Program-made: the position numbers and the translations under genes
Assembly: GCF_005862235.1 (NCBI RefSeq)
Contig: NZ_VCEK01000004.1
Span: 310,001 to 374,000 of the forward strand
Direction of reading: 5' to 3'
DNA length: 64,000 bases
Source of the DNA: Saccharomonospora piscinae
GTDB taxonomy: Bacteria > Actinomycetota > Actinomycetes > Mycobacteriales > Pseudonocardiaceae
Part shown: positions 1-64,000 of the stretch, piece after piece
Layout: each line of letters starts with the position of its first letter
How positions within the stretch are numbered: the first letter of the stretch is position 1
The notes under the pieces: model-generated
The model's input: the letters and a program-made list of their open reading frames with translations, nothing else
Database searches by the model: none
What the model was told of the DNA's origin: nothing

Positions 1-284
1 CCGTCGTCCTCGCCCGAGTAGTCGTCGGCCTTGGCATGCAGTGGAGCGACGGTGGCCTGCCAGCGCACGTTGGCGGGGTGATCACGCAGTGCGTCGCGCA
101 TGGCGTGGTAGTCGGCCACGTCGATGAGGTGGAACAGGTGCCTGCCGTCGCGCCAGATGCGCCAGTCACGAACGCCGTTGTCGGCGAGCGCCGCGGCGAC
201 GTCGGCGGGAATCGTCTCGTGGACGGCCTCGTAGTCGGCTTCCCTGCCGTGGTCGAGCACGGTGTGCAGAGCGATCTGGGGCAT
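1..284 (-). CDS. rhaM: L-rhamnose mutarotase (partial, 3' end outside window)
   Basis: The reverse strand reads MPQIALHTVLDHGREADYE and continues with DWRIWRDGRHLFHLIDV and a conserved tryptophan segment (ANVRWQATVAPL). This is the small ferredoxin-like alpha/beta fold of RhaM/YiiL mutarotases, which interconvert alpha and beta anomers of L-rhamnose. The ATG is at 284. About 94 codons are visible and the family is about 105 residues, so only the C-terminal tip is missing. It lies 24 nt downstream of the SARP regulator in the same direction; whether they are co-transcribed is unclear. The rest of a rhamnose catabolic cluster would lie to the left of the window. Confidence 0.85.
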   Translation of the reverse strand, partial: MPQIALHTVLDHGREADYEAVHETIPADVAAALADNGVRDWRIWRDGRHLFHLIDVADYHAMRDALRDHPANVRWQATVAPLHAKADDYSGEDD

Positions 285-308
285 CGCGGCTCCCTTCGGG
301 TTCAGCCG

Positions 309-3251
309 TCACGATACATCCGATCTTTCGTCCGGGGGAGGTTCGGTCCGCTCCCGGCCGTCCTGCCGGAGCGCGGCACGAGCGCGGATGACGGCCTGGC
401 GCGCTCGCGCCGTCCATGCGGGGTAGATCTCCCCGGACAGAGAGGTGGCGCACGCGACGAAGTGCCGTAGCGCCCTCGCAGGCTCGCCGTCGTGCAAGTA
501 CACCTCACCGAGGGCGTAGGCGGTCAGAGCCTCGCCGTAGCTGTCACCTGCCTGGCGGAACATCGCCAGGCAGGTGTCGAGCAGCCGAAGCCCCGCCTCG
601 CGGTCGCCGGTGGCGGTCCTGGCCTCGCCAAGCCTGCGCAGGGTGATGCGCTCGCCCTTGCGCCAGCCGAGTTCGCGGCTCAGCCGCAGGCTTTCCTCGT
701 AGTGCGCGAGCGAGTCGGCCGCACGACCGGACTCGAAGGTCGCGATACCGAGGACGCGCAGGAACGCGGCCCGGTGAGTCCCGCAGACCGCCTCGTTCAG
801 TGCGAGTGCCCGGCCGCACACGGCCACGGCCTCGTGGCGACGGCCCCGGTGCAGCAGACTTCCGGCCCGCACCAGCCAGACACGCAGCAGGCCGTGCACG
901 TCGCCGAGCGCGGTGAACACCGCCTCCGCCCGCACGGCGTGGCGGTCGGCGTCCTCCAGCGTCCCGGCCATGACCGCGCACGCAGCGAGACCGGTGAGCG
1001 CGTAGGCCGCGGTGTGGTCGTCGGCAGCGCGGTCGCCGCGGTGCCGCAGCCGGTGGAACTCCTGGCTCGCCTCCCTCACCCGGCCCCGGTCCACCTCGAC
1101 ATCGGCGCGGACGAGCCGCAGGCGCGTCTCGATCTCGCGCGCACCGGTGGCCCTCGCGTGCGAGGCCACGGTGTCCAGGACCCGCACGGCGTCGTCGTGA
1201 CAGGCCGCGTTGATCAGGTAGGGCGTCAGATCGCATGCGAGCGAGGCCGCCGCGGTCAACTCGTCCGCCGTGTCGATCAGGGAGAGCAGCGTGGCCCGTT
1301 CCGCGTCGAGCCAGGCCCGCGCCTCGGGACTCGGTTCCACCCGGTCGGGGCTGCCCGGAGGCGGCGGCGCGAAACACAGCGGGAACTGACGGGACGCGGT
1401 GACCACGTGTGTGCGTGCCTGGGCTACCAGCCGGCGCACGGCCTCGGCCTCGCCTGCCCGGTCCCGCCCGGCCGCGCGCTCCTGGGCGAAGGAACGGAGC
1501 AGGCCGTGCGTGCGGTAGCGCAGCCGGCCCGCGGCGTCGCGTTCGTGAGCGGTCAGAAAGCCCGCGCCGGTCAGCGTTTCCAGCACCCGCTCGGTGCGGG
1601 CCGAGGCCGGGGGTTCGCCGAGCAGGGCCGCGAAGGCCCACGGGGCGAGCGAGTCCGCGCCCGTCCGGCCGGCCAGCCGGAAGATCAGCCGGGCGTCGCC
1701 GGGCAGGGTGGCGTAGGCGGCCTCGAACGTGGCCCGGACGTCGAGCGAGCCCGCGCGCAGTTCGTCGAGGCGCGACCGGGCGTCGCGCAACCGCTCGGCC
1801 AGCGCGGACACGGGCCACGCGGGCCGTGCCGTGAGCCGGGCCGCGGCCACCCGGATCGCGAGCGGGAGGTGACCGCAGGCCGCCAGCAGAGCTTCGGTGG
1901 CCTCGGGGTCCTCCGCCACCCGGTCCCGGCCGATCAGCCGCGCCAGCAGCGCGGTGGCCTCGGCCGCTCCGGGCGCGGCCACGGTGATCGGCGTGGTCCC
2001 CGGCAACGCGACCAGCGGATGACGCGAGGTCACCAGCACACCGGTGGCGGACGTGCCCGGCAGCAACGGCTCGACCTGCGCGTCGTCGGCCGCGTCGTCG
2101 AGCACCACCAGAATGCGCCGGTCCGCCATCCGCGCGCGGTACAGCGCCGCGCGCTCGGCCGTCGACGGCGGCACGACGGCTCCGTCCACCCCGAGCAGCC
2201 GCAGCAGCTCGCCGAGTAAGTCACCCGGGTGCCGTGGCTTGTGGTCCCCGTCGTGGAGGCGCACGAACAGCTGCCCCTCCGGATACGCCGCTCTGACCCG
2301 GTGGGCCGCGTGGACGGCGATCGTGGTTTTCCCGACGCCGGGCGGCCCGCTCAGGACCACGATGGGCGGAGCTGCTCCGTTGGAGTTCAAAGCCAGGTCG
2401 ACGGCGGCCAGTTCCGGGGCGCGCCCCACGAAGTCGGCGATGTCGGGCGGCAGCTGGCAGCCCGGCGCGGCCGCCTTCGGCATGCCCGTGAGGGCGAGCT
2501 GCGGCGGGTCCGGGGGATGCGGTGGCGAGTCCGGCGGCTCGTCGTGCAGCACGGCCAGGTGCAGGTCCCGGAGCTCGGGACCGGGTTCGACCCCCAGTTC
2601 GGCGACGAGTACGGTCCGGGCCCGGTGGAAGGCACGCAGCGCCTCCGCCCGCCGTCCCGCCCGGTGCAGTGCGGTGATCAGTTGCCGCCACAGTTGTTCC
2701 CGCAGCGGGTCGGCCTCCACGGAGGCGGACACCTCCGTGATGACGTCCGTGAGCAGCCCCAGCCGTAGCCGCACGTCGATCCAGTCGGTGCGCGCGTTGC
2801 GGGCCCGCTCCGCCAACTCGGCGATGCGGGTGTGGGCGGGCAGAGCCAGCGGCACGTTCTCCGCCGGTCTGCCGCGCCAGAGGGCGAAAGCCCGCTCGAA
2901 GGCGACGTGCGCACGATCCGCCGCGCCCGCGTCGGCCGCACGCCTGCCCGCGCGGATCGCGTCCTCGAACTCGACGAGGTCGAGCCGGTGTCCGTCGAGG
3001 CCGAGCCGATAGGCGTCACCGTCGTGGTCAACGCCGATGCGGGACCGCCGGAGCTGCGACACGTACGTCTGCACGTTGGCCACCGCGGACTTCGGCGGCT
3101 CGTCCCACAGCCAGGACACGAGCTTGTCGCGCGTGACAGCGGCACCGGGATGGAGCAGCAGGGTCGCGACGACGGCCGACCGCTTGCCCCGGAGCGGCAC
3201 CGGTGTGCCGTCGCAGTACGCGGTGAGGGGGCCGAGGATCGCGTACTCCAT
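309..3251 (-). CDS. AfsR/SARP-family transcriptional regulator with NB-ARC and TPR domains
   Basis: A 980-residue protein with the AfsR layout. Residues 1-95 form an OmpR-type winged helix, 100-245 the bacterial transcriptional activation (BTAD) domain ending in AELGVEPGPELRDL, 270-560 an NB-ARC/STAND ATPase with Walker A GPPGVGKTT at about 302-310 and a Walker B-like ILVVLDDA, and the remainder is alpha-helical TPR-like repeats. SARPs bind direct repeats near the -35 region and usually activate secondary metabolism or morphological genes; the ATPase gates DNA binding. The start is ATG at 3251 with GAAGAGG just upstream. No biosynthetic cluster adjoins it here, so its target is unknown. Length is close to AfsR (about 990 residues). 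Confidence 0.9.
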   Translation of the reverse strand: MEYAILGPLTAYCDGTPVPLRGKRSAVVATLLLHPGAAVTRDKLVSWLWDEPPKSAVANVQTYVSQLRRSRIGVDHDGDAYRLGLDGHRLDLVEFEDAIRAGRRAADAGAADRAHVAFERAFALWRGRPAENVPLALPAHTRIAELAERARNARTDWIDVRLRLGLLTDVITEVSASVEADPLREQLWRQLITALHRAGRRAEALRAFHRARTVLVAELGVEPGPELRDLHLAVLHDEPPDSPPHPPDPPQLALTGMPKAAAPGCQLPPDIADFVGRAPELAAVDLALNSNGAAPPIVVLSGPPGVGKTTIAVHAAHRVRAAYPEGQLFVRLHDGDHKPRHPGDLLGELLRLLGVDGAVVPPSTAERAALYRARMADRRILVVLDDAADDAQVEPLLPGTSATGVLVTSRHPLVALPGTTPITVAAPGAAEATALLARLIGRDRVAEDPEATEALLAACGHLPLAIRVAAARLTARPAWPVSALAERLRDARSRLDELRAGSLDVRATFEAAYATLPGDARLIFRLAGRTGADSLAPWAFAALLGEPPASARTERVLETLTGAGFLTAHERDAAGRLRYRTHGLLRSFAQERAAGRDRAGEAEAVRRLVAQARTHVVTASRQFPLCFAPPPPGSPDRVEPSPEARAWLDAERATLLSLIDTADELTAAASLACDLTPYLINAACHDDAVRVLDTVASHARATGAREIETRLRLVRADVEVDRGRVREASQEFHRLRHRGDRAADDHTAAYALTGLAACAVMAGTLEDADRHAVRAEAVFTALGDVHGLLRVWLVRAGSLLHRGRRHEAVAVCGRALALNEAVCGTHRAAFLRVLGIATFESGRAADSLAHYEESLRLSRELGWRKGERITLRRLGEARTATGDREAGLRLLDTCLAMFRQAGDSYGEALTAYALGEVYLHDGEPARALRHFVACATSLSGEIYPAWTARARQAVIRARAALRQDGRERTEPPPDERSDVS

Positions 3252-3344
3252 CCAACCTCTTCCGGCTACCGCTGACGGGGTGACTGGGGTTGATTGTCGT
3301 CCACGTCGCCGCGTGCCGGTGCGCGCCCTCGCCGAGCCGGAGAC

Positions 3345-4106
3345 TCAGGCCGTCAAGATCACGGGGCCGTCCTCGGTGACGGCGACGGTGTGCTCGGAGT
3401 GCGCGGTGGGTGAGCCGTCGGCGGAGCGCAGCGTCCAGCCGTCGGGGTCGGTGACGATCCGGGCGGACCCGGCCGTGAACCACGGTTCGAGCGCCAGCGT
3501 CGTGCCCGGCCGCAGCGGCAGGCCCCGCCCCCGCCGTCCCACGTTGGGCACGTGCGGGTCCTCGTGCATCGTGCGTCCCAGGCCGTGCCCGCCGAACTCG
3601 GTGTTCACCTCGTAGCCGTGGTAGTCGGCCACCGCCCCGATGGCGGCCGAGACGTCGCCGAGCCGGTTACCCGGCCGCATGGCCGCGACGGCGGCGGCCA
3701 GCGCCTCCTCCGTGGCGCGCACCAGCCGGAGATCGGCCTCGCGCGGGGTTCCCACGACGACGGTCACGGCGGCGTCGGCCACCCAGCCGTCGATGCTCAC
3801 GGCGAGATCCATGCTCAGCACGTCGCCGTCGCGCAGGAGGTAGTCGTGCGGCAGACCGTGGAGCACGGCGTCGTTGACCGACAGGCAGACGGTGTTGCGG
3901 AACGGTCCCCGGCCGAAGGAGGGGGCGTAGTCCCAGTAGCACGAGTCGGCTCCGCGCTCGCGGAGGCGGGTGCGGGTGTGGTGTTCGAGGTCGAGCAGGT
4001 TGACGCCCACCTCGGCCTTCGTGCGCAGGTCGGCCAGGACGTCGGCGACGAACGCGCCGGTGACACGCATGCGGTCCAGCTCGGCGGGCGACTTCAACTC
4101 GATCAT
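3345..4106 (-). CDS. map: Type I methionine aminopeptidase, XRE-paired copy
   Basis: A 253-residue MetAP (M24A) that removes the N-terminal methionine of new proteins. All metal and catalytic residues can be placed: H83 (HGLP), D100 and D111 (SMDLAVSIDGWVADAAV), H174 (GGHGLGR), H181, E207 (ALEPWF) and E238 (SEHTVAVTEDG). A longer frame opens upstream, but ATG 4106 is preferred: it matches the family's N-terminus (MIELKSPAELDRMR) and has GGAG about 7 nt upstream. The longer start would run through the operator palindromes. It is divergent from a small XRE regulator. Actinobacteria usually have another map copy in the ribosomal region, so this is probably an accessory, regulated paralogue (inference). 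Confidence 0.92.
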   Translation of the reverse strand: MIELKSPAELDRMRVTGAFVADVLADLRTKAEVGVNLLDLEHHTRTRLRERGADSCYWDYAPSFGRGPFRNTVCLSVNDAVLHGLPHDYLLRDGDVLSMDLAVSIDGWVADAAVTVVVGTPREADLRLVRATEEALAAAVAAMRPGNRLGDVSAAIGAVADYHGYEVNTEFGGHGLGRTMHEDPHVPNVGRRGRGLPLRPGTTLALEPWFTAGSARIVTDPDGWTLRSADGSPTAHSEHTVAVTEDGPVILTA

Positions 4107-4120
4107 GCCAGCTCCAGGGG

Positions 4121-4170
4121 TAGGTATAATAATACCAACCACTATAGCACTTGTCGGTATTGTTATACCC
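4121..4170. promoter_or_regulatory. Divergent map/XRE promoter region with two inverted operator-like palindromes
   Basis: Two near-palindromes, GGTATAATAATACC (4123-4136) and GGTATTGTTATACC (4156-4169), are inverted copies of one site: read in the same orientation they share GGTATAAYAATACC and flanking bases. Their starts are 33 bp apart, about three helical turns, so they face the same side of the DNA. For map on the minus strand, a CCGACA -35, a 17-nt spacer and a TATTAT -10 inside the left palindrome can be read. For the XRE gene, TTGTCG, 18 nt and TAGGCT fit a promoter starting at its ATG (4187, leaderless). The likely ligand protein is the XRE product, acting on both genes. Confidence 0.7.
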
Positions 4171-4186
4171 ATCCTAGGCTGGTGGG

Positions 4187-4453
4187 ATGGTGCGTCTTCC
4201 GCTCACGGCTGAGCAGATCCAGTCCGGAACCCGGCTCGGGGCCGCGGTGCGTGAGCTGCGGGCGGGCCGTGGTCTTGACGACGTCGCACGCGCGGCGGGT
4301 ATTTCTCCGGAGACGCTGCGCAAGATCGAGACCGGCAGGTTGCCGAGTCCGGCCTTCGGCACGGTCGTGGGTCTCGCGGACGCGCTCGGGGTGCCGATCG
4401 GGCACCTTGCCGACGTCTGGCGCGGTGACCCGGCGCTGGATGCGGCGTCCTGA
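4187..4453 (+). CDS. Small XRE-family helix-turn-helix regulator
   Basis: An 88-residue protein consisting almost entirely of a Cro/C1-type HTH: LGAAVRELRAGRGLDD, then VARAAGISPETLRKIETGR as recognition region, then a short helical tail. There is no ligand or dimerisation domain. No clear Shine-Dalgarno precedes ATG 4187; a TAGGCT hexamer ends 6 nt upstream, so a leaderless transcript is likely. It is divergent from map and sits beside the paired palindromes, so autoregulation plus control of map is the simplest reading. Confidence 0.85.
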   Translation: MVRLPLTAEQIQSGTRLGAAVRELRAGRGLDDVARAAGISPETLRKIETGRLPSPAFGTVVGLADALGVPIGHLADVWRGDPALDAAS

Positions 4454-4470
4454 CGGACCGGCTTGACGCA

Positions 4471-4517
4471 GCGAAGGCCACCTTCGCCGCACCTCACGCA
4501 GTGAAGGTGGCCTTCAC
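4471..4517. repeat. Dispersed hairpin repeat, copy 1 (GAAGGCCACCTTC family)
   Basis: Perfect 13-bp inverted repeat, GAAGGCCACCTTC (4473-4485) and GAAGGTGGCCTTC (4503-4515). Each arm is itself nearly self-complementary (GCGAAGG/CCTTCGC and GTGAAGG/CCTTCAC), so it can fold as one long hairpin or two short ones. It lies between the 3' ends of the convergent XRE and LacI genes and could serve as a two-way terminator. A second copy with the same loop core (ACGCAGT) is at 51577-51631. Confidence 0.8.
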
Positions 4518-4538
4518 GGCACTCCGGGCCCCGGCACC

Positions 4539-5570
4539 TCAGCTTGGGCAGGCGGCCGTGGAGCCCCGCACCACCAGTTCCGGCTGGAAGAGGTACTCCT
4601 CGGTGGGCACCTCCGCGCCCGCGACCTCGTCGAGCAGCGTGCGCACCGCCGCCGTCACCATCGCGCTCACCTTCTGCTGGATGGTGGTCAGCGGCGGGTC
4701 GGTGAACGCGATCAGCGGCGAGTCGTCGTAGCCGACCACGGAGAAGTCCCTCGGCACTTCCAGACCACGGCGTCGTGCCGCCCGGATCGCGCCGAGCGCC
4801 ATGAGGTCGCTGCCGCACACCACCGCCGTGCAGCCCTGTTCCATCAGCGCCCACGCGGCGGAGTGCCCGCCCTCCACCGAGAACAGCGAGTGCACGATCA
4901 GCGAGTCGGCCTCCGCCTCGCCGCCGAGTACGGGCACCATCTTCCGCCGGAACTGCTCGGTCTTGCGCTGCGCGGGCACGAACCGGTTCGGCCCGACCGC
5001 GAGCCCGATGCGTTCGTGACCGAGTTCCCGCAGGTGCGTGATGGCGAGATCGACCGCCGCGCCGTCGTCGTCGGAGAAGAACGGCGCGTTCACCTCCGGC
5101 GCGTAGCCGTTGACGAACACCACCGGCACGCCCTCGTCGATCAGCCGCCGGTAGCGGTCGTGGTCGGCGGTGGTGTCGGCGTGCAGTCCCGACACGAACA
5201 CGATGCCGGACACGCCGCGCGCGGTGAGCGTCTCGATGAACTCGTCCTCGGTGGCCCCACCGGGAGCCTGCGTACACAACACGGAGCGGTACCCGCGCAG
5301 CACCAGCGTGCGGTCGATCACCTGCGCGAACGCGGGGAAGATCGGGTTGTCCAGCTCGGGGATGATGAGGCCGATGAGACCCGCGCTGCGCTGGCGCGAC
5401 CGCGGGGGCCGCTCGTACCCGAGCCGGTCCATCGCGGCGTGGACCGACTGCCGGGTGGTCGCGGCGACCCCCGGCCTGCCGTTGAGCACGCGGCTCACGG
5501 TCGCTTCGCTGACCTTCGCCAGCTCGGCGATGTCCGCGAGCCGGACGCCGTCGAGGGCGTGTCTAACCAT
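4539..5570 (-). CDS. malR: LacI-family regulator of the maltose/maltodextrin operon (MalR-like)
   Basis: A 343-residue LacI/GalR protein. The N-terminal HTH (VRLADIAELAKVSEATVSRV, then LNGRPGV) is followed by a hinge with a leucine-type contact and a periplasmic-binding-like sensor domain (GLIGLIIPELDNPIFPAFAQ). It is the last gene of the malE-malF-malG-glucosidase unit and its start overlaps the glucosidase stop by 8 nt, implying translational coupling. By analogy with streptomycete MalR it would repress the operon until maltose or maltodextrin is present. The CTTGC repeats upstream of malE are its likely operators (inference). Confidence 0.85.
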   Translation of the reverse strand: MVRHALDGVRLADIAELAKVSEATVSRVLNGRPGVAATTRQSVHAAMDRLGYERPPRSRQRSAGLIGLIIPELDNPIFPAFAQVIDRTLVLRGYRSVLCTQAPGGATEDEFIETLTARGVSGIVFVSGLHADTTADHDRYRRLIDEGVPVVFVNGYAPEVNAPFFSDDDGAAVDLAITHLRELGHERIGLAVGPNRFVPAQRKTEQFRRKMVPVLGGEAEADSLIVHSLFSVEGGHSAAWALMEQGCTAVVCGSDLMALGAIRAARRRGLEVPRDFSVVGYDDSPLIAFTDPPLTTIQQKVSAMVTAAVRTLLDEVAGAEVPTEEYLFQPELVVRGSTAACPS

Positions 5571-7131
5571 CCACGTCTCCGCTCCACCACACAGCGCTCT
5601 CGGCGGGCAGCGTCACCGTGTCGGCGCCGAGGCCGAGTTCCGAGTCCGGGCAACTCGCCAGGCGCACCGTTCCCGGCCGGGGCATCGTCACCGGCGACGA
5701 CGTGAAGTTCACCGTGCAGGTGAACGACTCGCCCCGGCGGAACGCGAGGACGCCATCGGGTGCCTCGTCCCAGGTGATGCCTTCCGAGGGAAGCGCACGT
5801 CGCTGCCGCAGTGCCTCACGGTACAGCGACAGGGTGGACTCGGGGTCGTCGTGCTGCGCCTCGGCGGTGAGCGCGGCCCAGTCGGCGGGCTGCGGCAGCC
5901 AGGAGGACCCGCCGAACCCGAACGGCGGCTCGCTGCCCGACCACGGCAGCGGCACCCGGCAGCCGTCGCGTCCCCGGTCGGTGTGGCCGGAACGCTCCCA
6001 CACCGGGTCGGCCAGCACCTCGTCCGGCAGGTCGGTGACCTCGGGAAGCCCCAGTTCCTCACCCTGGTACACGTACGCCGAGCCGGGCAGGGCGAGTGTG
6101 AGCAGGGCGGCGGCCCGCGCGCGCCGCAGGCCCTGTTCGCCGCCGCCGTAGCGGGTGACGTGCCGGTGAACGTCGTGATTGGACAGCACCCACGTCGAGG
6201 GCGCAGCGAGCCCGGCCACCGCGTCGAGCGATTCGTCGATCACGCGCCGGAACACGGGAGCCGACCACTCCGCCTCGACGTAGTGGAAGTTGAACGCCTG
6301 GTGCAGCTCGTCCGGCCGGAGGTAGCGCGCGAGCCGCTCCGCCGTGGGCACCCACGCCTCCGCGACACCGATGCGTTCCCCCGGGTACGAGTCGAGGATC
6401 TTGCGCCACTCACGGTAGATCTCGTGGACGCCGTCCTGGTCGAAGTAGGGCAGCGACCGCGTGGTCAGCAGCGATGCCTGCTCGGTGCATTCCGCGTCGG
6501 GCAGCCCGTCGGCCTTCACCATGCCGTGCGCGACGTCGATGCGGAAACCGTCGACTCCCCGGTCGAGCCAGAAGCGCAGGATGTCGGCGAACTCGGCCCG
6601 CACCTCGGAGTTGCGCCAGTTGAGGTCGGGCTGGGCGGGGTCGAACAGGTGCAGGTACCACTGCCCGTCCGGCACCTGGGTCCACGCGGGTCCGCCGAAC
6701 ACCGACTCCCAGTCGTTGGGCGGCCCGCCGTCCCGCCCGTCGCGGAACAGGTAGCGGTCGCGCGCCGCCGAGCCCGGTGCCGCCGCCAGTGCCTCGGCGA
6801 ACCACGGATGCTGCGAGGAGGTGTGGTTGGGGACGACGTCCACGATCACCCGCAGGCCGCGTGCGTGGGCGTCGGCGATCAGCGCCTCCGCGTCGGCCAG
6901 GTCGCCGAACAACGGGTCCACGGCGCGGTAGTCGGCCACGTCGTAGCCGCCGTCGGCCATCGGGGAGGTGTAGAATGGGGTGAGCCACACCGCGTCCACA
7001 CCGAGGTCGGCCAGGTAGTCCAGTTTGGATCGCACACCCGGGAGATCGCCGATGCCGTCACCGTTCGCGTCGGCGAAACTGCGCACGTACACCTGGTAGA
7101 TGGTCGCGGTCCGCCACCACTCGTTGCTCAT
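5563..7131 (-). CDS. aglA: GH13 alpha-glucosidase
   Basis: A 522-residue glycoside hydrolase of family 13 that releases glucose from alpha-glucosidic ends of maltose or short maltodextrins. The four GH13 regions are visible: DVVPNH (98-103), GFRIDVAHG with nucleophile D199, AEAW with acid/base E258, and LSNHDV with transition-state aspartate D320. No signal peptide is present, so it acts in the cytoplasm on sugar imported by MalEFG. Start ATG 7131 has AAGGAAA upstream and lies 9 nt after malG. Confidence 0.92.
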   Translation of the reverse strand: MSNEWWRTATIYQVYVRSFADANGDGIGDLPGVRSKLDYLADLGVDAVWLTPFYTSPMADGGYDVADYRAVDPLFGDLADAEALIADAHARGLRVIVDVVPNHTSSQHPWFAEALAAAPGSAARDRYLFRDGRDGGPPNDWESVFGGPAWTQVPDGQWYLHLFDPAQPDLNWRNSEVRAEFADILRFWLDRGVDGFRIDVAHGMVKADGLPDAECTEQASLLTTRSLPYFDQDGVHEIYREWRKILDSYPGERIGVAEAWVPTAERLARYLRPDELHQAFNFHYVEAEWSAPVFRRVIDESLDAVAGLAAPSTWVLSNHDVHRHVTRYGGGEQGLRRARAAALLTLALPGSAYVYQGEELGLPEVTDLPDEVLADPVWERSGHTDRGRDGCRVPLPWSGSEPPFGFGGSSWLPQPADWAALTAEAQHDDPESTLSLYREALRQRRALPSEGITWDEAPDGVLAFRRGESFTCTVNFTSSPVTMPRPGTVRLASCPDSELGLGADTVTLPAESAVWWSGDVDG

Positions 7132-7140
7132 GATTTCCTT

Positions 7141-8001
7141 TCAGCTCTTGACGCCGCCCGCGGTGAGCCCCGCGACGAGATGACGCTGCACGAGGAAGAA
7201 CACGACGGCCGACGGCACCATGACCAGCACGGAACCGGCCGTGAGCAGCCCCCACTCGGCCTTGAAGTCACTGACGAACGTCGCCATGCCCACGGGCAGC
7301 GTGTAGTGGTCCTGACTCTGCATGAACACACCGGCGAAGGCCACCTCGCCCCAGGCGGTGACGAACGAGTAGAACACGGTGACCGCGATGCCGGGCTTGG
7401 CCAGCGGCACGATCAGCCGCCAGAACGTGCCGAACGGGCTGAGCCCGTCGACGCGGCCCGCCTCGTCGATCGAGACGGGGATGGTGTCGAAGTATCCCTT
7501 GAGCATCCAGGCGCAGTACGGCACGGCCACGGTGGAGCACGCCAGCACCAGCCCGCCGTACGAGTCGAGCAGGCCCAGCTCCGACAGCACGTTGTACAGC
7601 GGGACGATCAGCACCGCGGCGGGAAACATCTGGGTGATGAGAAACGACCACATCAGAGGCCGTTTGCCGGGAAAGCGCATCCGCGACGCCGCGTAGCCCG
7701 CCGTGGCCGCGATCACCACCGCGAACACGGTGGTGGCCGACGCGACGATGAGGGAGTTCGCGAACCACGTGAGGAACTCGGTGCTGCCGAGCACCTGGGA
7801 GTAGTTGTCCAGTCCGAGTGCGCCGACCTCGTCGGGCCGGGTCCAGGTGTTGCGGTCGGTCTTGAGCGAGGTGAGCGTGACCCACGCGACGGGGAAGACG
7901 GCCACCACGCTCGCCAGCACGAGGGTGGTGTGCAGCGCGGTGGACGAGAGGAGACTTCGCTGGCCCCGCTGGTTCCCGCGGCGGTGAACTGTGTCGGTCA
8001 T
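7141..8001 (-). CDS. malG: Maltose/maltodextrin ABC transporter permease MalG
   Basis: A 286-residue membrane protein with about six transmembrane segments and the permease EAA loop (IDEAGRVDGLSPFGTFWRLI) that docks the ATPase. It overlaps malF by 4 nt (ATGA). It forms the channel with MalF. No ATPase gene lies in the operon; in related actinobacteria a shared ATPase (MsiK) encoded elsewhere serves several sugar transporters, which is probably true here. Confidence 0.93.
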   Translation of the reverse strand: MTDTVHRRGNQRGQRSLLSSTALHTTLVLASVVAVFPVAWVTLTSLKTDRNTWTRPDEVGALGLDNYSQVLGSTEFLTWFANSLIVASATTVFAVVIAATAGYAASRMRFPGKRPLMWSFLITQMFPAAVLIVPLYNVLSELGLLDSYGGLVLACSTVAVPYCAWMLKGYFDTIPVSIDEAGRVDGLSPFGTFWRLIVPLAKPGIAVTVFYSFVTAWGEVAFAGVFMQSQDHYTLPVGMATFVSDFKAEWGLLTAGSVLVMVPSAVVFFLVQRHLVAGLTAGGVKS

Positions 8002-8990
8002 GAGAGCACCTCAGCGGACTGCCGTTCGAGCCAGCGCCGGTAGAGCACCGCGAACACGATGAGCATCGAGGCGATGATGGCGCCGTAGGTGGCGGCGCCC
8101 GCGTAGTCGCGAATGCCCTGGAACGCGCGTTCGTACGCCTCGGTGACGAGGATGTTCGTCGCCCCTCCGGGCCCGCCGCCGGTGAGCAGCGCGATCACGG
8201 GGAACTGGTTGAAGGTCCAGATCGTGCCCAGCAGGATCACCGTGCCCGACACGGGGCGCAGGCCCGGCAGGGTGACCGCACGGAACCGTTGCCACGGTGT
8301 CGCGCCGTCCATCTCGGCCGCCTCGTACAGCTCCCTCGGCACGGTCTGCAACCCGCCGAGCAGGGCCACCATCATGAACGGCACGCCCAGCCAGATGTTC
8401 ACCATCAGCACGGAGATCTTCGCGGCGAACGGCTCGCCGAGCCAGTTGACGCTGCCGAGGCCCAGTGCGTTCAGCACGGAGTTGAGCACACCGCCCTCGG
8501 TGTTGAGCACGAGCCGCCACGCGAACGCGGCGACGAACGGCGGTACGGCCCACGGCAGGATCAGCAGCATGCGGTACGCCGACCGGCCCCGCATGGCGCG
8601 GTTGAGCAGCATCGCGAGCCCGAGGCCGAGCGAGTAGTGCAGCAGCACGCACGTGACCGTCCACACCAAGGTCCACGCCAGACGCGGGTAGAACGCGCCC
8701 TCCGCGCCCGAGAGCACCTCGAAGTAGTTGTCCAGCCCGACGAACTCGTAGGTCGCCTCGATCTCGTTGACGCCGATGGTGCGGGCGCTGTTCATCTCGT
8801 TCGCGTTGGTGAGCGAGAGGTACACGCCCTGCGCCAGTGGGTAGAGGACGAGCACGACCAGCACGAGCATGACCGGGGCGATCATCGCCCACGCGTACCA
8901 GTGCTGTCCCGTGCGTTCCCGCAACCGCCCGCGGGGCGGCACCGGATCCGGTGCCACCCCGGCGGGGGGCCGTACCGCCGTGCTGGTCAT
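7998..8990 (-). CDS. malF: Maltose/maltodextrin ABC transporter permease MalF
   Basis: A 330-residue permease: cytoplasmic N-terminus (MTSTAVRPPAGV), first TM (WAMIAPVMLVLVVLVLYPLA), an extracytoplasmic loop, further TMs and an EAA loop (YEAAEMDGATPWQRFRAV). The frame is open far upstream, but ATG 8990 overlaps the malE stop as ATGA, the usual coupling pattern in this operon, and gives the family's normal N-terminus. Forms the pore with MalG. Confidence 0.93.
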   Translation of the reverse strand: MTSTAVRPPAGVAPDPVPPRGRLRERTGQHWYAWAMIAPVMLVLVVLVLYPLAQGVYLSLTNANEMNSARTIGVNEIEATYEFVGLDNYFEVLSGAEGAFYPRLAWTLVWTVTCVLLHYSLGLGLAMLLNRAMRGRSAYRMLLILPWAVPPFVAAFAWRLVLNTEGGVLNSVLNALGLGSVNWLGEPFAAKISVLMVNIWLGVPFMMVALLGGLQTVPRELYEAAEMDGATPWQRFRAVTLPGLRPVSGTVILLGTIWTFNQFPVIALLTGGGPGGATNILVTEAYERAFQGIRDYAGAATYGAIIASMLIVFAVLYRRWLERQSAEVLS

Positions 8991-10285
8991 GACTCGAAGC
9001 CCGGCACCGCGTCCTTCGCCTTGCGCTGCGCCTGTGCCAACCCGTCCTCGACCGACGCCTGCCCGCCGAGGATCTGCTCGTAGAAGGGGGTGAACAGGTC
9101 GTACAGGGTGCCCGCTCCCGGCGCCGCGGGGCGCGGTTTCGCCTGCGTCAGGGGCTCCTCGAAGGCGGCGATCACCTCGTTGGCGGCCACGTCCTCGTTG
9201 TCGTAGACCGAGCCGCGGGTGGGCAGCGTGTTGTTCTCCGCCGCCACGTGTGCCTGGCTCTCGGCCGAGTTCAGGAACCGCACGAACAGGTAGGAGGCCG
9301 CCAGGTCGGGCGAGCCCGCGTAGACCGTGTAGTTGTGGCCGCCGACGGGGCCGCCCTGGTCCTGCGGTCCGGCGGGAACCGGCGCGACACCCAGGTCGGC
9401 CGCATCGGAGAAGGCGTCGCCCGACAGCGTGTCCGACACCGACCACGGACCATTGATGATCATGCTGACGGAGCCGTCCTTGAACCCGTCCTGCATGTTC
9501 GTGTACTTGTTCGCGCTGGTGTCGGTGGTTCCCACGCCGTCGGCGGTCAGCTCCTGCACCGTCTCGACCGCGGCACTCACCTCGGGGCTGTCGATCGTGA
9601 TGCGCTCGGCCTCCGTGTCGACGTAGTCCGCGCCCTCGCCGTAGACGAAGGGCAGCAGGAAGTAGGAGTCGGCGTTGAGGAAGACGCCCGTGGTGCCGGA
9701 GATCTCCTCCTCCAGCGTGCTGGCGGTCTCGCGCAGCTCGTCCCAGGTGGCGGGCGGGGCGTCGATGCCGGCCTGCTCGAAGTGGTCCTTGTTGTAGAGC
9801 AGGGCGAGGGTGTCGGTGACCTGCGGCACGCCGTAGGTCTTGCCCTCGTAGACGTTGCTCTCCATGGGAACCTGGAGGTAGTCGTCGGCGTTGTCGAGCG
9901 CCGGTGTGCCGTCGAGCGGCTGGAGGTAGCCGAGCGCGGCGAACGTCGAGGTCCAGCCCACGTCGGTGCGCATCACGTCCGGTGCGCCGTCGCCGCTCTG
10001 GGCCGCCGTCTTGAACTTGTCGTCCGCTCCGTCGAAGGGCACGTTGACGTACTCGACGGTGATGTTGGGGTACTGCTCTTCGAACCGCGTCACCAGCTCC
10101 TTGTACGCGGGTGACTCGCTGGTGGCGTCCGAGGTGTCCCAGAAGGTGACGGTGCCCGTCACGGCCTGGGGGTCGGCCGCCGCCTGGTCGGCCGCGTCGG
10201 TCTGGTCGGTGGCGGACTCGCCGCACGCGGTCACCGTCAACGCGGTGGCGGCGGCGAGCGCCAGCACTCTGCTGCCTCGTGTCAT
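8987..10285 (-). CDS. malE: Maltose/maltodextrin-binding lipoprotein MalE
   Basis: A 432-residue extracellular solute-binding protein (family 1). The signal peptide ends in a lipobox (LTVTAC, C21) so the mature protein is lipid-anchored outside the membrane. The domain opens with VTFWDTSDATSESPAYKELV and contains the family's MIINGPW segment. Start ATG 10285 is preceded by GAGGAGA. It is first in the malE-malF-malG-glucosidase-LacI unit. Confidence 0.93.
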   Translation of the reverse strand: MTRGSRVLALAAATALTVTACGESATDQTDAADQAAADPQAVTGTVTFWDTSDATSESPAYKELVTRFEEQYPNITVEYVNVPFDGADDKFKTAAQSGDGAPDVMRTDVGWTSTFAALGYLQPLDGTPALDNADDYLQVPMESNVYEGKTYGVPQVTDTLALLYNKDHFEQAGIDAPPATWDELRETASTLEEEISGTTGVFLNADSYFLLPFVYGEGADYVDTEAERITIDSPEVSAAVETVQELTADGVGTTDTSANKYTNMQDGFKDGSVSMIINGPWSVSDTLSGDAFSDAADLGVAPVPAGPQDQGGPVGGHNYTVYAGSPDLAASYLFVRFLNSAESQAHVAAENNTLPTRGSVYDNEDVAANEVIAAFEEPLTQAKPRPAAPGAGTLYDLFTPFYEQILGGQASVEDGLAQAQRKAKDAVPGFES

Positions 10286-10310
10286 GGTTCTCCTCGCTGA
10301 GACCGGGGTG

Positions 10311-10355
10311 CGCAAGACGGTAACCCCGCGTCCCCGGGAGCGCAAGGATCTTGCA
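10311..10355 (-). promoter_or_regulatory. malE promoter with CTTGC/GCAAG operator repeats
   Basis: On the minus strand TTGCGC, a 17-nt spacer and TACCGT form a plausible -35/-10 for malE. The -35 sits in the palindrome GCAAG-GAT-CTTGC (10342-10354). Further GCAAG/CTTGC half-sites occur near 10312 and 10377, and GAAAGTTTC (10356-10364) is another small palindrome. Similar CTTGC-type repeats are known near streptomycete malE and amylase promoters. The adjacent LacI protein is the expected ligand. Confidence 0.55.
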
Positions 10356-10362
10356 GAAAGTT

Positions 10363-10998
10363 TCAGCGATCTCTGTGCAAGAGGTTGCGGTCCGCGAGCC
10401 AGTCGACAACGGTGTCGGCGAGCTGGGCCTCCGTGTACTCCGTCACGTCGAGTTCGAGCACCGGAAGCCGCCCGCGCGCCGCCGCCGTGCGCAACGCGTC
10501 CTGTTCCCGCACGAACACACCGAGGTCGTCGTACTGGCGCGGGTTCGCCGAGACCCGGAGCCGTTCCTCGCGTGCCTCTTCGAACGTCTCCGGCTGCCGC
10601 GTGCACAACACCACCGCGAACCCGAGCGCGGCCAGCCGCTCCTCCAGCGGGCCGAAGTCCAGGTGGCGGCCGGTCCGAGCCTGATGGACCAGGGTGGAGA
10701 GGTGGAACCGATCCACGATCCACGTGTAGTAGCGGTGCAGCTCGAACAGCCGGACCCACGTGCGGTACGCCTCCAGCGCGGCGTCCTGCTGTTCCGGCTC
10801 GAAGGTGATGAGGCTCGGTCCCCACGCCTCGTTCGTCAGCCCACTCCACTCCGCCGACACCAGCGGCAGGTGGTAACGATACCGGCGGGCGCCCGCGAAG
10901 CGGGCGTGATCCCGCAGTGTGAACGCCAGTTCGGTCTTCTTCGTCAGCCGGGTGCCTTCGAGGATCACCTTGGGGCACAGCGGTCGGGAATCCGTCAT
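10363..10998 (-). CDS. P-loop kinase-like protein with degenerate Walker A (thymidylate kinase-like)
   Basis: A 211-residue protein starting MTDSRPLCPKVILEGTRLTK. Strand-loop-helix VILEGTRLTKKTELAFTL resembles the P-loop of nucleoside/nucleotide kinases, but the GxxxxGK[ST] glycine before the lysine is replaced (GTRLTKKT). Later WIVDRFHLSTL resembles the DRxH substrate motif of dNMP/dNK-type kinases, and FAVVLCTRQPETFEEAREER resembles their LID region. Function is unknown. The frame stays open far upstream; ATG 10998 gives a compact domain and is my choice, with moderate confidence. Its 3' end overlaps the malE upstream region. Confidence 0.6.
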   Translation of the reverse strand: MTDSRPLCPKVILEGTRLTKKTELAFTLRDHARFAGARRYRYHLPLVSAEWSGLTNEAWGPSLITFEPEQQDAALEAYRTWVRLFELHRYYTWIVDRFHLSTLVHQARTGRHLDFGPLEERLAALGFAVVLCTRQPETFEEAREERLRVSANPRQYDDLGVFVREQDALRTAAARGRLPVLELDVTEYTEAQLADTVVDWLADRNLLHRDR

Positions 10999-11177
10999 CT
11001 CGGTATCCAACAGTATTTCCGCGACGACTGGCCACAATGTCTGGTTCGCCAGCTGAAACCGCGGTGACTCGGTGCTTTCGTCGGATTGACGGTGCGGCTG
11101 CGCGGCTGGGCGGCGGGCGGGAAACCACTGATGGTGCTGGTCGTCAAGGACCTCACGGCGCCGGGGACGCGCCGGGA

Positions 11178-11253
11178 CACCGTGTCCGCAGCCTGCGTTG
11201 CCATCTTTGCACCGCACGATGCGGACACGGCTACCTGGCCTGCGGACACGGTG
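11178..11253. repeat. Dispersed repeat with 14-bp terminal inverted repeats, copy 1 (TGCGGACACGG family)
   Basis: Ends are perfect 14-bp inverted repeats, CACCGTGTCCGCAG (11178-11191) and CTGCGGACACGGTG (11240-11253), with an inner TGCGGACACGG at 11220-11230. The interior CCGCACGATGCGGACACGG matches, in reverse complement, the start of the copy at 35451. It sits at the 3' end of a decayed oxidase gene. No coding capacity; probably a MITE-like or palindromic repeat unit. Confidence 0.7.
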
Positions 11254-11486
11254 AGGGCTCGCGCGTCGGTCAGGTCGTGGCAGCCGCTCATGGTGAGGGT
11301 GGTGGTGAGTTCGTCGGCCAGCAGCCCCAACGCGTCGCGGGCCAGTGCGCACAGGATGTCGCTCCCGGAGCGCACACCGCCGTCGAGCAGCACCGCACAC
11401 CGGCCCGCCACCGCGTCGCGGACGGCGGGCAGTGCCGTGAGCGCGGGGACGGTGCGGTCGAGCTGGGGGCCACCGTGTACCAGCGC
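11247..11486 (-). pseudogene. Remnant of an FMN-dependent alpha-hydroxy-acid oxidase (C-terminal part)
   Basis: The minus strand encodes about 80 residues resembling the C-terminal third of lactate/mandelate-type oxidases: VHGGPQLDRT matches the catalytic NHGGRQLD motif, AVLLDGGVRSGSDILCALA the FMN-phosphate segment, and LLADELTTTLTMSGCHDL the final helix. About 25 residues that normally lie between the last two (GADAVLVGRP-type segment) are missing, and everything before the active-site histidine is gone. It meets an aminotransferase remnant at about 11470 and runs into the dispersed repeat at its 3' end. Non-functional. Confidence 0.7.
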
Positions 11487-11780
11487 AATCTGAGGCGGCT
11501 GCTGGACGGTCTGGCGGCCCGGTTCCCCGAGGGCGGCGGTGTGCGCTGGAACCGGCCGTCCGGCGGATTCTTCGTCGTGGTCGATGTGCCCTTCGCCGCC
11601 GACGACGCCGCGCTGGAGGAGTCCGGGCGGGAGTTCGGTGTGCTGTGGGTTCCGATGCGGCACTTCTACGACCACCCCGATGCGCGGTGCCGGTTGCGGC
11701 TGTCCTGTTCGGCCGTCGGGCCTGATGAGATCGACACGGCGCTGGACCGGTTCGCCGCCTTCGTCGGGTCGCGGTCGTGA
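11457..11780 (+). pseudogene. Remnant of a PLP-dependent aminotransferase (C-terminal domain)
   Basis: About 105 residues match the C-terminal small domain of fold-type I aminotransferases of the HpgT/2-aminoadipate group: VYQRNLRRLLDGLAARF, then WNRPSGGFFVVVDVPF, then GVLWVPMRHFYDHPD and LRLSCSAVGPDEID. The PLP-lysine half is absent, so it cannot be active. It ends with TGA at 11778-11780. It lies head to head with the oxidase remnant, as if one deletion removed the 5' halves of two divergent genes. The stretch 11781-11877 to the symporter holds only its promoter. Confidence 0.72.
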
Positions 11781-11877
11781 GTCCCGGCGCACTGCCGCGC
11801 CCGCGCCGCCCGGTGCCACCGTGGTCGCACACCTGTTCGGCTGTCATCGAGCGGCAAGTGTGCTTGTATAGCGCCCC

Positions 11878-13443
11878 ATGTCGGGAACTCACGCAACAAG
11901 CGCACTCGCCGAGGAACCCTCGGCCACCGCGGGAATCGAAGAGACGATCAACGGTGTCTTCGAGCCGGTCTCGGACGTCGCGAACGACATCGTGTTCGCC
12001 ACGATACCGATGTTCGGCACGGAGGTGCCGTGGATCGTGTTGTGGCTGGTGGTCGCCGCTGTCACGTTCTCGGTGTACTTCAAGTTCCTCCAGGTCAGGC
12101 GCATGCGACTCGCGTTCGACGTGGTGCGCGGCCGGTACACCAGCGACCGCGATCCCGGGGAGGTCAGCCACTTCCGCGCGCTCACGGCGGCACTGTCCGG
12201 AACCGTCGGGCTCGGCAACATCGCCGGTGTCGCCGTCGCCGTGACGATCGGTGGCGCGGGGGCGACGTTCTGGATGATCCTTTGTGGATTCCTCGGGATG
12301 GCCACGAAGTTCGTGGAGTGCACGCTGGGCGTGAAGTACCGGGAGGTCCACGCGGACGGCACCGTGTCCGGCGGCCCCATGCACTACCTGCGTCGTGGGC
12401 TGGTCGACCGCTTCGGGCGTAAGGGAGCGATTCCGGGCCGGGTGCTGGCCTTCGGCGCAGCGCTGCTGATCCTCGTGTTCGGGATCGCGGGCGGCAACAT
12501 GTTCCAGTCGAACCAGACCTTCGCCCAGCTGCGCTCGGTGACCGGTGGCGACGACGGCCTGCTCGGCGGCAGCGGGGCCGCGCTCCTCGTCGGCGGCATC
12601 ATGGCCGGTCTGGTCGCGCTGGTGATCATCGGTGGCATCAAGTCGATCTCGCGCGTGACGTCCCGGCTGGTGCCGCTCATGGCGTTCGTCTACGTCGCCG
12701 CGTGCCTCACCGTGATCGCGGTGAACCTGCCGCAGGTTCCGGCCGCGTTCGGCGAGATCCTGTCCGGTGCGTTCGCCCCTGAGGGCGTCGCGGGCGGGGC
12801 GATCGGCGCGCTCATCGTCGGTTTCCAGCGCGCGCTGTTCTCCAACGAGGCCGGGATCGGGTCCGCGCCGATCGCGCACGCGGCCGTCAAGACCCGCCAC
12901 CCGGTCACCGAGGGGCTGGTGGCCATGCTGGAGCCGTTCGTCGACACCGTGGTGGTCTGCACGATGACGGCCCTGACGATCGTGATCGCGCAGACCCCGA
13001 GCTGGCAGCAGGCCAGGGACGCGGTCGCGGCGGGCGGCGACTCGCCGGAGGGCGTCACCCTGACCTCGGACGCGTTCGCGACGGTGCTGCCCTGGTTCCC
13101 GGTCGTGCTGTCGGTCGCGGTCGCGCTCTTCGCGTTCTCCACCGTGCTGAGCTGGGCCTACTACGGGCAGAAGGCGTGGAACTACCTCTTCGGCCTCGGG
13201 CCGGTGCGCGGTGCGGCGTACAAGGTCGTCGTGTGCGGCTTCATCGTGCTCGGCGCGGTGCTGACGCTTGACGCGGTGGTGAGCTTCATGGACGCGATGA
13301 TGTTCGTGCTCGCGTTCCTCAACATCATCGGTCTCTACCTGCTCGCACCGGTCGTCAAGCGGGAACTGGCGGACTTCATGGCCAAGCTGTCCTCCGGCGA
13401 GCTCAAGCGGACGGACCGAGAGAAGGTCGACGTCACGGACTGA
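11878..13443 (+). CDS. Sodium:alanine symporter family (AGCS) transporter
   Basis: A 521-residue membrane protein with about 10-11 TMs. Family signatures include GTVGLGNIAGVAVAVTIGGA and GFQRALFSNEAGIGSAPIAH. It imports alanine, glycine or a similar amino acid with Na+. A TATAGC hexamer (11867-11872) ends 5 nt before the ATG, so the transcript is probably leaderless. A strong hairpin follows the gene. Substrate cannot be settled from sequence. Confidence 0.92.
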   Translation: MSGTHATSALAEEPSATAGIEETINGVFEPVSDVANDIVFATIPMFGTEVPWIVLWLVVAAVTFSVYFKFLQVRRMRLAFDVVRGRYTSDRDPGEVSHFRALTAALSGTVGLGNIAGVAVAVTIGGAGATFWMILCGFLGMATKFVECTLGVKYREVHADGTVSGGPMHYLRRGLVDRFGRKGAIPGRVLAFGAALLILVFGIAGGNMFQSNQTFAQLRSVTGGDDGLLGGSGAALLVGGIMAGLVALVIIGGIKSISRVTSRLVPLMAFVYVAACLTVIAVNLPQVPAAFGEILSGAFAPEGVAGGAIGALIVGFQRALFSNEAGIGSAPIAHAAVKTRHPVTEGLVAMLEPFVDTVVVCTMTALTIVIAQTPSWQQARDAVAAGGDSPEGVTLTSDAFATVLPWFPVVLSVAVALFAFSTVLSWAYYGQKAWNYLFGLGPVRGAAYKVVVCGFIVLGAVLTLDAVVSFMDAMMFVLAFLNIIGLYLLAPVVKRELADFMAKLSSGELKRTDREKVDVTD

Positions 13444-13460
13444 CCGGATCGCCATTGGGA

Positions 13461-13493
13461 GGCCACCGCCACGGCATTCCCGTGGCGGTGGCC
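13461..13493 (+). terminator. Hairpin terminator after the AGCS gene
   Basis: Perfect 14-bp arms GGCCACCGCCACGG (13461-13474) and CCGTGGCGGTGGCC (13480-13493) with a 5-nt loop and no U-tract, as is usual in high-GC actinobacteria. It stands between convergent genes and may act in both directions. Confidence 0.8.
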
Positions 13494-13521
13494 CTCGCGT
13501 ACTCGCGGCGCACGGGGACTC

Positions 13522-15495
13522 TCAGGCGGCCTCGCTCGGCTTGTCCGGTGACGGCGGGTCGCGGTCGATCCAGTGCTTCCCTTCCGCCGCGATTCCCTCA
13601 AGAATGTGCAGAGTGTGCGCGAACCCGGCGGCGTCGAGGTTGATCGCCGACAGGTGCTGCGGTGATTCTCGCGCGTCGAGGTATCCCATCTCCGGATCGG
13701 TGACCTGGATGTCGCGAGGCTCGCCGTTCAGCAGCGTCATCGTCAGGTGGTTGCCGAAACGGCCGTCCGTCGCTACCAATACGGAGGACACCGCATCGAA
13801 GCGGAAGTTGTTGCGTTCGTGGATGGTGGTCGTTGCCTGGCCGAAGTCGAGTTCGGCGCTGATCTCCCGAACGCCGTCTCGCGTGATCAGAAAAAGTCGG
13901 ACGGCGTATCGGGAGTATCGCCACGGGCCGTGAGTGACTCGCGCTCGCTTCGCGTTCTTCGCCGGAGTCAGCAGGAAGGCGTGGGCGATGACGTCGCGCC
14001 AGGCGAGCCGGTAGTGGCGGAGAGCGTCGTCGAGTAGCGCGGTTTTGTCGCAGTCGAGCCAGGTCTCCATCTCGGTCTCGGTGGGACGCGCCCGGTCGAG
14101 TCTGTTCTTCCACCGCCGGTACGCCCGAGAGCGTTCTTCAAGCGCTTCTTCCTGCTCTTTCCCCTCGTCGTTCGTTCGACGACGTTCGGCCACGATGCGA
14201 ACCCACCGGGTCGTCGCGCACAGGACGCTCACGACGAGTGCGAGCGTGGCGACGGTGGCGGACACCGGCGTCACCGCGGCGGTCGCGACGACCACGTAGC
14301 CCGCACTGAGGGCGAGGATGCCGAGGCAGAGCACGCACCACCACTTGGTCGAGCGGCCGACGTCGTACCGCGCGCGGTAGTCCCACAACGTGCCCTCACA
14401 CCACCAGCGCCGCACGTCGCGCACCAGATGCCGGATCAACCACCGGAGCCCGGCCACACCGGTTCTCTGCTCCCGGTAGGTCTCCACGAGCTCATCGCGC
14501 AAGGCCCTGCGAAAGCCCGCAGTCGAGACGAGCCACTCCTCCCGCTGTACGCCGGAAGGGGCGTACTTGTGTGCGTAGTACTCGAACGCGTGGCTTACCT
14601 GGCTGGCGAAGCCGCCGCCTTCGGATGCTCTGCCGACCCCGGGCCGCCACTCGTACAGTCGGTCTTTGGCGCGTCGTCGCAGCGTGTGGTAGTACCACTC
14701 GAAACCGTTCCGAAGGCCGAAGAATCCCGCGACGAACGCCACCGCGTACGACACCACCGGCATCGGGCCTGCGTGGTTGACGACCAGCCACGCGAAATAG
14801 CCTGCCGCAGCGACGGCGATTCCGGACCAGAGGACGGCCGGGAGGCGGTCGCCGGGCAGGGTGCCGCCGACTCTGGTATTCGGGGCGCGAGGCGGCGTCG
14901 GTTTCGGGTGGAAATACACCCACGCGCGCCCCGAGCGATCGTTGCTGGTTCGCTTCCTGCTCGCCTCGTGTCGTAGATCGGCCCAGATCTTGTCCTTGTT
15001 GTTCCCGGTGAGGATCAGGTCGAGATGACGGACGATCACCGTTCGGTGCTGTTGTGGCAGCGCGGTGAGCGCCTCCAACACCACCGCGTGGTCTTCCCTA
15101 GCTCCGGTGTGTAGGTCCAGCAGGTCGAAGACCACCTGCGCCGCTCGCCACCAGTCGTCGGTACTTCCGTACCGGAGCGTCGTTCTGGTCTGCTCGAGCT
15201 GGTCCCGTTCCTGATGTGTGAGGTCGCGTGCGGTTCGCTTGCTCAGCATGGCGAGCGTCCAGTGAAAGCGCACTTCGTTGTTGTCATGACCGTGCGCGAG
15301 AGCATCCCCGATGAGCTCGCGCGCCTTCAACGGTATGCCGTCCGCCAGGGATTGAACACCGACCGCGTACTTCTCACTCGGGGGCGCGGTCGGTGACGTG
15401 ATGTACACGTTCGAGTCGTGTACTTCGTTGGCCTGGATGCCCACCATCGCGCCGTGCTCGGCCGTATTGGTGGTGAACGTGGGGTGCTCGCTCAC
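13522..15495 (-). CDS. Four-TM membrane protein with N-terminal amyloid-like motif; third gene of the Nudix-nucleosidase operon
   Basis: A 657-residue protein of no family I can name. Residues 10-33 carry NTAEHGAMVGIQANEVHDS plus NVYI, matching a motif in the nucleosidase encoded just upstream. Residues 44-180 are helical and TPR-like (VGVQSLADGIPLKARELIGD). Two TM pairs follow (about 219-263 and 385-430), separated by a basic, Trp-rich cytoplasmic stretch. A charged helix (438-470) precedes a C-terminal mixed domain (500-640) with a beta-rich core. GTG 15495 overlaps the nucleosidase stop by 4 nt and GAAGGGA lies upstream; the longer open frame is rejected because it would run through the nucleosidase gene. 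Probable membrane-bound partner or effector of the nucleosidase (inference). Confidence 0.8.
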   Translation of the reverse strand: MSEHPTFTTNTAEHGAMVGIQANEVHDSNVYITSPTAPPSEKYAVGVQSLADGIPLKARELIGDALAHGHDNNEVRFHWTLAMLSKRTARDLTHQERDQLEQTRTTLRYGSTDDWWRAAQVVFDLLDLHTGAREDHAVVLEALTALPQQHRTVIVRHLDLILTGNNKDKIWADLRHEASRKRTSNDRSGRAWVYFHPKPTPPRAPNTRVGGTLPGDRLPAVLWSGIAVAAAGYFAWLVVNHAGPMPVVSYAVAFVAGFFGLRNGFEWYYHTLRRRAKDRLYEWRPGVGRASEGGGFASQVSHAFEYYAHKYAPSGVQREEWLVSTAGFRRALRDELVETYREQRTGVAGLRWLIRHLVRDVRRWWCEGTLWDYRARYDVGRSTKWWCVLCLGILALSAGYVVVATAAVTPVSATVATLALVVSVLCATTRWVRIVAERRRTNDEGKEQEEALEERSRAYRRWKNRLDRARPTETEMETWLDCDKTALLDDALRHYRLAWRDVIAHAFLLTPAKNAKRARVTHGPWRYSRYAVRLFLITRDGVREISAELDFGQATTTIHERNNFRFDAVSSVLVATDGRFGNHLTMTLLNGEPRDIQVTDPEMGYLDARESPQHLSAINLDAAGFAHTLHILEGIAAEGKHWIDRDPPSPDKPSEAA

Positions 15496-16640
15496 GACAG
15501 TCCCTTCGCTGCCGTGATGAGAGCCGCGACCTTCGTGGCCAGATCGGCCAGGTCGGCCGTGAGGCCACCCAGTCGCTTCAGCGCGAGTACGACAGTGCCT
15601 CTGCTCTCTGGCGTGTTCTCTTCGAGTGCCTTCCCTGCGAGATCGAGTTCCGCCCGAGCGGCCTCGTGGGTCTCGGAATCGAGGGCTCCCTTGCTCAAGC
15701 TCTTGTGCAGCTCCTGGCGCAGTGCGGTCAACTCGGTGGAGATCGCGGCAGTGGTCGGCCGGTCCGGCGCGGCACCGACGTAGATCGTGCTCCCGCTCAC
15801 GTGCGCGGCCTGGATGCCCACGGTCGAGGAGGAGGCGGTGTTGTGCACCGTAGTGGATGTCTCCCGTGGTTTCGGGTGCTCGGTTTCCCCCATTGCGACG
15901 TACTCCCCTTCCTTGGTCAGTTCTTCGGCGAGTCGAGTCGCGAACGCCGCCGCGTTCTCCGCTGCCCTGGGTTGCCAGGTCCCGTCGTGCGTGGTGGTCT
16001 TGGTCCCGTCCGCCCGGTCGCTGATTCCCCGGACGATCGCTATCGGCGACCCGCTCAGGTGTCCGGCCTGCGCCACGCCTGCGGCTTCCATTTCGATCGC
16101 CAGCGCGTCGTTGTAGTGCTGCCGGAGCCAGCCGGCTTCTGCCGAGATCGAGGAGTTCTGCACGACCTCTCCCGCGGCGATCGCCCCGAAGTGGACCGAT
16201 GGCGCGGGTGCCTGGGTCGTCCAGTCCCCGACCCGTTTCAGGTGTGAGGCGAGCTGACTGATCGCGTGCGAGATCTCCCAAACCCGTGGTCGTGCCTTGA
16301 GACCGTCGTCCTCGCTGGTGCCTCCGTGATAGGCGTAGACGTGCGTCGCCACCACGACATCGCCGAGCCGGGCGCTCTCCTGAAGCGCACCTGCCACGCC
16401 CACGAAGACGACGGCCAGCGGGGCGAACATCTCGATGGCACGTTCCGCCAGAATGCCCGCGGCGTGATTGCCCTTGCCCGTCAGTCCCAGGGCGATTCGA
16501 GAGTCCGAGTTTTCGAGGGAACCGACCTCGAACCGGGTGCCTCTGGGGTGCCGGTGAACCCGTGTGCCTGTCATGCGCTGCCGGACCGCGCGGTACTCGA
16601 GGTCGAACGCGGTCAGCAGTACCACCACGCCTTGTGTCAT
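15492..16640 (-). CDS. MTA/SAH-type nucleosidase fused to an amyloid-like motif and helical tail
   Basis: A 382-residue protein. Residues 1-245 are a nucleoside phosphorylase/5'-methylthioadenosine-SAH nucleosidase domain with catalytic residues in place: E15 (AFDLEYRAVR), the phosphate/ribose loop FVGVAGALQES (79-89), E183/E185 (IEMEAAGVAQ) and D208 (GISDRAD). Residues 266-289 hold NTASSSTVGIQAAHVSGST plus IYV, shared with the downstream membrane protein. Residues 295-382 form a helical tail. Stand-alone MTAN enzymes are about 230 residues; this added C-terminus is typical of nucleosidase effectors in signalling or conflict systems, not of housekeeping methionine salvage. ATG 16640 overlaps the Nudix stop by 4 nt. 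Substrate unknown. Confidence 0.85.
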   Translation of the reverse strand: MTQGVVVLLTAFDLEYRAVRQRMTGTRVHRHPRGTRFEVGSLENSDSRIALGLTGKGNHAAGILAERAIEMFAPLAVVFVGVAGALQESARLGDVVVATHVYAYHGGTSEDDGLKARPRVWEISHAISQLASHLKRVGDWTTQAPAPSVHFGAIAAGEVVQNSSISAEAGWLRQHYNDALAIEMEAAGVAQAGHLSGSPIAIVRGISDRADGTKTTTHDGTWQPRAAENAAAFATRLAEELTKEGEYVAMGETEHPKPRETSTTVHNTASSSTVGIQAAHVSGSTIYVGAAPDRPTTAAISTELTALRQELHKSLSKGALDSETHEAARAELDLAGKALEENTPESRGTVVLALKRLGGLTADLADLATKVAALITAAKGLS

Positions 16641-17368
16641 CGGTCCCCCTTGTCGGCTGGTGACTTCTCGGGCCGTGCTATGGGTGGGTGGAGCACGGTT
16701 CGCGGTCCCGCACTGAAGAGTCGTGCGGGGCGTCCATTGGTGGTCCTGCGATTCGAGCCCGCCGGGACGATGAACCCGTCCGTTCGCTGGACCTTCCGAT
16801 AGAAGTTCCGAGGATCGAGCCGCAGTCCCCATACCGCTTCGTAGACCCGCTGTAGTTCCGCGATGGTGAATTCGTCCTCGCAGAAGGCGGTGGCCAGAGC
16901 GGAATGTTCCAGCTTGGTACGAGCGCGCTCAACACCGTCGAGAACGATCTGTTGATGGTCGAAAGCCAACGTCAGCCGTCCCGACAGAACGGGCTCCACG
17001 GGTGTCCATGTCGCCGCCGCGGCGTCGGTACCGGCGACCGGCTCGGGGAGTCCTGGCGCGATGGCCAGGTAGGCGATGGACAAGACACGGCCTCGCGGGT
17101 CACGGTCCGGCTTGCCGTAGGCGCCCAGCTGTTCGAGATGCAGCCGGGAAGCCTCGAGATCCGCCTCTTCCTTGAGTTCGCGGGCGGCTGCGACGGCGAT
17201 GTCCTCGCCGTCGTTGTTGAGAAAGCCGCCAGGTAGGGCCGGTGCTCCGCGAAACGGTTCGATGCCTCGCTGCACGAGCAGCACGTGAAGCTGGTTCGAG
17301 CGCAGCGTGAGGATGACGAGATCCACGGCGATCAGGACCGGCGGCGGCGACCACGACTCCTGAGACAT
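16637..17368 (-). CDS. NrtR-like Nudix-winged-helix regulator, first gene of the nucleosidase operon
   Basis: A 243-residue protein with a Nudix fold (1-140) and a C-terminal winged helix (155-225). The segment FTIAELQRVYEAVWGLRLD followed by PRNFYRKVQR is the NrtR-family DNA-binding signature. The Nudix box (47-71, GGFLNNDGEDIAVAAARELK then EEADL) has one extra residue between G and E and lacks the usual final glycine, so it may sense rather than hydrolyse. NrtR proteins bind ADP-ribose or related NAD metabolites and repress NAD-linked genes. ATG 17368 is probably leaderless. It leads a three-gene operon in which every junction is a 4-nt overlap. Confidence 0.85.
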   Translation of the reverse strand: MSQESWSPPPVLIAVDLVILTLRSNQLHVLLVQRGIEPFRGAPALPGGFLNNDGEDIAVAAARELKEEADLEASRLHLEQLGAYGKPDRDPRGRVLSIAYLAIAPGLPEPVAGTDAAAATWTPVEPVLSGRLTLAFDHQQIVLDGVERARTKLEHSALATAFCEDEFTIAELQRVYEAVWGLRLDPRNFYRKVQRTDGFIVPAGSNRRTTNGRPARLFSAGPRTVLHPPIARPEKSPADKGDR

Positions 17369-17403
17369 GAGGCGACCGTAGCTTCCTGTCTGAATGACAG
17401 AAA
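17369..17403 (-). promoter_or_regulatory. Leaderless promoter with palindromic operator for the Nudix-nucleosidase operon
   Basis: On the minus strand TTTCTG (-35), a 17-nt spacer and TACGGT (-10, 17380-17375) precede ATG 17368 by 6 nt. The -35 and spacer lie in the inverted repeat TTCCTGTC-TGAAT-GACAGAAA (17383-17403; 8-bp arms, one mismatch). A palindrome over the -35 of an operon led by an NrtR-like protein is what autorepression would look like. It is the only such palindrome seen in this gap; the remaining bases up to 17600 hold only the RBS of the next gene. Confidence 0.6.
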
Positions 17404-17600
17404 GGGGCCATTTCCCGGTGAGTGGCCCGCGAACGGTGGCGGAGTGCGCGAACTGGCCGCGGCGGCCGGCGCCAGGTCGCTGTGCGAATCGCGACTTCTG
17501 TCGGGTTCCGCGCCGGGAGTGCGCGTCGTACAACCGAGTGAGCGCACAGTGGCGCCGGACTCGTCGTCCCGCGCCGTCGGCCACGGCGAGGGGAGCACCG

Positions 17601-18485
17601 GTGAGTGAATCAGGGACGTCGCGGCGCCGGCCGTGGCCGGTCCGAGTCCTGCTGACCATCGCGGTGGTCGTCGCCACGCTCGTCGGGCCCACGGGGGTCG
17701 CGTCGGCGGTGACGGCGACCGTTGGCAACACCGACGGCGACGGGCTCAACGTCCGCAGCGGCCCGACCACCAGTAGTGCGGCGGTCGGCCTGGTGTGGGA
17801 CGGCCGGGTCGTGGACATCTCGTGTCAGGCCCGGGGCGAGACCGTCACCAACACCTACGGATTCAGCAGCGATCTCTGGGACTACGTGCCCGAACTCGGT
17901 GGGTACCTCGCCGACGCCTACATGGCCACCGGGCACGACGATCGCATCCCTGGCGTACCGGACTGCGGGGACTCCGGCGGCAGCGACCTGGTTCCGGTGT
18001 CGCAGTTCCAGGGGCAGCCCAACCAGAGTGAGGACTGCGGTCCCACCAGCGTCGTCACGGCTTTGCTGGCTCTCGGCGTCACGCCGCGGTCGTGGAACGC
18101 CAGCGTTCCGGTGACGGCCATCAACCAGGCCCGGGCCGACATGGGATACGACCCGAGTTGGAACGATCCGAACCAGTTCGGCACCAACGAGGCCGACGTG
18201 CGGCGAGCACTGGCCGCGAACGGCGTGTCCGCACAGGCTTCCTGGAACTTCGACACCGCACTCGCCCATGTGCGCGGAGGCAGGCCGGTCATCATGGCCG
18301 GGAACATGAAGGACCTGCCGTGGTCGGGTGCCAACGTCGCCCACTTCCTCACCGTCACGGGCTACGAGAACGGGCAGTACCTCGTACTCGACCCGGCTTC
18401 CGACACGGTGGTGTACCGCGCGTCGGCCGCGGTGCTCGGCGCGTACTGGGACAACCACCTCGGCCGAGCGGGCGTGCTGTTGTAA
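17601..18485 (+). CDS. Secreted C39-like cysteine peptidase with SH3b domain
   Basis: A 294-residue protein with a basic N-terminus and signal helix (VRVLLTIAVVVATLVGPTGV), an SH3b-type domain (about 36-110, GLNVRSGPTTSSAAVG) and a papain-like C39 peptidase domain (135-290). Catalytic residues: C146 (SEDCGPTS), H248 (VAHFLTVTGY) and D264 (VLDPASD). Likely a cell-wall-associated peptidase or hydrolase. GTG 17601 is chosen because GAGGGGAG lies 5-6 nt upstream and the signal peptide starts soon after; the frame is open further upstream but without a signal. Confidence 0.8.
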   Translation: MSESGTSRRRPWPVRVLLTIAVVVATLVGPTGVASAVTATVGNTDGDGLNVRSGPTTSSAAVGLVWDGRVVDISCQARGETVTNTYGFSSDLWDYVPELGGYLADAYMATGHDDRIPGVPDCGDSGGSDLVPVSQFQGQPNQSEDCGPTSVVTALLALGVTPRSWNASVPVTAINQARADMGYDPSWNDPNQFGTNEADVRRALAANGVSAQASWNFDTALAHVRGGRPVIMAGNMKDLPWSGANVAHFLTVTGYENGQYLVLDPASDTVVYRASAAVLGAYWDNHLGRAGVLL

Positions 18486-18491
18486 CTCGGG

Positions 18492-19658
18492 TCAGGCAGT
18501 GAGTTCCGCGACGGTTCGGTGACTCTTGGGAAACAGGGAGCTAGCCAGAGCCCGATCCAGTCCGGGCACCCGCATGGCTCGGAAGCCCCAGCGTCGGAGT
18601 AAGAGCTTGACCGACGAGGTCGGCAGGAACCACTCGCCCACCCGGTTCCGGGCCGCCTGTTGGACGCCGGTGGCGACCGGGCGCCAACGCTGTTCGTACT
18701 CGGCCAGCCCTTCCGGCACCGAGGACGACGAGTGCAGCCGCTCCGCCAGCACGTAGGCGCCCGCGGTGCCGAGAGACGCGCCTTGGCCCGCGATGAGGGA
18801 GACCGCGTGAGCGGCGTCCCCGATCAGTGTCACCGGCCCGTCGGTCCAGCGCGGCAGGTCGGTCTGGGCCACCTGGTCGTAGTAGATCTGTTCGGGCGGT
18901 GGGCAGAGCGCCAACGCGCGTTCGGCCAACTCGCCCATATCCGCGTACTCGCGGCGCAGGGCGTCGCGAGGGTCGTCAGGCAGTGCCGGGTCCGAGCTGC
19001 GATGTACCGCGAAGACCGCGACCCGGTCGTCACCGAGTCCATAGAAGCCGAGCTGGCGGTTCAGTGTCTCGGTGAGCACGAACCGGCCGCGGACCTGTGC
19101 GAAAACGTCGGGGTCGGTGAAGACGAACGCACCGGTGTGCATGCCGAGATAACGGAAGTAACGGTGTTCGGGGCCGAACACGAGCGAGCGCACGCGGGAG
19201 TGAACCCCGTCGGCACCGACGATCAGATCGGCGTCGATCGTCGTGCCGTCGGAAAGGGCCGCCCGGTGGCCGTCGATGCGGTCGATGGTGGTGCCGTAGC
19301 GGAGTTCGACGGTGTCCGCGACCGACTCCCGGAGCAGGTGTTCCAGCGCGGGGCGCATGATGCTCGCGATCTTGCCGTCGAGCGCCTTGCCGAAGCGGTC
19401 GTAGTCGATGCTGACGGTCGCGCGCCCGTCGCCGTCGATGTAGCGGAACTCGTCGACCTGGCTCGCGTGCTCACGGAGGGCGCCGGAAAGGCCCATTGCG
19501 CTCAGGGCCTCGAATCCGGGGCCGAAGAAGTCGATCATGTAACCCTGGGCGCGGGGGCCGGAGGCGTGATCGACGAGGTGCACCTCCCATCCGTGGTGGT
19601 GCAGGCGGTTGGCCAGCGTGAGACCGGCGATTCCCGCGCCGCAGACGAGTGCCCTCAT
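18492..19658 (-). CDS. FAD-dependent monooxygenase (PHBH/TetX type)
   Basis: A 388-residue flavoprotein monooxygenase. The Rossmann GAGIAGLTLANRLHHHGWEV opens the protein, the DG motif appears as GADGVHSRVR, and the GD motif as LIGDAAHAVSLIAGQGASLG. Group A enzymes use NAD(P)H and O2 to hydroxylate aromatic or polyketide substrates; the highest resemblance is to TetX/RebC-like enzymes that modify xenobiotics. Its start overlaps the TetR stop by 4 nt, so the regulator is co-transcribed and may sense the enzyme's substrate. Confidence 0.88.
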   Translation of the reverse strand: MRALVCGAGIAGLTLANRLHHHGWEVHLVDHASGPRAQGYMIDFFGPGFEALSAMGLSGALREHASQVDEFRYIDGDGRATVSIDYDRFGKALDGKIASIMRPALEHLLRESVADTVELRYGTTIDRIDGHRAALSDGTTIDADLIVGADGVHSRVRSLVFGPEHRYFRYLGMHTGAFVFTDPDVFAQVRGRFVLTETLNRQLGFYGLGDDRVAVFAVHRSSDPALPDDPRDALRREYADMGELAERALALCPPPEQIYYDQVAQTDLPRWTDGPVTLIGDAAHAVSLIAGQGASLGTAGAYVLAERLHSSSSVPEGLAEYEQRWRPVATGVQQAARNRVGEWFLPTSSVKLLLRRWGFRAMRVPGLDRALASSLFPKSHRTVAELTA

Positions 19659-20242
19659 TGCCGTGCTCCGTTCTCTTCGGTGTCCGCCACCTGGCTGAGT
19701 AGTGGCCTGATCCGAGCCGCTGACAGCGTCGGGTCGAGACCTCGGTGCAGGAGTAGGCCGTCGATCACGGCCAGCAGGACCACCGCGACGCCGTCGGGAT
19801 CGGGATGGCCCGCCCGCGCCAGTGTGGTGGCGACAGCGGATCGGAAATCCTTCATGAGTTCCGCGATGCTGTCGTGGAGGACCGCATCACGGGTGGCAGC
19901 GAGGTAGGCCTCGAGAAACAGTCGCGACGCCGGGTCGCTGCCGTCGTACCGGTCGACCTCGGACACGAGGGCGCCGACCGTCGCGGCAGGGTCGGCGGCA
20001 GCCTTGAGGTGCGCCGCGGTCTCGGCGACCACGCGACGCATCTCGTCGAGGGCGGCCTGGCGCAACAGCGCGGCGAGTGAGTCGAAGTGGTAATGCACCA
20101 GGCCCGCCCGGACACCTGCTCGCTCGGCCAGAACCCGGGTGCTCACCGCGTTCCAGCCCAGCTCTCCGACTAGTTCGCGCGCGGCCTGAAGGAGCCGTGC
20201 GCGAACGTCGCGGCCCCGTTCGACGTTCGTCCTACCGTTCAC
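19655..20242 (-). CDS. TetR-family regulator of the FAD monooxygenase
   Basis: A 195-residue TetR protein with an N-terminal HTH (STRVLAERAGVRAGLVHYHF) and a helical ligand domain. GTG 20242 is the start. It precedes the monooxygenase with a 4-nt overlap, and a perfect 16-bp palindrome lies 24 nt upstream, consistent with autoregulation of the two-gene unit. Confidence 0.88.
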   Translation of the reverse strand: MNGRTNVERGRDVRARLLQAARELVGELGWNAVSTRVLAERAGVRAGLVHYHFDSLAALLRQAALDEMRRVVAETAAHLKAAADPAATVGALVSEVDRYDGSDPASRLFLEAYLAATRDAVLHDSIAELMKDFRSAVATTLARAGHPDPDGVAVVLLAVIDGLLLHRGLDPTLSAARIRPLLSQVADTEENGARQ

Positions 20243-20265
20243 GGCACAGTCCTTGGTCGTTCGTC

Positions 20266-20281
20266 TTGGTCATATGACCAA
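20266..20281 (-). promoter_or_regulatory. TetR operator palindrome
   Basis: TTGGTCATATGACCAA is a perfect 16-bp palindrome, with an extra half-site CTTGGTCG about 12 nt nearer the gene. It lies directly upstream of the TetR/monooxygenase pair, where such repressors bind. Confidence 0.7.
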
Positions 20282-20388
20282 TATAGCCGTCGCTACCGCC
20301 AGGGTCGAGGCGAGGGCTGGCGCGCGACCGCTGAGTTGCAGAAGGCTCACGGCACGGTGCGGTGTCCGGGGGCCGTTTCGCTGTGTTG

Positions 20389-20568
20389 TCAGACCGGCGG
20401 GTGGAATCCGGGCCGTCGTCCGGTGCCCTTGCACCAGCGGCACTCGCGGGAGGACACCATCGTCTGCGGCGTCCCGCTGGTGATCGCGAGCTTGGGGTCG
20501 GGGATGCGGCCGTCGCCGTTGCAGGCGTTACACCACACCCCGGTCGGTTCGTCGTGCTTGTCGCTCAT
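20389..20568 (-). CDS. Small zinc-ribbon-like protein with CxxCxGxG motifs
   Basis: A 59-residue protein starting MSDKHDEPTGVWCNACNGDG and containing a second CRWCKGTG. Two CxxCxGxG units resemble a single DnaJ-type zinc centre. Start ATG 20568 is supported by GGGAGG 8 nt upstream. It stands alone on the minus strand. A zinc-binding role is likely; function is unknown. Confidence 0.7.
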   Translation of the reverse strand: MSDKHDEPTGVWCNACNGDGRIPDPKLAITSGTPQTMVSSRECRWCKGTGRRPGFHPPV

Positions 20569-20743
20569 GCCGGACCTCCCACGATCTGACCTGACCCGTC
20601 GCAGGCACGGCAGTCTACGACCGAGAAGGAGGCGTGCCGCCGCTCGCTGCCGCGCACCGGCGTACGGCCGGGTGGTGTTGCGGCGCACGCGTTCACCGGA
20701 GATCAGGCATGGTCCGTTGGACTGTCCTGCTCGTGCAGGTTTG

Positions 20744-20817
20744 TGCCCCCGGCAGGACTCGAACCTGCGACCTAGAGATTAGAAGGCTCTTGCTCTATCC
20801 AGCTGAGCTACGGAGGC
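20744..20817 (-). tRNA. tRNA-Arg (anticodon TCT)
   Basis: A 74-nt cloverleaf on the minus strand. Acceptor GCCTCCG pairs with CGGGGGC (one G-T pair), D-arm AGCTCAGCTGGATAGAGC, anticodon loop CTTCTAA, T-arm with GGTTCGAACC. Discriminator A. CCA is not encoded. Confidence 0.93.
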
Positions 20818-21015
20818 CGGCGACGACCACTTTGATCACGCCACGTAATCCCAGCTTAGTCATCGCTGTCGGTCTGATCGTCCGATACCGCCGATTCGTT
20901 TCACCCCTCACCCGGCCCGGTGACCGAATCTTCGCCCAAGGTAAGCGAAATCGTGATCACCGGGACCGGGCGGGGTGTCCGGGGGCGCGGCGGCGGTCGT
21001 TCCACACCCGCCGGA

Positions 21016-21050
21016 CAGGGGTCACGCGGTCGGGGCGGGCGTGACCCCTG
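21016..21050 (-). terminator. Hairpin downstream of the I36 inhibitor gene
   Basis: Perfect 12-bp arms CAGGGGTCACGC (21016-21027) and GCGTGACCCCTG (21039-21050) with an 11-nt loop. It lies after the inhibitor gene's stop (21135). In the rest of the 20818-21134 gap I see no gene or site. Confidence 0.75.
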
Positions 21051-21134
21051 GGATCGGTACGGTCACGACGCGTTCCCCTGCGAGGTGCTGCCGTACCGGT
21101 CCGGTCCGAGTTCCTCGGCGGCCTGCGGCGGGCG

Positions 21135-21560
21135 TCAGTTCCAGATCTTGACCGCCCGGACCACGTAGGGACTTCGCGGGACGAACGTGCCCGGTCCCGG
21201 GTACGTGCTGAAATCGCCCTCGGTGGCACAGTCACCGTCCTGGTACACGGTCACGTGCCGGTCGAGCAGATTGCCGAAGGCACGGCCCTCGACGCCGTCC
21301 GGAACCTCCCTGCACTGCTCGGGATTGGTGTTACGCAGGTCGAGACGCACCAGGGTGCCGCCGTAGTCCTGTTCGCTCCAGAGACAGAACTCACCCCGCT
21401 CGCATGCGTGCTGCCCCGACGACCGGATTTCGCCGGGCGACGACTCCGCGGCGGTGGCGGCGGTGGCGGCCGTGGGCGCGAGGACGAGCGTGAGCCCGGC
21501 GAGCAGCACTGCGGAACGGAGGCGCGAGCCGAGGCTGTTGCGGTGCGACTGGTGGTTCAT
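21135..21560 (-). CDS. Secreted peptidase inhibitor, family I36 (SMPI-like)
   Basis: A 141-residue protein with a signal peptide (RSAVLLAGLTLVLAPTAATA) and a small beta-rich domain with CERGEFCLWSEQDYGG and paired cysteines, typical of inhibitor family I36, a beta/gamma-crystallin-like fold that blocks metalloproteases. ATG 21560 has GGGAGGA upstream. A longer open frame to 22247 has no signal or domain support. The 21561-21854 gap holds its leader and the divergent MFS promoter; no gene seen. Confidence 0.8.
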   Translation of the reverse strand: MNHQSHRNSLGSRLRSAVLLAGLTLVLAPTAATAATAAESSPGEIRSSGQHACERGEFCLWSEQDYGGTLVRLDLRNTNPEQCREVPDGVEGRAFGNLLDRHVTVYQDGDCATEGDFSTYPGPGTFVPRSPYVVRAVKIWN

Positions 21561-21854
21561 GACGAGGTCCTCCCGGTGCGGGCCCGGCGCCGAGGGCCGG
21601 GCGTGTGCGCTGTGGTGTGGTCCACGATGTCGTGCGTACGGATGCCCTGTCAGGCCCGGAATCCTGGGCTGTGGACAACTGGGACAGCTGTGCCCGTACC
21701 AGGTGAAAGTCGTCCCCAGGTGCTGCGATGCCGTCGTGGCGGGGCGTGGAAAGTGGTAGGGCGTCGTGCCGCGCCGTGACCTTGCGGGTATGGGGTCGCT
21801 CGGCCAGTGTGGTCGTCGGACGGGTGGGCGGCAGGCACACGGGACGGGGGCGTT

Positions 21855-23045
21855 GTGGCGCGGCAGTGGGCTGTGTTCGTGGTCTTCGCCCTGAACGGGC
21901 TCGTGCTCGGCTCGTGGGCACCGCGTTCGCCCGCGCTGATCGAACAGGCCGGGGTGGGCCCAGGAGCGTTCAGTGTGGCGCTGCTCGCGGGCAGTGTCGG
22001 CATGCTGCTGGCGGCGACGGCGTCGGGGCGGCTGCTCGAACGCTTCGGCGCGCGGCTCGTCATCGCCGTGTCGGGACTCGCGCTGTTCGCCGCCCTGACG
22101 CTGCTGGGGTCGGCCCAGTCGCTGCCCTGGCTCGCCGCCGGGCTGCTCTGCCTGGGTGCGACCTCCGGGGTGCTCGACGTCGGGATGAACGTGGCCGGTG
22201 TCGCGGTCGAGCGCGCGGCGGGAAAGCCGCTGATGCCGCTGTTGCACGCGGGGTTCAGTGTCGGTTCGCTCGTGGGCGCCGGTGCGGCGGGGCTGGCCGC
22301 CTCGGCGGACTGGTCGCCCGCGCGGCAGTTCGTCGTCGCCGCCGCATGCGCGGCCGTCGTGCTGCTGGCCGTCCTGCGTCCCCTGCCGGGTGTTGCGCGG
22401 CCGGTGGACACCGCGGCCCCGGCCTCACCCGCCACGTTGCGGGTCCTCGCCCGCAGGCCGGTGCTGTGGCTGCTCGCCGTCGTGGCACTCGGCTCGGCCA
22501 TCGCGGAGGGCGCCAGCTCGGACTGGTCGGCGCTGCTGCTGGTCACCGAGCAGGGGGTCGACGAGGGTGCGGCGGCGGCGGCCTACGCCGGATTCTCCTT
22601 CGCGATGGCGCTGGCACGGCTGGTCGGCTCGTGGGCGCAGGCCCGCTTCGGCGCGGGACGGGTCCTGGTCGTGGGATCGCTGGCCGCGGGGGCGGGCCTG
22701 CTCGCGACCGCGCTGGCCGGGGTGCCGTGGGTGAGCTATGCGGGCTTCGCTCTCGCCGGTGCCGGGCTGTCCGCCTGTTTCCCCCTGGCGCTCGGCCTCG
22801 CGGGGGAGGCGGGCAGGCGTGCCGACGGCAGCGGGGGCGAGCGGGAGGTCGCGTTCGTCACGGCGATCGCCTACGCGGGGTTCCTCGCGGGGCCACCCAT
22901 GATCGGCGGTGTGGCGGCACTCACGTCGCTGTCGGTGTCGTTCGTCGTGGTCGGGCTGGTCGCGGTTGTGATCGCCCCGGCCGCCGCCGCTGCCACCCGG
23001 CGCCTCGGCGCCGGTGCCGCGGATCGCCGCACCGCCCTCCGTTGA
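21855..23045 (+). CDS. MFS transporter (YbjJ-like)
   Basis: A 396-residue protein with about 12 TMs. TM1 (WAVFVVFALNGLVLGSWAPR) is followed by SPALIEQAGVGPGAFSVALL, a pattern seen in YbjJ-type MFS proteins. The second half repeats the fold (AAAYAGFSFAMALARLVGSW). GTG 21855 places TM1 near the N-terminus; an earlier start at 21807 adds only 16 polar residues. Substrate unknown. Confidence 0.82.
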   Translation: MARQWAVFVVFALNGLVLGSWAPRSPALIEQAGVGPGAFSVALLAGSVGMLLAATASGRLLERFGARLVIAVSGLALFAALTLLGSAQSLPWLAAGLLCLGATSGVLDVGMNVAGVAVERAAGKPLMPLLHAGFSVGSLVGAGAAGLAASADWSPARQFVVAAACAAVVLLAVLRPLPGVARPVDTAAPASPATLRVLARRPVLWLLAVVALGSAIAEGASSDWSALLLVTEQGVDEGAAAAAYAGFSFAMALARLVGSWAQARFGAGRVLVVGSLAAGAGLLATALAGVPWVSYAGFALAGAGLSACFPLALGLAGEAGRRADGSGGEREVAFVTAIAYAGFLAGPPMIGGVAALTSLSVSFVVVGLVAVVIAPAAAAATRRLGAGAADRRTALR

Positions 23046-23079
23046 GCTGCGCTCCGACGACCGGGCATACCCTCGTAGC

Positions 23080-25113
23080 GTGTCCGCCGCAGCCGAACCC
23101 GACGCCTCGCCCACCGGTACCGAGCCCCGGCGCAGGCGCGCCGCGCTGGCGCCCCTGCTGGCCGTGGGCGCACTGCTCGCCACCGCGATCGCGGTGGGCA
23201 TCGTGGCGCTCACCGGAGGGCTCAGTTACGGAGTGGCGGGGCTGACCGATCCCGGTGACGTCACGCGGTACGGGATCATGGTCGTGCGGGTGGGAGCGCA
23301 CCTGTCCGCCGCCGTGTGCATCGGGTCGCTGCTGCTGGCGGCGTTTCTGGTGCCGCCGCAACGGTCGGGCACGCTCGACGTGGACGGCTACGCCGGGCTG
23401 CGCACGGCGGGAACCGCCGCGTGGGTGTGGTTCGGCTTCGCGCTCGCGTCCGTGTTCTTCACCGCAGCCGACGGGGCGGGCCGGCCCGTGGCCGACGTCC
23501 TCGACCCGGTGGTGCTGCTGAACTACGTCGAGGCGATCGAGCAGCCGAAGGCGTGGCTGATCACGGCGGGCATCGCGTTGCTGCTCGCGCTCGGGTGCAG
23601 GCTCGTGTTGTCGTGGGGTTGGACCGCCACCCTGTTCTTCGTCTCGGTCGCCGGGTTGTTGCCGATCGCGGCCACCGGCCACTCCGCCAGTGGCGGTTCG
23701 CACGACATCGCCACCGACAGCCTGCTCTACCACCTCATCGCCGCCGCGCTGTGGGTCGGGGGGCTCATCGCGCTGCTGGCGCACGGCAGGCGGCGAGGCG
23801 CTCACCTGCCGCTGGCCGCATCCCGGTTCTCGACGCTCGCGCTGGTGTGCTGGCTTGTGCTCGGGCTGTCCGGGCTCGTCAACGCGCTGGTGCGGGTGGC
23901 GCCGGGCCAGCTGCTCACCACCGACTACGGCCTGGTGGTGCTGGCCAAGGTGGTGGCGCTCGCGGTGCTGGGCGTGTTCGGGCACCAGCATCGGCGCCGC
24001 AGCGTCCGGGAACTCAACGACGGCGAGGGCGGAGGCACCCTGGTGCGGCTGGCCGCCGTCGAGGTGCTGGTCATGTTCGTGACGTTCGGCCTGGCCACGG
24101 CGCTGGGCCGGACGCCGCCGCCGCTGGAGGTCGCGGCCCAGCCGTCGACCACCGAGCTGCTGATCGGCTACGACCTCGACCGGGCGCTGACCCCGCTCGG
24201 GGTGTTCACGGAATGGCGGTTCAATCTGGTCTTCGGGGTGGCGGCGCTGGTGCTGGCCGCGCTGTACGTCGCGGGTGTGCGGCGGGTGCGGGCGCGGGGA
24301 GACGCCTGGCCGGTCGGCCGTAGTGTGGCCTGGCTGGCGGGGTGCGCGACGCTGCTGCTGGCCACGTCGTCGGGACTGGGCCGATACGCGCCGGGCATGT
24401 TCAGCATCCACATGATCGTGCACATGCTGCTCGGCATGGTCGTGCCGGTGCTGCTGGTGCTCGGCGGGCCGGTGACCCTGGCGCTGCGGGCGCTGCCGCC
24501 TGCGGGCAGGCAGCGGCCACCGGGGCCCCGTGAATGGCTGCTCGCGCTCGTCCACTCCCCGCTCGCGCGGTTTCTGACGAACCCGATCGTCGCCCTGGTG
24601 ATCTTCGTCGGCTCCTTCTATGGGCTGTACTACTCGGAGCTGTTCGACAGCGCGCTGAACCTGCACTGGGCACACCTGGCGATGAACGCGCACTTCCTGC
24701 TCGCCGGGTACGTGTACTTCTGGCCGATCATCGGGATCGATCCGGCCCCCCGGTCGCTGCCGCATCTCGGCAAGCTCGGGTTGCTGCTGGCGTCGGTGCC
24801 GTTCCACGCCTTCTTCGGCGTGATCCTCATGAACATGCAGACCGTGATCGGCCAGGACTTCTACCGCGCGATCGATCTGCCGTGGGTGGACGACCTGCTC
24901 ACCGACCAGCAACTGGGAGGCGGCATCGCCTGGGCGTCCGGTGAGCTGCCGGTACTGGTGGTCATGATCGCCCTGCTGGTGCAGTGGACACGGGCCGACG
25001 ACCGGGAGGCCCGGCGCAGGGACCGGCGCGAGGACGCGGGCGGTGACACCGAGCTCGCGGCCTACAACGCGATGCTGCGGCAGCTGGCCGACCAGGGCCG
25101 TCGGAGGGACTGA
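23080..25113 (+). CDS. CopD-CtaG (caa3_CtaG) fusion membrane protein, copper/cytochrome oxidase assembly
   Basis: A 677-residue polytopic protein. The N-terminal half is a CopD-like copper-resistance domain (YHLIAAALWVGGLIALLAHG, histidine-containing helices) and the C-terminal half a caa3_CtaG domain (GMFSIHMIVHMLLGMVVPVL, and HWAHLAMNAHFLLAGYVYFW). These handle copper for cytochrome c oxidase or copper tolerance. GTG 23080 is chosen because TACCCT (23068-23073) ends 6 nt upstream, a leaderless start. CopD-CtaG fusions are common in actinobacteria. Confidence 0.88.
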   Translation: MSAAAEPDASPTGTEPRRRRAALAPLLAVGALLATAIAVGIVALTGGLSYGVAGLTDPGDVTRYGIMVVRVGAHLSAAVCIGSLLLAAFLVPPQRSGTLDVDGYAGLRTAGTAAWVWFGFALASVFFTAADGAGRPVADVLDPVVLLNYVEAIEQPKAWLITAGIALLLALGCRLVLSWGWTATLFFVSVAGLLPIAATGHSASGGSHDIATDSLLYHLIAAALWVGGLIALLAHGRRRGAHLPLAASRFSTLALVCWLVLGLSGLVNALVRVAPGQLLTTDYGLVVLAKVVALAVLGVFGHQHRRRSVRELNDGEGGGTLVRLAAVEVLVMFVTFGLATALGRTPPPLEVAAQPSTTELLIGYDLDRALTPLGVFTEWRFNLVFGVAALVLAALYVAGVRRVRARGDAWPVGRSVAWLAGCATLLLATSSGLGRYAPGMFSIHMIVHMLLGMVVPVLLVLGGPVTLALRALPPAGRQRPPGPREWLLALVHSPLARFLTNPIVALVIFVGSFYGLYYSELFDSALNLHWAHLAMNAHFLLAGYVYFWPIIGIDPAPRSLPHLGKLGLLLASVPFHAFFGVILMNMQTVIGQDFYRAIDLPWVDDLLTDQQLGGGIAWASGELPVLVVMIALLVQWTRADDREARRRDRREDAGGDTELAAYNAMLRQLADQGRRRD

Positions 25114-25192
25114 CGGCCACCCGTGGCGCACGGCGGGTGACGCAGCATGAGGTGGGGTGAGGGAGCCACCGGGCTCGCTCTACGATCGGGGT

Positions 25193-26869
25193 ATGGCCGA
25201 GTTCATCTACACCATGAAGAAGGTGCGCAAGACCGTCGGCGAGAAGGTCATTCTCGACGACGTCAGCACCGCGTTCTACCCCGGCGCCAAGATCGGCGTG
25301 GTGGGGCCGAACGGCGCGGGCAAGTCCACCGTTCTCAAGATCATGGCGGGGCTCGACCAACCGAGCAACGGGGAGGCGTTTCTCCAGCCCGGCGCGAGTG
25401 TGGGCATCCTGCAGCAGGAGCCGCCGCTGAACGAGGACAAGACGGTGCGCGGCAACGTCGAGGAGGGCCTCGGCGAGATCAAGGTCAAGCTCGACCGGTT
25501 CAACGAGATCGCCGAGCTGCTGGCCACCGACTACAGCGACGCCCTGATGGAGGAGATGGGCAAGCTGCAGGAGGACCTCGACCATGCCGACGCGTGGGAG
25601 CTGGACTCGCAGCTGGAGCAGGCCATGGACGCGCTGCGCTGCCCGCCGGGGGGCGAGCAGGTGACCCACCTCTCGGGCGGTGAGCGCCGCAGGGTCGCGC
25701 TCTGCAAGCTGCTGCTGTCGAAGCCCGATCTGCTGCTGCTCGACGAGCCGACCAACCATCTGGACGCCGAGAGCGTGCTCTGGTTGGAGCAGTTCCTCGC
25801 GAACTATCCCGGCGCCGTCCTCGCCGTCACCCACGACCGGTACTTCCTGGACAACGTGGCGCAGTGGATCATGGAGCTCGACCGGGGCCACGTCGAGGGC
25901 TACGAGGGCAACTACTCCACCTACCTGGAGAAGAAGCGCGAGCGGCTGGCCGTGCAGGGCAAGAAGGACGCCAAGCTCGCCAAGCGGCTGCAGAAGGAGC
26001 TGGACTGGGTCCGCTCGAACGCCAAGGCGCGCCAGACGAAGTCCCGGTCGCGCCTGGATCGCTACGAGCAGATGGCGGCCGAGGCGGAGAAGACGCGGAA
26101 GCTGGACTTCGAGGAGATCCAGATTCCGCCCGGGCCCCGGCTGGGTAACGTCGTGGTCGAGGTCGAGCACCTCAACAAGGGGTTCGACGACCGCCTGCTG
26201 ATCGACGACCTCACGTTCACGCTGCCTCGTAACGGCATCGTCGGCGTGATCGGCCCCAACGGCGTCGGCAAGACGACGCTGTTCAAGACGATCGTGGGCC
26301 TTGAGCAGCCCGACTCGGGTACGGTCAAGATCGGTGACACCGTCAAGCTGTCCTATGTGGACCAGCAGCGGGCCGGGATCGACCCCGACCGGACGGTGTG
26401 GCAGGTCGTGTCCGACGAACTCGACTACATCCACGTCGGCCAGACCGAGATGCCGTCGCGCGCCTACGTGAGCGCGTTCGGTTTCAAGGGCCCCGACCAG
26501 CAGAAACCCGCCGGAGTGCTCTCGGGCGGCGAGCGCAACCGCCTGAACCTCGCGCTGACGCTCAAACAGGGCGGCAACCTGATCCTGCTGGACGAGCCGA
26601 CCAACGACCTCGATGTCGAAACGCTCGGTTCGCTGGAGAACGCGCTGGAGGAGTTCCCCGGCTGCGCCGTGGTGATCTCCCACGACAGGTGGTTCCTCGA
26701 CCGGGTCGCGACCCATATTCTCGCCTGGGAAGGTACCGACGAGAACCCGGCGAAGTGGTTCTGGTTCGAGGGCAACTTCGAGGGCTACGAGAAGAACAAG
26801 GTCGAGCGGCTCGGCGCGGACGCGGCACGGCCACATCGGGTGACTCATCGGAAACTGACCCGCGACTGA
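25193..26869 (+). CDS. ettA: Energy-dependent translational throttle protein EttA (ABC-F)
   Basis: A 558-residue ABC-F ATPase with two nucleotide-binding domains: Walker A GPNGAGKST and signature LSGGERRRV with LDEPTNHLD, then GPNGVGKTT and LSGGERNRL with LDEPTND. The linker and arm match EttA, which binds the ribosomal E site and gates elongation by ATP level. Family length is about 555. ATG 25193 follows TACGAT by 6 nt (leaderless); an earlier start at 25157 is not supported. Confidence 0.95.
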   Translation: MAEFIYTMKKVRKTVGEKVILDDVSTAFYPGAKIGVVGPNGAGKSTVLKIMAGLDQPSNGEAFLQPGASVGILQQEPPLNEDKTVRGNVEEGLGEIKVKLDRFNEIAELLATDYSDALMEEMGKLQEDLDHADAWELDSQLEQAMDALRCPPGGEQVTHLSGGERRRVALCKLLLSKPDLLLLDEPTNHLDAESVLWLEQFLANYPGAVLAVTHDRYFLDNVAQWIMELDRGHVEGYEGNYSTYLEKKRERLAVQGKKDAKLAKRLQKELDWVRSNAKARQTKSRSRLDRYEQMAAEAEKTRKLDFEEIQIPPGPRLGNVVVEVEHLNKGFDDRLLIDDLTFTLPRNGIVGVIGPNGVGKTTLFKTIVGLEQPDSGTVKIGDTVKLSYVDQQRAGIDPDRTVWQVVSDELDYIHVGQTEMPSRAYVSAFGFKGPDQQKPAGVLSGGERNRLNLALTLKQGGNLILLDEPTNDLDVETLGSLENALEEFPGCAVVISHDRWFLDRVATHILAWEGTDENPAKWFWFEGNFEGYEKNKVERLGADAARPHRVTHRKLTRD

Positions 26870-26933
26870 CGTCGTCACCTGGCCGCGAGGCCACGGCGCC
26901 ATGCTGCACCGGCGCCGCGCGAGCGACGTCAGT
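26865..26933 (+). terminator. Inverted repeats after ettA
   Basis: Outer perfect arms ACTGACGTCG (26865-26874) and CGACGTCAGT (26924-26933) enclose a second hairpin built on GGCGCC repeats. The fold spans the whole gap to the next gene and overlaps the ettA stop codon. Likely terminator or attenuator. Confidence 0.55.
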
Positions 26934-26968
26934 GAGCCCCCGGAAGCCGACAGTTGAGGACAGACCCA

Positions 26969-29242
26969 GTGGCGACCACTGAGCAGACAGGCGCAAGAGC
27001 GGCAGGCGGCAGGCGGGCGAGTGCTCCCGGCGGTGAGGGCCTGCCCTCGGTGGAGCGGCTGGTGCAGCGCGCGTCGGGCCTGCAGGTCAGGGCCCCCGAG
27101 GTGGCGCTCGTGCTCGGTGAGCGGGCGGCGGCCGTGGCCGAGACGGCTGGGGCCAACGAGCTGTGGGTGCGGGCGGAGAGTCTCGCCGTGCAGGCCAAGG
27201 TGCGGCTCGGTCACCGTGCCTCCGCCGTGGGCAGGGCGGTGACCGCGCTGCGGGCCGCCGAGGACGCAGGGCACCCCGTCATCGCGGCCCAGCTGCGTAC
27301 GGACCTGGCCGTGTGCGCGCGGTCGCTGGGCGCTCCACTCACGGGTCTGGCACTGCTGCGACCGGTGCTGACCGTGAACGGCCTTTCGTCGGTGCAGCGG
27401 GCCACGGCTCTGTGTCACCTCGTCGGCTGTCTCGGCACGTTCGGCCGGAAGGTCGAGCTGGATCGGGTGCTGATGGAGGGCGACCGGCTGATCTCCCGGG
27501 ACTCGCAGCTGTCCGGGGACGACCGGCAGCTGGCACGGGCGCTGCTGCGGGTGGGCGTCTCGGCCCATCGTCGTCGCCACGGCGATCTCGTGAGTGCCGC
27601 CGACGCGGCCCGGACGGGGCTCGGGTTCCTGACGGAGCTGGACGACGCCGGTGCCGACGGCGGGCTGGCGCGCGTGCGACTGGTGCTGGAGCTGGTGTGC
27701 GCGCTGCTCGACCGGGGCGACGGCGAGCTGGCGCTGGAGGTGGCCGAGCCGCTGCTGTCCGAACCCGAGCGGGCGGCGGCCGTCGCCCCGCTGGGCTGGC
27801 TGCGGATGGCCATCGCCACGCGGGTCCACCTGGTGAACGGGTCGGCCGAGACGGCGGCGCGGACCCTGCGTGACGCCGTTCATAGCACCGGCAGGCACGG
27901 GCTCTACGCGCTGACGTCGCGGCTGTGGCTGGAGCTCGCCCACGTCGAGGAACGCATCGGCCAGGCGAGCGAGGCCATCCAGTGCCTGTACCGCGCGCGC
28001 TCGGCCGAGCACCTGCACACCCGGGTCAGCAGCCAGGCCAGGGCCCTGCTCACGGGAGTGTTCGGCACGGGGGAACAGGCCCCGGTCGATCTCGCGGAGA
28101 TGGTCGCGGCCGCCGCGCAGGCCGCGTCGGCCCAGCCACCCGCACAGCGGAGTTCGCCCGAAACCCAATCGGAAGCACCGGCACCGGAGACACCGGAGGC
28201 TCGCGGTGGCAGGCGCCGGGCCGACGAGCGGGACGGAAACTCGCGTCCCCGGGTGGTGTTGCCCATGCTGCGGCGCTCCCCGCCGGGCCGGGAGCAGCAG
28301 GCTCCCTCGGCGCAGCCACCCGCGCCGCGAACGAGCGCCGAGGAGGTCTCCGCCACGGAGGTCACCGCCGTGACGCCGATCATCACCGACGACACCGCGC
28401 CGCCGCGCCCGAAGCGCCGCAGGCGCAAGCCCGAGCCGGACTCGGCCGACGCGGCCCAGACAGCACAGGCAGCGCAGGCGGCACAGGCAGCGCAGGCGGC
28501 GCAGGCAGCGCAGGCGGCGCAGGCAGCGCAGACCGGGCAGCCTGCGCATGAGACGCCGGAGAAGGCGGTAGCCGACCCGGCCGACCCGGGCGGCGCGGAA
28601 CGCGGCGGGGGCACCGACGAGGACACCACCCGCTCGCGGGAGCCGTCACCCGCCGAGCCCGACTCGGCCACGTGGGACGTCGGCAAGCCGCCGTTCACAG
28701 CGCCGACCACCCGGCACGACTCCGAGCACGGGTCCGTGGCCGCCCGGTCGGTGCTCGACCGCCTCGGTATCTCCCCCGGCGCGAGCGGGGGTCGCCGTCG
28801 TGCCGCCGACGGCGAGCACAACGGCACGGGCGAGCCGGGCCGCCGCGAGGACGGCTCCGGTTCCGCCGCGCGGAGGGAGGGCACCGGGAGCACGTCCGTG
28901 CCTGCCGCGGACGGTGACGGGTGGCTGCCCCGGTTGAAGCTGCCGCCCTCGCTGGCTCCGTTGTCCGAACAACTTCCGTCGCAGGACTCCGAACCGGCTG
29001 ACGCGGAGCGGGAGCAGGCGCGCAACGCCGCCGCCGAGCACACGGAGCAGTTCTCCGACCCCGGTCCCGCCTACGGCGCACCCACCGACGACCCGCCGGC
29101 GGACGCGGGCCTGGCCGAGCTGCTGGCGCGAGCGCTGGCCGAACACCAGGCCGGCACGTCGAGTGCTGCTGCCCTGGTGCGGCGACTCGGCGTCGAGGAC
29201 GAGCAGCCGCGCGTCAACGGCAGGCACCGCGGCGACGGGTAG
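26969..29242 (+). CDS. Actinobacterial protein with TPR-like N-terminus and Ala/Gln repeat region
   Basis: A 757-residue protein with no family I can name. Residues 1-380 are helical and TPR-like (GAPLTGLALLRPVLTVNGLS, LALEVAEPLLSEPERAAAV). A low-complexity stretch of AAQ repeats with an 18-nt DNA period lies near residues 497-524, followed by a disordered acidic/Pro-rich region and a short C-terminal helix (LAELLARALAEHQAGTSSAA). GTG 26969 has AGGACAG upstream; a TTG at 26954 is the alternative. It stands between ettA and gdh in the same direction. Confidence 0.75.
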   Translation: MATTEQTGARAAGGRRASAPGGEGLPSVERLVQRASGLQVRAPEVALVLGERAAAVAETAGANELWVRAESLAVQAKVRLGHRASAVGRAVTALRAAEDAGHPVIAAQLRTDLAVCARSLGAPLTGLALLRPVLTVNGLSSVQRATALCHLVGCLGTFGRKVELDRVLMEGDRLISRDSQLSGDDRQLARALLRVGVSAHRRRHGDLVSAADAARTGLGFLTELDDAGADGGLARVRLVLELVCALLDRGDGELALEVAEPLLSEPERAAAVAPLGWLRMAIATRVHLVNGSAETAARTLRDAVHSTGRHGLYALTSRLWLELAHVEERIGQASEAIQCLYRARSAEHLHTRVSSQARALLTGVFGTGEQAPVDLAEMVAAAAQAASAQPPAQRSSPETQSEAPAPETPEARGGRRRADERDGNSRPRVVLPMLRRSPPGREQQAPSAQPPAPRTSAEEVSATEVTAVTPIITDDTAPPRPKRRRRKPEPDSADAAQTAQAAQAAQAAQAAQAAQAAQAAQTGQPAHETPEKAVADPADPGGAERGGGTDEDTTRSREPSPAEPDSATWDVGKPPFTAPTTRHDSEHGSVAARSVLDRLGISPGASGGRRRAADGEHNGTGEPGRREDGSGSAARREGTGSTSVPAADGDGWLPRLKLPPSLAPLSEQLPSQDSEPADAEREQARNAAAEHTEQFSDPGPAYGAPTDDPPADAGLAELLARALAEHQAGTSSAAALVRRLGVEDEQPRVNGRHRGDG

Positions 29243-29347
29243 GTCCTCACCCCGTCGAGGGGGTGATCCCGCGCCGCGCGGACGGCATGTGACCATAGCC
29301 GTGAGAGGCGTGACGTTGGGGTCTAGCCAGGACAGTGGAGACTTGGG

Positions 29348-32300
29348 TTGCCTGAGATGAAGTCGACCGGAACACCGACCCACCCCGGCACCGAGGACGG
29401 GCACACCGACCTGGCCGGACGAGCGCGCAGCCCGGAGCAAATCCGCGACGAACTGGTGGAGGCCGCCGCCGCGCAGGCCCCGGACATCGCCGAGCTGGTG
29501 CGGTTGTACTACCGGCTCGTGCCCGCCGAGGAGATCCTCGGCGACGACCCCACCGACCTCGTCGGGGCGGTTCGTGCGCACCTCGACCTCGCCGGGCAGC
29601 GCGTGCCCGGCAGGCCGGTGGTCCGGCTGTTCAACCCCAACGCCGCGCACGACGGCTGGGCCCGCGAGGCCACGGTGGTCCAGGTCGTCACGGACGACAT
29701 GCCCTACCTGGTGGACTCGGTGGCGGCCGAGCTGTCGCGCAGCGGTGTTCAGGTGCAGCGCATCGTGCATCCCATCGTGGTGGTCAGCCGCGACGTCACC
29801 GGGACACTGCAGGAAGTGCATCCGAAGGCCGACGTCGCGGATCCTCCGCCGAGTGCCTCCGCCGAGTCGTGGATGTATCTGGAGATCGATCCCATCGGCG
29901 ATCCCGCCAGGGCGCGGGACCTCGACAACCGGCTGGGCGCGGTACTGAGCGACGTCCGCGAGGTCGTCGAGGACACCGACAAGATGCGGCAGGCGGCGAC
30001 CGGTATCGCCGCCGCGCTGGACGAGCGTCCCCCGCCGCTGTCCGAGGAGGAGGTCGGCGAGGGCGCGGCGCTGCTGCGCTGGCTGGCCGACGGACACTTC
30101 ACGTTCCTCGGCTATCGGCACTACGAGGTGGTTCCGGAGTCGGAGACCGGCGACGAGCCCGTTCTGCGGGCCGTGCTGGCGACCGGGCTGGGGGTGCTGC
30201 GGCAGGACAGCTTCACCGCCCGCAGTCTCACGACCGGGCCGGACACCGCGTCCCGGGTCCTGTCCCCGACGTTGCTGGTGCTGACCCACGCCAGCTCACC
30301 GTCCACTGTGCATCGGCCGATTTTCCCGTACTACGTGGGAATCAAGACGTTCGACGACGCGGGCCGGGTCACGGGGGAGCACCGCTTCCTCGGCATGTTC
30401 ACTTCGTCGGCACTGCACGAGGACGTGCTCGACATCCCGGTGGTGAACCGCCGGGTGCGGGAGGTCATTCGCCGGGCCGGGTTCCCGATGGCGTCGTACT
30501 CGGGCCAGCGCATGCTGGAGGTGCTGCAGAACTGGCCACTGGCCGATCTGCTGTCGGCCGACTCGGACTCGCTGTACGCGACCGCGACGGGGGCCATCAC
30601 GTTGGCCGACCGCCGCAGGCTGCGGTTGTTCCTGCGCAGGGACCCGTACGGCCGGTTCTACTCGTGCCTGGTCTTCCTGCCGCGCGACCGGTACACGACG
30701 CGGTCGCGGCTGGCCATGCAGCGGGTGCTGCTCGACGAACTGGACGGCACGTCGCTGGAGTACAGCACGCGGCTCGGTGAGACGCTGCTCGCGCAGATCC
30801 ACTTCACGGTCCGCACCGAGCCCGGTGCCGACGGCGAGCCCGACACGCTGCGCATCCAGGAACGGCTCAACGAAGCCGTCCGGACCTGGGACGACTCGCT
30901 GGTCGAGGCGATCCTGGCCGAGCGGAGGGCGCGGGCGAACAACGGCAAGGCGGTGACGCTGGCCGGTGAGGAGTCCGCCACCGAGCAGGCGCAGCGCTTC
31001 GCGTCGGCGTTCCCCGAGGCGTACAAGGAGGACTTCGACGCCGCGACGGCGCTCGCCGACCTGCGGCGCCTGGAAGGGCTCGGCGGGGACGACGCGCTGG
31101 ACATGTCGTTCTACCTGCCCGCCGACGCGGAGCCCGGACAACGCCGGTTCAAGCTGTACCTGCGCGAGGGCGTGACGCTGTCGACGTTGCTGCCGATGTT
31201 GCAGCGCATGGGCGTCGTGGTGGTGGACCAGCGGCCGTACGAGGTCCAGACCGAGGACGGCCACCAGTGCTGGATCTACGACTTCGGGCTGCGGATCGAC
31301 CCGAAGGTGCTCGCCGAGCTGGGAGAGGCCGCCGAGGAGGACCTGCGGGTCCGGTTCCAGGAGGCGTTCGCGGCCGCGTGGCACGGTCTCGCGGAGACGG
31401 ACGGGTTCAACGCGCTGGTGCTGCGCGCGGGGCTCACGTGGCGGCAGGTCGCGGTGCTCCGGGCCTATTCGCGTTACCTGCGCCAGGCGGGCTCGCCCTA
31501 CTCGCAGGACTACATCGAGGCCGCGGTGCTGGCGCACACCGAGATCGCCAGGGCACTGGTCCGGCTCTACGAGGTGCGCTTCGCGCCGGAGCGGGACAGC
31601 GCTCACCGCGCCGAGGACGCCGATGCCCAGGTCGCCGACATCAACGCGCTCGTCGACGCGGTGACCAGTCTGGACACCGACCGCATCCTGCGGCGGCTGC
31701 TGTCGGTGATCGTGGCGACGCTGCGGACGAACTACTGGGTGACCGACGCGGACGGGGAGTACCGGCCGTACCTGGCGTTCAAGCTCGACCCGCAGCGGGT
31801 GCCGGACCTGCCGGAACCCCGGCCCGCGTACGAGATCTTCGTGTACTCGCCCAGGGTGGAGGGGGTACACCTGCGCTTCGGGTCGGTGGCGCGGGGCGGC
31901 CTGCGGTGGTCGGACCGCCGTGAGGACTTCCGCACCGAGGTGCTGGGGCTGGTCAAGGCGCAGGCGGTGAAGAACGCCGTGATCGTGCCCGTGGGCGCCA
32001 AGGGCGGGTTCGTGGTCAAGCAGCCGCCGTCGGCGACCGGCGACCCGGGTATCGACCGCGAGTACCAGCAGCGGGAGGGCATCGCCTGCTACCGCATGTT
32101 CATCTCCGGCCTGCTGGACCTCACCGACAACCTCGTGGACGGCGTCACCGTGCCCGCGACGGACGTGGTGCGCTACGACGGTGACGACAACTACCTGGTC
32201 GTGGCCGCGGACAAGGGCACGGCCACGTTCTCCGACATCGCGAACGAGGTCGCGGCGGGCTACGGGTTCTGGCTGGGCGACGCGTTCGCCTCGGGCGGCT

Positions 32301-34330
32301 CACGTGGCTACGACCACAAGGCCATGGGCATCACGGCCAAGGGCGCGTGGGAGAGCGTCCGGCGCCACTTCCGCGAACTGGGCAAGGACACCCAGCGCGA
32401 GGACTTCACGGTCGTCGGTGTCGGCGACATGGCTGGTGACGTCTTCGGTAACGGGATGCTGCTCTCTGAGCACATCCGGCTCGTGGTGGCGTTCAACCAC
32501 CTGCACGTGTTCCTCGACCCCGATCCGGACGCGGCGGCCTCGTACCGGGAGCGCGAGCGGCTGTTCGCGCTGCCCCGGTCGTCCTGGGAGGACTACGATC
32601 GCTCGCTGATCAGTGAGGGCGGCGGGATCTATCCGAGGTCGGCGAAGACGATCCCGGTCAGCCCGCAGGTCCGGCGTGCGCTCGGACTCGCCGACGACGT
32701 GTCGACGATGTCACCGGCCGAGCTGATCCGGGCGGCGTTGCTGGCGCCGGTGGATCTGCTGTGGAACGGCGGAATCGGGACGTATGTCAAGGCGAGCGGC
32801 GAGAGCCACGACGAGGCGGGCGACAAGGCCAACGACGCGGTGCGCGTCAACGGTGGCGAGCTGCGCGTGAAGGTCGTCGGCGAGGGCGGCAACCTCGGCT
32901 TCACGCAGCGGGGCCGCATCGAGTTCGCCCGGCACGGCGGCAAGATCAACACCGATGCGCTCGACAACTCGGCCGGGGTCGACTGCTCCGACCACGAAGT
33001 CAACATCAAGATTTTGCTCGACCAGCTTGTGGCCAGCGGAGAGCTGGACGAGGACCGGCGGAACACGCTGCTGGAGGACATGACCGGCGAGGTCGGCGAG
33101 CTGGTGCTGGCCGACAACTACCGGCAGAACACCGTGCTCGGGGTCAGCCGGGCGCACGCCGCTCCCATGCTGTCGGTCCACCGCAGGGTGGTCGCGGCGC
33201 TGGAGGAGAAGGGCGCGCTCGACCGCGAGCTGGAGGCGCTGCCGAGCGAGTCCGAGTTCGCCGCCCGCGAGAAGGACGGCGAGGGGCTGAGCTCGCCCGA
33301 GCTCGCGACCCTGCTCGCGCACGTGAAGCTCGACCTCAAGGACGAGATCCTCGCGAGCGACCTGCCGGACGCCGACGTCTTCGCGCGCAGGCTGCCCGAG
33401 TACTTCCCGGCGCCGTTGCGCGACGCCTTCGCCGCCGAGATCCCGAAACACCCGCTGAGCCGGCAGGTCACCACCACACTGCTGGTGAACGAGGTCGTCG
33501 ACGGGGCCGGAGTGTCGTACGCGTTCCGGCTCGCGGAGGAACTGAACGCGACGGCCACCGACGCGGTGCGTGGTTTCGCGGTCGTCACCGGCGTCTACGA
33601 CCTGCCCTCGGTGTGGGAGGGGATCGCCGAACTCGACAACGTGGTCTCGACCGACGTGGCCGACACGATGGTGCTGGAGACCCGGCGCCTGCTCGACCGG
33701 GCGGCACGGTGGTTCCTCACCAACCGGCCGCAGCCGCTGGCCGTCGGCGCCGAGATCAGCCGGTTCGCCGAGCCGGTCGCCACACTGGTGCCGAAGCTGG
33801 GTGGCCTGTTGCGCGGACGGGAGGCCGACACCGTCTGCCGCGAGGCGGAGACGCTGGTGGCCGAGGGCGTGCCGGAGGATCTCGCGCGGCGGGTCTCCAT
33901 GCTGTTGCCGAGCTATTCCCTGCTCGACATCGTGGAGGTCGCGGAACTGGCCGAGCGGGAGGTGGGACTGGCCGCCGAGCGCAGCCCCGAGGAGACCGCC
34001 GAGCTGTACTACGCGCTGTCCGACCACCTGGGTATGGATCGGATGCTCACGTCGGTCAACGCACTGGAACGCGGCAACCGTTGGCACGCACTCGCCCGCC
34101 TCGCCCTGCGCGACGACCTGTACTCGTCGATGCGGGCGATCACGCTGGACGCGCTGCGGCACAGCGAGCCGGACGACCACGTCGACGACAAGATCGCGCA
34201 GTGGGAGCAGGCGAACTCGTCGCGGCTGGCCCGCGCGCGGGTCACGCTGGACGAGATCGAGACCTCCGGCAGGCTCGACCTGGCGACGCTCTCGGTGGCC
34301 GTGCGGCAGATCCGCGGCACGGTCCGCTGA
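29348..34330 (+). CDS. gdh: NAD-specific glutamate dehydrogenase, large (180-kDa) class
   Basis: A 1660-residue protein of the L_180 class, which converts glutamate and NAD+ to 2-oxoglutarate and ammonium for catabolism. The N-terminal 700 residues carry ACT-like regulatory modules, the centre holds the dehydrogenase core (GGLRWSDRREDFRTEVLGLV with catalytic lysine segment NAVIVPVGAKGGFVVK, then VVGVGDMAGDVFGNGMLLS for NAD binding), and the C-terminus is helical. TTG 29348 has GGAG 7 nt upstream; ATG 29357 is the alternative. In actinobacteria this enzyme is controlled by phospho-GarA/OdhI (established for mycobacteria). Confidence 0.93.
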   Translation: MPEMKSTGTPTHPGTEDGHTDLAGRARSPEQIRDELVEAAAAQAPDIAELVRLYYRLVPAEEILGDDPTDLVGAVRAHLDLAGQRVPGRPVVRLFNPNAAHDGWAREATVVQVVTDDMPYLVDSVAAELSRSGVQVQRIVHPIVVVSRDVTGTLQEVHPKADVADPPPSASAESWMYLEIDPIGDPARARDLDNRLGAVLSDVREVVEDTDKMRQAATGIAAALDERPPPLSEEEVGEGAALLRWLADGHFTFLGYRHYEVVPESETGDEPVLRAVLATGLGVLRQDSFTARSLTTGPDTASRVLSPTLLVLTHASSPSTVHRPIFPYYVGIKTFDDAGRVTGEHRFLGMFTSSALHEDVLDIPVVNRRVREVIRRAGFPMASYSGQRMLEVLQNWPLADLLSADSDSLYATATGAITLADRRRLRLFLRRDPYGRFYSCLVFLPRDRYTTRSRLAMQRVLLDELDGTSLEYSTRLGETLLAQIHFTVRTEPGADGEPDTLRIQERLNEAVRTWDDSLVEAILAERRARANNGKAVTLAGEESATEQAQRFASAFPEAYKEDFDAATALADLRRLEGLGGDDALDMSFYLPADAEPGQRRFKLYLREGVTLSTLLPMLQRMGVVVVDQRPYEVQTEDGHQCWIYDFGLRIDPKVLAELGEAAEEDLRVRFQEAFAAAWHGLAETDGFNALVLRAGLTWRQVAVLRAYSRYLRQAGSPYSQDYIEAAVLAHTEIARALVRLYEVRFAPERDSAHRAEDADAQVADINALVDAVTSLDTDRILRRLLSVIVATLRTNYWVTDADGEYRPYLAFKLDPQRVPDLPEPRPAYEIFVYSPRVEGVHLRFGSVARGGLRWSDRREDFRTEVLGLVKAQAVKNAVIVPVGAKGGFVVKQPPSATGDPGIDREYQQREGIACYRMFISGLLDLTDNLVDGVTVPATDVVRYDGDDNYLVVAADKGTATFSDIANEVAAGYGFWLGDAFASGGSRGYDHKAMGITAKGAWESVRRHFRELGKDTQREDFTVVGVGDMAGDVFGNGMLLSEHIRLVVAFNHLHVFLDPDPDAAASYRERERLFALPRSSWEDYDRSLISEGGGIYPRSAKTIPVSPQVRRALGLADDVSTMSPAELIRAALLAPVDLLWNGGIGTYVKASGESHDEAGDKANDAVRVNGGELRVKVVGEGGNLGFTQRGRIEFARHGGKINTDALDNSAGVDCSDHEVNIKILLDQLVASGELDEDRRNTLLEDMTGEVGELVLADNYRQNTVLGVSRAHAAPMLSVHRRVVAALEEKGALDRELEALPSESEFAAREKDGEGLSSPELATLLAHVKLDLKDEILASDLPDADVFARRLPEYFPAPLRDAFAAEIPKHPLSRQVTTTLLVNEVVDGAGVSYAFRLAEELNATATDAVRGFAVVTGVYDLPSVWEGIAELDNVVSTDVADTMVLETRRLLDRAARWFLTNRPQPLAVGAEISRFAEPVATLVPKLGGLLRGREADTVCREAETLVAEGVPEDLARRVSMLLPSYSLLDIVEVAELAEREVGLAAERSPEETAELYYALSDHLGMDRMLTSVNALERGNRWHALARLALRDDLYSSMRAITLDALRHSEPDDHVDDKIAQWEQANSSRLARARVTLDEIETSGRLDLATLSVAVRQIRGTVR

Positions 34331-34342
34331 CGTGGCGGTGTG

Positions 34343-34816
34343 ATGAGGCAGGACAGCACGCGGTACGTGACCCTGGTGCGGCCGCGCTGGTCGGACATGG
34401 ACGCCTTCGGGCACGTCAACCACGCCAGCCTGGTGACGTTGCTGGAGGAGGCCCGGGTACCGTTGCTGTTCGGTGACGGCACGGGCGGCACGGGCGGCAC
34501 GGGCACAGCGCCGCCGGGCGGGCTCGCGGACTTCGCGAAGGGCATCGTGGTGGTGCGCCTGCGCGTGGACTACCGGGCACCGATCGTGGTCGACGGCAGC
34601 GCGGTGCGCGTCGAGATCGCGCTCGCCGACCTGCGCCACGCCTCCTTCACGCTCGACTACCGCGTGCGCGGTGGCTCCGCGGCGCATGATCCACTGGCGG
34701 CGACCGCGGCGACGGTGCTCGCGCCCTACGACCTCGATCGAGGGCGACCGCGCAGGCTGACCGTCGCCGAGCGGGCGTTGCTCACCGAACACGTGCCGAG
34801 CGGAGGACAGGCGTGA
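34343..34816 (+). CDS. Hotdog-fold acyl-CoA thioesterase
   Basis: A 157-residue 4HBT thioesterase with RPRWSDMDAFGHVNHASLVT, whose aspartate and GHVNH are the family active site. A short Gly/Thr insert (GTGGTGGTGT) follows the first helix. Start ATG 34343 (GTG 34340 is equally possible) follows gdh by 12 nt, and the stop overlaps the next gene by 4 nt. Acyl substrate unknown. The same two genes follow gdh in mycobacteria, as I recall. Confidence 0.85.
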   Translation: MRQDSTRYVTLVRPRWSDMDAFGHVNHASLVTLLEEARVPLLFGDGTGGTGGTGTAPPGGLADFAKGIVVVRLRVDYRAPIVVDGSAVRVEIALADLRHASFTLDYRVRGGSAAHDPLAATAATVLAPYDLDRGRPRRLTVAERALLTEHVPSGGQA

Positions 34817-35448
34817 CTGAGCTACGGATTCCTGACGCGGGAGACCGGGAGAGCCTGGGCGCGTTCGTCGCGCGGGCGGTGCGGCTCGACGCGCAGGCGC
34901 TGGTCCGCCTGCGCCGCCGGGACGAATCGGTGGTCGAGGTCTGGGCGAGCACGCCCTTCGAGGTGCTGGTCACCAGGGCCGTCGTCGGCGAGTTGAGCCC
35001 CTCGGACATCACCGTGTCCGGGAACGAACTGCTCGCCGCGCTCACCGTCGCCCGCAGCGACCGGATGGACCCCGGCCCGTCGCGGGATCTGCTGTGGCGC
35101 TCCGAACTGCCGGCGGGCGGTGAGTGGCGAGCCGTCGACGACCTGCCGGTTCCGGTGATCAGCGACCTCGCCGACCGGGGTGTGGAACTGGCCCGCGACA
35201 ACGTGGGGCCGCAGGGCACTCCGCCCGTGTCGCTGCTGGACCAGAACGTGCTGACGGTTACGGGCTCCGACGTCGAGGTGACGGTGCCGATGCGGTGCCT
35301 GCTCGCGCTGTCGGGCATGGGGTTCGTGAACTCGTCGCTGTCCGGCGACGTCGTGCGCGTGTCGGCCACGGACACGTGGTTGCGGCTCGACGCGCGCTAC
35401 GGCGCGGTGCTGCGTCGTCGCCGGGCGTTGCTGCCGCTGCTGTTCTGA
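34813..35448 (+). CDS. Conserved actinobacterial protein downstream of the thioesterase
   Basis: A 211-residue soluble protein with no motif I can name, starting MTELRIPDAGDRESLGAFVA and ending RYGAVLRRRRALLPLLF. Content is mixed alpha/beta with no TM. GTG 34813 overlaps the thioesterase stop by 4 nt, so it is translationally coupled to gdh-linked genes. Function unknown; the position is conserved in mycobacteria (Rv2474c-like, from memory). Confidence 0.78.
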   Translation: MTELRIPDAGDRESLGAFVARAVRLDAQALVRLRRRDESVVEVWASTPFEVLVTRAVVGELSPSDITVSGNELLAALTVARSDRMDPGPSRDLLWRSELPAGGEWRAVDDLPVPVISDLADRGVELARDNVGPQGTPPVSLLDQNVLTVTGSDVEVTVPMRCLLALSGMGFVNSSLSGDVVRVSATDTWLRLDARYGAVLRRRRALLPLLF

Positions 35449-35450
35449 GT

Positions 35451-35521
35451 CGTGTCCGCATCGTGCCGCGCAAACACGGCTACCTAACCTGCGGACACGG
35501 CTACCTAACCTGCGGACACGG
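35451..35521. repeat. Dispersed repeat, copy 2 (TGCGGACACGG family, tandem 21-bp units)
   Basis: CGTGTCCGCA (35451-35460) faces TGCGGACACG at 35490 and 35511 in inverted orientation. The right part consists of 21-bp units (35469-35489, 35490-35510, 35511-35521 partial) differing in the first bases. It shares its leading half with the copy at 11178-11253 in reverse complement. It begins 3 nt after the stop of the previous gene and may terminate it. The remaining bases to 35608 hold nothing else. Confidence 0.75.
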
Positions 35522-35608
35522 CCTGCCAGAAGTTCGCTCCGAGCCGGCTGATTCGCAGGGTGTGGCGCACAGACGTGGGCCCTCGGCCGTGACGGGGGAG
35601 CTCGCCGG

Positions 35609-36277
35609 TCAGGGCATCATCTCGCGCAGGTGCTCGATCTCCGCGTTCTGCGTGGTCACGACCTCCTGTGCCATGGCCAGCGCGCGGGGTTCCAGGCCGT
35701 CGGGCAGGTAGTCCTCGGCCATCGTGAGGGCACCCTCGTGGTGCGTGATCATGAGCTCGCAGAAGAGCCGGTCGAACTCCTCGCCCTCGGCCGCGCGTAG
35801 TGCGTCCAGCTGCTCCGGCGTCGCCATGCCGGGCATCAGGCCGTGCTGCCCGCCGTGCCCGTGCTGACCAGGGTCCGCTCCCTGCGCGTACTGGTCGAGC
35901 CACGAGCGCATCACGCCGATCTCGCCGTCCTGCGTCACTTCGATGCGCTCCGCGATGCTCTTGACCTTGGCGCTGTCGGCGCGTTCGGGCACCAGCTCGG
36001 TCATGACGAGCGCCTGCTCGTGGTGCGGGATCATCCCGAGCATGTAGTCCACGTCGGCGTCGGCCACCGCGGTCTCGGGCGCGTGCTCCGCCGCCTGCTC
36101 GCCGGGGACGACGCCGGCTTCCTCACCGGGCCCCTCCGGCACGATCACGTCGGGCCCGGACCCCTCGGCGGAGTCCGGGGAGTCGTCCTCCGCCGTGCAA
36201 CCACCGAGCACCATCACGAACACGGCCAGTCCGGCCGCCAGGCCACCACGCATGCGAGTAAGGGAACCGGGGGACAC
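35609..36277 (-). CDS. DUF305 lipoprotein
   Basis: A 222-residue secreted lipoprotein (lipobox LGGC, C27) with a ferritin-like DUF305 domain: DYMLGMIPHHEQALVMTEL and ELMITHHEGALTMAED. The paired HHE[QG]A motifs suggest metal binding; several DUF305 proteins are copper-linked. It is divergent from the LVIVD gene. The start is GTG 36277 or ATG 36253. Confidence 0.85.
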   Translation of the reverse strand: MSPGSLTRMRGGLAAGLAVFVMVLGGCTAEDDSPDSAEGSGPDVIVPEGPGEEAGVVPGEQAAEHAPETAVADADVDYMLGMIPHHEQALVMTELVPERADSAKVKSIAERIEVTQDGEIGVMRSWLDQYAQGADPGQHGHGGQHGLMPGMATPEQLDALRAAEGEEFDRLFCELMITHHEGALTMAEDYLPDGLEPRALAMAQEVVTTQNAEIEHLREMMP

Positions 36278-36405
36278 CCGGTCGCGTCAAGCCGTCACCC
36301 TCGGCAACCACAAAAACCGTCCATTCGTCGCTATCCCCGGGGGCCGCTGCGTGACCACAATGACTCGATTGTTCACCGCCCGGATGGGGGAGAGGAGAAC
36401 AGAGA

Positions 36406-37815
36406 GTGAACACAATTCGGAGACGTGGACGGCTGGGCGTGGTCCTGGCCGGAGCCGCCGCGCTCGTCGTCACAGGACTCAGTGCGCCCGCAGCGGCCCA
36501 GAACGACATTCCCGACGTGGACGAGGTGGTCCACAGCAAGAACATCGGGCACGTCGCGAACCTGCCGAAGGAAGGCCCGTTCGAGGGACAGGACGCCTTC
36601 AACAGTGACATCGCGTTCACGAAGGGCCACGCGATCGTCGGCAACTACAACGGCTTCACGATCTACGACGTGCGCAGGCCCAACAACCCCAGGGTCGTGA
36701 GCCAGGTGCTGTGCCCCGGCGGGCAGGGCGACGTCTCGGTGTCGGGTGACCTGCTGTTCGTGTCCACCGACTACGCCCGCACCAACGACTCCTGCACGAG
36801 CGAGGCGGCGCCCGCGTCGAACCCGGACTCCTGGGAGGGCATGAAGGTCTTCGACATCAGCGACCTCGCCAACCCGGAGTACGTCTCCGCCGTGCGCACC
36901 GACTGCGGTTCGCACACGCACACCATGGTGCCCGCGCCCGAGCGGGGCTCGGTTCTGCTCTACGTGTCGTCGTACTCGCCGGCTCCGGACCTGCCGAACT
37001 GCCAGCCGCCGCACGACAAGGTGTCGATCGTCGAGGTCCCGACCGAGCGCCCGCAGGACGCGAAGCTGGTGTCCGAGCCGGTGCTGTTCCCCGAGGGCGG
37101 CAACTCCGGCGACGGCTACTCGCGGCAGACCACGGGATGCCACGACCTGACCGCGTACCCGGAGAAGGACCTCATGGCGGGGGCCTGCATGGGTGACGGC
37201 ATCCTCGTCGACATCAGCGACCGGATGAACCCGAAGGTCGTCGAGCGCGTGCAGGACAACACCAACTTCGCGTTCTGGCACAGTGCCACCTTCAACAACG
37301 AGGGCACGAAGGTCGTGTTCACCGACGAGCTCGGTGGCGGCGGCATGGCGACCTGTAACGAGGAGGTAGGGCCCGAGCGCGGCGCCAACGGCATCTACGA
37401 CCTCACCGGCAGCGGCGACGACTCCGAGCTGGAGTTCCGCAGCTACTACAAGATCCCGCGCCACCAGGGCGAGACCGAGAACTGCGTGGCCCACAACGGG
37501 TCGCTGATCCCGGTCGAGGGCCGCGACATCATGGTGCAGGCCTGGTACCAGGGCGGGGTGTCCGTGTGGGAGTTCACCGACTCGGACAAGCCGGAGGAGA
37601 TCGCCTACTTCGAGCGCGGCCCGCTGTCGGACACCGAGAACATCACGGCGGGATCGTGGTCGGCGTACTACTACAACGGCCGGATCTACTCGTCCGACAT
37701 CCAGAAGGGTTTCGATGTGCTGCACATCAGGGACCCGAGGACCGCACCCGCGAACTCGGTGCGCTTCGACGAGTTCAACGCGCAGACCCAGCCGTCCTAC
37801 GGAAAGGGACGCTGA
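36406..37815 (+). CDS. Secreted LVIVD-repeat beta-propeller protein
   Basis: A 469-residue protein with a signal peptide (GVVLAGAAALVVTGLSAPAA) and LVIVD-like beta-propeller blades (FTIYDVRRPNNPRVVSQVL, MKVFDISDLANPEYVSAV, GILVDISDRMNPKVVERV). Conserved CHD and SHTHTM segments suggest metal or redox binding in the centre. GTG 36406 has GAGGAG about 8 nt upstream. Exported; substrate unknown. Confidence 0.85.
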   Translation: MNTIRRRGRLGVVLAGAAALVVTGLSAPAAAQNDIPDVDEVVHSKNIGHVANLPKEGPFEGQDAFNSDIAFTKGHAIVGNYNGFTIYDVRRPNNPRVVSQVLCPGGQGDVSVSGDLLFVSTDYARTNDSCTSEAAPASNPDSWEGMKVFDISDLANPEYVSAVRTDCGSHTHTMVPAPERGSVLLYVSSYSPAPDLPNCQPPHDKVSIVEVPTERPQDAKLVSEPVLFPEGGNSGDGYSRQTTGCHDLTAYPEKDLMAGACMGDGILVDISDRMNPKVVERVQDNTNFAFWHSATFNNEGTKVVFTDELGGGGMATCNEEVGPERGANGIYDLTGSGDDSELEFRSYYKIPRHQGETENCVAHNGSLIPVEGRDIMVQAWYQGGVSVWEFTDSDKPEEIAYFERGPLSDTENITAGSWSAYYYNGRIYSSDIQKGFDVLHIRDPRTAPANSVRFDEFNAQTQPSYGKGR

Positions 37816-37833
37816 GCTGACGACGTGAGCTGA

Positions 37834-37874
37834 CCGAGGGCCCCGGCACGCCGAGCGCGAGCCGGGGCCCTCGG
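37834..37874. terminator. Bidirectional terminator between LVIVD gene and glbO
   Basis: Perfect 14-bp arms CCGAGGGCCCCGGC (37834-37847) and GCCGGGGCCCTCGG (37861-37874) with a 13-nt loop between two convergent stops. Confidence 0.85.
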
Positions 37875-37875
37875 C

Positions 37876-38283
37876 TCAATCCCAGCTGTTCATCAGGGAG
37901 TGGGCTGCCATCTCCAGGTAGTTCCAGAGCTGGGTGCGGTGCGGTTCCGTGATGCCGCACTCGTCCACCGCGATCCGCATGGCGCGCAGCCAGGCGTCCC
38001 GCTCGATCGGGCCGATCTTGAACGGCATGTGCCGCATCCGCAGCCGGGGATGGCCCCGCCGGTCCGAGTAGGTGTGCGGGCCGCCCCAGTACTGCATGAG
38101 GAACAGCCTCAGGCGCTCCTCGGCGGGCCCGAGATCCTGCTCGGGATACAGGGGCCGCAGGACCTCGTCCTCGGCGACCTCGGCGTAGAACCGAGCGACG
38201 AGCTTGCGGAAGGTCTCCTCGCCTCCCACCGCGTCGTAGAACGACCCGGGTTCGGGCGGTGGGGAGTGCTGGGCATCGCTCAC
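37876..38283 (-). CDS. glbO: Group II truncated hemoglobin
   Basis: A 135-residue globin with TrHb2 features: [20 protein letters not shown] with distal B10 Tyr, the CD/E turn [20 protein letters not shown], proximal His in [12 protein letters not shown], and WLRAM with the family's G8 Trp. It binds heme and O2 and is thought to support respiration or NO detoxification. GTG 38283 is preferred (GAGAGG 8 nt upstream); an earlier in-frame GTG lies right against the RBS. Confidence 0.92.
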
Positions 38284-38311
38284 GTCTGTCACCTCTCCAT
38301 TGTGCCGCGCG

Positions 38312-39307
38312 TCAGCCGGCGGCCTCGCCCTCCCGGCCGCGCATCGCTCCCAGGAAGCGACCCAGCGGCGGTTGGAAACCCTCACGTTCGAGCGCCCGCA
38401 TGATCTCTGCTCGCAGCGCGCGCTGCACGGCCCACTGACGGCCGGGCCGCACCTTGGTGGTCAGCCGGAACTGGACGGCCTCCGCTGTGACGTTCTCCAC
38501 GCCCAGTACCTCAGGGTCCTCCAGCACGTCGGGAGCGATGGACGCCAGTTGCGCGGCTTCCTGCGCCACCTGCTCCAGGACGGCGGTGGCCTTGGTGACG
38601 TCGGTGTCGTAACCCATCGGCACGTCCACCACGGCGACCGCGTGGCCCTGGCTGAAGTTGCCGACGCGCAGGATCTCGCCGTTGCGGACGTACCAGACCG
38701 TGCCGCCGAGGTCGCGCAGCGTCGTGATGCGCAGCCCGACCGTCTCGATGGTGCCGATGGCCTCGCCGACGTCCACGACGTCACCGACGCCGTACTGGTC
38801 CTCCAGCATCATGAAGATGCCGGACAGGAAGTCCCGCACGAGGTTCTGCGCACCGAAACCGATGGCCACACCCACGATCCCGGCCGAGGCGAGAATCGGA
38901 GCGAGGTTGATGCCCAGCTCGCCCAGGATGAGGACGAACGCCAGGCCGAACACGACCACACTGGTGATCGACTTGAGGACCGAGCCGATCGTCTGGGCTC
39001 GCTGCCTCCGCCGTTCCAGCACGACCGGCCCGAGCATCTCCGGAGCACGGTCCTTCAGGGGTCGCAGCAGCGCGGGCAGTTTGCCCCCGCCGTCCGCCGG
39101 TGTGCGCGTGAGGCGGTCGATCAGTTTGCGGACGGCATAGCGGATGATCACGGCGCCGATCAGGATCAGCAGGATCGCCAGTGGGCGCGCCACGAGCCAG
39201 TCGGCCGAGGCCGCCAGCCACTCGTTACCCGTGATCTCCCAGACCTGGTAGCACCAGGTGCCCTTGTCGGCGACGCACGCGGGCTGCTCGCTGAGGAACT
39301 GTTCCAC
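38312..39307 (-). CDS. MscS-family mechanosensitive channel
   Basis: A 331-residue channel with about three TMs ([40 protein letters not shown]), the pore helix ([37 protein letters not shown]) and the MscS beta domain ([40 protein letters not shown]). It opens on membrane tension to release solutes. GTG 39307 has GGAGGG upstream at a long spacing; the frame is open to 39439. The start is the least certain part. Confidence 0.88.
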
Positions 39308-39495
39308 CGCTGCTCGGCACTCCCTCCATGATGTGACACAGCACACGGCCGGTTGGGCCGGGGGGCCTCGATCGGGGTGTGTGGGCCGGAAAGTTGACGC
39401 CCGCCACCGTACCGAGCCGTCTCTCGTGGCAGAACGCACGTGCGTGACCGGTGGTGTTTGTGGTCGACTAGGGCTGCACCGGTGGAGGTGGTCGC

Positions 39496-40227
39496 GTGCC
39501 AGACCGACAACCCAGCCCCGACGGCGTGCGGTCCCGGCAGCCTGCCGGGACCACGCCGGAGATGATCACGACCTGCGTTCCGGCGAACGCGGCTGTGACC
39601 GGCCTGCCGACCGCGGGCCCGCCCGCCAGGGTGGCCAGGGCCGCGCGGGCGGTGGCCCGGCGGCGTGGTGAGCCTCCCGACACCGGCGGCCCGGCAACGA
39701 CAGGGCCGGGGCTGGGCAGGCGGAGGGTGTTGCTGCTCAACGCCACGTTCGAACCGCTCACGGCGCTACCGCTTCGGCGCGCCATCGTGCTCTTGGTCTG
39801 CGGCAAGGCGGAGGTCGTTCACGAGGACCCCACGGGCCTGCGGCTGCACTCGGCCACGATGAGCGTGGACGTACCGTCGGTGATCCGGCTCAGCACCTAC
39901 GTGCGGGTACCCTACCGAGCCCAGGTTCCGCTCACCCGGGCGGGCCTGATGCACCGGGACCGGTTCCGGTGCGCCTACTGCGGCGGCAAAGCGGAGACCG
40001 TCGACCACGTGGTGCCGCGCAGCCGGGGTGGTGCGCACTCGTGGGAGAACTGCGTCGCGTGCTGCGCACGGTGCAACCATCGCAAGGCGGACCGGCTGCT
40101 GACCGAGCTGGGCTGGGTGTTGCGTGTCGTGCCGAGGGAGCCGCACGGGCCGCACTGGAAGCTGCTCGCGCACGCCAGGGAGAGCGACCCGCTGTGGCGG
40201 CGCTATCTCGGAGCGCCTGCCGCGTGA
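39496..40227 (+). CDS. HNH endonuclease family protein
   Basis: A 243-residue protein with a C-terminal HNH domain: CAYCGG (C159/C162), TVDHVVPRSRGGAHSWENC with catalytic H171, and CARCNHRKADR. The region before it (RRRVLLLNATFEPLTALPLR) is a conserved partner domain. GTG 39496 has GGAGGT 6 nt upstream, which fits well, though the first 70 residues are disordered and many homologues start near residue 73. It is a housekeeping-type solitary HNH protein next to glbO; role unclear. Confidence 0.85.
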   Translation: MPDRQPSPDGVRSRQPAGTTPEMITTCVPANAAVTGLPTAGPPARVARAARAVARRRGEPPDTGGPATTGPGLGRRRVLLLNATFEPLTALPLRRAIVLLVCGKAEVVHEDPTGLRLHSATMSVDVPSVIRLSTYVRVPYRAQVPLTRAGLMHRDRFRCAYCGGKAETVDHVVPRSRGGAHSWENCVACCARCNHRKADRLLTELGWVLRVVPREPHGPHWKLLAHARESDPLWRRYLGAPAA

Positions 40228-40259
40228 GTCCGGGGCGCGGGCCGTCGAGCGCCTGAGCC

Positions 40260-40529
40260 TCAACTGGTGACGCGCGTGCCCGCTGTCACCCGCGTGCCGC
40301 GCGTGACCCGGGTACCGCGGGTGACGCGGGTGCCGGCAGTGACCCTGGTGCCGCGCGTGACCCGGGTACCGCGGGTGACGCGGGTGCCCGCTGTCACCCT
40401 GGTGCCGCGCGTCACCCGGGTGCCACGGGTGACGCGAGTGCCGCAGGTAACGCGAGTGCCGCACGTGACGCGGGTACCGCGAGCGACGGAGTGGGCCTCG
40501 GGGGTGGGAACGCTCGAAATGGTGAACAT
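40260..40529 (-). CDS. Hexapeptide-repeat protein (12 x xGTRVT)
   Basis: An 89-residue protein: 16-residue leader (MFTISSVPTPEAHSVA), exactly twelve xGTRVT hexapeptides, then Ser. The first residue of each unit runs R,C,C,R,R,A,R,R,A,R,R,A, giving a higher period of 18 residues in the last nine. It is real, not noise: ATG 40529 has AGGAGGA 7 nt upstream. Alternating Thr/Val with turn Gly suggests a beta-solenoid or self-assembling fibre (inference). It is convergent with the HNH gene and separated from ctaJ. No family recognised. Confidence 0.75.
   Translation of the reverse strand: MFTISSVPTPEAHSVARGTRVTCGTRVTCGTRVTRGTRVTRGTRVTAGTRVTRGTRVTRGTRVTAGTRVTRGTRVTRGTRVTAGTRVTS
40266..40481 (-). 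repeat. 12 x 18-bp tandem repeat encoding xGTRVT
   Basis: Twelve 18-bp units with few codon changes (GTG/GTA/GTC and CGG/CGC/CGT variants) make up the coding region of the repeat protein. Third-position variation at an unchanged protein sequence points to selection for the peptide and not to recent slippage alone. The upstream stretch 40530-40827 holds the RBS and several CGTAC-containing short palindromes but no gene. Confidence 0.85.
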
Positions 40530-40827
40530 GGCAGGTCCTCCTGTGACCGAATGGTGACCTGGTAGCGGTGGGGGGCGGGGCGCAAGGCCCGTACAGGTGA
40601 AAAACGTACGAGTGATTGCGGTGCCGAACAAGGTCATGAAGGCGGGTGCCCCCGCACGTACGTGGAATTGCAACCTTTCGCGAGCAAGCTATCCGCTCAT
40701 CGTGGGATGATCGACACGGCAAGCGGGTGACGCGGGGGCCGGATCGCACCCCGTGCTCGCCGACGGTTCTCGGCGCTTCACCGTGGCAGGTGAGGCGCCT
40801 GTGCGCCCGGTCGGATACCCTGCGGCC

Positions 40828-41073
40828 GTGAGCATCCTCGAGACGATCCTGGTCTTCGTGGCGATACCACTGGCCATCTACGGCTTCTTCGCTCTGGTGA
40901 CGCTGCGGTCGAAGTTCGCCAGCCGCCCCCGCTACCGGCCAGGACAGGCATGGGACTATCCACCGGCGTGGTGGACCGCCAACCCGGAGGGTGCGGGCGA
41001 GCACCACTCGGGCGACGCCGACGGCGACGCCACCCCGTCCACGGTCCGAGGAGGTGCCAGTGGGAACTGGTGA
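40828..41073 (+). CDS. ctaJ: CtaJ-like small membrane subunit of aa3-type cytochrome oxidase
   Basis: An 81-residue protein with one TM helix (ILETILVFVAIPLAIYGFFA) followed by YRPGQAWDYPPAWWTANP and an acidic tail. This size, the position before DUF5130 and the Trp/Pro motif match the mycobacterial CtaJ subunit of the III2IV2 respiratory supercomplex (recalled, not searched). GTG 40828 follows TACCCT (40816-40821) by 6 nt, a leaderless start. Overlaps the next gene by 14 nt. Confidence 0.72.
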   Translation: MSILETILVFVAIPLAIYGFFALVTLRSKFASRPRYRPGQAWDYPPAWWTANPEGAGEHHSGDADGDATPSTVRGGASGNW

Positions 41074-41557
41074 ACTGACCCGCGAGAGCCCGTCCACCGG
41101 GTTGGAGGGCACGGAGCTCCAACCGGGCGCCGCGGTCACGGCGAGCGGCCGACTGTCCGTGGCGCAGATGTACGAGCCGGCTACTCCGTCCGGGCCCTTC
41201 ACGACGGCGCAGCTGGCGCGCCTCGACGAGGCCCTGACCCTGGCCAGCAGGGAGACCGAGCTCCACTTCAGCATCTATCTCGGTGAGCTCGGAGACGAGC
41301 CGCGCACGGGAGCGGAGTCGCTGCACGACACGCTCGGCGCGACCGGTGACGACGCCGTGCTGATCGCGGTGTCGCCGGGTGAACGCGCCGTCGAGGTGGT
41401 CACCGGCGCCCGCGCGTTGCAACGCCTCTCCGATCGCGGCGCGAAGCTCGCCGTCATGAGCATGGTCGCCTCCTTCAAGGAGGGCGATCTGATCGGTGGG
41501 CTGGTCAGCGGCCTGCGCATGATGGCCGACCAGGCTGGCTCGCCGCCCCGCGGCTGA
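41060..41557 (+). CDS. DUF5130 family protein
   Basis: A 165-residue protein with a TPM-like central part (PFTTAQLARLDEALTLASRE, LHFSIYLGELG, VLIAVSPGERAVEVVTGARA). GTG 41060 has AGGAGG 7 nt upstream. It overlaps ctaJ and is probably co-transcribed. The mycobacterial homologue lies in the same place next to ctaJ and is linked to the respiratory supercomplex; function here is inferred from that. Confidence 0.8.
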   Translation: MGTGELTRESPSTGLEGTELQPGAAVTASGRLSVAQMYEPATPSGPFTTAQLARLDEALTLASRETELHFSIYLGELGDEPRTGAESLHDTLGATGDDAVLIAVSPGERAVEVVTGARALQRLSDRGAKLAVMSMVASFKEGDLIGGLVSGLRMMADQAGSPPRG

Positions 41558-41572
41558 CAGCGCCACGAACAC

Positions 41573-41612
41573 GACGAAGGCCGCCGCCCCACCCGGGACG
41601 GCGGCCTTCGTC
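41573..41612. terminator. Bidirectional terminator between DUF5130 and pepN
   Basis: Perfect 14-bp arms GACGAAGGCCGCCG (41573-41586) and CGGCGGCCTTCGTC (41599-41612) with a 12-nt loop between convergent genes. Confidence 0.85.
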
Positions 41613-41624
41613 ATCACTGCCGAG

Positions 41625-44189
41625 TCAGCTCTCGTCGAAGCGCCGGGCCGCCAGCGCCCGCACGACCCCCGCGCGGCCCTCGGTCACCAGGCGCCGCAAC
41701 GCGGCCGCGTGTGCCCCTTCCAGCCAGGCGTCGGCCGCTGTGATGCCGCCCTGCGACACCTCCCACGACGGGTACAGGCCAAGCACCGTCGGCTGAGCCC
41801 GCTCGCTGGAGCGGCGGCCCCACACCTCGTCGAGCATGTCGAAGTAGCGCTGTGTGTAGTCGCCGAGCAGGTGCTTCTGCGCCGGATGCGAGAAGCCCGC
41901 GATGACGGCCTCGTTGACCGCGTTCGGCGACTCGTCGTCGTAGACGGCACGCTCCCAGGCCGCCGCCTTGGACTCCGGCGTCGGCCGGAGTGCCCGCGCG
42001 CGTTCGGCGTGCCTGCGCCCGGTCGCCGTGTCGTCGCGCCGCAGCTCGGCGTCGATCTCGGGGGCACCGGCGCGGCCGTGGGCGACGAGGGCGTGCAGCA
42101 GCCGCCACCGCAGGTCGGTGTCCACCGTCAGGCCGGCCAGCGGCGCGCTGCCGTCCAGCCAGCCGGACAGGGCGTCGAGCGCCGCCGCGTCGAGCACGGC
42201 GCCGGCGAGTGAGTTGACGAACGCGAGTTGGTGGTCCGAACCCGGTTCGGCCGCGCGGGCCAGCTCCAGCAGCCGGGCGGTGAACGACGGCCAGCCCTGC
42301 TCGGCGGCCCAGGACGGCTGTGCGTAGGAGTTCAACGCCGTCTGGGTCTGGAGCAGCAGCCGCTGCACGACCCCGACCTCGGTCTCGGCGTGGATGCCAC
42401 GGAGCACGAGCGTGACGAAGTCGCGGGCCTTGAGTTCGGCCTGGCGCGTCATCTCCCAGGCCGCCGACCAGCAGAGGGTGCGCGGCAGCGGATCGGTGAT
42501 GTCGGCGATGCGGTCGACGAGGGTCGTCAGGGACGTGGTGTCGAGTCGCATGGCGCAGTAGGTGAGGTCGTCGTCGTTGACGAGGACGAGCGCCCCGGCC
42601 GGGACACCGACGAGGTCACCGACCTCGGTCTGCTGGCCGGTGATGTCGAGTTCGACGCGGTGGGTGCGGGTGAGGGTGCCCGTGCCGGTGTCGTCGTAGA
42701 CGCCGACGGCGATGCGGTGGGTGCGGTACTCACCCTCCCCGGGTTCGGCCCCGGTCTGGGTGACGGTGAAGCTGCGGTAGTTCCCGTCGTCGTCGAGTTC
42801 GTAGTGGGGGCGCAGGGTGTTGAGCCCGGTGGTCTGCAGCCATTGCGCGCTCCACCAGGACAGGTCGCGCCCGGATGCCTCTTCGAGTGCGGCGAGCAGG
42901 TCGGCGAGGGTGGCGTTGCCGTAGGCGTGTTTGGCGAAGTAGACCTTGAGCGCGGCGAGGAAGTTGTCGAGTCCGACGTAGGCCACGAGTTGCTTGAGGA
43001 CGCTGGCGCCCTTGGCGTAGGTGATGCCGTCGAAGTTGACCTCGACCGCGTGCAGGTCGACGATGTCGGCGGCGATGGGGTGGGTGGAGGGGAGCTGGTC
43101 CTGGCGGTAGGCCCAGGACTTCTCGATGTTGGCGAAGCTGGTCCAGGCTCCGGTGTACTCGGTGGCTTCGGCCTGGGCGAGCACGCTGGCGAAGGTGGCG
43201 AAGGACTCGTTGAGCCAGAGGTCGTCCCACCAGCGCATGGTGACCAGATCGCCGAACCACATGTGCGCCATCTCGTGGAGCAGTGTCTCGGCGCGGCGTT
43301 CGTAGGCGTAGCGGGTGACGCGGCTGCGGAAGACGTAGTCCTCAAGGAAGGTCACCGCGCCGGCGTTCTCCATGGCACCGGCGTTGAACTCGGGCACGAA
43401 CAGCTGGTCGTACTTGCTGAACGGGTAGGTCACGCCGAAGGCCTGGTGATAGAAGCCGAAGCCCTGCTTGGTCTCGGTGAACAGCCGTTCGGCGTCCATG
43501 TGCTCGGCCAGCGAGGCCCGGCAGTACAGGCCCAGCGGGATGGTCGTGTGTTCGTCGCGGTAGGTGTCGTGCCACTGCGCGTAGGGACCCGCGATGAGCG
43601 CGACCAGGTAGGTCGAGAGCCGTTCGGTGGTCTCGAACTCGACGCGCACCGCCCCGTCGGCGGTGTCCTGCCGCTGGGCCACCGCCGCGTTGGACACCAC
43701 CACCCAGTCCCGGGGTGCGGTCACCGTCATCCGGTAGGTGGCCTTGAGGTCCGGCTGGTCGAAACAGGCGAACATCCGCTTGGCGTCGGCGGTCTCGAAC
43801 TGGGTGTACAGGTACACCCCGCCGTCGACCGGGTCGACGAAGCGGTGCAGTCCCTCCCCGGTGTTCATGTAGCGGCAGTCGGCGCGCACCACCAGCTCGT
43901 TCGACGCCGCCAGTTCCGGCAACGCCAGCCCCTCGTCCTCGACGTACTGCGAGACGTCCAGTGCGAGGCCGTTGAGCTCAGCCTCGCTGACGTCGGCGGC
44001 CACGATGTCCACCCAGCTCGACTCGCCCGGCCGGGCGGCCGAGAACGACACCCGCGTCGAGGACGAGAACGTGCCCTGCCCGGGATTACCCCGGCCGTCG
44101 GTCAGATCGAGTGCGATGTCGTAGTGAGCGACCTCCAGGGCCTCGGCACGCTGCTGGGCCTGGACACGGGTCAGATTCGGGGCGGGCAC
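41625..44189 (-). CDS. pepN: Aminopeptidase N (M1 family)
   Basis: An 854-residue zinc aminopeptidase that trims N-terminal residues of cytoplasmic peptides. Signatures: substrate loop GAMENAG, zinc site HEMAHMWFGD followed about 18 residues later by LNESFA, and a C-terminal ERAP1-like helical domain. No signal peptide. GTG 44189 is used (GAGG about 5 nt upstream); another in-frame GTG lies 6 nt earlier. Length matches mycobacterial PepN. Confidence 0.93.
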   Translation of the reverse strand: MPAPNLTRVQAQQRAEALEVAHYDIALDLTDGRGNPGQGTFSSSTRVSFSAARPGESSWVDIVAADVSEAELNGLALDVSQYVEDEGLALPELAASNELVVRADCRYMNTGEGLHRFVDPVDGGVYLYTQFETADAKRMFACFDQPDLKATYRMTVTAPRDWVVVSNAAVAQRQDTADGAVRVEFETTERLSTYLVALIAGPYAQWHDTYRDEHTTIPLGLYCRASLAEHMDAERLFTETKQGFGFYHQAFGVTYPFSKYDQLFVPEFNAGAMENAGAVTFLEDYVFRSRVTRYAYERRAETLLHEMAHMWFGDLVTMRWWDDLWLNESFATFASVLAQAEATEYTGAWTSFANIEKSWAYRQDQLPSTHPIAADIVDLHAVEVNFDGITYAKGASVLKQLVAYVGLDNFLAALKVYFAKHAYGNATLADLLAALEEASGRDLSWWSAQWLQTTGLNTLRPHYELDDDGNYRSFTVTQTGAEPGEGEYRTHRIAVGVYDDTGTGTLTRTHRVELDITGQQTEVGDLVGVPAGALVLVNDDDLTYCAMRLDTTSLTTLVDRIADITDPLPRTLCWSAAWEMTRQAELKARDFVTLVLRGIHAETEVGVVQRLLLQTQTALNSYAQPSWAAEQGWPSFTARLLELARAAEPGSDHQLAFVNSLAGAVLDAAALDALSGWLDGSAPLAGLTVDTDLRWRLLHALVAHGRAGAPEIDAELRRDDTATGRRHAERARALRPTPESKAAAWERAVYDDESPNAVNEAVIAGFSHPAQKHLLGDYTQRYFDMLDEVWGRRSSERAQPTVLGLYPSWEVSQGGITAADAWLEGAHAAALRRLVTEGRAGVVRALAARRFDES

Positions 44190-44387
44190 GGGCACCTCTG
44201 CGCTTGTCGACGATGGTTCGGACGGGGACGGCGGTCGCGGCCGCCGCGTTCCCACATGTGCTGAGCGCATCCAATCATGCGCCGCGTGGTGTGGCGACGG
44301 GAACAACGCGCCCGGGCGCGCTGTTGGTCGTCACTGGGGACCCGGCTACCCGGCTCCCGGCGACACCAGTCACGGTGAGGAGAGGCG

Positions 44388-45005
44388 ATGACGGACCGTT
44401 CCGAGCGCACGAAGGTCGACTTCTACTTCGACCCCATGTGCCCGTTCGCGTGGATCACGTCGCGATGGATTCTGGAGGTCGAGCGGCAGCTCGACATCGA
44501 CCTCCGCTTTCGCGTGATGAGCCTCGCCGTGCTCAACGAGGGACGTGACCTCGACCCCGGCTACCGCGAGTTGCTGGATCAGGCGTGGGGTCCGGTCCGC
44601 GTGGCGATCGCGCTCGCCCGGGAGCACGGCGAGGAGGTGCTGCGCGACTTCTACACCGCATTCGGCACCCGCTATCACAACGAGGACACCAAGGACGTCG
44701 AGTTGGTGCTGAAGCAGGCCGTCGAGCAGGTGGGCGGCTCCCCGGACGTGTTGGCAGCGGCGGGCTCCACCGACTACGACGAGGCGCTGCGAGCCAGCCA
44801 CCACGAGGGCATGGACCCGGTGGGCATGGACGTGGGCACCCCGACCCTGCACGTCGACGGCGTGGCCTTCTTCGGCCCCGTGCTCTCGTCGATCCCGAAG
44901 GGCCAGGACGCCGTCCGGGTCTTCGAGGGCGCGAGGGCGCTGGCCAGCTACCCGGACTTCTTCGAGCTCAAGCGCACCCGCACGGGGTCGCTGTCGTTCG
45001 ACTGA
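44388..45005 (+). CDS. DsbA-family oxidoreductase of the Rv2466c type, second active-site Cys missing
   Basis: A 205-residue thioredoxin-fold protein ([20 protein letters not shown], then [20 protein letters not shown]). Rv2466c of M. tuberculosis is a mycothiol-dependent nitroreductase/mycoredoxin-like enzyme with CPWC; here the motif is CPFA, so only C18 remains. The rest of the fold, including the cis-Pro region VGTPT, is intact. A monothiol mechanism with mycothiol is plausible. ATG 44388 has GAGGAGAGG upstream. It lies beside pepN and rpiB as in mycobacteria. Confidence 0.85.
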
Positions 45006-45012
45006 GTTCGCC

Positions 45013-45765
45013 TCAGCCGGGTGCGGCGAGGGCGGCGACCGTCACGTCGGCGGGCAGTCGTGAGCGCGCCGCCGCCGCGTCCGGGCTCAGCTCACCGTTC
45101 CGCACGGCGTGGTGCAGGTCCAGCAACAGCCGCAACTCGTGGCGGCAGCGGGCGAGGAAGCCCGGTCCGACAACCTCGCCGTGACCCGGCACCACCGTGT
45201 GCGGTGCGAGGCCGAGCAGCCGGGTGAGGGCGGGCGGCCAACCGGCGAGCGTGGTGTCCGCACCGAACGACTCGGTGCCGAACGAGCCACCCGGCACGTG
45301 CTCCACGAGGTCGCCCGCGAAGACCACTCCGGTGCCGGGCACGTGGACGTACACATCGCCCCGGCTGTGGGCCGCGCCCGGATGGTCGAGCACCACGCTG
45401 CGCCCGCCGAGGTCGAGTTCGACCCTCCCGTCGACGGGCCGGTAATCCGGCACCGCGCGGTCGCGCTCGCGCAGCGCGGCCGCGCAGGCGGGATGGGCCC
45501 ACACCTCGCACGGCAGGAAGGCAGGCAGGCCGTCGGCGTGGTCGAAGTGGTCGTGCGTGAGCACGACGCTCCACGGCAGTGACGTGATCTCGCGGACGGC
45601 CGCGGCGAGTTCGGCGCCCTCGTCCGGGCCCTCGCGCGTGTCCACCACCAGGCACCGTGCCGCGCCCACGACCAGGCCCACCGACAGGTCCCATCCGGCA
45701 TAACGGCGCGTGAACACCCCGGGCGCGAGTTCACGCCAGCGTGGCGCGGGGACCGTTTCCGTCAT
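45013..45765 (-). CDS. Metallo-beta-lactamase fold hydrolase
   Basis: A 250-residue MBL hydrolase with the zinc motif THDHFDH (H71, H73, D75, H76), AHSRGDVYV and VPGHGEVVG for the remaining ligands. No signal peptide. It is convergent with the DsbA gene (7-nt gap). Substrate unknown; glyoxalase II-like or quinolone-signal-like hydrolases share this layout. Confidence 0.85.
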   Translation of the reverse strand: MTETVPAPRWRELAPGVFTRRYAGWDLSVGLVVGAARCLVVDTREGPDEGAELAAAVREITSLPWSVVLTHDHFDHADGLPAFLPCEVWAHPACAAALRERDRAVPDYRPVDGRVELDLGGRSVVLDHPGAAHSRGDVYVHVPGTGVVFAGDLVEHVPGGSFGTESFGADTTLAGWPPALTRLLGLAPHTVVPGHGEVVGPGFLARCRHELRLLLDLHHAVRNGELSPDAAAARSRLPADVTVAALAAPG

Positions 45766-45825
45766 GGGTGCAGCGTAGGCGGGCGGCTGCGTGGGGCGGT
45801 CGCGGAGATGGCAGACTGAGCAGCC

Positions 45826-46299
45826 GTGCGCGTGTACCTCGGAAGCGACCATGCCGGTTACGAGTTGAAGAACCACCTCGTCGAACACCTGCGCGGGCAG
45901 GGCCACGAGGTGACCGACGTCGGCCCCCACGTCTTCGACGCCGCCGACGACTACCCCGCGTTCTGTGTCGAGACCGCCCGCAGGGTGGTCGCCGACGAGG
46001 GCAGCCTCGGCGTCGTCATCGGCGGTTCGGGCAACGGCGAGCAGATCGCGGCGAACAAGGTCCCCGGTGCCCGAGCCGGTCTGGCGTGGAGCGTCGAGAC
46101 GGCCCGGCTCACCCGCGAGCACAACCACGCGCAGCTGATCGGGGTGGGTGCCCGCATGCACACCGTCGGTGAGGCAGCCGAGATCGTCGACGCGTTCGTG
46201 ACCACACCGCCGTCCGAGGACGAGCGGCACCTCCGCCGGATCAGGCAGATCACGGAGTACGAGCGCACCGGCACGCCGCCGCCGCTGCCGCGGGACTGA
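45826..46299 (+). CDS. rpiB: Ribose-5-phosphate isomerase B
   Basis: A 157-residue enzyme interconverting ribose-5-phosphate and ribulose-5-phosphate. SDHAGYELK (7-15) binds phosphate, and IGGSGNGEQIAANK carries the actinobacterial catalytic Glu (E72) in place of the Cys of E. coli RpiB. GTG 45826 is the start. Its stop TGA overlaps the nei ATG by one base. Confidence 0.94.
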   Translation: MRVYLGSDHAGYELKNHLVEHLRGQGHEVTDVGPHVFDAADDYPAFCVETARRVVADEGSLGVVIGGSGNGEQIAANKVPGARAGLAWSVETARLTREHNHAQLIGVGARMHTVGEAAEIVDAFVTTPPSEDERHLRRIRQITEYERTGTPPPLPRD

Positions 46300-47108
46300 T
46301 GCCCGAGGGACACACCCTGCACCGGCTGGCGCGGCTGCACCGGCGGCGTTACGCGGGTACGCCGGTGCGGGTGTCCAGCCCGCAGGGGCGCTTCTCCGCC
46401 GAGGCGGCCGCGCTCACCGGACAGGTCCTGACGTCGGTGGAGGCGCACGGAAAGCACCTGTTCCACCACTACGGTCCACACGGGACAGTGCATGTCCATC
46501 TCGGACTCTACGGAATGTTCACCGAGGCCGTGCTTCCGGTCGCCGAACCCGTGGGGCAGGTACGGATGCGGCTGGTGGGCAGGACGCACTTCACCGACCT
46601 GCGCGGACCCACCCGGTGCGAACTGCTGAGTGCGCCCGAGGTCGAGGCGCTCGTCGGCAGGCTGGGCCCGGACCCCCTGCGTTCCGACGCCGACCCAGAC
46701 CGGGCGTGGCGGCGGGTCTGTCGCTCGCGGGCGTCGGTGGCCACTCTGCTCATGGACCAGTCGGTGGTCGCCGGAGTGGGCAACGTCTACCGGGCCGAGG
46801 TGTTGTACCGCCAGCGCGTACCCCCGGCGACGCCGGGGCGATCACTGTCGCGCGAGCGCTGGGACGCGATATGGGCCGATCTGCGTCACCTGATGGGCGA
46901 GGGTGTCAGGGTGGGCCGGATCGACACCGTCGCCGAGGAGCACCACCCCGACGTCACCGGCAGGCGACCCCGCAACGACCGGCACGGTGGCGAGGTCTAC
47001 GTCTACCGCAGGGCCGGGCAGCCGTGCCTCGTGTGTGACACGCCGGTGGCCCGGACGGAACTGGCAGGCCGGAACCTGTACTGGTGTCCGGCCTGCCAGT
47101 CGGCGTGA
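46299..47108 (+). CDS. nei: Fpg/Nei family DNA glycosylase
   Basis: A 269-residue bifunctional glycosylase/AP lyase. MPEGHTLHRLAR gives the catalytic Pro2/Glu3 after Met removal, LMDQSVVAGVGNVYRAEVLY is the helix-two-turn-helix, and the C-terminal zinc finger has CLVCDT and CPAC. It excises oxidised pyrimidines. Overlap with rpiB indicates co-transcription, as in mycobacteria. Confidence 0.92.
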   Translation: MPEGHTLHRLARLHRRRYAGTPVRVSSPQGRFSAEAAALTGQVLTSVEAHGKHLFHHYGPHGTVHVHLGLYGMFTEAVLPVAEPVGQVRMRLVGRTHFTDLRGPTRCELLSAPEVEALVGRLGPDPLRSDADPDRAWRRVCRSRASVATLLMDQSVVAGVGNVYRAEVLYRQRVPPATPGRSLSRERWDAIWADLRHLMGEGVRVGRIDTVAEEHHPDVTGRRPRNDRHGGEVYVYRRAGQPCLVCDTPVARTELAGRNLYWCPACQSA

Positions 47109-47113
47109 CTCGC

Positions 47114-47905
47114 CTAGAACCCTCCGAAGTCGCCTCCGAAGTCGCCGCCGCCGAAATCACCACCGCCGAAGTCGCCGCCGCCGAAGTCGTCACCGCCTCC
47201 GGCGTCACCTCCGTCTCCCGCGTCGCCGCCGTCACCGCTCTCCATCGCGTCCTCCTGGCCGGCGTCGTAGCCGTCTTCCCAGGCTTCGGCGCTCGGGATT
47301 CCGGCCATCCCGGAGAACATTGTGGAGAACAGCAGCATGGAGCCGAGGCCCCATGCGCCGGCGACGAGGGCGGGCTTCCACCACGGCTCGCTGTACCAGC
47401 CCTGGGGGACCGGGCGACCCGCGACGCGCCCGCCGGGGTAGTAGTGCGGGGTGTTCGACGTCGGCTGCGGCGACGCCTCGTAGTGCTGGCCCTCGACGTC
47501 GACCGACCGGTGCTCGGTCACCTTGCCCGCGCGCTCGCGTTCGGGGTCGTCGGGCAGCGCGGGACCGGGGTCGATGCCCATCGCCGTCCGTGCCGCACGG
47601 ACGTAGTAGAGCCCTTCCAGCGCGGTCTGCTTGGCGAGTTGTGCCTGCTCGGCGGTTTCGGCGCGTTCCATCTCGGAACCCGCGGCGGTGTACCGCTCGC
47701 TCGCGTCGGCCAGTGCCTGCTGTGACGCCAGGTCGGTACCGGTCAGGTTCAGAACCTGCCCGCCGAGGCGTTCCACCCACCGGCGGGCGTCGGCTTTGGC
47801 GTCCTCCACCCGGCGTTGTTTGGCCTGCGCCTGGGACCGCACGAGATAGGCCGTACCGGCGACGACGATCAGCAGGAGCACGATCACCGTGATCGTGGTT
47901 CCCAT
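47114..47905 (-). CDS. Membrane protein with Gly-Asp-Phe repeat tail (DUF1542-like)
   Basis: A 263-residue protein with an N-terminal TM (VIVLLLIVVAGTAYLVRSQ), a helical linker (QALADASERYTAAGSEMERA) and a second TM (WGLGSMLLFSTMFSGMAGIP). The tail is acidic, then repeats GGGDFGGGDF to end FGGF. The tail resembles low-complexity secreted or phase-separating segments. Function unknown. ATG 47905. Convergent with nei (5-nt gap). Confidence 0.78.
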   Translation of the reverse strand: MGTTITVIVLLLIVVAGTAYLVRSQAQAKQRRVEDAKADARRWVERLGGQVLNLTGTDLASQQALADASERYTAAGSEMERAETAEQAQLAKQTALEGLYYVRAARTAMGIDPGPALPDDPERERAGKVTEHRSVDVEGQHYEASPQPTSNTPHYYPGGRVAGRPVPQGWYSEPWWKPALVAGAWGLGSMLLFSTMFSGMAGIPSAEAWEDGYDAGQEDAMESGDGGDAGDGGDAGGGDDFGGGDFGGGDFGGGDFGGDFGGF

Positions 47906-47977
47906 GGGCTACTCCCGGGTTGTTGGATGCGCTGAAACAGACAACGCGGACAGTGTCCCAGGAGTTCCCGTGACCCG

Positions 47978-48520
47978 TCACCAAGCCCGGCCGACGGTGA
48001 ACGAATCCGTCCAGATGTGCTGCAGTTTGACCACGTCGCCCGGTTCGGGTGCGGCCCACATCCGGCTCTCTCCCGCGAAGATGCCGACGTGGTACACGCG
48101 GCCGCCCTCGTGGAAGAACAGGAGGTCGCCGGGGCGCATCTCACTCTTGGGGACATGGGGCAGCGCGGCCCGCTGTTGGCTCGACGTCCGGGGGAGGTCG
48201 ATTCCCGCCCTCGCGTGGACGTACTGCGAGAGGCCGGAGCAGTCGAATCGGTCGGGTCCCTCGGCCCCGTAGACGTAGGGGTCACCGGCGTGCCGGGCGG
48301 CGAGGTCGACGATGCGTTCCCCGTCGGGAGCCGCGGGTTTGCCCACGTTGCCGCCCGGCTTCGGTTTGTCCTTCACCGCGGTAGAGGGAGGCTTCCCGCC
48401 ACCACCGGCGGCGTTCGCGTTCTGGTTCATCATGGCCGATCCCACGGCCGGGGTGCTCAGCAGCGCCGACGCTCCGACGGCCAGCACGGCCACGGATCGC
48501 GCGAAAGCGTGTCGGGACAT
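47978..48520 (-). CDS. Secreted NlpC/P60 peptidoglycan endopeptidase
   Basis: A 180-residue protein with a signal peptide (AVLAVGASALLSTPAVGSA), a Pro-rich linker and an NlpC/P60 domain with catalytic C94 (FDCSGLSQY) and H144 (YHVGIFAG). It cuts peptide cross-links in the wall. ATG 48520 has GGAGGAAAC upstream; a longer open frame (to 48619) adds no signal. Two CRP-type sites lie 222-261 nt upstream of the start. Confidence 0.88.
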   Translation of the reverse strand: MSRHAFARSVAVLAVGASALLSTPAVGSAMMNQNANAAGGGGKPPSTAVKDKPKPGGNVGKPAAPDGERIVDLAARHAGDPYVYGAEGPDRFDCSGLSQYVHARAGIDLPRTSSQQRAALPHVPKSEMRPGDLLFFHEGGRVYHVGIFAGESRMWAAPEPGDVVKLQHIWTDSFTVGRAW

Positions 48521-48741
48521 GTTTCCTCCGTGTGGATTTGCGCGTTCAGGAACTCCTCTTAGGACTTCCGGCCGCCGTTTTCGGCGACACAGAACGGTAA
48601 ACACGTCCACGCTGTACACAGCGAATTGTTCTTTGGGGATTGTCGGGAAAGGAACGCGATTGGAGAGGAACAGGTTTGGCCGCGACCTGCCGCCGACCAG
48701 CGGGTCTGCTCACGGTGCGGAGTCGCTTGACCACTATCGGT

Positions 48742-48781
48742 GGTGACTCGGATCACAGAAATAAGTGTGATTTGAGTCACG
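48742..48781. promoter_or_regulatory. Two CRP/FNR-type sites upstream of the NlpC/P60 gene
   Basis: GGTGACTCGGATCACA (48742-48757) and TGTGATTTGAGTCACG (48766-48781) each match TGTGA-N6-TCACA with one mismatch. Their centres are 24 bp apart, and together they form a 38-bp imperfect palindrome. Actinobacterial Crp/GlxR uses this consensus and is known to control wall-lytic rpf genes. The remaining bases 48521-48741 are probably the long leader of the NlpC/P60 transcript; no gene seen. Confidence 0.65.
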
Positions 48782-48822
48782 TCTCGGGTGGGTGTCGCGG
48801 CCGGTGCGACGGGCTGCCGACG

Positions 48823-49431
48823 TCAGCGTTCCGGCTGTTGGGTCGCCCGGCGTGCGCCGCGCAGGATCAGCTCGGTGGCCGCCACCACCGCATCGGCCGG
48901 GATCGACTCCGGATCGAGGGCGCGTTGGATGGCCAGGCCGTCCTCCAGCGCGTGGATCACGAGGGCGGGAAACGAAGCCTCGGTGGCATCGATCCCCAGC
49001 TCGTGCGCCACGGCGCCGGTCAGCGCTTCGCGAGCGAACTGCTCCCGGTCGGCGAGCGGCGAGCGCCTGCCGGGTGTGCGCTGGAGCGCGTCGCGAACCA
49101 GTTCCAGGCGAAGCGCCAGCCATTCCTCGACGTGGGCCGAGCGCGTGCGGTGCCAGGCGCGCAGTGCTTCCCAGGGGTCGTCCTCGGCCTCGGCGAGTTC
49201 GGCCACCTCGTCGCGCTCGCGGCGGGTTCGCGCCGCCAGCAGTGCCGCGACGAGGGCGTCCTTGTCGGCGAAGTGGCCGTAGAACGCTCCCCGTGTGTAG
49301 CCGGCTCGATCGGCGATCCGCTCGACCGAAGCCCCTGCCACCCCCACCTCCGCGAACACCTCGGCGGCTGCGGCAAGCAGCCGGGACCGGGTGAGTTCCT
49401 GCGATTCCCGACGGGACAGCCGCCTAGCCAC
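48823..49431 (-). CDS. TetR-family regulator divergent from amidase
   Basis: A 202-residue TetR protein with HTH ASVERIADRAGYTRGAFYGH and a helical C-terminal domain. GTG 49431 is the start. It faces the amidase gene across a 64-nt gap containing small palindromes, so it probably represses the amidase and itself. Confidence 0.88.
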   Translation of the reverse strand: MARRLSRRESQELTRSRLLAAAAEVFAEVGVAGASVERIADRAGYTRGAFYGHFADKDALVAALLAARTRRERDEVAELAEAEDDPWEALRAWHRTRSAHVEEWLALRLELVRDALQRTPGRRSPLADREQFAREALTGAVAHELGIDATEASFPALVIHALEDGLAIQRALDPESIPADAVVAATELILRGARRATQQPER

Positions 49432-49453
49432 GAGAGCTCCCGCAAACTTTCAA

Positions 49454-49488
49454 ATTCACTGCTGAATCCAGAGACATATGTGTATCTT
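49454..49488. promoter_or_regulatory. TetR-amidase intergenic operator and amidase promoter
   Basis: Contains the palindromes ATTCA-CTGC-TGAAT (49454-49467) and ACATATGT (49474-49481). TATCTT (49483-49488) ends 7 nt before the amidase ATG, giving a leaderless transcript. Either palindrome could be the TetR site; which one is not clear. Confidence 0.5.
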
Positions 49489-49495
49489 AAGCGCC

Positions 49496-50917
49496 ATGAC
49501 CGCCACTGTGCACGATCCGACCACCTGGACGGCGACACGCATCCGGAGCTCGGTCGCGTCCGGCCGAGCCAGCGCGGCCGAAGTCCTGAGGGCCCACCTG
49601 GCCCGCCTCGATCGCCTCAACCCGTCGCTGGCGGCCGTGACCTCCCGCCGTGACGACGAGGCGCGGCGCGACGCGGCGGCCATCGACGACGCCGTGGCGC
49701 GTGGCGACGCTGTCGGCCCCCTCGCCGGAGTCCCGGTCACGGTCAAGGAGACGACCGACGTCGCCGGGCTCGCGACGACACACGGCCTGCGGGCCTTCGC
49801 CGACCGCGTGGCCAGGGTCGACGCCCCGCCGGTGGACCGGCTGCGCCGTGCCGGCGCCGTCGTGATCGGTCACACGAACATGCCGACCCTGACGCTGACC
49901 GGCATGCACCCGCGCAGCGAACTGTTCGGCGACACCGTGAACCCGTGGGACCCGCATGTCACCCCGGGCGGGAGCAGCGGTGGCGACGCCGTGGCCGTGG
50001 CCGCCGGGCTGGCCGCCTGTGGACTCGGGAACGACTCCGGGGGTTCGACACGGCTTCCCGCGCAGTTCTGTGGCGTCGCCGGGCTGAAGCCGACACCCGG
50101 CCGGGTTCCCGCCGATCACCGGATCGGCTCGGCCGATCCCTCACCGGCCGCGGCGTTGTTCCCCGTCGACGGCCCGCTCGCGCGGACCGTGGCCGACCTG
50201 CGCGCCGTGTTCGACGTGCTCGCCGGGGCCGATCCACGTGATCCACGAGCCGTGCCGGCGCCGCTGCGCGGGCCGGAACTCGCTCGCACGGTCGGCATCG
50301 TTCGCGATCCGGGTGGGCACGGTGTGGACCGGGCCGTCGTCACCGCGCTCGACGACGCGGCTCAGGCGCTCGCCGACAGCGGATACCACGTCGTCGAGGC
50401 CGAGGTGCCGATGCTCGACGAGGCGCTGGAGGTGTACACGGGCATGGTCCTCACCGAGTTCGCCGGGAACTGGCCCGCGATCAGCGCGCTCGTCGGCCCG
50501 GAAGCCTCGCGCTACATCGACTTCGACCTCGACGAACACCCACCGCTGGACCTCGAGGGTTATCTCGACCGCGCGGCCCGGCAGCTGACCGTCCGCCGGG
50601 CGTGGGCCCAGCGGGCGGTGGACACACCGCTCCTGCTCGGCCCGGTCAGCACCCGAGCGTCGTTCGCGCCAGGGCAGGAGTCCAGCTCTGCGGAACAGAA
50701 GCGTCGCTTCGGCCGTTCGATGACGCTCGCGACCTGGTCCACCGCCGTCGGAGCACCCGCCGTCGCCGTGCCGACCGGGCTCGTCGACGGGAGGCCGGTC
50801 GGTGTGCAACTGATCGGACCGGCATGGCGGGAAGACGTCGTGTTCGACGCCGCGCAGGCGATCGAGGACACCTGCGGAGTCCTGACCCCGATGGAGCCCG
50901 TGGCGAACCGCACGTGA
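49496..50917 (+). CDS. Amidase signature family hydrolase
   Basis: A 473-residue amidase with the Ser-cisSer-Lys triad: K84 (VTVKET), S160 (GGSSGG) and S184 (GNDSGGSTRLP). It hydrolyses a small amide; the substrate is unknown. ATG 49496 is leaderless; a TTG/ATG earlier at 49478 is unlikely because it overlaps the -10. The divergent TetR gene is the likely regulator. Confidence 0.88.
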   Translation: MTATVHDPTTWTATRIRSSVASGRASAAEVLRAHLARLDRLNPSLAAVTSRRDDEARRDAAAIDDAVARGDAVGPLAGVPVTVKETTDVAGLATTHGLRAFADRVARVDAPPVDRLRRAGAVVIGHTNMPTLTLTGMHPRSELFGDTVNPWDPHVTPGGSSGGDAVAVAAGLAACGLGNDSGGSTRLPAQFCGVAGLKPTPGRVPADHRIGSADPSPAAALFPVDGPLARTVADLRAVFDVLAGADPRDPRAVPAPLRGPELARTVGIVRDPGGHGVDRAVVTALDDAAQALADSGYHVVEAEVPMLDEALEVYTGMVLTEFAGNWPAISALVGPEASRYIDFDLDEHPPLDLEGYLDRAARQLTVRRAWAQRAVDTPLLLGPVSTRASFAPGQESSSAEQKRRFGRSMTLATWSTAVGAPAVAVPTGLVDGRPVGVQLIGPAWREDVVFDAAQAIEDTCGVLTPMEPVANRT

Positions 50918-50928
50918 GCGGAAATGCG

Positions 50929-50965
50929 AACGGCGCCCCTCCGCGGAGCGGGAATGGGCGCCGTT
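50929..50965 (+). terminator. Rho-independent terminator after the amidase gene
   Basis: Arms AACGGCGCCC (50929-50938) and GGGCGCCGTT (50956-50965), perfect, followed by two more T. Loop of 17 nt. Confidence 0.75.
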
Positions 50966-50984
50966 TTCGCTGGTAGAAGCCTTG

Positions 50985-51055
50985 AGCGGGCGACGGGAAT
51001 CGAACCCGCGTAGCCAGTTTGGAAGACTGGGGCTCTACCATTGAGCTACGCCCGC
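50985..51055 (-). tRNA. tRNA-Gly (anticodon TCC)
   Basis: A 71-nt cloverleaf on the minus strand with acceptor GCGGGCG/CGCCCGC, D-arm AGCTCAATGGTAGAGC, anticodon loop CTTCCAA and T-arm GGTTCGATTCC. Discriminator T. CCA is not encoded. Confidence 0.95.
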
Positions 51056-51134
51056 GCGCGGCCCGTGTACCCGGCCGCATGGGTAGTGTAGCGGTACCCG
51101 CTAGAGTGGTCGCACACCGCCCTCGCGTGGTGAC

Positions 51135-51208
51135 CGGGGTGTGGCGCAGCTTGGTAGCGCATTCGCTTTGGGAGCGAAGGGTCGCAGGTTCAAATCCTGT
51201 CACCCCGA
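51135..51208 (+). tRNA. tRNA-Pro (anticodon TGG)
   Basis: A 74-nt cloverleaf: acceptor CGGGGTG/CACCCCG, D-arm GCGCAGCTTGGTAGCGC, anticodon loop TTTGGGA, T-arm GGTTCAAATCC. CCA is not encoded. It faces the tRNA-Gly gene head to head across 79 nt. Confidence 0.95.
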
Positions 51209-51218
51209 CAGCAGGGTT

Positions 51219-51256
51219 GGCCTGCTACTACACGGACAGGTGTGCAGTAGCAGGCC
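51219..51256 (+). terminator. Hairpin after tRNA-Pro
   Basis: Perfect 11-bp arms GGCCTGCTACT (51219-51229) and AGTAGCAGGCC (51246-51256), starting 10 nt after the tRNA. Confidence 0.7.
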
Positions 51257-51576
51257 GAACCGGCACAGCGCTCGGCGACGCGAACCGCGACCACGCCTCA
51301 CGTCCGCCCATCGCGGGGAGAACGCGATCGTTCACAGCGCGGCGCTGACTGCGGGCGTCTCGCGGACGGCGGCACGGTCCTCCCGATGACACGATGCGGA
51401 CGAAGGACGCCCCTGTCCTGCCGGGGCGCTCCCCGCCCGGTCGAGACGTCGGAGGTGGGTGGTGAAGTGTGTCCCCTGGATATCTCGCTGGCGGCGCTCG
51501 GGAGCGGAGCGCGGGAACACGCGGACGGAGGCTGAGCACCCTCGACCGTCCAGGCGCTCACCCGGAATTGCTCGAG
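51257..51576. other. Gap with no gene recognised
   Basis: About 320 bases with several short open frames in all phases, none with an RBS, a domain or codon bias. Probably non-coding spacer between the tRNA terminator and the hairpin repeat that precedes actP. Confidence 0.6.
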
Positions 51577-51631
51577 TGCCGCGAAGGCCACCTTCACCGC
51601 GTCAGACGCAGTCAAGGTGGCCTTCGCGGCA
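51577..51631. repeat. Dispersed hairpin repeat, copy 2 (GAAGGCCACCTTC family)
   Basis: Perfect 18-bp arms TGCCGCGAAGGCCACCTT (51577-51594) and AAGGTGGCCTTCGCGGCA (51614-51631), 19-nt loop containing ACGCAGT as in the copy at 4471. It lies 9 nt downstream of the actP stop (read on the minus strand) and can act as its terminator. Confidence 0.85.
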
Positions 51632-51639
51632 TCACCCAT

Positions 51640-53247
51640 TCAGTGGGAGGTCGCCTTTTCGGAGCCCGCGCCCGTCAGGGCCCGGACCTCCATCTCCTTG
51701 TGCTTGTCCTCCAGGTGTTCCTTCGACAGCACGGTGCCCAGCCAGCCGAGGAAGAACGACAGCGGGATCGACACCAGGCCCGGGTTCTGCAGCGGGAACC
51801 AGTGGAAGTCCACGCTGGTGATCATCGAGCTCTCCGTGCCCGAGACGGCGGGCGAGAAGACGATCAGCACGATCGTGCAGGTCAGGCCGCCGTAGATCGA
51901 CCATAGTGCGCCGGAGGTGTTGAACCGCTTCCAGAACAGCGAGTACAGGATCGTCGGCAGGTTCGCCGAGGCCGCCACCGCGAACGCCAGTGCGACGAGG
52001 AACGCCACGTTCTGGTCCTTCGCGAAGATGCCGCCGACGATCGCGACCGCACCGATGACGCACGCGGTGATGCGGGCGACCTTGACCTCGGTGTTCTTGC
52101 TGTCCACCTTTCCTCGCTTGATCACGTTGGCGTACACGTCGTGGGCGAACGACGCCGATGCCGTGATCGTCAGTCCCGCCACCACGGCCAGGATCGTCGC
52201 GAAGGCCACCGCGGCGATGAAGCCCAGCAGGACCGGGCCGCCGAGTGCCTCCGCCAGCAACGGTGCCGCCGAGTTCTCCCCGCCGGGCGCGTTGCTGATG
52301 GTGTCCGAGCCGACGATGGCGGCGGCACCGTAACCGAGCACCAGGGTGAACAGGTAGAACAGGCCGATCAGCACGATGGCCCAGACCACGGACTTCCTGG
52401 CGTCCTTGGCGGTGGGCACGGTGTAGAAGCGCATCAGCACGTGCGGCAGGCCCGCGGTGCCGAGCACGAGTGCCACACCGAGCGACAGGAAGTCGAGCTG
52501 CGAGGTCTCGCTGGCGCCGTACTTGGCGCCCGGGTTGAGCAGGCTGTCACCGTCACCGGCGCGCTCGGCGGCCGAGCCGAGCAGCTCGGAGAGGTTCAGA
52601 CCGTAGCGGCCCAGCACCCACACCGTCATCGCGAACGTGCCCGCGATGAGCAGTCCGGCCTTGATGATCTGTACCCAGGTGGTGCCCTTCATCCCGCCCA
52701 CGAGCACGTAGATGATCATCACGACGCCGACGACCGAGATGACGACGGCCTGTCCGACGTCGCCCTCGATGCCCAGCAGCAGCGACACCAGGGCACCCGC
52801 GCCCGCCATCTGGGCGAGCAGGTAGAAGAACGAGACCGCCATCGTGGAGGTGGCCGCGGCGGCCCGCACCGGGCGTTGCCGCATCCGGAAGGCCAGCACG
52901 TCGCCCATCGTGAACTTGCCGGTGTTGCGCAACAGTTCCGCCACCAGCAGCAGTGCGACGAGCCAGGCGACGAGGAACCCGATGGAGTAGAGGAACCCGT
53001 CGTAGCCGTACACCGCGATGGCGCCCGCGATGCCGAGGAACGACGCCGCCGACAGGTAGTCACCGGCGATGGCGGTGCCGTTCTGCGGCCCCGAGAAGGC
53101 CCGGCCCGCGGCGTAGTAGTCGGAGGCCGTCTTGGTGTTGCGCGAGGCCCGGAAGACGACGACGAGCGTGCCGATCACGAACAGGCCGAAGATGGTGATG
53201 TTGAGGACGGGGTTGTTGCCCTCGATGCTCTGGGCGAGTGTGGTCAC
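51640..53247 (-). CDS. actP: Cation/acetate symporter ActP (SSS family)
   Basis: A 535-residue sodium:solute symporter with about 13 TMs and the signatures GDYLSAASFLGIAGAIAVYG and GTAGLPHVLMRFYTVPTAKD. It is ActP/MctC-like and imports acetate or other short monocarboxylates. It overlaps a DUF485 gene by 4 nt, the normal partner of actP. Confidence 0.92.
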   Translation of the reverse strand: MTTLAQSIEGNNPVLNITIFGLFVIGTLVVVFRASRNTKTASDYYAAGRAFSGPQNGTAIAGDYLSAASFLGIAGAIAVYGYDGFLYSIGFLVAWLVALLLVAELLRNTGKFTMGDVLAFRMRQRPVRAAAATSTMAVSFFYLLAQMAGAGALVSLLLGIEGDVGQAVVISVVGVVMIIYVLVGGMKGTTWVQIIKAGLLIAGTFAMTVWVLGRYGLNLSELLGSAAERAGDGDSLLNPGAKYGASETSQLDFLSLGVALVLGTAGLPHVLMRFYTVPTAKDARKSVVWAIVLIGLFYLFTLVLGYGAAAIVGSDTISNAPGGENSAAPLLAEALGGPVLLGFIAAVAFATILAVVAGLTITASASFAHDVYANVIKRGKVDSKNTEVKVARITACVIGAVAIVGGIFAKDQNVAFLVALAFAVAASANLPTILYSLFWKRFNTSGALWSIYGGLTCTIVLIVFSPAVSGTESSMITSVDFHWFPLQNPGLVSIPLSFFLGWLGTVLSKEHLEDKHKEMEVRALTGAGSEKATSH

Positions 53248-53588
53248 GAGGCGTCCCCTTCCATGTCCTCCCGGATCCGGTCGGCGATCGGATCGAGCTT
53301 GCGGTTCGCGTAGCGGACGTAGAGACCGGTGATCACGAACGTCGACACGAACTGCAGCAGGCCGAGGACGAGCCCGAGGTTGATGTTGCCGACGACCTTG
53401 GTGGACATGAAGTCGTGCGCGTAGTCCGCCAGCAGCACGTAGGTCAGGTACCAGACCAGAAACAGCGCGGTCATGGGGAAGACGAACCGCCGCAGCCTGC
53501 TGCGCAGCCGCTGGAAGTCCTCACTCGCGTGGACCTCGGCCCAGGACTGCGGCCCTGGCGGATGTGTCGAGGGCTCGGTGGTGCTCAC
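53244..53588 (-). CDS. DUF485 membrane protein, actP partner
   Basis: A 114-residue protein with two TMs (FVFPMTALFLVWYLTYVLLA and LVLGLLQFVSTFVITGLYV) and the DUF485 layout. GTG 53588 has GGAGG just upstream. It is co-translated with actP through a 4-nt overlap. Role unknown; the pairing is nearly universal for actP. Confidence 0.88.
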   Translation of the reverse strand: MSTTEPSTHPPGPQSWAEVHASEDFQRLRSRLRRFVFPMTALFLVWYLTYVLLADYAHDFMSTKVVGNINLGLVLGLLQFVSTFVITGLYVRYANRKLDPIADRIREDMEGDAS

Positions 53589-53664
53589 TCCTGACCTCCT
53601 CGTCAGACACGTGCGTTGTGCGTGGTGCGTCACAGTAGGGAGGAGGACCTACCGGACGTAATCG

Positions 53665-55437
53665 TCAGCGGACCAATCGGCGTGTGATGCGACGAACGGC
53701 CGACGAGCGGCGGGCCGACCACGATGAGTGGCCCAGGTCACGTGCGAGTGACGAGCGTTCGGCGAACGGCGAGCGCCGGTGCTCGTGCAGGTGCAGGCGC
53801 AGCATGGCCGCCGTGGCCCAGGGCGGCGGCCTGCCGAACAGTGAGACCACCACCATCGTGGCGAACGCCAGCGGTACCGACCAGGGCGCGGGTTGGATGA
53901 GCAACACGGTGACCCAGCCCGGTACCGGCGGTTCGGCGATGCCCAGGGCGAACCCGCCGCACGAGGCGAGCAACCCGACCGCGATCCCGGCCACGGCTCC
54001 CGCCGCGGTGAGCCGGGACCACCAGATTCCGAGGACGAGCAGCGGGCAGAACGTCGAGGCCGCCACAGTGAAGCCCCAGGTCACCAGCGTGCTCGCGTCG
54101 AAGGACAGTGCGGGCAGCGCCAGCAGGACCACCACCGCTGCCGCGCCCACGACCGCCACCCGCAGCTGGCGCAGTCCTCCCGGCACGAGGTCGTGCGAGA
54201 TGGCTCCCGAGACCACCAGCAGCAGCCCGAGCGAGGTGGCGAGGAACGCCGCGAACGCGCCCGCGGTGAGCAGCCCGGTGAACACCCCGCCGAGCGGGCC
54301 GGGGTCGACCTGCGCCGGCAGAGCCACGACGGCGCTGTCCGACGCTCCCGACAGGTACAGGTGCGGCACGAGCACCCGGCCGAGCATCCCGTAGATGCCG
54401 GGAAACACGTAGAACACGCCGAGCAGCGCGACGGTGAGCGCGGCCGTACGCCGGGCCGCTCTGCCGTCGGGACTGGTGTGGAAGCGCATGATGATGTGCG
54501 GCAGCCCCATCGTGCCCAGCATGGTTGCCACCAGCACGGCCCAGGTGGCCAGCAGTGGGTGGCCGGTGTCGCCCAGGTCGAGCAGCGGTCGTTCCCAGCC
54601 CGCCGAGCCCGGCGCGCTCTGCCCTTCCGGGACCGGCGCCGCGCTGCCCGCCTCGAACACGATCCTGGTGCCCCCGGCGACGTGCCACTCGCCCGGCGAG
54701 ACGAGCCGGGTGCCGCCGTCCTCGACGACCCGCACGCCTTCCGGTACCTCCAGCGTGGCCGGAACCCGGAACGACACGGCCGTCTCGGTGTCGAAGTGGG
54801 TGAACTCGGCCGGATGCAGCGCCTCCTGCCGCACGTCCGGCCCCGCCTGGGCGAGCAGCCACAGTGCGGGGACGATGAACAGCGCCAGTTTGAGCGCGAA
54901 CTGGAACGCCTGCACGTAGGTCGCCGCCCGCATGCCTCCGAGGGCGAGCGTGACGCTGACGGCGATCCCGGCGAGCAGCACCCCCACCCAGTACGGGGTG
55001 CCGCTGACGACGCTGAGCACGAGCCCTGCCGTGCGGAACTGGGGCACCAGATACAGCACACCCACCACGAGCACGACGACGGCGGCGAGTCGGCGCAGCC
55101 CGGCCGAGCCGAGCCGGGCCTCGGCGAAGTCCGGCACCGTGAGCGCGCCGGAGCGGCGCATCGGCGCCGCCACGAGAGCGAGCATGGCAATGTAGCCCGC
55201 GGTGAACCCGACCGGGTACCACAGCGCCCCCACCCCGTCGCGCACCATGAGCCCGGCCACGCCCAGGAACGAGGCGGCGGACAGGTACTCGCCGGAGACG
55301 GCGGCGGAGTTGAGCAGGGGGGAGACCCGCCGCGAGGCCACGAGGAAGTCCGACGTCGTGCGCATGGCGGCCACGCCACGCAGCCCGATGGCGAGGGTGA
55401 TGAGCAGCACCGGCGCCACGGCGAGTGCGACGATCAT
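53665..55437 (-). CDS. Second sodium:solute symporter, monocarboxylate type, with LytS/LytTR genes
   Basis: A 590-residue SSS transporter with TM pattern and signature SGEYLSAASFLGVAGLMVRD and GTMGLPHIIMRFHTSPDGRA. It is ActP-like but diverged, with a hydrophilic insert of about 90 residues (ALHPAEFTHFDTETAVSFRV onward) absent from ActP. ATG 55437 overlaps the preceding small gene by 4 nt. It is the last gene of a four-gene unit of sensor kinase, response regulator, small TM protein and symporter, which suggests uptake of the sensed compound. Confidence 0.86.
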   Translation of the reverse strand: MIVALAVAPVLLITLAIGLRGVAAMRTTSDFLVASRRVSPLLNSAAVSGEYLSAASFLGVAGLMVRDGVGALWYPVGFTAGYIAMLALVAAPMRRSGALTVPDFAEARLGSAGLRRLAAVVVLVVGVLYLVPQFRTAGLVLSVVSGTPYWVGVLLAGIAVSVTLALGGMRAATYVQAFQFALKLALFIVPALWLLAQAGPDVRQEALHPAEFTHFDTETAVSFRVPATLEVPEGVRVVEDGGTRLVSPGEWHVAGGTRIVFEAGSAAPVPEGQSAPGSAGWERPLLDLGDTGHPLLATWAVLVATMLGTMGLPHIIMRFHTSPDGRAARRTAALTVALLGVFYVFPGIYGMLGRVLVPHLYLSGASDSAVVALPAQVDPGPLGGVFTGLLTAGAFAAFLATSLGLLLVVSGAISHDLVPGGLRQLRVAVVGAAAVVVLLALPALSFDASTLVTWGFTVAASTFCPLLVLGIWWSRLTAAGAVAGIAVGLLASCGGFALGIAEPPVPGWVTVLLIQPAPWSVPLAFATMVVVSLFGRPPPWATAAMLRLHLHEHRRSPFAERSSLARDLGHSSWSARRSSAVRRITRRLVR

Positions 55438-55814
55438 CGCGGGGCCTCGTCGGGTCCCACGTCGTCGAGCGCACCCTCCTCCCGCTCCACCCGGCGCAGG
55501 TGCCAGAACGCGAGCCCGACCATCGCCGGAAACGGCAGCACCATCACCGCGAGCCACGACACCGGCACGTCGAAAACCCGTAGCCGGTCGAGCGACGGCA
55601 GCACGGCCAGCAGCAGTGGCAGCCCGAACACCAGAGCGCACGCCACGCCGAGCGCCGTGGCCGCGAGCCGCCGCTGCCGCCGGTACAGTGCCACGGCGAG
55701 CGGCGCCTCGGCGGGGTCGAGCGTCGTGGGCCGCCACGGACCCCGGTAGCGACGCCGCGCGTGAGCCAGCCGGGTCTGCGGGCTCGTCACCGCCACCCTG
55801 CGGTGGCCGCTCAC
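55434..55814 (-). CDS. Small two-TM membrane protein between LytTR regulator and symporter
   Basis: A 126-residue protein with two TMs (RLAATALGVACALVFGLPLL and VSWLAVMVLPFPAMVGLAFW) and a basic N-terminus. ATG 55814 overlaps the regulator stop by 4 nt. By position and topology it is analogous to the DUF485 partner of ActP, though I cannot confirm the family. Confidence 0.8.
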   Translation of the reverse strand: MSGHRRVAVTSPQTRLAHARRRYRGPWRPTTLDPAEAPLAVALYRRQRRLAATALGVACALVFGLPLLLAVLPSLDRLRVFDVPVSWLAVMVLPFPAMVGLAFWHLRRVEREEGALDDVGPDEAPR

Positions 55815-56665
55815 GGTGCTGAGCCCTTCGCGCCCTTCGCGCCTCCTGCGCCCTCCGCGCGCAGTTCACCGCGTTGCGCGGCCCGCAGCAGGCGCTCCCT
55901 GAGCTGACGGGCGTGCCTGCGGCTCACCGGGACGTCACCGAGGTCGGTGTGGGCGAGCAGGCCGCCGACGGAATCACTGCGCAACTCCCGTACGGCGGAC
56001 AGCGCCACGAGAAACCCGCGGTGGGCGCGCACGAAGCCCGCCTTCGCCCAGTACTCCTCCAGCCGGGAGATCGGCATCCGCACGAGATGCACCCCGGAGT
56101 GCGCGTGCAACCGGACGTAGTCGCCGTGGGCCTCCACGAAGCGGACGTCCTGGCGCCGCACGTACCGGGTGCGCCCCGCGGACTCGACGGGAAGGGCGGC
56201 CAGCGCGTCGGGCGCCTCCTGCGGCGTGGCGGACACGGTGGGCCCGGTGGGCACGGAAGGCACGGCCTCGGCGGGGTCGAGCGTCACCATGCGTCCCACC
56301 CGGGTCAGCGCGTCCGCGAGCCGTTCGGCACGCACCGGCTTGAGCAGGTAGTCGACGGCGCCGATGCCGAACGCCGCGACGGCGTGCTCGTCGTAGGCGG
56401 TGACGAACACGATCACCGGTGGACGGGCGAGCTTGGTGAGCAGGCCGGCGAACTCCAGCCCGTCGAGCCCCGGCATCGCGATGTCCAGGAACACCGCGTC
56501 GAACTCCTCCGAACGCAGGCGCTTGAGCGCGGCCACGGCGTCGCCCGCCGGCACGACCTCGCCCACCTCGGGCGCCTCCCGCAGCAGGCCGCACAGGTCC
56601 TGCAGGGCCGCCGGCACGTCGTCGACGGCGAGCACCCGCAGCGGTGGCTGGTGCCCCGTGGTCAC
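55811..56665 (-). CDS. LytTR-family response regulator
   Basis: A 284-residue regulator with a receiver domain (RVLAVDDVPAALQDLCGLLR, phospho-acceptor D61 in AVFLDIAMPGLDGLEF) and a LytTR DNA-binding domain (VRFVEAHGDYVRLHAHSGVH, VRAHRGFLVALSAV). GTG 56665 overlaps the kinase stop by 4 nt. It should bind upstream of its own operon or of the symporter. Confidence 0.9.
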   Translation of the reverse strand: MTTGHQPPLRVLAVDDVPAALQDLCGLLREAPEVGEVVPAGDAVAALKRLRSEEFDAVFLDIAMPGLDGLEFAGLLTKLARPPVIVFVTAYDEHAVAAFGIGAVDYLLKPVRAERLADALTRVGRMVTLDPAEAVPSVPTGPTVSATPQEAPDALAALPVESAGRTRYVRRQDVRFVEAHGDYVRLHAHSGVHLVRMPISRLEEYWAKAGFVRAHRGFLVALSAVRELRSDSVGGLLAHTDLGDVPVSRRHARQLRERLLRAAQRGELRAEGAGGAKGAKGSAP

Positions 56666-57759
56666 GGCATCACCCCCGGCTGGAACCGAGGCACCCGCAC
56701 GACCACCCGGGTGCCCTCGCCGTCGGCGGTCTCCACGACCAGCCCGAACCACGGCCCGTACACGTTGCGCAGCCTGCGGTCGACGTTGGCGAGTCCCATG
56801 CTCGTCGAGTCGCCCGCGCCCGCGAGCAACCGTTCGGCCGTGCCGGGTTCCATCCCCACTCCGTCGTCGTCGACGCTGATGACACAGTCGGTGCCCTCCG
56901 CTTCGCCGAGCACGGTCACGGTGCCGCCGCCGGAGCGGTGTTCGATGCCGTGCCGCACCGCGTTCTCCACCAGCGGCTGGAGCACGAGGTAGGGGATGGC
57001 CACGGGCAGGACCTCAGGTGCGACGCGCACCTGGACGCGCAGCCGGTCACCCAGCACCGCGCGTTGTAGCGCGAGGTAGGTCTCGATCGCGTGGAACTCG
57101 TCGGCGACCGTGGTGTACTCGCCGTGGCTGGCCAGGCTGTACCGGATGTAGTCGGCGAAGTCGAGCATGAGTTCGCGCGAGCGGTCCGGATCGGGGCGGA
57201 CCAGCCCCGCGATCACCGTGAGCGCGTTGTAGACGAAGTGCGGCGAGATCTCGGCCCGCAACGCCCGCAGCTCCGCCTCGGCCGCGTCCTCCGCCGAAGC
57301 CTCCAGCCTGCCCCGCTCCAGCGCCGCCTCGCTCAGCCCGGCCACCTCGCGCAGTGCGGTCATCCTGGCCGTGCCCGCGACCACGAGCACCCCGGCCAGC
57401 TCGTCGTGCACGATCAGCGGGAGTGCCACCACCTCGGCCTTGCGGCACTGGTTCTCGGTGTGCAGGACCTGCTCGATCATCGAGTGGACCTCGACGTCGG
57501 GTGGCAGCGCGCCCGCCGTGAGCAGCCTGCCCGACAGGTCGGCCAGGCCGACGCCGTCGGCGGCGAGCAGGCGCCGGATACCGCGCGCCGCGGCCCGCAC
57601 CCTCGGCCCGGACAGCCCGTCGACGAGGTCCTCGGAGACGTGCCGTGCCGTCTCCAGGGTGGGGCCGGGGTCGCGCAGCCTGCGGGACAGCGGTGTCCAG
57701 GACGGCCACGAGGAGTGTGGAGTCGTCCGGGCCGTCGCTCGTCCGGAGGACATCGACAT
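56662..57759 (-). CDS. LytS/YehU-type sensor histidine kinase, soluble
   Basis: A 365-residue kinase without TM helices: a GAF-like N-terminal sensor (AEVVALPLIVHDELAGVLVV), H-box with H174 (LRAEISPHFVYNALTVIAGL) and an ATPase domain (YLVLQPLVENAVRHGIEHRS, DDGVGMEPG). LytS-type kinases usually have membrane sensors; this one is cytosolic and may sense a metabolite. ATG 57759. First gene of the kinase-regulator-TM-symporter operon. Confidence 0.88.
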   Translation of the reverse strand: MSMSSGRATARTTPHSSWPSWTPLSRRLRDPGPTLETARHVSEDLVDGLSGPRVRAAARGIRRLLAADGVGLADLSGRLLTAGALPPDVEVHSMIEQVLHTENQCRKAEVVALPLIVHDELAGVLVVAGTARMTALREVAGLSEAALERGRLEASAEDAAEAELRALRAEISPHFVYNALTVIAGLVRPDPDRSRELMLDFADYIRYSLASHGEYTTVADEFHAIETYLALQRAVLGDRLRVQVRVAPEVLPVAIPYLVLQPLVENAVRHGIEHRSGGGTVTVLGEAEGTDCVISVDDDGVGMEPGTAERLLAGAGDSTSMGLANVDRRLRNVYGPWFGLVVETADGEGTRVVVRVPRFQPGVMP

Positions 57760-57917
57760 GGGGCTCCCAGCTACGTCGGCGGTACGGGGAATCTAACGGC
57801 GAGCCACGCTCGCGGGAAGGGGTGACGGGGGACGAATGGCGGATACCGGGCCGCTCACCACCGGCTGCACTGTCGCCGGCGTCGCGTCCGGACCCATAAT
57901 CGCGGTGGTGGTGCGTG

Positions 57918-58211
57918 ATGGCACGGGACGAGGAGCAGCGTCGGCTGCTGGCCGAGATCGAGCGCCGGTTCATCGAGGACGATCCGGTGCTCGCGCGGCG
58001 GCTCGCGCACCTGGGGTCGGCGCGGTGGGCGCGCCGGATCGTCGCCATCGTGCTGTTGCTTGCCTCCTTCGTGCTCGGTCTCGCGGTCGTGGCCTTCGGC
58101 GCGGAGGTGGGTGTCTGGCCGCTCAGCGTGGCCGGTTTCGCGCTGACGGTTCTCGTGCCGACGCTGATCGTGTGGCGGGTCTGGGTGCGCGGGCGGGGTA
58201 GCCCGCCGTAA
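57918..58211 (+). CDS. DUF3040 membrane protein
   Basis: A 97-residue protein with a charged start (MARDEEQRRLLAEIERRFIE) and two TMs (VAIVLLLASFVLGLAVVAFG and VAGFALTVLVPTLIVWRVWV), typical of DUF3040. CATAAT (57895-57900) is a plausible -10. ATG 57918 is chosen over GTG 57915; they are nearly equivalent. Function unknown. Confidence 0.8.
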   Translation: MARDEEQRRLLAEIERRFIEDDPVLARRLAHLGSARWARRIVAIVLLLASFVLGLAVVAFGAEVGVWPLSVAGFALTVLVPTLIVWRVWVRGRGSPP

Positions 58212-58312
58212 ATCTGGCGATCTTGAAAGCTCCGGGTCGTTAGGTTCGGCAAGTAAGGTGTGGGCTGTTGTGCCGGAGTTTCACCCGACCGGGAGGGGTT
58301 GACGATACCCAG

Positions 58313-59626
58313 ATGAGCACCGCGCCCCCCACGAAGAACACCATGTTCAGCCGTACGTCCTGGCGCGAATGGAAGCGCGTGGCGGACGTCCTGAGGCTGG
58401 AGACCGTCGGCGGCATACTCCTGCTCGCGGGAGCCGTCATCGCTCTGGTATGGGCGAACTCGCCGTGGTCGGAGTCGTACACGACGGTGAGCGAGTTCAC
58501 CTTCGGCCCGCACGCACTGCATCTCGACCTGTCGGTGTCGCACTGGGCGGCCGACGGCCTGCTGGCGATCTTCTTCTTCGTCGTGGGGCTGGAGCTCAAG
58601 CGCGAGTTCGTGGTGGGTGACCTGCGGGACCCGCGCAAGGCGGCGATTCCGATCGTGGCCGCCGTCGGCGGTGTGGTCGTGCCCGCCCTCATCTACGTGC
58701 TCGTGAACCTCGGTGACCCGAGCGCACTGCGAGGCTGGGCCATCCCCACCGCCACCGACATCGCGTTCGCCGTGGCGGTCCTCGCGGTGATCGGACGCTT
58801 CCTGCCGTCGGCGCTGCGGATGTTCCTGCTGACGCTGGCCGTCGTCGACGACCTCATCGCCATCTTCATCATCGCGGTCTTCTACACCGAGGAGCTGGCC
58901 CTCGTCCCGTTGCTGCTGGCGCTGGTGCCGCTGGCGCTGTTCACCTTCCTGGTCCAGCGGCGGGTGCGCGCGTGGTGGGTGCTGCTTCCGCTGGCGCTGA
59001 CGGCGTGGGCGCTCGTCCACGCCTCCGGTGTCCACGCCACGGTGGCGGGCGTGCTGCTCGGGTTCGCCGTTCCCGCGCTGCTGCGCAAGGGTGAGGCCGT
59101 CTCGCTGGCCGAGCACTTCGAACACCGGTTCCGGCCCATCTCGGCAGGCGTGGCGGTGCCGATCTTCGCGCTGTTCGCGGCCGGCGTCTCCTTCGGTGGG
59201 CTCGACGGCCTGACCTCGGCGCTGACCGACCCCGTCGCCATCGGCATCATGGCCGGGCTGCTGCTCGGCAAGGCCATCGGCATCTTCGGCACGACCTATC
59301 TGATGGGCCGGTTCACCCGGGCCGAGCTCGACAGCGACGTGGCCTGGGTCGACGTGTTCGGCATCGCCGTACTGGCCGGGATCGGGTTCACGGTGTCGCT
59401 GCTGGTCGGGGAGCTCTCCTTCGACGCCGCCGACGAGCGCAGTGAGCTGGTCAAGATCGCGGTGTTGTGCGGATCGCTGCTGTCGGCCGCGGTCGCCGCC
59501 GTCGTGCTGCGCCTGCGCAACCGCACCTATCGCCGGATCCACGAGAAGGAGACGCGCGACGAGGACGCCGACGGCATCCCCGACATCTACCAAGGTCGTT
59601 CCGCCGGGCAGGGCGACGCCGGGTGA
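58313..59626 (+). CDS. nhaA: Na+/H+ antiporter NhaA with Ca-binding-like C-terminal tail
   Basis: A 437-residue antiporter with about 12 TMs. The ion-binding aspartates sit in [12 protein letters not shown], and [11 protein letters not shown] is the family TM4 motif. The C-terminal tail (after about residue 405) is charged and contains [12 protein letters not shown], resembling a thrombospondin type-3/EF-hand calcium loop. ATG 58313 is used; GGGAGGGG lies upstream with a long spacing. Confidence 0.93.
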
Positions 59627-59639
59627 GTCACCTCCGCCT

Positions 59640-59669
59640 CACCCGTGGTGCGGACCCGCACCACGGGTG
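59640..59669 (+). terminator. Hairpin terminator after nhaA
   Basis: Perfect 14-bp arms CACCCGTGGTGCGG (59640-59653) and CCGCACCACGGGTG (59656-59669) with a 2-nt apex, directly downstream of nhaA. Confidence 0.85.
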
Positions 59670-59769
59670 GGTGCGGTCGGTGGCCTAGACTCGGACATCC
59701 GGTCCCTGCTTGACCTGCGGTCGCTGGACCGGTTCACAGTACCGACACCGTCCCGGCGAGGAGATAACG

Positions 59770-61239
59770 TTGAAGAGCACCGTCGAGCAGCTGAGCCCGA
59801 CGCGCGTGAAGATCAATGTCGAGGTGCCGTTCGACGAGCTCAAACCGAACTTCGACCGCGCCTACCGGAAGATCGCTCAGCAGGTTCGGATCCCAGGATT
59901 CCGTCCCGGCAAGGCCCCGGCCCGCGTACTCGAGAGCCGGATCGGCCGCGCCCCGGTGCTCGACGAGGTCGTCAACGAGGCCATCCCCGCGAAGTACCTC
60001 GAAGCCGTCCGCGGTGGTGAGGTGCGCACGCTGGGTCAGCCCGACTTCGAGGTGACCAAGCTCGAGGACCGCGAGGTGCTCGAGTTCAGCGCCGAGGTGG
60101 ACGTCCGCCCGGAGATCGAGCTCCCCGACCTCGGTGACCTCACCGTCAGCGTGGACGACGTGGAGCTCGACGAGTCCGAGGTCGACGAGCAGCTCGACGA
60201 GCTGCGCGCCCGGTTCGGCACGCTGACCGGGGTGTCGCGGCCCGCCGAGAACGGCGACTTCGTCTCGATCGACCTCGCGGCCACGGTGAACGGCGAGGAG
60301 GTCCCCGACGCCTCCACGGAGGGCCTGTCCTACGAGATCGGGTCCGGCCAGCTGGTGGACGGCATCGACGACGCGATCATCGGAGCCAACGAGGGCGACA
60401 CGCGCACCTTCACGACCAAGCTGGTCGCGGGTGAGCACGCCGGCTCCGACGCCGAGGTCTCCGTCACCGTCGGCTCGATCAAGCAGCGGGAGCTGCCCGA
60501 GGCCGACGACGAGTTCGCGCAGCTCGCCAGCGAGTTCGACACGCTGGACGAGTTGAAGGCCGACCTGCGCGAGCGGCTGGAGCGCATGAAGCGGGTCCAG
60601 CAGGGTGTGCAGGCGAGGGACAAGGTGCTCGACACACTGCTGGAGCAGGTCGACGTGCCGCTGCCCGAGAAGGTGCTCGAGTCGGAGATCTCGAACCGCA
60701 AGCACGACGCGATTCACCCGTTCGACCACGACGAGGACGCCTACAAGCGCTCATTGGAGGCGCAGGGCGGCAATCCCGAGGAGTGGGAGACCGAGATCCG
60801 CGACGAGGCCGAGAAGTCGGTCCGCACCCAGCTTCTGCTGGACACCATCGCCGACGACCGGGACGTCTCGGTGAACGATTCCGAGCTGACCGAGCGCATC
60901 ATCTACCAGGCGCAGCGCTTCGGGATGAACCCGGACGAGTACGTTCGCCGGGCGCAGGAGGCGGGCCAGCTCGGCGCCATCTACGCCGACGTCCGGCGTG
61001 GCAAGGCGCTGGCGGCCGTGGTGCAGGAGGTCACGGTCACCGACGCCTCGGGCGAGACCCTCGATCTGCGCGAACTGTTCGGCACGGAGTCGGACGAGAC
61101 CCCCGAAGGGGCCGACGCCTCCGACTCTTCGGACTCTGCGGACCGGGCGTCGACCGAGGACACTGCCTCTGACGGGGCCTCGACAGAGGACAGTGCGACC
61201 CCGGCCTCCGGCGAGGCGGGCACCACGTCCGATCGGTGA
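59770..61239 (+). CDS. tig: Trigger factor (ribosome-associated chaperone)
   Basis: A 489-residue trigger factor. The ribosome-binding tail has the signature GFRPGKAP, followed by a PPIase (FKBP-like) domain (AENGDFVSIDLAATVNGEEV) and a helical C-terminal chaperone arm. The acidic, Ser/Asp/Thr-rich tail after about residue 440 is typical of actinobacteria. TTG 59770 has GAGGAGA 6 nt upstream and fixes the start. It precedes clpP1-clpP2-clpX as in most actinobacteria. Confidence 0.95.
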   Translation: MKSTVEQLSPTRVKINVEVPFDELKPNFDRAYRKIAQQVRIPGFRPGKAPARVLESRIGRAPVLDEVVNEAIPAKYLEAVRGGEVRTLGQPDFEVTKLEDREVLEFSAEVDVRPEIELPDLGDLTVSVDDVELDESEVDEQLDELRARFGTLTGVSRPAENGDFVSIDLAATVNGEEVPDASTEGLSYEIGSGQLVDGIDDAIIGANEGDTRTFTTKLVAGEHAGSDAEVSVTVGSIKQRELPEADDEFAQLASEFDTLDELKADLRERLERMKRVQQGVQARDKVLDTLLEQVDVPLPEKVLESEISNRKHDAIHPFDHDEDAYKRSLEAQGGNPEEWETEIRDEAEKSVRTQLLLDTIADDRDVSVNDSELTERIIYQAQRFGMNPDEYVRRAQEAGQLGAIYADVRRGKALAAVVQEVTVTDASGETLDLRELFGTESDETPEGADASDSSDSADRASTEDTASDGASTEDSATPASGEAGTTSDR

Positions 61240-61258
61240 CCTCTTCTCATGCTCTGAG

Positions 61259-61300
61259 CGAACTCGGGCGGTGTCAGGACTTCTGCGCCGCCCGAGTTCG
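61259..61300 (+). terminator. Hairpin between tig and clpP1
   Basis: Perfect 13-bp arms CGAACTCGGGCGG (61259-61271) and CCGCCCGAGTTCG (61288-61300), 16-nt loop. It separates tig from clpP1, so clpP1 probably has its own promoter just after it. Confidence 0.8.
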
Positions 61301-61347
61301 TTAGGGTCGGTGACAAGATCTTCGCAACTCCGAAAAGGCAGGCAGAC

Positions 61348-61953
61348 GTGACGCAGCACATGCCCGAGGGGCGGACCAGCACCGCGGGGCTCAACCTGAC
61401 CGACTCGGTGTACGAGCGGCTGCTCCAGGAGCGCATCGTCGTGCTCGGCTCCGAGGTGAACGACGAGGTCGCCAACCGCATCACAGCGCAGCTCCTGCTG
61501 CTGTCCGCGGAGGACCCGCAGTCCGAGATCCGGTTCTACATCAACTCGCCCGGTGGTTCGGTGACCGCGGGCTTCGCGATCTACGACACGATGCAGCTCA
61601 TCGAGCCGGACGTCTCCACCTACGCGATGGGGCTTGCCGCGTCGATGGGGCAGTTCCTGCTGTCCTCCGGGACGCCGGGCAAGCGCTACTCGCTGCCGCA
61701 CGCGCGCATCCTCATGCACCAGCCCTCGGCCGGTGTGGGTGGCACGGCCTCGGACATCGCGATCCAGGCCGAGGTGTTCGGCAAGTGGAAGCACGAGCTG
61801 GCCCGCATCACCGCCGACCAGACCGGCCAGTCGGTGGAGCAGATCATCGCCGACGGTGACCGCGACCGGTGGTTCACCGCGACGGAGGCCAAGGACTACG
61901 GCTTCGTCGACCAAGTGCTGACCCGCGACAACCCGACCCCGAACGCGAACTGA
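61348..61953 (+). CDS. clpP1: ATP-dependent Clp protease proteolytic subunit ClpP1
   Basis: A 201-residue serine protease subunit with S99 ([11 protein letters not shown]) and H124 (ILMHQPSAG). Actinobacterial ClpP1 and ClpP2 form a mixed ClpP1P2 tetradecamer that degrades unfolded and tagged proteins with ClpX or ClpC1. GTG 61348 is the start. It lies 23 nt before clpP2, so they are co-transcribed. Confidence 0.95.
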
Positions 61954-61976
61954 CCGGGCAGGGTAGGAGGAGAATC

Positions 61977-62600
61977 ATGAACGGTTTCCAACTTCCGCAG
62001 TCCCGGTACATCCTCCCCTCGTACGTGGAGCGCACCAGCTACGGGATCAAGGAGTCGAACCCGTACAACAAGCTCTACGAGGAGCGGCAGATCATGCTGG
62101 GCGTCCAGGTGGACGACGCCTCGGCCAACGACGTGATGGCCCAGCTGCTGCACCTGGAGCACGAGGACCCGGACCGCGACATCATCCTGTACATCAACTC
62201 GCCGGGCGGGTCCTTCACGGCGCTGATGGCGATCTACGACACCATGCAGTACGTCCGTCCCGACATCCAGACGGTGTGTCTCGGGCAGGCCGCCTCGGCG
62301 GCGGCCGTGCTGCTGGCGGCCGGGACGAAGGGCAAGCGGCTCGCGCTGCCGAACTCGCGGGTCCTGATCCACCAGCCCGCCACCGAGGGTGCCTACGGGC
62401 AGGTGTCGGACCTGGAGATCCAGGCGGCCGAGATCCAGCGGGTCCGCAGGCTGATGGAGACCACGCTGGCCAAGCACACGAACAAGTCGCCGGAAGAGGT
62501 GCGCACCGACATCGAGCGTGACAAGATCCTGACTCCGGAGGAAGCCAAGGAGTACGGGATCATCGACCAGGTGCTGGAGTACCGCAAGGCGCACGGCTGA
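61977..62600 (+). CDS. clpP2: ATP-dependent Clp protease proteolytic subunit ClpP2
   Basis: A 207-residue ClpP with S107 ([11 protein letters not shown]) and H132 (LIHQPATEG). ATG 61977 has AGGAGGAGA upstream. Partner of ClpP1 in the mixed protease; it provides the ClpX/ClpC1 docking face. Confidence 0.95.
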
Positions 62601-62616
62601 CGGTTCCGCTCGTGGG

Positions 62617-62652
62617 GGCGGGCGGCGTGTCGACACGGGGCCGTCGCCCGCC
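62617..62652 (+). terminator. Hairpin between clpP2 and clpX
   Basis: Arms GGCGGGCG (62617-62624) and CGCCCGCC (62645-62652), perfect 8 bp with a 20-nt loop. Weaker than others here; it may attenuate readthrough to clpX. Confidence 0.5.
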
Positions 62653-62785
62653 TTCCACAGTAGGCTTGGGGTTTCGGGCGCTCGATCGCTGGTAGATCTC
62701 CCGTCGGGCGCGCGGGGCGGGTACCGTCAGTGGCAACGCAGGACACAGGTGTCATCGGCACCGGGAGGGGACGAGGTCAGCGGTC

Positions 62786-64000
62786 ATGGCACGGATCGGC
62801 GACGGTGGGGACCTGTTGAAGTGCTCGTTCTGCGGGAAGAGCCAGAAGCAGGTGAAGAAGCTCATCGCCGGGCCCGGCGTCTACATCTGTGACGAGTGCA
62901 TCGAGCTCTGCAACGAGATCATCGAGGAGGAGCTCGCCGAGACCAGCGACGTCAAGCTGGACGAGCTGCCCAAACCCGCCGACATTCACGAGTTCCTTGA
63001 GCAGTACATCATCGGCCAGGGCGAGGCCAAGCGGACGCTCGCGGTGGCCGTGTACAACCACTACAAGCGCATCCAGTCCGAGTCGAAGCCCGCGAAGGAC
63101 TCGAAGGACGAGCCGGTGGAGCTCGCCAAGTCCAACATCCTGATGCTGGGGCCGACCGGGTGTGGCAAGACCTATCTGGCGCAGACCCTGGCCAAGCTGC
63201 TCAACGTTCCCTTCGCCATCGCCGACGCCACCGCGCTGACCGAGGCCGGTTACGTCGGTGAGGACGTCGAGAACATCCTGCTCAAGCTGATTCAGGCCGC
63301 CGACTACGACGTGAAGCGGGCCGAGACGGGCATCATCTACATCGACGAGGTCGACAAGATCGCCCGCAAGTCCGAGAACCCGTCGATCACGCGGGACGTC
63401 TCCGGTGAGGGCGTGCAGCAGGCGTTGCTCAAGATCCTGGAAGGCACCACCGCGTCGGTGCCGCCGCAGGGCGGACGTAAGCATCCGCACCAGGAGTTCA
63501 TCCAGATCGACACGACGAACGTCCTGTTCATCGTCGCGGGCGCGTTCGCGGGCCTCGAACAGATCATCAACGACCGGGTCGGCAAGCGCGGCCTCGGTTT
63601 CGGCGCCGAGATCCGCACCAAGCGTGAGATCGAGGACAGCGACGTCTTCACCGACACCATGCCCGAGGACCTGATCAAGTTCGGGCTCATCCCCGAGTTC
63701 ATCGGCAGGCTCCCGGTGGTCGCCAGCGTGACGAACCTGGACAAGGAGTCCCTGGTCCGCATCCTTACCGAGCCGCGCAACGCGTTGACCAAGCAGTACA
63801 CCAAGCTGTTCGAGATGGACAACGTGGAGCTGGAGTTCACCAAGACGGCGCTGGAGGCCATTGCCGACCAGGCGCTGCTGCGGGGAACCGGCGCCCGCGG
63901 GCTGCGCGCCATCATGGAAGAGGTACTGCAACCGGTCATGTACGACATTCCGAGCCGCGACGACGTGGCGAAGGTCGTCATCACCGAGCAGACCGTGCGC
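62786..64000 (+). CDS. clpX: ATP-dependent Clp protease ATP-binding subunit ClpX (partial)
   Basis: 405 codons are visible of a protein of about 430; the C-terminus runs off the window. The zinc domain has C13, C16, C35, C38 ([20 protein letters not shown]). The AAA+ core has Walker [11 protein letters not shown], pore loop GYVGEDV and Walker [10 protein letters not shown]. It unfolds substrates for ClpP1P2. ATG 62786; GAGG lies upstream at normal distance. Confidence 0.95.

Follow-up and report, generated by a model that had tools for sequence, protein, structure and literature searches.

The analysed window is a 64,000-nt stretch of the Saccharomonospora piscinae genome (contig NZ_VCEK01000004.1, positions 310,001 to 374,000), and all coordinates refer to it. 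On its minus strand lies a three-gene operon, whose genes we call NUDIX, NUC and TM4; they run in one direction with 4-nt overlaps at both junctions, an observation of the initial annotation that we confirmed. NUDIX (16637..17368) encodes an NrtR-like Nudix domain with a winged helix; NUC (15492..16640), the start of which overlaps NUDIX by 4 nt, encodes an MTAN-fold nucleosidase with a motif-bearing linker and a helical tail; and TM4 (13522..15495), which starts with GTG and overlaps NUC by 4 nt, encodes a 657-residue membrane protein. Among full-length TM4 genes in named genomes, NUC lies directly upstream in 51/51 and NUDIX is present in 50/51 (gene starts in the relatives were chosen by script). 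The annotation had expected homologues of the three genes to stay together and to vary in presence between relatives. The first expectation held for the close subfamily, in which 42/42 NUC places (E<1e-100) adjoin a TM4 place as judged by eye from printed coordinates, more distant NUC being found also without TM4; the second held for the genus, in which TM4 is patchy (5/12 Saccharomonospora genomes). TM4 occurred in 86/297 genomes family-wide, and its profile was matched in 2/396 genomes of a phylum sample. Relative to genome G128 the operon stretch is inserted or replaced, a plasmid copy was found, and a TM4 match was absent from phage records. PADLOC left the partners unmatched at the system level (NUDIX reached only 0.037 and TM4 had no match), and NUC matched effector-type models only (PN-superfamily, 3.1e-17; PDC-M60C, 9.1e-12). 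A description of the trio was not found in literature searches of open-licence papers.

NUC comprises a phosphorylase-superfamily domain (residues 6-237; 15930..16625, minus strand), in which E15, E185 and D208 are invariant across 37 aligned sequences, and a C-terminal helical bundle (residues 297-379; 15504..15752, minus strand) that is missing in most distant-subfamily NUC of the alignment; its AF2 model was built with 37 of the sequences fetched from the loci. Tested as an MTAN, NUC has the fold and the catalytic Glu/Glu/Asp and matches MTAN in NCBIfam at 1.7e-29, yet it stays under the curated MTAN cut-offs (103 vs 169 bits for NF004079; 51.9 vs 73.8 bits for TIGR01704). It differs in the stretch with which MTAN faces the substrate 5' end, reading KARPR; R117 and P118 do not vary across the 37-sequence alignment. 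The host genome has another PNP_UDP_1 enzyme, and a housekeeping MTAN reading is disfavoured by this second enzyme and by the sub-cut-off scores.

Downstream of its N-terminal motif, TM4 contains a TPR-like helical domain (about residues 36-195; 14911..15390), two hydrophobic hairpins (14710..14856 and 14188..14355) and a C-terminal PH-like beta domain with a C-terminal helix (about residues 484-638; 13582..14046), all on the minus strand. An AF2 model was built with 41 of the sequences fetched from the loci, and modelling suggests a layout of TPR-like, 4-TM and PH-like parts that is mostly cytosolic by topology. Across 41 TM4 members, Pfam (E<=0.1) yielded an NTPase family in none and no single family in more than 2/41, and NCBIfam (E<=0.01) no single family in more than 3/41; Bestrophin and SLATT were considered as candidate families, and assignment to a known family found little support in these matches, which occurred in few members. 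A PDB profile search with TM4 returned a designed protein as its best hit (E 0.0026), and a first scan of genome contigs with TM4 alone gave zero matches.

A motif of about 25 residues (NTA..S.VGIQA..V..S..Y), which had been overlooked in the initial annotation, is common to the C-terminal linker of NUC and the N-terminus of TM4. On the NUC side this amyloid-signalling-like motif covers residues 262-292 (15765..15857, minus strand), nearly all within the low-confidence linker 250-288, and in the close subfamily a helical bundle follows, which makes the motif C-terminal, not terminal; on the TM4 side it covers residues 8-34 (15394..15474, minus strand). In the TM4 model, residues 1-20 have pLDDT <50 and residues 21-30 a mean of 67 with a short strand at 23-26, and this only partial disorder of the motif was counted against the relay reading set out below. 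Q277 of NUC is invariant in the 37 aligned sequences; in L013, which lies outside that alignment, the core Q is replaced by V in both partners, one example of the oddities that the two proteins of an operon have in common.

The pair of NUC tail and TM4 head scored 55, a value reached by 3/5000 shuffles of the tail region and by 19/1000 shuffles of the whole protein. When 58 of 60 operons were compared (L016 and L062 were dropped), the cognate motif score averaged 54.7 vs 23.4 for shuffled sequences, with 48/58 operons above all 200 of their own shuffles, a flat control region (20.3 vs 20.9) and 0/20000 partner permutations in each of the two subfamilies. A further set of operons from other genera, 28 of the 30 paired loci from L167 on (L177, truncated where its contig stops, and L195, whose genus name places it in the home family, were excluded), gave 25/28 beating 200 shuffles and 297/20000 in the partner permutation; the core-dipeptide count drew on 56 pairs with the core recognised in both partners. 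With body identity controlled, the 33 operons of the close subfamily had a partial r of 0.23, a value reached by 97/2000 permutations, and the 22 operons of the distant subfamily one of 0.49, reached by 1/2000. At NUC identity >=0.85 cognate partners scored no better than non-cognate ones, the cognate partner ranked first in 5/35 close and 8/23 distant operons, and the motif match among close relatives is partly shared descent. In the operon's own genome, the motif profile (E<=10) matched at the NUC and TM4 sites only, and a third motif-bearing partner, in the form of an NLR elsewhere in the genome, was not found at this threshold; a DNA pattern for VGIQA had 4 sites in the genome, 2 of which are the NUC and TM4 motifs. 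Across 120 family genomes, 24 motif-profile matches were obtained in 13 genomes, all in or directly beside NUC/TM4 places as judged by eye from coordinates. Compared with two published BASS3-type (BASS3/BASS3-like) peptides, the motif did not score above shuffles, except in the distant subfamily against archaeal AEB69175.1 (4/300). The RHIM core tetrad, given as (V/I)-Q-(V/I/L/C)-G in PMC9444067, was present in strict form in 0/70 close and 4/45 distant windows, a negative outcome of the RHIM test; the core was not found in five windows (L016 N, L028 T, L041 T, L062 N, L065 T), and a misplaced L021 NUC window entered the RHIM-tetrad/BASS3-peptide and partial-r analyses.

Relatives of NUC with other partners were examined in a set of 20 NUC loci (L131 and L144 have no NUC by the gene caller; L128 and L140 have a TM4-like gene beside NUC). 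In L142 the relative is fused to NB-ARC and TPR, each of which exceeds its cut-off, and the linker contains an ASM-like stretch; in L145 it is fused to NACHT, over cut-off; in L141 it occurs with TIR and NACHT, below cut-off; and a Nudix gene adjoins L142 and L143. These NUC-STAND fusions (L141, L142, L143, L145) occur in the same bacterial family and carry the homologous NUC domain as N-terminal effector, but, unlike in the trio, the receptor is covalently fused and NTPase-based. Four other NUC have a different motif plus TM module in common with the next gene, and those of L127, L134-L137 and L139 bear their own hydrophobic helix just after a motif. NUC beside TIR-type proteins (L130, L132, L138) had no motif in common with that neighbour, the scores being reached by 220-541/1000 shuffles, and the same held for L137 and its neighbour (724/1000 shuffles); L134 offered no suitable neighbour for this comparison. 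Since NUC relatives form part of fusion proteins with NB-ARC-TPR or NACHT, NUC is, as judged from sequence, an immune-type effector module, and the fusions lend support to the earlier proposal of a conflict system.

The NUDIX protein matches Pfam NUDIX (3.5e-15) and NrtR_WHD (2.1e-14), both above Pfam cut-offs, and falls below the NCBIfam cut-off for the ADPR-responsive repressor equivalog (104.8 vs 400 bits). Its Nudix box is spaced GX6E, not GX5E, and keeps the three glutamates of REXXEE; among 39 winged-helix-size Nudix sequences counted, 28 had GX6E and 11 the canonical spacing. A candidate operator, the dyad CTGTC-ATTCA-GACAG (17386..17400, no strand assigned), precedes the start codon of NUDIX by 17 nt, and the dyad upstream of NUDIX is conserved (the expectation for the dyad count came from mononucleotide shuffles, and a site was counted twice for divergent gene pairs because such pairs share one site). 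NrtR (PMC4666351) likewise combines a Nudix domain and winged helix with an altered Nudix box, and NUDIX has its dyad near its own gene; unlike NrtR, it is encoded together with a nucleosidase and a membrane protein and is not grouped with NAD genes. Because of the winged helix, the altered Nudix-box spacing and the conserved dyad, the regulatory role first proposed for this protein gains weight, and NUDIX is a probable operon repressor.

ATP nucleosidase effectors have CBASS, Thoeris, Avs and Detocs as partner systems, and no partner gene of these systems was identified beside NUC. PNP-family effectors of this activity occur in phage defence, according to PMC10197012, and NUC resembles them in its PNP fold and its PADLOC 'Effector PN-superfamily' match. 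BASS pairs of filamentous bacteria, as described in PMC7889193 and PMC8086366, join a Bell (or CHAT/TIR) effector to an NLR. The trio shares with them adjacent or overlapping genes, a short motif common to adjacent gene products beyond chance and placed at the effector C-terminus and receptor N-terminus, and occurrence in filamentous actinobacteria; unlike them, it has a TPR-like/4-TM/PH-like receptor without a detectable NTPase, so that TM4 is not an NLR of the NB-ARC/NACHT type, and a nucleosidase as effector. A fungal arrangement of PNP_UDP effector, PUASM motif and NLR (PMC9815663) likewise has a PF01048 domain followed at the C-terminus by an amyloid motif that matches the partner N-terminus, but the trio is bacterial, its partner is not an NLR and its pattern differs from the PUASM FxGxGxQxxGxGxF. 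With its short matched, amyloid-like motif, the trio resembles an immune relay that does without the NLR receptor normally present.

That the operon is an NLR-independent, motif-templated immune relay appears to us an evenly balanced proposition. TM4 would be a membrane-anchored receptor or scaffold with TPR-like and PH-like domains, which may sense a trigger such as phage or membrane damage; its N-terminal motif would then take a templating, amyloid-type fold that captures the NUC linker motif, bringing NUC into active clusters at the membrane, the pairing being supported by sequence and the activation conjectural. NUC would cut the base off its purine substrate, a nucleoside or nucleotide that is most likely phosphorylated (ATP, for example) and not MTA, and the outcome may be growth stop or death of the infected mycelium compartment. 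NUDIX, by comparison with the NrtR family, would repress the operon at the dyad next to its own start and release it on a NAD-derived ligand. We counted for the relay the motif match, the BASS/fungal layout, the NUC fusions, the patchiness, the inserted or replaced stretch, the plasmid copy and the dyad, and against it the weak matching among close relatives, the BASS3/RHIM mismatch, the effector-type-only PADLOC matches and the chance that TM4 is the effector. The interpretation given in the initial annotation was partly supported: its idea that the nucleosidase is held near the membrane protein stands in so far as the matched motif supplies a concrete candidate device. More tentatively, and with slightly less than even confidence, we suggest an NLR-free bacterial signalling amyloid in which a membrane receptor templates a nucleosidase via a private co-diverging motif; the motif may be a plug letting unrelated receptors serve one effector, because elsewhere this nucleosidase is joined permanently to NB-ARC/NACHT receptors or is paired, by another motif, with partners that include WD40 proteins.

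Two other arrangements of the same parts are unlikely, to a similar degree. TM4 may instead be the effector, acting as a pore, with NUC as the upstream signal whose activity or filaments open the TM4 channel via the motif. Alternatively, the motif may be a static dock that keeps a constitutive NUC complex at the membrane with no templated folding or switching, its role perhaps metabolic or stress-related; motif co-variation indicates pairing, not amyloid, and the hydrophobic helix borne by other NUC relatives means that simply being located at the membrane may be the decisive point, whereas the short, Q/N/S/T-rich motif at the ends resembles amyloid pairs, and a housekeeping dock fits poorly with the patchy presence, the NLR fusions of the enzyme and the second PNP_UDP_1 enzyme. 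A conventional enzyme of MTA/SAH salvage, accompanied by an NrtR cofactor-metabolism regulator and an unrelated co-transcribed membrane protein, would account for the MTAN fold, conserved catalytic residues and NCBIfam match, but we regard it as very improbable given the curated cut-offs, the matched motif on NUC and TM4, and the constant company of TM4 in all full-length named loci, when TM4 is absent from most genomes. Chance or low-complexity convergence, which the shortness of the motif and the whole-protein shuffles of the single pair might suggest, is refuted to near certainty by the 58 and 28 operons, in which most pairs exceeded their shuffles and motifs change in step across very different versions.

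Returning to the relay, a 2021 review of amyloid signalling (PMC7889193) left as an open question whether fungi and bacteria possess signalling amyloids in NLR-independent pathways. The operon offers a concrete, widely conserved candidate for one, its pair being kept in 51/51 full-length named loci, and motifs from many genera are at hand for peptide tests. One nucleosidase appears to be served by several receptor kinds, a membrane protein by motif, a WD40 partner by motif and an NLR through fusion, and this would open the plug between receptor and effector to direct testing.

A motif of ~25 residues resembling those of amyloid signalling is carried both by the C-terminal linker of NUC, the MTAN-fold nucleosidase of the minus-strand trio (HNTASSSTVGIQAAHVSGSTIYV), and by the N-terminus of TM4, its 657-residue four-transmembrane partner (TNTAEHGAMVGIQANEVHDSNVYI), the score of this pair being equalled by 3 of 5,000 tail-region shuffles and 19 of 1,000 whole-protein shuffles. 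Of 60 non-redundant operons drawn from a single bacterial family, 58 were used and two dropped; in these 58, NUC tails and TM4 heads from the same operon reached a mean score of 54.7 vs 23.4 after shuffling, with 48 of 58 operons scoring above every one of their 200 shuffles, and the helical tail of NUC, taken as control stretch, displayed no pairing (20.3 vs 20.9). Non-cognate partners scored 42 within the close and 47 within the distant of the two operon subfamilies, and 26 across them; when partners were re-dealt inside each subfamily, the observed sum was reached in 0 of 20,000 permutations, twice. The cognate partner ranked first in 5/35 close and 8/23 distant operons, and held no advantage over another partner at NUC identities of at least 0.85. 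Controlling for overall protein identity, we obtained partial correlations of 0.49 for the distant subfamily (22 operons; 1/2,000 permutations) and only 0.23 for the close one (33 operons; 97/2,000 permutations), the latter value indicating that much of the match among near relatives is shared descent. For operons from other genera, 25 of 28 lay above all shuffles, and the observed sum of this set was reached in 297 of 20,000 partner permutations. Of the 56 pairs whose core was recognised, 44 have the same core dipeptide on both sides (permuted mean 20.4, maximum 34, uncorrected for descent), and single loci change both motifs alike: a one-residue insertion in L006, GMQ in L017 and a Q to V change in L013.

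A motif profile that included both window motifs gave, at E ≤ 10, only two matches in the 4.9-Mb genome of the organism, namely the NUC and TM4 motif sites, and 24 places in 13 of 120 family genomes, all of them by coordinates in or directly beside NUC/TM4 places. As far as tested, the motif is private to this pair, and since the matches in these genomes were so confined, there was no sign there of a third, NLR-type partner.

Of 297 family genomes, 86 contained TM4; in a phylum-wide sample of 396 it was present in two (its own and G542), and within its own genus in 5 of 12 genomes, in line with the variable presence between close strains raised by the initial annotation. Named genomes, which partly overlap the unnamed ones behind the first count, held 56 TM4 loci, five without full-length TM4; one, a partial metagenome-assembly contig, is labelled Acidobacteriota, and the other 55 bear actinobacterial names, largely of genera we take to be mycelial. 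Saccharopolyspora, Amycolatopsis, Lentzea, Streptosporangium, Nonomuraea, Micromonospora and Frankia are among the genera represented. NUC lies directly upstream of all 51 full-length TM4 genes (in L177 it ends at the contig edge), overlapping by 4 nt in 47, and NUDIX, the NrtR-like Nudix/winged-helix protein, is in the locus for 50 of 51, so the suggested actinobacterial co-occurrence of the three genes holds. NUC also adjoins TM4 in 38 of 40 wide loci (L032-L071, including L062 with its truncated NUC), none being found beside it in L039 and L068, and every one of the 42 NUC places matched below E = 1e-100 adjoins a TM4 place (compared by eye). In L062 (7013-7402), NUC is shortened to motif and tail beside a full-length TM4, which may act there alone or with another enzyme. 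L040, L049, L051 and L067 have one NUC followed by two consecutive TM4 genes with differing N-terminal motif versions.

In bacterial amyloid signalling pairs, PMC7889193 places the effector motif on the C-terminal side and the receptor motif N-terminally, in overlapping genes of filamentous hosts, and NUC/TM4 shares these motif positions, gene overlap and hosts. The layout also matches the fungal PNP_UDP/NLR pairs, for which PMC9815663 reports fibrils from one pair of motif peptides, one of them prion-like. Unlike both types, NUC/TM4 is without the defining NLR and has a membrane protein where the receptor would be. Given the lack of an NLR and a motif that is neither a strict RHIM (0/70 close and 4/45 distant windows) nor demonstrably BASS3, filing as a BASS/NLR pair was rejected. 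By analogy, NUC/TM4 would nevertheless work like such a pair with the membrane protein replacing the receptor: templated folding of the motif would activate NUC at the membrane, where it may deplete a nucleotide, probably in defence. The main alternative reverses the roles, with TM4 as a pore and NUC as its trigger, and we consider it unlikely.

Of 14 NUDIX-first operons examined, 13 have, ~30 nt upstream of the NUDIX start, a dyad GTCAnnnTGAC (≤1 mismatch; longer form CTTnnTGTCAnnnTGACAnTAAG; candidate operator at window positions 17386-17400). Many divergent gaps likewise contain it, NUDIX being often divergently oriented in the distant subfamily; overall, 61 of 89 upstream regions matched vs 7 hits predicted by shuffles. 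In the window protein the Nudix box is spaced GX6E, as it is in 28 of 39 winged-helix-size Nudix sequences, in line with the impaired-signature regulators described in PMC4666351; the REXXEE glutamates of the window protein are nevertheless kept. These features fit NUDIX as a putative autoregulated repressor. Near distant-type operons there are additional short Nudix genes (156-198 aa with a canonical box; L033:4345-4824, L034:4600-5145, L049:3249-3845 and others), 9 of 11 with the same dyad ~30 nt upstream (≤1 mismatch), and may form a small shared regulon with the operons.

In the trio-less congener G128, ~1.1 kb separates the left-flank gene from the relative of the gene at window position 21135, behind which further window genes follow in unchanged order; compared with this genome (locus L112), window ~13.44-21.1 kb has therefore been inserted or replaced. 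By eye, 13444-21100 holds the trio, a secreted C39-like gene, an FAD monooxygenase and a TetR regulator. The trio occupies another genomic place in G062 and occurs whole on a Streptomyces plasmid; phage records gave no TM4 match. As a fourth gene, a small hydrophobic-protein gene of one family lies downstream of TM4 on that plasmid (L125:8049-8582), in L080:5987-6610 and in L047:5049-5615; a search of the window gave no such gene.

We examined 20 NUC places at which no TM4 was listed; the gene caller yielded no NUC at two of them, and two others had a TM4-like gene. Fusions join NUC to NB-ARC and TPR in L142:3884-7246 (both over cut-off; linker with an ASM-like stretch), to NACHT in L145:6470-10444 (over cut-off; LRR match below cut-off), to TIR and NACHT matches in L141:6526-8457 (both below cut-off) and, by eye, to a P-loop protein in L143:3555-7265; a Nudix gene adjoins the L142 and L143 fusions. 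In six NUC proteins (L127, L134-L137, L139), a different motif (e.g. GGNxVGDI..GPVTIDQ) precedes a hydrophobic helix, and in L127:6384-8865, L135:6342-9184, L136:6561-9285 and L139:4158-7117 this motif-helix module is common to NUC and the next gene (0-1/1,000 shuffles), a second kind of nucleosidase pair whose L135 partner bears WD40 repeats. A NUC-type nucleosidase stands beside a TIR-like protein in L132:5587-8150, L138:5819-8427 and L130:5482-8033, with no motif common to the two; the neighbours scanned, in L132 and L138, have TIR and Macro over cut-off, and these arrangements are possibly an NAD/ADP-ribose-linked variant. Because its relatives are fused to, or paired with, such varied receptor-type proteins, the NUC enzyme is a movable effector of receptor systems.
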